NCBI GenBank assembly: GCA_902364975.1
Contig: CABJFQ010000024.1
Span: forward strand, 1 to 10,930
Reading direction: 5' to 3'
DNA length: 10,930 nt
From: Coriobacteriaceae bacterium
Lineage (GTDB): Bacteria; Actinomycetota; Coriobacteriia; Coriobacteriales; Coriobacteriaceae
Below the pieces are notes generated by a model. The model had not been told where the DNA came from. It searched no databases and saw only the letters and a list, made by a program, of their open reading frames with translations. The translations under genes were made by a program, and so were the position numbers. Positions 1 to 10,930 of the stretch are shown here, in pieces (position 1 is the stretch's first letter; every line of letters begins with the position of its first letter).

Positions 1-257
1 TCGGCGCGGGCGCCGGGGACCTGGTCGAACACCTCGGCGACGAGGTTCTCGAGATAGAGGACCTCCACGCCCTGGTCCCTCAGGATCTGGGCGAAGGTGT
101 CGTGCTCCTGCTGCGCGACCTCAAGGAACGGGACGTCGTCGAACAGGAGTCGCTCGAGCTCGTCGGGCGGCAGGTTGAGGAGCTCGTCGCCGGGACGGTG
201 CAGGCAGACCTTCCTGAGCTTGCCGATCTCGGAAGGCACGTGCAGACCTTTCGTCAT
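1..257 (-). CDS. arcA: Arginine deiminase, N-terminal part (runs off the left edge)
   Basis: Reading leftward from the ATG at 257, the visible 85 residues carry the N-terminal signature of arginine deiminase: [18 protein letters not shown], then [39 protein letters not shown] and [10 protein letters not shown]. The enzyme hydrolyses L-arginine to citrulline and ammonia in the cytoplasm, the first step of the arginine deiminase pathway, which gives ATP through carbamoyl phosphate. Only about a fifth of a typical 400-410 residue protein is present; the catalytic His/Glu and C-terminal Cys lie outside the window. The start is supported because family members begin a few residues before the HVxSEIGKL block. 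The Shine-Dalgarno match AGGAGG (260-265) ends only two bases from the ATG, unusually tight. The gene diverges from ppk1 across about 550 bases of non-coding DNA. Confidence 0.95.
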
Positions 258-273
258 GGCCTCCTACCTTTCT

Positions 274-322
274 TTCGGGCCTTTCGGCCGAATCTATCAG
301 CGCCCTTCCGTAACGGGCGCTG
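274..322 (-). promoter_or_regulatory. Two consecutive hairpins in the arcA leader
   Basis: In the minus-strand transcript the first hairpin is a perfect 8-bp stem, CAGCGCCC pairing with GGGCGCTG (315-322 with 298-305), with a 9-base loop. The second (274-292) is GGCC-GAAA-GGCC, a GNRA-type tetraloop, with its stem extended by TTC/GAA across one bulged base. It ends about nine bases upstream of the AGGAGG ribosome binding site. Neither is followed by a U-tract, so they look like leader structures and not terminators. A role in mRNA stability or translation control is inference. Confidence 0.55.
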
Positions 323-338
323 CTTGCTGACAGCTCTA

Positions 339-367
339 GTTATATCCAAATTCCACCCGCAATTCCA
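339..367 (-). promoter_or_regulatory. Candidate arcA promoter
   Basis: On the minus strand, TATAAC (339-344, five of six matches to TATAAT) lies 17 bases downstream of TGGAAT (362-367, three of six to TTGACA). This would start transcription near 332 and give a leader of about 75 bases holding the two hairpins. The weak -35 suggests activator dependence, and a dyad symmetry lies just upstream. Confidence 0.4.
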
Positions 368-392
368 CCTCGCCCCCGAACGGTCAACAAAG

Positions 393-413
393 TGCGATGA
401 ACGGTATATCGCA
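393..413. promoter_or_regulatory. Candidate operator: TGCGAT-N9-ATCGCA
   Basis: This is a perfect 6-bp inverted repeat with a 9-base spacer. Its centre lies about 71 bases upstream of the proposed arcA transcription start, a position typical of upstream activators. It does not match the CRP/FNR, ArgR or Pho box consensus as I know them, so the binding protein is unknown. It could be chance. Confidence 0.3.
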
Positions 414-523
414 TGTGATTACCCCATAATGCACTTCGGCGCTCTAAAGTAACTTTTCTAAGGTAAACGCTCTTTTTTCTTAAAAATCATTCGCAATTAC
501 AACTCCAATCTTTCGATTAAGAA

Positions 524-553
524 TTGCATATCTAAAACGGTTTTATGTATATA
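524..553 (+). promoter_or_regulatory. Possible ppk1 promoter with an internal palindrome
   Basis: TTGCAT (524-529) is separated by 18 bases from TATATA (548-553). The spacer contains TAAAAC-G-GTTTTA (533-545), a perfect 13-bp palindrome with the AAANCGNTTT layout seen in many LacI-family operators. If used, it would give a ppk1 leader of about 245 bases. The -35 is poor (three of six), and the AT-richness of this stretch raises the chance of false matches. Confidence 0.25.
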
Positions 554-780
554 AATGACGCTTGTTCGTGTTTCTGTCTGTATTCGATGATATTCAGCTA
601 CCTATCATTCTTATTCACACATACTCACCAGTTGAGTGAGGATATAGACCGTTTTTCACAACGCGAAGGGCGTCAGCTCTATGGCTTGTCAGCGTAAGAA
701 GTAGGTAAAGATACCGTTCACGCGATACGTCCGTGCCAGCGGTCAACTAAATTGAGACAATAGAATAGAGTTAGGCTATC

Positions 781-795
781 GTCCCCTGCGGGGAC
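781..795 (+). promoter_or_regulatory. Perfect hairpin directly upstream of ppk1
   Basis: GTCCCC-TGC-GGGGAC forms a 6-bp all-paired stem with a 3-base loop, ending 11 bases before the first ATG of ppk1. There is no U-tract. The GGGGA in its 3' arm is the only purine-rich stretch near a Shine-Dalgarno position, so folding could limit initiation. That role is inference. Confidence 0.4.
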
Positions 796-806
796 TGAAC
801 GGACAG

Positions 807-3248
807 ATGCATATGCCGAGCAAAATCGAAAAGAAGCAAGCCGCCGCAAAGCTACGCAAGCCGCCGCGCGACTTCTCGTACACGCAAAACCGAGAGCTTA
901 GCTGGCTGCGCTTTGACAACCGCGTGCTTGACGAGGCCTTCGACGAGACCGTCCCGCTGTTTGAGCGCCTCAAGTTCGTGTCAATCTTCGAGTCCAACCT
1001 CGACGAGTTTCTCATGGTGCGCGTGGGCGGCCTGTCCGACCTGGCAGAGCTCAAAAAACAGCCTGTCGATAACAAGAGTAATATGACCGCCTCTGAACAG
1101 GTCGATGCCGTCATGGCAGAGCTGCCCGGGCTCCTTACCCGCTGGGAGACCATCTTCAAGAGCATCGAAGGCAAGCTCGACGCCCTGGGCGTTCACCGCG
1201 CTCGCATCGACTCGCTTACGCCCGAGGAACGCACCTTTGTCACCCGCTACTTCCAGGCCTACGTGTCGCCGGTCATCTCGCCGTTGGTCATTGACCCGCG
1301 CCACCCCTTCCCCAACCTGCGCAACGGCGCACTCTATCTAGCTTGCGGACTGGACGGTGTCACGGACGAGGAGAGCCTGCTGGGCCTTATCGAGATTCCC
1401 GCCTCGATGAACCGCGTGGTCGAGATCCCCTCGCCCGCCGGCACCTACTCCTACATCTTGCTCGAGGACGTCATTCTCGCCTGCCTGGACAGCTGCTTTG
1501 GCTCCTATAAGCCGCTCGACCGCGCTCTGATCCGCGTCACCCGCAATGCCGATATCGACCCGGACGGCGAGGGCGTCGAGGAGGAAGAGGATTACCGCCA
1601 GCACATGAAGCGCATCCTCAAAAAGCGTTTGCGCCTGCAGCCGGTGGTGCTTGCCGTCTCCGGTTCGCTCGAGAAGGCGACGCTCAAGACCATCCGCAAA
1701 GCGCTCGAGCTTTCGCGCCGCTCGGTTTTTACCTGCGATATCCCACTCGACCTGGGCTACGTCTTTGGCATCGAGGGCAAAATTCCCGAGCACCTGCGCA
1801 ACGAGCTCCTCTTTACGCCGTTTAAGCCGCAGCCCAACCCCACCATCGACATGTCCCGCTCCATTCGTGAGCAGGTGCTGCAGGGCGACAAGTTGCTCTT
1901 TTACCCCTACGAGGCCATGAATCCGTTCCTGGACCTGGTACACGAGGCCGCATACGACCCCGAGTGCATCTCGCTACGCATCACGCTCTACCGCGTGGCC
2001 AAGCAGAGCCGCCTGTGCGAGTCGTTGATCGATGCCGCCGAGAACGGCAAAGAGGTCACGGTGCTCATGGAGCTCCGCGCGCGCTTTGACGAGCAAAATA
2101 ACATCGAGTGGGCAGAGCGTCTGGAAGAAGCGGGCTGCACCGTCATCTATGGCTCCGAGGGTTTTAAATGCCACTCAAAGATCTGCCAGCTCACCTATCG
2201 CGAGGGCATGGCGCTAACGCGCCTGACGCTGCTGGGCACCGGTAACTTTAACGAGAAGACGGCCAAGCTCTACAGCGATTTTATGCTCATGACCGCCCAC
2301 CCCGGCATCGGCGAGGACGCCAACCTGTTCTTCCGCAACCTGTCGCTGGGCAACCTGCGCGGCGACTACCGCTTCCTGGGTGTGGCGCCCGTCGGACTGA
2401 AACCGCTCATCATGCGCGGGCTTGACCGCGAGATCCAGCGCGCCCTTGCCGGCGAGCCCGCCCGCGTGTTCTTTAAGCTCAACTCGCTGACCGACCGCGA
2501 GGTTATCGACAAGATCGCCGAGGCATCGTGTGCCGGCGTGCGCGTAGACATGATCATCCGCGGTATCTCGTGCCTCAAGCCCGGTGTTCCGGGCAAGACC
2601 GAGAACGTGCATGTCCGCTCCATCGTCGGACGCTTTTTGGAGCACGCGCGCGTCTATGCTTTCGGCGTGGACTCGGACATGATTTACCTGAGCTCGGCAG
2701 ACATGATGACGCGCAACACCGAGCACCGCGTGGAGATCGCCTTCCCCGTGCTCGACCCCACCTGCCGCGCGCTGGTGCACGAGTACATGGGCGTGCAACT
2801 GCGCGACAACGTGAAGGCACGTAGCCTGACGAGCGACGGCACCTGGGTTCCCGTAGAGCGAAAAGAGGGTGAGAAGCCCTTTAACTCGCAGGAGTTCCTG
2901 TTGGAGCGCGCTTATCGCAACGCCGAGTCCGCAGCCGTGGCTTCGGAGCCCGTCGCCAAAGCAAAACCGGAACCCGCACCTGTTCTGGGCCCCAAGCCCG
3001 AGCCACAGCCGGCAGCCCCTAAGGTACAGAAGGTCCAGGCGACCGTCATCGAGCCCGACCTGGAGCCCGAGCCTGCACCCCAGCCTCAGCCGCAGACCGC
3101 CAAGCCCGCGCCCCAGGCAAGCGCCCGCCGCGAGAAACCCGCCGGCAAGACCAAAGCCATCGAGCGCCATCGCCCCGGTCGCGTGCGCATGGGCTTGGGC
3201 CTAATCGGCCTAGGACTCAAGACGCTCATTACCGGCAAGACGAAATAG
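807..3248 (+). CDS. ppk1: Polyphosphate kinase 1 with a Pro/Glu-rich C-terminal extension
   Basis: Ppk1 reversibly polymerises the ATP gamma-phosphate into inorganic polyphosphate. In the 813 residues the N domain is seen in NRELSWLRFDNRVLDEA (28-44) and LKFVSIFESNLDEFLMVRVG (55-74). The catalytic half has the phospho-histidine in FKCHSKICQL (His456), followed by GTGNFNEKTAKLYSDF (477-492), and the second active-site histidine in FLEHARVYAFG (His613). An acidic insert (about 251-262) interrupts the head domain. The fold should end near residue 700; normal family members have about 690-730 residues. The remaining 110 or so residues are low-complexity, rich in Pro, Glu, Lys and Gln (712-772), ending in a basic, Gly/Leu-rich segment (788-813). 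Two ATGs lie close together (807 and 813); the ribosome binding site is weak for both, and 807 is used here. A terminator follows, so the gene is probably monocistronic. Confidence 0.96.
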   Translation: MHMPSKIEKKQAAAKLRKPPRDFSYTQNRELSWLRFDNRVLDEAFDETVPLFERLKFVSIFESNLDEFLMVRVGGLSDLAELKKQPVDNKSNMTASEQVDAVMAELPGLLTRWETIFKSIEGKLDALGVHRARIDSLTPEERTFVTRYFQAYVSPVISPLVIDPRHPFPNLRNGALYLACGLDGVTDEESLLGLIEIPASMNRVVEIPSPAGTYSYILLEDVILACLDSCFGSYKPLDRALIRVTRNADIDPDGEGVEEEEDYRQHMKRILKKRLRLQPVVLAVSGSLEKATLKTIRKALELSRRSVFTCDIPLDLGYVFGIEGKIPEHLRNELLFTPFKPQPNPTIDMSRSIREQVLQGDKLLFYPYEAMNPFLDLVHEAAYDPECISLRITLYRVAKQSRLCESLIDAAENGKEVTVLMELRARFDEQNNIEWAERLEEAGCTVIYGSEGFKCHSKICQLTYREGMALTRLTLLGTGNFNEKTAKLYSDFMLMTAHPGIGEDANLFFRNLSLGNLRGDYRFLGVAPVGLKPLIMRGLDREIQRALAGEPARVFFKLNSLTDREVIDKIAEASCAGVRVDMIIRGISCLKPGVPGKTENVHVRSIVGRFLEHARVYAFGVDSDMIYLSSADMMTRNTEHRVEIAFPVLDPTCRALVHEYMGVQLRDNVKARSLTSDGTWVPVERKEGEKPFNSQEFLLERAYRNAESAAVASEPVAKAKPEPAPVLGPKPEPQPAAPKVQKVQATVIEPDLEPEPAPQPQPQTAKPAPQASARREKPAGKTKAIERHRPGRVRMGLGLIGLGLKTLITGKTK

Positions 3249-3258
3249 TCGTTTGTAG

Positions 3259-3302
3259 AAGCGCCCCGCATTTGAGGAAAGCCTCGGATGCGGGGCGCTT
3301 TT
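3259..3302 (+). terminator. Intrinsic terminator after ppk1
   Basis: A perfect 13-bp stem (3259-3271 with 3288-3300) encloses a small nested GAGG-AAAG-CCTC helix and runs into TTTT. It starts 10 bases after the ppk1 stop. It overlaps the TTG-initiated upstream extension of the next reading frame, which argues that the extension is not translated. Confidence 0.9.
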
Positions 3303-3349
3303 CCCTGCTACCATGGTTGCGGACAACAACGCGAATGACGGGCAGGAAT

Positions 3350-4663
3350 ATGAAGCTCACCATAGAATCGATGACGTATGGCGCCGATGGTCTGGCGCAT
3401 GCCGATAACGGCAAAGCCGTATTTGTGCAGGGCGCCGTGGCGGGCGACACCGTCGAGGCCGAGATCGTGCAGGACGGCAAATCGTTTATGCGCGCCCGCG
3501 CCACCGAGATTCTGGAGCCGAGCCCCGATCGAATTCAGCCTCCCTGCCCCTTCGTGGGCATCTGCGGTGGCTGCTCGTGGGGCAACCTCTCACGCACCGC
3601 TCAGCTTGCCGCCAAGGAGCAAAACCTGCGCTCCACGCTCGAGCGCATCGGCAAGTTCACCCCTGAGCAAGTCGACGAGCTGGTGCAGCCCATCCGCCAC
3701 ACCAAGGACGATTGGGGCTACCGCAATAAAATTGAGCTCGAACCGACCGTTGTAAACGGCCGCGTGCGTCTTGGCATGCACGGCGTCGATCCCAGCAAGA
3801 TTGTGACCGTCGATTCGTGCCCGTTGTTCGACAAACGCTTCCCCAAGGCACTCAAATCGGTTGTCGGCGCGCTCAATTATCTGAGCGGCAGCCACGACCT
3901 GGGCTTGGAGCGCGTGGGCATTCGCGCCTCGCGCCGCACCAAGGCACTCGAGGTGGCGCTCTGGACGCCTACGGGCTCTTTCCCGCGCTCACAGGTCTCG
4001 CGCGTGCTGGCAGACGCCGCACACCCCACGAGCATAGTGCGCGTTATGAGCAAGGGTGAAAAGAAGGCCCGCCGTGTCTCCAAGGTCGAGATGCTCGCCG
4101 GAGAGGGCTCGTGGACCGAGAACATCGCTGACGGCCAGATGCGCTTGTCTGCCCCGTCTTTTTTCCAGGTCAACACCAAGGGTGCCGAGATTTTGATCGA
4201 CCTTGTCATGGAAGCGCTCGACCCGCAGGAAGACGAGCTTGCCGTGGACCTGTACTGCGGTGCCGGCACCTTTACCCTGCCGCTCGCCCGCCGCTGCGAC
4301 TTTGTCGCCGCCGTCGAGGCCTACGGCCCCGCCGTGCGCGACCTGCGCCGTAATCTGGAGATCAACAAGCTTGATAACGTCGACGTCATTGGCGGAGACG
4401 CGGTGCGCGAGTTCCCCGACCAGGATGCCGACGTCTTGGTGGTCGACCCGCCGCGCGCAGGCCTCGCCCCCGAAGCGATCGACCTTATCGCCAGCACGAG
4501 TGCTCGCGATGTCGCCTACGTGAGCTGCGACCCGGCCACCCTGGCACGCGATCTCAAACGCTTTGTCGAAGAAGGCACCTTCTCCCCCGTAAAGATCACG
4601 CCAGTTGACCTGTTCCCGCAAACCTTCCACTGCGAAACCGTCGTCCACCTCAAGCGCAACTAG
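3350..4663 (+). CDS. rlmD: 23S rRNA (uracil-5-)-methyltransferase, RlmD/RumA type
   Basis: This is a SAM-dependent methyltransferase that makes 5-methyluridine in 23S rRNA (U1939 in E. coli for RlmD; Gram-positive RlmCD also does U747). With the start at 3350 it has 437 residues. The order is an N-terminal TRAM domain (about 1-58), three of four iron-sulfur cysteines in CPFVGICGGC (Cys66, Cys72, Cys75) and the fourth in DSCPLF (Cys157), SFFQVN (270-275), the SAM-binding loop VDLYCGAGTFTLPLA (299-313), VVDPPRAGL (364-372), the catalytic cysteine in YVSCDPATLARDL (Cys393), and the C-terminal FPQTFHCETVVHL with its conserved Glu429. The ATG at 3350 is chosen because the TRAM domain starts there, AGGA lies just upstream, and the 26-codon TTG extension runs through the ppk1 terminator. 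Which uridine is modified cannot be told from sequence. Confidence 0.93.
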   Translation: MKLTIESMTYGADGLAHADNGKAVFVQGAVAGDTVEAEIVQDGKSFMRARATEILEPSPDRIQPPCPFVGICGGCSWGNLSRTAQLAAKEQNLRSTLERIGKFTPEQVDELVQPIRHTKDDWGYRNKIELEPTVVNGRVRLGMHGVDPSKIVTVDSCPLFDKRFPKALKSVVGALNYLSGSHDLGLERVGIRASRRTKALEVALWTPTGSFPRSQVSRVLADAAHPTSIVRVMSKGEKKARRVSKVEMLAGEGSWTENIADGQMRLSAPSFFQVNTKGAEILIDLVMEALDPQEDELAVDLYCGAGTFTLPLARRCDFVAAVEAYGPAVRDLRRNLEINKLDNVDVIGGDAVREFPDQDADVLVVDPPRAGLAPEAIDLIASTSARDVAYVSCDPATLARDLKRFVEEGTFSPVKITPVDLFPQTFHCETVVHLKRN

Positions 4664-4704
4664 CCACTTAATCATTGCTCAGAAAAATCATTGGGAAATC
4701 GAGC

Positions 4705-4733
4705 GTGGCAAGCGGAGGTCTTCGGGGTATAAG
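4705..4733 (+). promoter_or_regulatory. Sigma-70-type promoter for the DJ-1/maf unit
   Basis: GTGGCA (4705-4710, four of six) and TATAAG (4728-4733, five of six) are separated by exactly 17 bases, placing the start near 4740, about 30 bases before the DJ-1 ATG. No terminator is visible between rlmD and this promoter, so readthrough from rlmD is also possible. A direct repeat AATCATTG (4670-4677 and 4686-4693) lies just upstream. Confidence 0.6.
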
Positions 4734-4769
4734 ACGGCTAATTGTATGCCGCCTATGAAAGGAACCCTC

Positions 4770-5312
4770 ATGCCCAGCGTTGCCGTTCTCGCCGCCGATG
4801 GCTTTGAAACTATTGAATGCTTGACCATGGTCGATGTCATGCGTCGCGGCGGCGTGCGTGCCACGCTCGTCTCGATCATGCCCACGCGCGAGGTCGTAAG
4901 CTCGCTGCAGATCCCCGTGACCTGCGATGCGCTCTTTGATGAAATCGACTTTGACGAGTACGACTGCGTCGTGCTGCCCGGCGGCCTACCCGGCGCCACC
5001 AACCTGCGCGCCGATCAGCGCGTCTGCGACGTGGTCCGCGAGTTCGCCGCGACCAATCACGTCGCCGCCATCTGCGCCGCCCCGTTTATCCTGGGCGAGC
5101 TCGACCTGCTCGAGGGGCGCCACGCCACGTGCTTCCCTGGCTTTGAGAAATGCTTCCCCGAAGGCGCCTATACCGGCGAGAAGGTTACGCAAGACGGCAA
5201 CATCATCACCGCCAGCGGCATGGCCCAGTCGCTCCCCTTTGCGCTCGAGCTGCTGCGCACGCTCGCTGGCGACAAGGCCGTCGAGAAGGTCGCCGAGGGC
5301 ATTCAGCTATGA
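4770..5312 (+). CDS. DJ-1/PfpI superfamily protein
   Basis: The 180 residues form a single DJ-1/PfpI domain, the usual length for this family. Visible hallmarks are SVAVLAADGFETIE with the conserved Glu16 (equivalent to Glu18 of human DJ-1), VVLPGGLPGATNLR (67-80), and the nucleophile elbow AAICAAP with Cys102. The pair Glu/Cys makes a redox-sensitive cysteine site. Family members are reported as glyoxalase III, protein/nucleotide deglycase or oxidative-stress chaperone; the activity here cannot be assigned. AAAGGAA (4758-4764) supports the ATG at 4770; another in-frame ATG at 4755 would place the initiation codon before this site. The stop codon overlaps the maf start (ATGA), so translation of the two is probably coupled. 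Confidence 0.92.
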   Translation: MPSVAVLAADGFETIECLTMVDVMRRGGVRATLVSIMPTREVVSSLQIPVTCDALFDEIDFDEYDCVVLPGGLPGATNLRADQRVCDVVREFAATNHVAAICAAPFILGELDLLEGRHATCFPGFEKCFPEGAYTGEKVTQDGNIITASGMAQSLPFALELLRTLAGDKAVEKVAEGIQL

Positions 5313-5890
5313 TTTTGGCTTCGCAATCACCGCGCCGCATCGAGTTGATGCGCGAGGCGGGCTATACCATTCGCATCATTCCTGCCGATATCGACGAAAC
5401 GCCGTTTGATGGCGAGGCCCCGCTTACGCTCGTTGAACGCTTAGCACGCGCAAAAGCCGCCGCCGTTGCCGCCGAGCATGCCGAGCCCAATGAGCTGACG
5501 GTCGCGGCCGACACCATCGTCACCTTTGACGGCAAGATTCTGGGCAAGCCGGCAACCGAGGACGAGGCGCGCACCATGCTCCGTGAGCTTTCGGGCCGCA
5601 CGCACCAGGTTGCAACCGGCGTCTGCATCGTTAAGGCAGGCGATACGGCCGCCCCGCATGCCGCCGAAAGCCTATCCTTTGTCGATGTGACCGACGTGAC
5701 GTTCTACGAGCTCAGCGACGAGCAGATCGAGCACTACGTCGCCTCGAGTGAGCCCATGGACAAGGCCGGCGCCTACGGCATTCAGGGCACAGGAGGACGC
5801 ATGCTCGTGCACGATATTTCGGGCGACTTCTATAACGTGGTGGGCCTACCCATCGCCCGCGTCGCGCGCGCGATTCAAAAACTCTCGTAA
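5309..5890 (+). CDS. maf: Maf family nucleoside triphosphate pyrophosphatase
   Basis: The 193-residue protein has the Maf motifs in order: SQSPRR (5-10), DIDETP (27-32), VAADTIV with the likely metal-binding Asp68, GKILGKP (75-81), SGRTHQVATGV (95-105), and EPMDKAGAYGIQG (148-160). Maf enzymes hydrolyse non-canonical or excess nucleoside triphosphates to the monophosphate and pyrophosphate. The KAGAYGIQG form with Gln159 resembles the YhdE branch (dTTP, UTP and modified pyrimidines) more than the YceF branch (m7GTP), which is a family-based inference. The ATG overlaps the DJ-1 stop by four bases, and there is no other good start upstream. A hairpin lies just after the stop. Confidence 0.94.
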   Translation: MILASQSPRRIELMREAGYTIRIIPADIDETPFDGEAPLTLVERLARAKAAAVAAEHAEPNELTVAADTIVTFDGKILGKPATEDEARTMLRELSGRTHQVATGVCIVKAGDTAAPHAAESLSFVDVTDVTFYELSDEQIEHYVASSEPMDKAGAYGIQGTGGRMLVHDISGDFYNVVGLPIARVARAIQKLS

Positions 5891-5898
5891 TTGCATCT

Positions 5899-5930
5899 GG
5901 CGCTGGGTATCCCCCGGCGCCTACAATTTT
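5899..5930 (+). terminator. Probable terminator after maf
   Basis: Arms 5899-5907 and 5913-5921 form a 9-bp GC-rich stem with one G-U pair and a 5-base loop, followed by a short, imperfect T-tract (ending in TTTT at 5927-5930). It would end the DJ-1/maf transcript. Just beyond it is an 11-bp palindrome, CGTAC-C-GTACG (5933-5943), in the upstream region of the next gene. Confidence 0.6.
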
Positions 5931-5991
5931 GGCGTACCGTACGGATCCCGACCGGGCACAAGGCGCGGCGGAAAACCGATAGGAGTTAAAC

Positions 5992-6993
5992 ATGGATACA
6001 CTGCTCGAGGCCATTGACGTCTGCGACGTCGATGGCTTTTGCTATGGCAACTATACGGACGAGGAGGCCGGCACCGGTTGCACCGTAATCGTGGCACCCG
6101 AGGGCGCCACCGGCGGCGTTGACGTTCGCGGCGGTGCTCCAGCATCGCGCGAAACCGACCTGCTGCGTCCCGAGAACACCGTCGACAAGGTCCACGCCGT
6201 CTGCCTTTCGGGCGGATCGGCCTTTGGTCTGGAGGCTGCAAGCGGCGTCGCCCGCGAGCTCGAGAGCCGCGGCATCGGCCTTCCCGTCGGCCCCACGCAG
6301 GTGCCTATCGTGTGCTCCAGCTGCATCTTCGACCTCGCCTTTGGCGATCCCACCGTGCGCCCCGACATAGAGGCCGGCATCGCCGCCGTGCGCGAGGCAC
6401 TCGACAACACCCCCACCACGCTCGAACAGGGCAATGTGGGCGCCGGCACCGGCGCTACCGTAGGTAAGCTCATGGGTCCCGCCACCTGCATGAAGGCCGG
6501 CCTTGGCGCTGCTGCCGTGGCGCTCGGCCCTGTCAAGGTGGGCGCTGTGGTCTCGGTCAACGCCTGCGGCAACGTCGTCGACCCGACCACGGGCGAGTGG
6601 GTAGCCGGCATGCGCGCCGCAGCCGATAGCGACCAGATCGTCGACATGGAGCTCGCCGCTTTTGCCGCCGCCGGCTCTATGCAGATGCCGCTCGACCGCA
6701 CCAACACCACTATCAGCTGCATCGTCACCAACGTTGAGCTCACCAAGGCTCAGGCCACCAAGGTCTCCCAGATGGCCGCAGACGCCTATGCACACGCCAT
6801 CCGTCCCACGCACACCACGAACGACGGCGACACCATCTACACCCTCGCCAGCGGCAAGCTAGACGCTCAGACAAGCGCCACCGTTCCCCTAGACCTACTG
6901 GGCATGCTCGCCGTAAGGGCCCTACAGACCGCCATCGTAAACGGAGCCAAAACCGCCAAAACCTCCCACGGCATCCCCGGCGCCGCAAAGTAG
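5992..6993 (+). CDS. P1 family (DmpA/BapA-like) peptidase
   Basis: The 333 residues match the P1 (former S58) family of N-terminal nucleophile aminopeptidases, which process themselves into two chains. Visible blocks are GTGCTVIVAPEGATGGVDVRG (28-48), TVDKVHAVCLSGGSAFGLEA (63-82), NVGAGTGATVGK (148-159), VGAVVSVNACGNVVDP (183-198), and DRTNTTISCIVTN (235-247). In this family the chain is cut before the Ser/Thr of the NTT or NS motif, so the predicted cut is before Thr239, which becomes the nucleophile. A C-terminal TTNDGDTIYTLASG (275-288) matches the usual GDT(I/V)F block. No signal peptide is seen, so the enzyme is likely cytoplasmic. The substrate is unknown; relatives cleave D- or beta-aminopeptides. 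AGGAG (5981-5985) lies six bases before the ATG. Confidence 0.92.
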   Translation: MDTLLEAIDVCDVDGFCYGNYTDEEAGTGCTVIVAPEGATGGVDVRGGAPASRETDLLRPENTVDKVHAVCLSGGSAFGLEAASGVARELESRGIGLPVGPTQVPIVCSSCIFDLAFGDPTVRPDIEAGIAAVREALDNTPTTLEQGNVGAGTGATVGKLMGPATCMKAGLGAAAVALGPVKVGAVVSVNACGNVVDPTTGEWVAGMRAAADSDQIVDMELAAFAAAGSMQMPLDRTNTTISCIVTNVELTKAQATKVSQMAADAYAHAIRPTHTTNDGDTIYTLASGKLDAQTSATVPLDLLGMLAVRALQTAIVNGAKTAKTSHGIPGAAK

Positions 6994-7005
6994 CCTAACC
7001 TGACC

Positions 7006-7130
7006 GGTTGCCCGGTGGGGCTTGGTTATGTTTGCTGCTCTACAGTCCTGGCTCGCACGAAGCGCACATTAAGTGCTCTTCGGCTCGTGCGGAACTCGCG
7101 ACAAACATAACCAAGCTCCACCGGGCAACC
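7006..7130 (-). repeat. Long hairpin element 1 with conserved core
   Basis: The arms 7006-7034 and 7102-7130 form a 29-base inverted repeat with a single difference, which in RNA is a G-U pair, so the whole helix pairs. Read on the minus strand, the core begins three bases inside the arm with CGAGTTCCGCACG (7098 down to 7086). It continues into an apical stem, CGCACGA with TCGTGCG and then GCAC with GTGC around ATTAA on the other strand, and closes with CAGGACTGT (7050 down to 7042) and seven more bases before the second arm. The same two core blocks recur in the element at 7225-7333. No T-tract follows on either strand and no target-site duplication is seen. Confidence 0.8.
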
Positions 7131-7163
7131 TACTCAACAAGATCCCTTTCAGCCCAGGCCCCT

Positions 7164-7208
7164 GTGTACCGCGCGTCCAAGATCTTCAAATTCAGCCGTC
7201 TGACATAA
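7164..7208 (+). pseudogene. C-terminal relic of a glycosyltransferase
   Basis: The plus-strand frame from 7164 reads VYRASKIFKFSRLT then TAA (7206-7208). The neighbouring minus-strand glycosyltransferase ends LYRLASKIFKFN. The match is codon for codon apart from one missing Leu codon, with 16 identical bases, AAGATCTTCAAATTCA (7179-7194, inverted at 7361-7376), and synonymous differences around them. Upstream of 7164 the similarity stops. The likely meaning is the tail of a second, otherwise lost, glycosyltransferase gene that once pointed toward the element at 7225-7333. Confidence 0.5.
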
Positions 7209-7224
7209 AGCGAGACATAGCAGA

Positions 7225-7333
7225 GGACCCCTGGTCCTTAACTTGATACGAGTTCCGCACGCAAAGGAGGCGCCAGTGGCGCCTCCGTCTTGCGCAGGAC
7301 TGTTCGAAGTAGCAAGTTAAGGACCAGGGGTCC
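7225..7333 (+). repeat. Long hairpin element 2 with conserved core
   Basis: The arms 7225-7245 and 7313-7333 are a perfect 21-bp inverted repeat unrelated in sequence to the arms of element 1. On the plus strand the core begins three bases inside the arm with CGAGTTCCGCACG (7249-7261). It continues through CGCAA/TTGCG (7260-7264 with 7290-7294) and a perfect 9-bp apical stem with an AGT loop (7266-7286), then closes with CAGGACTGT (7295-7303) and nine more bases before the second arm. AGTTCC (7251-7256) can pair with GGACT (7297-7301). It ends 22 bases from the stop codon of the convergent glycosyltransferase, so it may also act as a bidirectional terminator. Confidence 0.8.
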
Positions 7334-7355
7334 CCGTTACCCGAGCGTTTCTGCC

Positions 7356-8387
7356 CTAGTTGAATTTGAAGATCTTTGAGGCAAGACGGTATAGGCCGAG
7401 TGTGGTTTTGTCTCCGGCACGACCGCGGAGGTTAGTGAAGAAGCCGACCACACCGTAACGTGCACGACGATACATACGCTCGTCATAGGCCTTCAAATCA
7501 TTCCACAGCGTCTTCAGGCGCTCATCGGCACAATCTTCCTCGGAAAGCTTGGTGAGCACCGAGCAAATCGCCATCATCATGGTGAAGTAGCCCATCATGT
7601 ACGAACGCAGACGCGAGGACTCAACGTCCTGGTACAGGTGGAACGATTCCATCATGATGCGCGTTACGCGGAACTGCTGACCCAGGCGCTTGACCATCGT
7701 GGCCTCATTGACGCTCTGGCCCTCGCGACCGATAAAGTAGCGATAGAGGTCGATGTCGGCGTAGTACATGGTCTTGCAGCGCGGCAGCGGCACGTATGCG
7801 TAGATATTATCCACGTAGAACGTGTGTGCCGGCATAGGCAGATTGGACTCACGCAGCACATCGGTGCGATAGCACAGGCTGTGCATAAGCAGGTTCTGAT
7901 CGGGACGGAAGTGTCCGATCTGGTCCCAAGAGAAAATCTTTTTGCGCGGCAGGGCAAACTTGTAGCCAATAGCGGTATGCGTGCCCTCGTAAACCTTCTC
8001 GTACACGTAGTTCGAGATAAACAGGTCGACGCGCTGGTCGCGCTCCTCAAAGCCACGCAGAATCGACAGCATGGTCGAAAGCGCCGCACCGTCGAGCCAG
8101 TCGTCCGAGTCAACGACCTTATAGTACGTACCATGCGCCTCACGCAGGCCCGAGAGGACGGCGATACCGTGGCCGCCATTCTCCTGGTGCACCGCGCGGA
8201 TGATTCCAGGATAACGGGCCTCCCACTCGTCGGCCTTGGCGGCCGTCTCGTCCTTGGAGCCGTCGTCCACCACGATAATCTCGATATCGGTGGCGTAATT
8301 GCTCCCCTCCAAGATGGAGGTGATGCAATGGTCCATGTCCTTGGCGGCGTTATATGAGGGAATACCGAATGTTATGACTTTATGCAT
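7356..8387 (-). CDS. Family 2 glycosyltransferase
   Basis: The 343-residue protein has a GT-A fold of the GT2 family: KVITFGIPSYNAAKDM at the N terminus, IIVVDDGSKDET with the nucleotide-binding Asp residues (37-48), NGGHGIAVLSGLREAHGTYYKVVDSDDWLD with the metal-binding DSDD (70-99), YVDNIYAY with a possible catalytic Asp193 (191-198), and YRYFIGREGQSV (215-226). It transfers a sugar from a nucleotide donor, presumably in a surface polysaccharide; acceptor and sugar are unknown. No membrane segment is evident. The start at 8387 is preferred because the GT2 domain begins there; an ATG at 8405 would add six residues. The start overlaps the last codons of glf by eight bases and lacks a clear ribosome binding site, so translational coupling is likely. 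Galactofuranose as donor is a guess from the neighbour. Confidence 0.9.
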   Translation of the reverse strand: MHKVITFGIPSYNAAKDMDHCITSILEGSNYATDIEIIVVDDGSKDETAAKADEWEARYPGIIRAVHQENGGHGIAVLSGLREAHGTYYKVVDSDDWLDGAALSTMLSILRGFEERDQRVDLFISNYVYEKVYEGTHTAIGYKFALPRKKIFSWDQIGHFRPDQNLLMHSLCYRTDVLRESNLPMPAHTFYVDNIYAYVPLPRCKTMYYADIDLYRYFIGREGQSVNEATMVKRLGQQFRVTRIMMESFHLYQDVESSRLRSYMMGYFTMMMAICSVLTKLSEEDCADERLKTLWNDLKAYDERMYRRARYGVVGFFTNLRGRAGDKTTLGLYRLASKIFKFN

Positions 8388-9582
8388 GGCAGGCGATAAT
8401 CTCATCCGAAAGATCGAGGGCAGAATTGGTCACGGCGTCCATATCGTAGTAACGATACTCGGCCAGACGACCCACCGGGTGGAAGTTCGTCAGGTTCTGG
8501 ACGCGCTCAAGGTAGCGCTCATAGAGCTCACGGTTCTCGGGCTCCAGAATAGCGTAGTACGGCGTCTCGCCCGAGCCGGGCGTATAGGCCTTGGAGTACT
8601 CCTTCATGATGGTGGTCTTGCCGGGCAGGACCTGACCAGTCATGTTCTTGAACTCGGTGATGCGCGTATAGTCCTCGCTCGTGGTGTAGTTGACGGTGCC
8701 CACGGGCTGGAACTGGTCCATATCGAGCGTCTCGAACTTCATATCGAGCGTGCGGTACGGCAGCGCGCCCAGGTCGAGGTTGAATAGCTCGTCGAGCGGA
8801 CCGGTGTAGACGATCTCGCCGCCATAGACCTTGCCGTCGATCTTGACGGTGGTCTCGTCGATTTCAAAGAGGTCACGGGCGTCTACGTCACAGAATACGT
8901 CGATCAGATCGTGATCGAGCATATGCTCGAACAGCGCGGTATAGCCGTCCTGCGGCATGCCCTGGAAAGGAGCCTGCGGGAAGTAGCGATCGTCATCGCC
9001 CACAAAGACGGGAACGCGGCCGGTGATCGAGGGGTCGATCTGGTCGGGCGTCTGGCCCCACTGCTTCATGGTGTAATGCAAAAAGACGTTCTCATAGACA
9101 TAATCGGCGACCTCGGCAAGATCCGGGTCGTTCTTCTTGCGCAGCTCCATAATGGGCACCTTGACGTCCTTGCCAAAGGTCTCCACGAGCTTTTGGTACA
9201 GCTCCTCGCCGCGCTCATCGCCAAAGGCGAGCTTGAGGCTCGCATGGTTAAAGGGTACGGGCATGAGGGTGCCGTTGATGTTGGCGAGCACCTTGTGCTG
9301 GTAGTCCGTCCACTTGGTAAAGCGCGACAGGAAGTTATGGACGCGCTCATTAAAAGTGTGATAGATGTGCGGACCGTACTCGTGGACCAGGATTCCGGCC
9401 TCGTCAGTGCAGTCGTAGGCATTACCCGCGATGTGGCCGCGACGCTCCAAAACGGCAACACGATAGCCGATAGTTTCGGCAAGACGGCGGGCGCAAACGG
9501 CACCGGCATAACCGGCGCCGACAACGATCATGTCGTACGCACCGGCATTAAAGCCTTCAGGCAGGCCTGAGGTAATCTGCAT
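8380..9582 (-). CDS. glf: UDP-galactopyranose mutase
   Basis: This flavoenzyme interconverts UDP-galactopyranose and UDP-galactofuranose, the donor for galactofuranose in surface glycans. The 400 residues show an FAD-binding Rossmann motif YDMIVVGAGYAGAVCARRLA (16-35), VLERRGHIAGNAYD (44-57), the family block HEYGPHIYHTFN (67-78), VPFNHASLKLAF (109-120), the substrate-site region FLHYTMKQWG (167-176) and RVPVFVGDDDRYFP (189-202), and the C-terminal FHPVGRLAEYRYYDMD (367-382), which contacts the flavin. The length is typical (about 370-400), with a short N-terminal extension. AAGGAG (9588-9593, minus) lies five bases before the ATG. It is first in a two-gene unit with the glycosyltransferase. 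Confidence 0.96.
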   Translation of the reverse strand: MQITSGLPEGFNAGAYDMIVVGAGYAGAVCARRLAETIGYRVAVLERRGHIAGNAYDCTDEAGILVHEYGPHIYHTFNERVHNFLSRFTKWTDYQHKVLANINGTLMPVPFNHASLKLAFGDERGEELYQKLVETFGKDVKVPIMELRKKNDPDLAEVADYVYENVFLHYTMKQWGQTPDQIDPSITGRVPVFVGDDDRYFPQAPFQGMPQDGYTALFEHMLDHDLIDVFCDVDARDLFEIDETTVKIDGKVYGGEIVYTGPLDELFNLDLGALPYRTLDMKFETLDMDQFQPVGTVNYTTSEDYTRITEFKNMTGQVLPGKTTIMKEYSKAYTPGSGETPYYAILEPENRELYERYLERVQNLTNFHPVGRLAEYRYYDMDAVTNSALDLSDEIIACHA

Positions 9583-9596
9583 CGATACTCCTTGTC

Positions 9597-9626
9597 AAAA
9601 GCCACACGCTTTTTAACTGGGCTTTT
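9597..9626 (-). promoter_or_regulatory. Leader hairpin next to the glf ribosome binding site
   Basis: AAAAGCC (9597-9603 on the plus strand) and GGCTTTT (9620-9626) form a 7-bp inverted repeat in the glf leader, ending three bases from the AAGGAG. A second small dyad, CTCGA/TCGAG (9628-9632 and 9640-9644), lies just upstream in the transcript. The stem is AU-rich at one end, so the effect may be small. Confidence 0.3.
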
Positions 9627-9661
9627 TCTCGAACATACGTCGAGACATATTTATCAGAGCG

Positions 9662-9667
9662 ATTATA
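9662..9667 (-). promoter_or_regulatory. -10 box of the glf promoter
   Basis: The minus strand reads TATAAT, a perfect -10, about 80 bases upstream of the glf ATG. The -35 at 17 bases (9685-9690) reads CTCATT, a poor match, and overlaps the -10 of the opposing pta promoter. Confidence 0.55.
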
Positions 9668-9681
9668 GCGCTAATGCGTCC

Positions 9682-9687
9682 TATAAT
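9682..9687 (+). promoter_or_regulatory. -10 box of the pta promoter
   Basis: A perfect TATAAT on the plus strand lies about 128 bases before the pta ATG. No good -35 is found at 16-18 bases, and that position overlaps the -10 of the glf promoter. A 6-bp dyad, GAGCTT/AAGCTC (9688-9693 and 9706-9711), overlaps the expected transcript start. Confidence 0.6.
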
Positions 9688-9739
9688 GAGCTTGCCACAC
9701 AAGGAAAGCTCAAGCACCGCGGCGTACATTATTGAAAGG

Positions 9740-9764
9740 TAAACCCGCTAGCAGCGGGTTTATT
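9740..9764 (+). terminator. Terminator-like hairpin inside the pta leader
   Basis: A perfect 10-bp stem (9740-9749 with 9753-9762, all pairs Watson-Crick, loop AGC) ends in TTTATT. It sits between the pta -10 box and the pta start, 50 bases before the ATG. It therefore looks like a leader attenuator, or the end of a short RNA. An additional pta promoter downstream of it is possible, but I see none. Confidence 0.5.
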
Positions 9765-9814
9765 CGTGGACAGCCGAGGGCCTGGAGCTTAGCGAAACGC
9801 TTGTAAGGAGTATC

Positions 9815-10795
9815 ATGAGCGATTTCCTGAACCGTATGAAGTCTGCCGCCAAGGCCGACCTTAAGACGATCGTCCTGCCCGAGGGCGAGGATCCGCGTAC
9901 CATCGTCGCGGCAAACAAAATCATCGAGGAGGGCCTGGCAAAGCTCGTCATCCTGGGCAACCCCGACGAGATCGATGTTCCCGGCGCCACCGTCATCGAC
10001 CCGCGCAACGCCGAGAAGCACGAGGAGTACGCGCAGAAGTTTGCCGAGCTCCGCGCCAAGAAGGGCGTCACCATCGAGCAGGCTCGTGCCCAGGTGATGG
10101 ACGCCACCTACTTTGGCACCATGATGGTCAAGATGGGCGATGCCGACGGCCTGGTCTCCGGTGCCTGCCACTCCACCGCCGACACCCTGCGCCCCGCGCT
10201 GCAGATCCTCAAGACTGCCCCGGGCACCAAGCTGGTCTCGGCCTTCTTCGTGATGTGCACCGACACCCCGCAATTCGGCACCGACGGTACGCTGATCTTC
10301 GCCGACTGCGGCCTCAACATCAACCCGTCCTCTGACGAGCTCTCCGAGATCGCCATCGCCTCGGCCCACTCCTGGTCCACCTTTATGGGCAATGTTGAGC
10401 CGCACGTGGCCATGCTCTCCTACTCCACCATGGGCTCCGCCGGTGGCGAGGTCGCCAAGAAGGTCCAGGAGGCCGTGAAGTTCTGCAAGGAGAAGGCACC
10501 CGAGCTCGCCATCGACGGCGACCTGCAGCTCGATGCTGCTATCGTCCCCACCGTCGCCCAGCTCAAGGCTCCCGGCTCCTCCGTCGCCGGTAAGGCCAAC
10601 GTGCTCGTGTTCCCCGACCTCGAGGCCGGCAACATCGGCTACAAGCTGGTCCAGCGCTTCGCCGGCGCCGACGCTTACGGCCCCATTCTGCAGGGCATCG
10701 CCAAGCCGGTCAACGACCTGTCGCGCGGCTGCTCTGCCGACGACATCGTGGGTGTCGTGGCCATCACCGCCGTCCAGGCTCAGATGGCTGAGTAG
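9815..10795 (+). CDS. pta: Phosphate acetyltransferase (short form)
   Basis: Pta converts acetyl-CoA and phosphate to acetyl phosphate and CoA, feeding acetate kinase for ATP in fermentation. The 326 residues correspond to the short, catalytic-domain-only class (about 325-335). Motifs seen are KTIVLPEGEDPRTIVAA (17-33), GDADGLVSGACHSTADTLRPA (108-128), ADCGLNINPS (163-172), LSYSTMGSA (201-209), FPDLEAGNIGYKL (266-278), and GPILQGIAKPVNDLSRGC (289-306), where Ser303 and Arg304 match the catalytic pair of the archaeal enzyme. AAGGAG (9805-9810) lies four bases before the ATG. The codons are strongly biased to C-ending forms, suggesting high expression. Acetate kinase, the usual next gene, is not in the window; a strong hairpin separates pta from whatever follows. 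Confidence 0.97.
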   Translation: MSDFLNRMKSAAKADLKTIVLPEGEDPRTIVAANKIIEEGLAKLVILGNPDEIDVPGATVIDPRNAEKHEEYAQKFAELRAKKGVTIEQARAQVMDATYFGTMMVKMGDADGLVSGACHSTADTLRPALQILKTAPGTKLVSAFFVMCTDTPQFGTDGTLIFADCGLNINPSSDELSEIAIASAHSWSTFMGNVEPHVAMLSYSTMGSAGGEVAKKVQEAVKFCKEKAPELAIDGDLQLDAAIVPTVAQLKAPGSSVAGKANVLVFPDLEAGNIGYKLVQRFAGADAYGPILQGIAKPVNDLSRGCSADDIVGVVAITAVQAQMAE

Positions 10796-10854
10796 CGGAC
10801 GTATCCTCTCGGGACCCTACAGGGTAAAGCTCTGAAAACGTCCTCGGACATGTC

Positions 10855-10893
10855 GGAAGCCCCCGCTGCGCACTACGTGCGGCGGGGGCTTCC
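10855..10893 (+). terminator. Strong hairpin after pta
   Basis: Arms 10855-10866 and 10882-10893 form a perfect 12-bp stem, with a 2-base bulge and then a 5-bp inner stem (CGCAC with GTGCG around TAC). No T-run follows, so it is a GC-rich hairpin without the classical tail. Upstream, GGACGT/ACGTCC, ACCCT/AGGGT and GTCC/GGAC dyads make the 3' region of the pta message structured. It most likely ends pta transcription. Confidence 0.65.
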
Positions 10894-10930
10894 TCCGTCC
10901 TGACGCTCCTATTTGGCAAGGTGTTTTTTA

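Follow-up and report, generated by a model that had tools for sequence, protein, structure and literature searches.

A family of dispersed hairpins with a fixed core and site-specific arms at gene borders of Coriobacteriia, also met in MAGs of distant phyla

Two hairpins lying between the 3' ends of two convergent genes in a Coriobacteriaceae bacterium were confirmed as members of a large dispersed hairpin family in which the central sequence is fixed and the outer arms are site-specific. This fixed-core family is real and widespread, and apparently undescribed. The window, that is, the whole stretch of DNA analysed (10,930 nucleotides, contig CABJFQ010000024.1), carries the two elements, E1 and E2, with their neighbouring genes at the following places:

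5992..6993, plus strand: peptidase family S58 gene (PF03576)
7006..7130, minus strand: E1, whole hairpin element
7102-7130 (left) and 7006-7034 (right), minus strand: E1 arms in element orientation, 29 positions
7095-7043, minus strand: E1 core, GTTCCGCAC..AGGACTG
within the E1 core, minus strand: E1 apical module, GAGCCG..CGTGCGAGC
7225..7333, plus strand: E2, whole hairpin element
7225-7245 and 7313-7333, plus strand: E2 arms, 21 bp, all perfect
7252-7302, plus strand: E2 core
within the E2 core, plus strand: E2 apical module, GCAAAG..GTCTTGCGC
7356..8405, minus strand: family 2 glycosyltransferase gene (PF00535)

E1 and E2 were built on the same plan, just as the sequence-only reading had described it: a first arm ending in TTG and a second beginning in CAA, a three-base gap, CGAGTTCCGCACG, a variable apical hairpin, CAGGACTGT, and a linker of 7 or 9 bases ending in AG. 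The single mismatch in the arms of E1 is A.C on the minus (core) strand, which corresponds to G.U on the plus strand. The right arm of E1 is separated by 12 nt from the stop codon of the S58 gene, and that of E2 by 22 nt from the stop codon of the glycosyltransferase gene. Folding of the four strands of E1 and E2 gave z-scores of -9.2 to -11.2, none of 200 shuffles being equally stable for any of them, and the core pattern occurred twice in the window (mean of 0.00 in shuffled sequence). Between the two elements, positions 7146-7195 (plus strand) contained an inverted copy of the 3' end of the glycosyltransferase gene (7356-7377, minus strand); one plus-strand frame gives PVYRASKIFKF, similar to the glycosyltransferase C-terminus YRLASKIFKFN. 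This inverted copy was well conserved across the 21 whole orthologous loci, and several of its changes look synonymous.

The two-strand core of the family reads AGTTCCGCA..(apical hairpin)..AGGACTGYYYGAG, with the core end TAGAGC in many copies of the Collinsella aerofaciens type. The site-specific arm is outermost; inward of it follow a helix of 2-3 bp, one or two mismatches, an asymmetric loop in which (G)A faces TGTYYGA (TGTAGA in many C. aerofaciens-type copies), a GTTCC/GGAC helix with a bulge, a GCA/GA loop and the variable apical hairpin. Among the collected loci, arms were complementary (arm score of at least 9) at 318 of 342 distinct core matches, many of which are orthologues, vs. 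5 of 342 with permuted right flanks. In the pooled set of these 318 elements, mostly from Coriobacteriia and a few from other phyla, 7790 of 8274 arm positions were Watson-Crick pairs, arm lengths were mostly 15-50 bp, and the arms of different sites were unrelated in sequence; the left outer border often fell between A and G (A in 59%, the next base G in 79%). Apical loops had three bases in 171 elements, five in 123 and four in 19. A single-stranded DNA reading drawn from GNA triloops was only suggestive and was set aside, since loop classes vary by lineage and tetraloops also occur (19/318).

Pairing was retained through sequence change. In 51 distinct aligned rows, two-sided changes in paired cells numbered 469 vs. 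154.7 in shuffled data, and the covariation score was 0.608 vs. 0.174, with none of 500 shuffles reaching either the score or the cell count. Pairs with a double change (26 vs. 23.2 shuffled; 15 of 500 shuffles reached this number) and pair types (71 vs. 71.0; 296 of 500) were not distinctive in these rows. The C-stem was invariant in the alignment because the search pattern had fixed it; variants keeping at least one C-stem pair by double change were AGTTCTGCAG..GAAGC(C)TG and AGTTTCGCAG..CGAGAATG, and the apical closing pair switched from G-C to A-T in some copies. The internal loop was also considered as a kink-turn (three-nt bulge plus tandem G.A); this candidate was rejected, as the bulge exceeds three nt and 16 of 39 short-form copies read CAGTT, so that the supposed tandem would lack its first G.

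The core pattern was present in 33 of 58 relatives, comprising 30 of 35 genomes of the same genus, where a conserved motif with many genomic copies had been expected, and 3 of 23 others; 14 of the 35 same-genus genomes carried 22-26 copies each, and the reversed pattern matched once in all 58. The covariance-model search of Coriobacteriia that had been proposed (52 copies, E ≤ 0.01, at most 12 candidates scored per genome) matched 161 of 296 genomes and 55 of 125 genera, a genome count that includes weaker matches; the core or a close variant was found in all 36 matches inspected, and palindromes on the wrong strand score up to 45 bits with this model. Matches ranged from 1 to 53 per genome in 24 genomes picked because the model matched. 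Within the phylum of the window, 14 of 26 genomes of its class had the core, as did 1 of 270 others, and listed records with the core include the names Collinsella, Adlercreutzia, Gordonibacter and relatives.

A scan of GTDB r220 contigs returned at least 119 stretches with the core. Among the 80 matches listed, 11 were labelled outside Actinomycetota (Hydrogenedentota 3, Omnitrophota 3, Bdellovibrio/Bdellovibrionota 2, and Myxococcales, Singulisphaera and Lachnospiraceae 1 each), all of them from MAGs, for which a binning error is possible. Copies per MAG were 33 in Hydrogenedentota, 2, 3 and 4 in Omnitrophota, 2 and 4 in Bdellovibrionota, 5 in Myxococcales, 1 in Singulisphaera and 7 in Lachnospiraceae; the reversed pattern had no match in any of the 12 genomes searched. 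The arm score reached at least 9 at 28 of 36 distinct sites outside Coriobacteriia and was below it at 8. Occurrence within these phyla was patchy: the core appeared in none of 59 Hydrogenedentota genomes other than the MAG with 33 copies, and in 9 of 145 Omnitrophota genomes, two of them known beforehand, at 1 to 11 copies each. The Hydrogenedentota copies are the exception to the rule of unrelated arms; four of them (L122, L126, L185, L358) have similar arms with A-run/T-run ends and related flanks, which looks as if whole units had recently been duplicated. A viral link was discarded, as the exact core pattern had no match in IMG/VR viral contigs and a short-form copy none in phage records. 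Plasmid records gave 12 partial matches, none spanning 80% of the query, and the three inspected are without the core.

The absence of an Rfam family, also anticipated from the sequence, was upheld: cmscan of Rfam 15 at gathering gave nothing in the window, and no family reached threshold at the element in the window plus 21 other loci. At 20 loci scanned in this way, the matches were three tRNAs and one L31 leader, none of them at the element. Under relaxed settings, the window element and six loci (five among the 20) produced only matches far below cut-off, and those overlapping the element, two in the window scan and mir-629 in L101, are chance-like. Skipping-rope RNA, for which Rfam has a family, resembles the element in carrying a fixed internal loop between variable stems, as had been suggested from the sequence; neither the window element nor 20 further loci, however, gave a match at gathering. 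MITE, ERIC and NEMIS-type repeats are long intergenic inverted repeats with conserved ends; the element resembles them as a long intergenic inverted repeat but differs in that its ends vary and its centre is kept. Conserved terminal inverted repeats were not found, the arms being unrelated between sites, and the earlier argument against an end-conserved MITE was sound.

In the literature, as far as titles and the openings of abstracts mainly tell, nothing was recognised as a fixed-core hairpin motif, and among the matches listed all occurrences of core strings came via AGTTCCGCAG and none via the GAGGACTGT strings. REP/BIME sequences with RAYT are likewise dispersed, multi-copy intergenic palindromes near stop codons. 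REPs, however, are short palindromes marked at one end by a conserved GTAG or CGTC tag (PMC3733652, where the terms searched for had zero counts), whereas the element conserves its centre, has longer arms and shows variable ends with only a weak boundary, A next to GG..CC, and no REP-type end tag; several element-rich genomes, besides, have no Y1 transposase match. The Collinsella-1 RNA motif (RF01700) is also reported from Actinobacteria and the human gut (PMC2864571), but the window gave no cmscan match.

Elements were located at gene borders. The context of 261 elements was convergent in 77, with both neighbours antisense to the core strand in 64, both sense in 43 and divergent in 23; the remaining 54 were called inside an ORF, by crude calls taken as mostly false ORFs. 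Convergent sites made up 77 of the 207 elements not called inside, or 27 of 91 by site cluster. Mapping of the copies to gene 3' ends supported the location proposed earlier: the right arm lay about 15 nt from the gene end, with medians of 15-19 nt to the stop where that gene is antisense (17 nt for the 54 site clusters of this kind) vs. 50-70 nt to a sense gene, and the left arm was farther from its neighbour (class medians of 92-227 nt). The abutting gene was antisense in 54 and sense in 37 site clusters, a modest excess, and the antisense bias at tandem sites was not significant (27 vs. 19 site clusters, p = 0.30). Outside Coriobacteriia, the 30 sites classified among 36 comprised 17 with both neighbours antisense, 5 both sense, 4 convergent and 4 divergent.

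Pairs of elements within 600 bp were tail-out (-,+) in 29 cases, 13 of them accounted for by the window locus with its orthologues (further orthologues may be present among the remaining 16), and tail-in (+,-) in none; there were two (-,-) pairs, one being a self-overlap, and one (+,+). The neighbouring genes scanned encode varied enzymes. Flanking ORFs had relatives at other loci in 35 cases and across phylum labels in 24, and the only shared flanking gene family across phyla that stood out was a Bdellovibrionota transposase. An intrinsic bidirectional terminator, suggested from the sequence, was not supported: among 318 elements, TTTT occurred at the right-arm end in 5 and AAAA ahead of the left arm in 7, so that the U-tract after a GC-rich hairpin is practically missing. 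The arms of the Hydrogenedentota copies themselves carry A/T runs. The core was on the lagging strand in 55 and on the leading strand in 31 of 86 copies with listed places in six genomes (10 and 13, respectively, in genome G015); a replication-strand bias was rejected, since it is confounded with gene orientation and assumes ter opposite dnaA.

Mismatches in the arms differed between strands near the core. In core-proximal arms (positions 0-11, leaving out positions 2 and 3, as position 2 alone has 48 A.C and was taken as internal loop), G.T on the core strand appeared in 122 of 318 elements and A.C in 15; by site cluster (n = 141), 72 had G.T only, 6 A.C only and 7 both. In the 64 elements with both neighbours opposite to the core strand, G.T occupied 36 positions vs. 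2 for A.C. In distal arms (at least 12 bp from the core) G.T and A.C numbered 50 and 44, with no strand preference. In the close group of the window (67 elements from G015, the best Collinsella matches and the window-locus orthologues), proximal G.T occurred in one element and A.C in three; the polarity stems mainly from genera other than those of the close relatives. Provided that the inference from polarity holds, the constraint would act on the core strand in single-stranded form, either as RNA or as DNA. The earlier proposal of a structured RNA was only partly supported: RNA-like signs were confined to the surroundings of the core, mainly outside the close relatives, and lay on the strand to which the abutting gene often runs antisense.

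Among 43 genomes of the genus, the window locus was whole in 21 (L237-L257) and split over two contigs in one, and only parts of its genes were matched in 21. E1 and at least part of E2 were present at all 21 whole loci, each element in two haplotypes, which for E1 concern arm and core. In L251, E1 is a recombinant with arms from different haplotypes and has lost pairing; L257 has lost the apical module; and in the E2 core of L253 an inverted copy of one half stands in place of the other, as fold-back template switching would be expected to produce. These three variants indicate that events at the DNA level can both restore and break the pairing of the arms. The similar numbers of G.U and A.C in distal arms, together with the replacement in L253, suggest that fold-back copying of DNA can keep arms paired, and the claim that arm covariation alone is a signature of structured RNA was thus overstated.

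At the thrC-thrB junction, thrB was matched in 26 of 27 genomes and located in 25. Inspection by eye showed nine genomes with the element in sense and one, L417, with it reversed; in L422 it may be degraded, in L411, L415 and L406 core-less palindromes take its place, and 11 genomes are without it. The palindromes at L411:1374 and L415:1444, where relatives carry the element, are long and of GGGACGTACCC and GGGTCAGACCC types. A second, related hairpin family, ATTCCGCAG-(hairpin)-CGAGGAC, was seen near thrB (L400:2403, L061:2526, L404:1397 and others), directly between long arms and without the outer asymmetric loop. In L404, L407, L408 and L410, an extra repeated hairpin, CCCCAGAG..CGCTGG, occurred upstream of the element in the same intergenic region.

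We tentatively read the element as a polar boundary that keeps transcription out of the abutting gene. Transcription arriving from the left-arm side, whether it is antisense or has read through out of a convergent or an upstream gene, would produce the core strand as RNA; this RNA would fold into the core structure and halt or destabilise the transcript before the gene at the right arm, with a putative trans-acting factor taking part, which would make the element an insulator or polar boundary. Applied to the window, the S58 gene would be protected by E1 from the transcript of the glycosyltransferase gene, and the glycosyltransferase gene by E2 from that of the S58 gene; distal arms would stay near-perfect largely through DNA-level fold-back copying. 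Both the transcription block and a partner of the core are what we infer. Consistent with such a boundary are the core-proximal excess of G.T, also where both neighbours run opposite, the right arm close to a stop codon with the left arm farther away, the tail-out pairs, the convergent sites and the fold-back event in L253. The reading is held less likely because the strand polarity is missing in the close relatives of the window; the only mismatch of E1, moreover, is A.C on the core strand. Further points against it are the many elements between tandem genes, where the core strand needs antisense transcription, the weak antisense-neighbour bias by site cluster, the crude ORF calls, the missing U-tract, which argues against an intrinsic terminator, the reversed element in L417 and a patchy spread that would also fit a functionless mobile parasite. 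The wider proposal of a horizontally scattered, previously undescribed class of polar RNA elements that would halt or destroy transcripts without a U-tract, through a putative core-recognising factor or by themselves, and whose stems would be rebuilt by fold-back copying, is unlikely.

The main rival to the polar boundary, and a somewhat unlikely one, is a REP-like mobile DNA hairpin, non-autonomous and moved by a putative single-stranded DNA transposase, whose position at gene borders would reflect tolerated sites. The patchy multi-copy spread between phyla, the turnover with reversal of orientation at thrC-thrB within a genus and the many apical triloops (171/318) agree with mobility, and in the Bdellovibrionota MAG G590 all four exact copies (L352, L363, L370 and L376) adjoin Y1/RAYT-type transposase genes (ORFs of 187-194 codons), some relatives of which are named RayT by JGI. 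However, only 4 of the 7 RAYTs listed in G590 had the core nearby, the 35 RAYT loci examined elsewhere in its phylum all had no core in their vicinity, and Y1 loci of other genomes were without the core. Of 16 genomes, 9 gave no Y1_Tnp (PF01797) match at E ≤ 1e-5, six of these bearing the element (G087, G122, G118, G585, G588 and G593); this cut-off may miss divergent relatives, given the weak E-values of the G590 proteins (9e-7 to 2e-5), and G087 and G588 had zero candidates even at first look. Directly beside elements, Y1_Tnp was seen in G590 only. A general dependence on RAYT was rejected on these grounds; mobilisation by RAYT is possible in one lineage but lacks general support. The variable ends, unlike those of REPs, and the stability of the window locus across 21 genomes also speak against this alternative.

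It is quite unlikely that the element serves the mRNA 3' end of the abutting gene, the reverse-complement hairpin after the stop codon stabilising or ending that mRNA. The short distance of the right arm from the antisense stop codon, the 17 of 30 sites outside Coriobacteriia with both neighbours antisense, the tail-out pairs, which supply each convergent gene with its own element, and the mismatch of E1, which is G.U on the reverse-complement strand, would suit such a role. The frequent G.U pairs would nevertheless turn into A.C in that RNA (the 36 vs. 2 positions given above), no U-tract exists in either direction, and the gene downstream is in sense at 37 of 91 site clusters.

A neutral structural relic, without function and with arms perfect only through replication template switching, is very unlikely: the fold-back product in L253, the balance of G.U and A.C in distal arms, the unpaired recombinant arms in L251 and the apical deletion in L257 would all fit it, but a core common to several phyla, a strand-specific G.U excess near that core and variants with a compensated core pair speak against it.

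The element inverts the usual design of a repeat, its centre being fixed and its ends free, and it is abundant in gut bacteria, with the same core in distant phyla and without an Rfam match. For the study of structured RNA it brings a caution, namely that perfect arm covariation can originate from DNA copying. For the family itself, a directly testable prediction on strand polarity at transcription boundaries follows.
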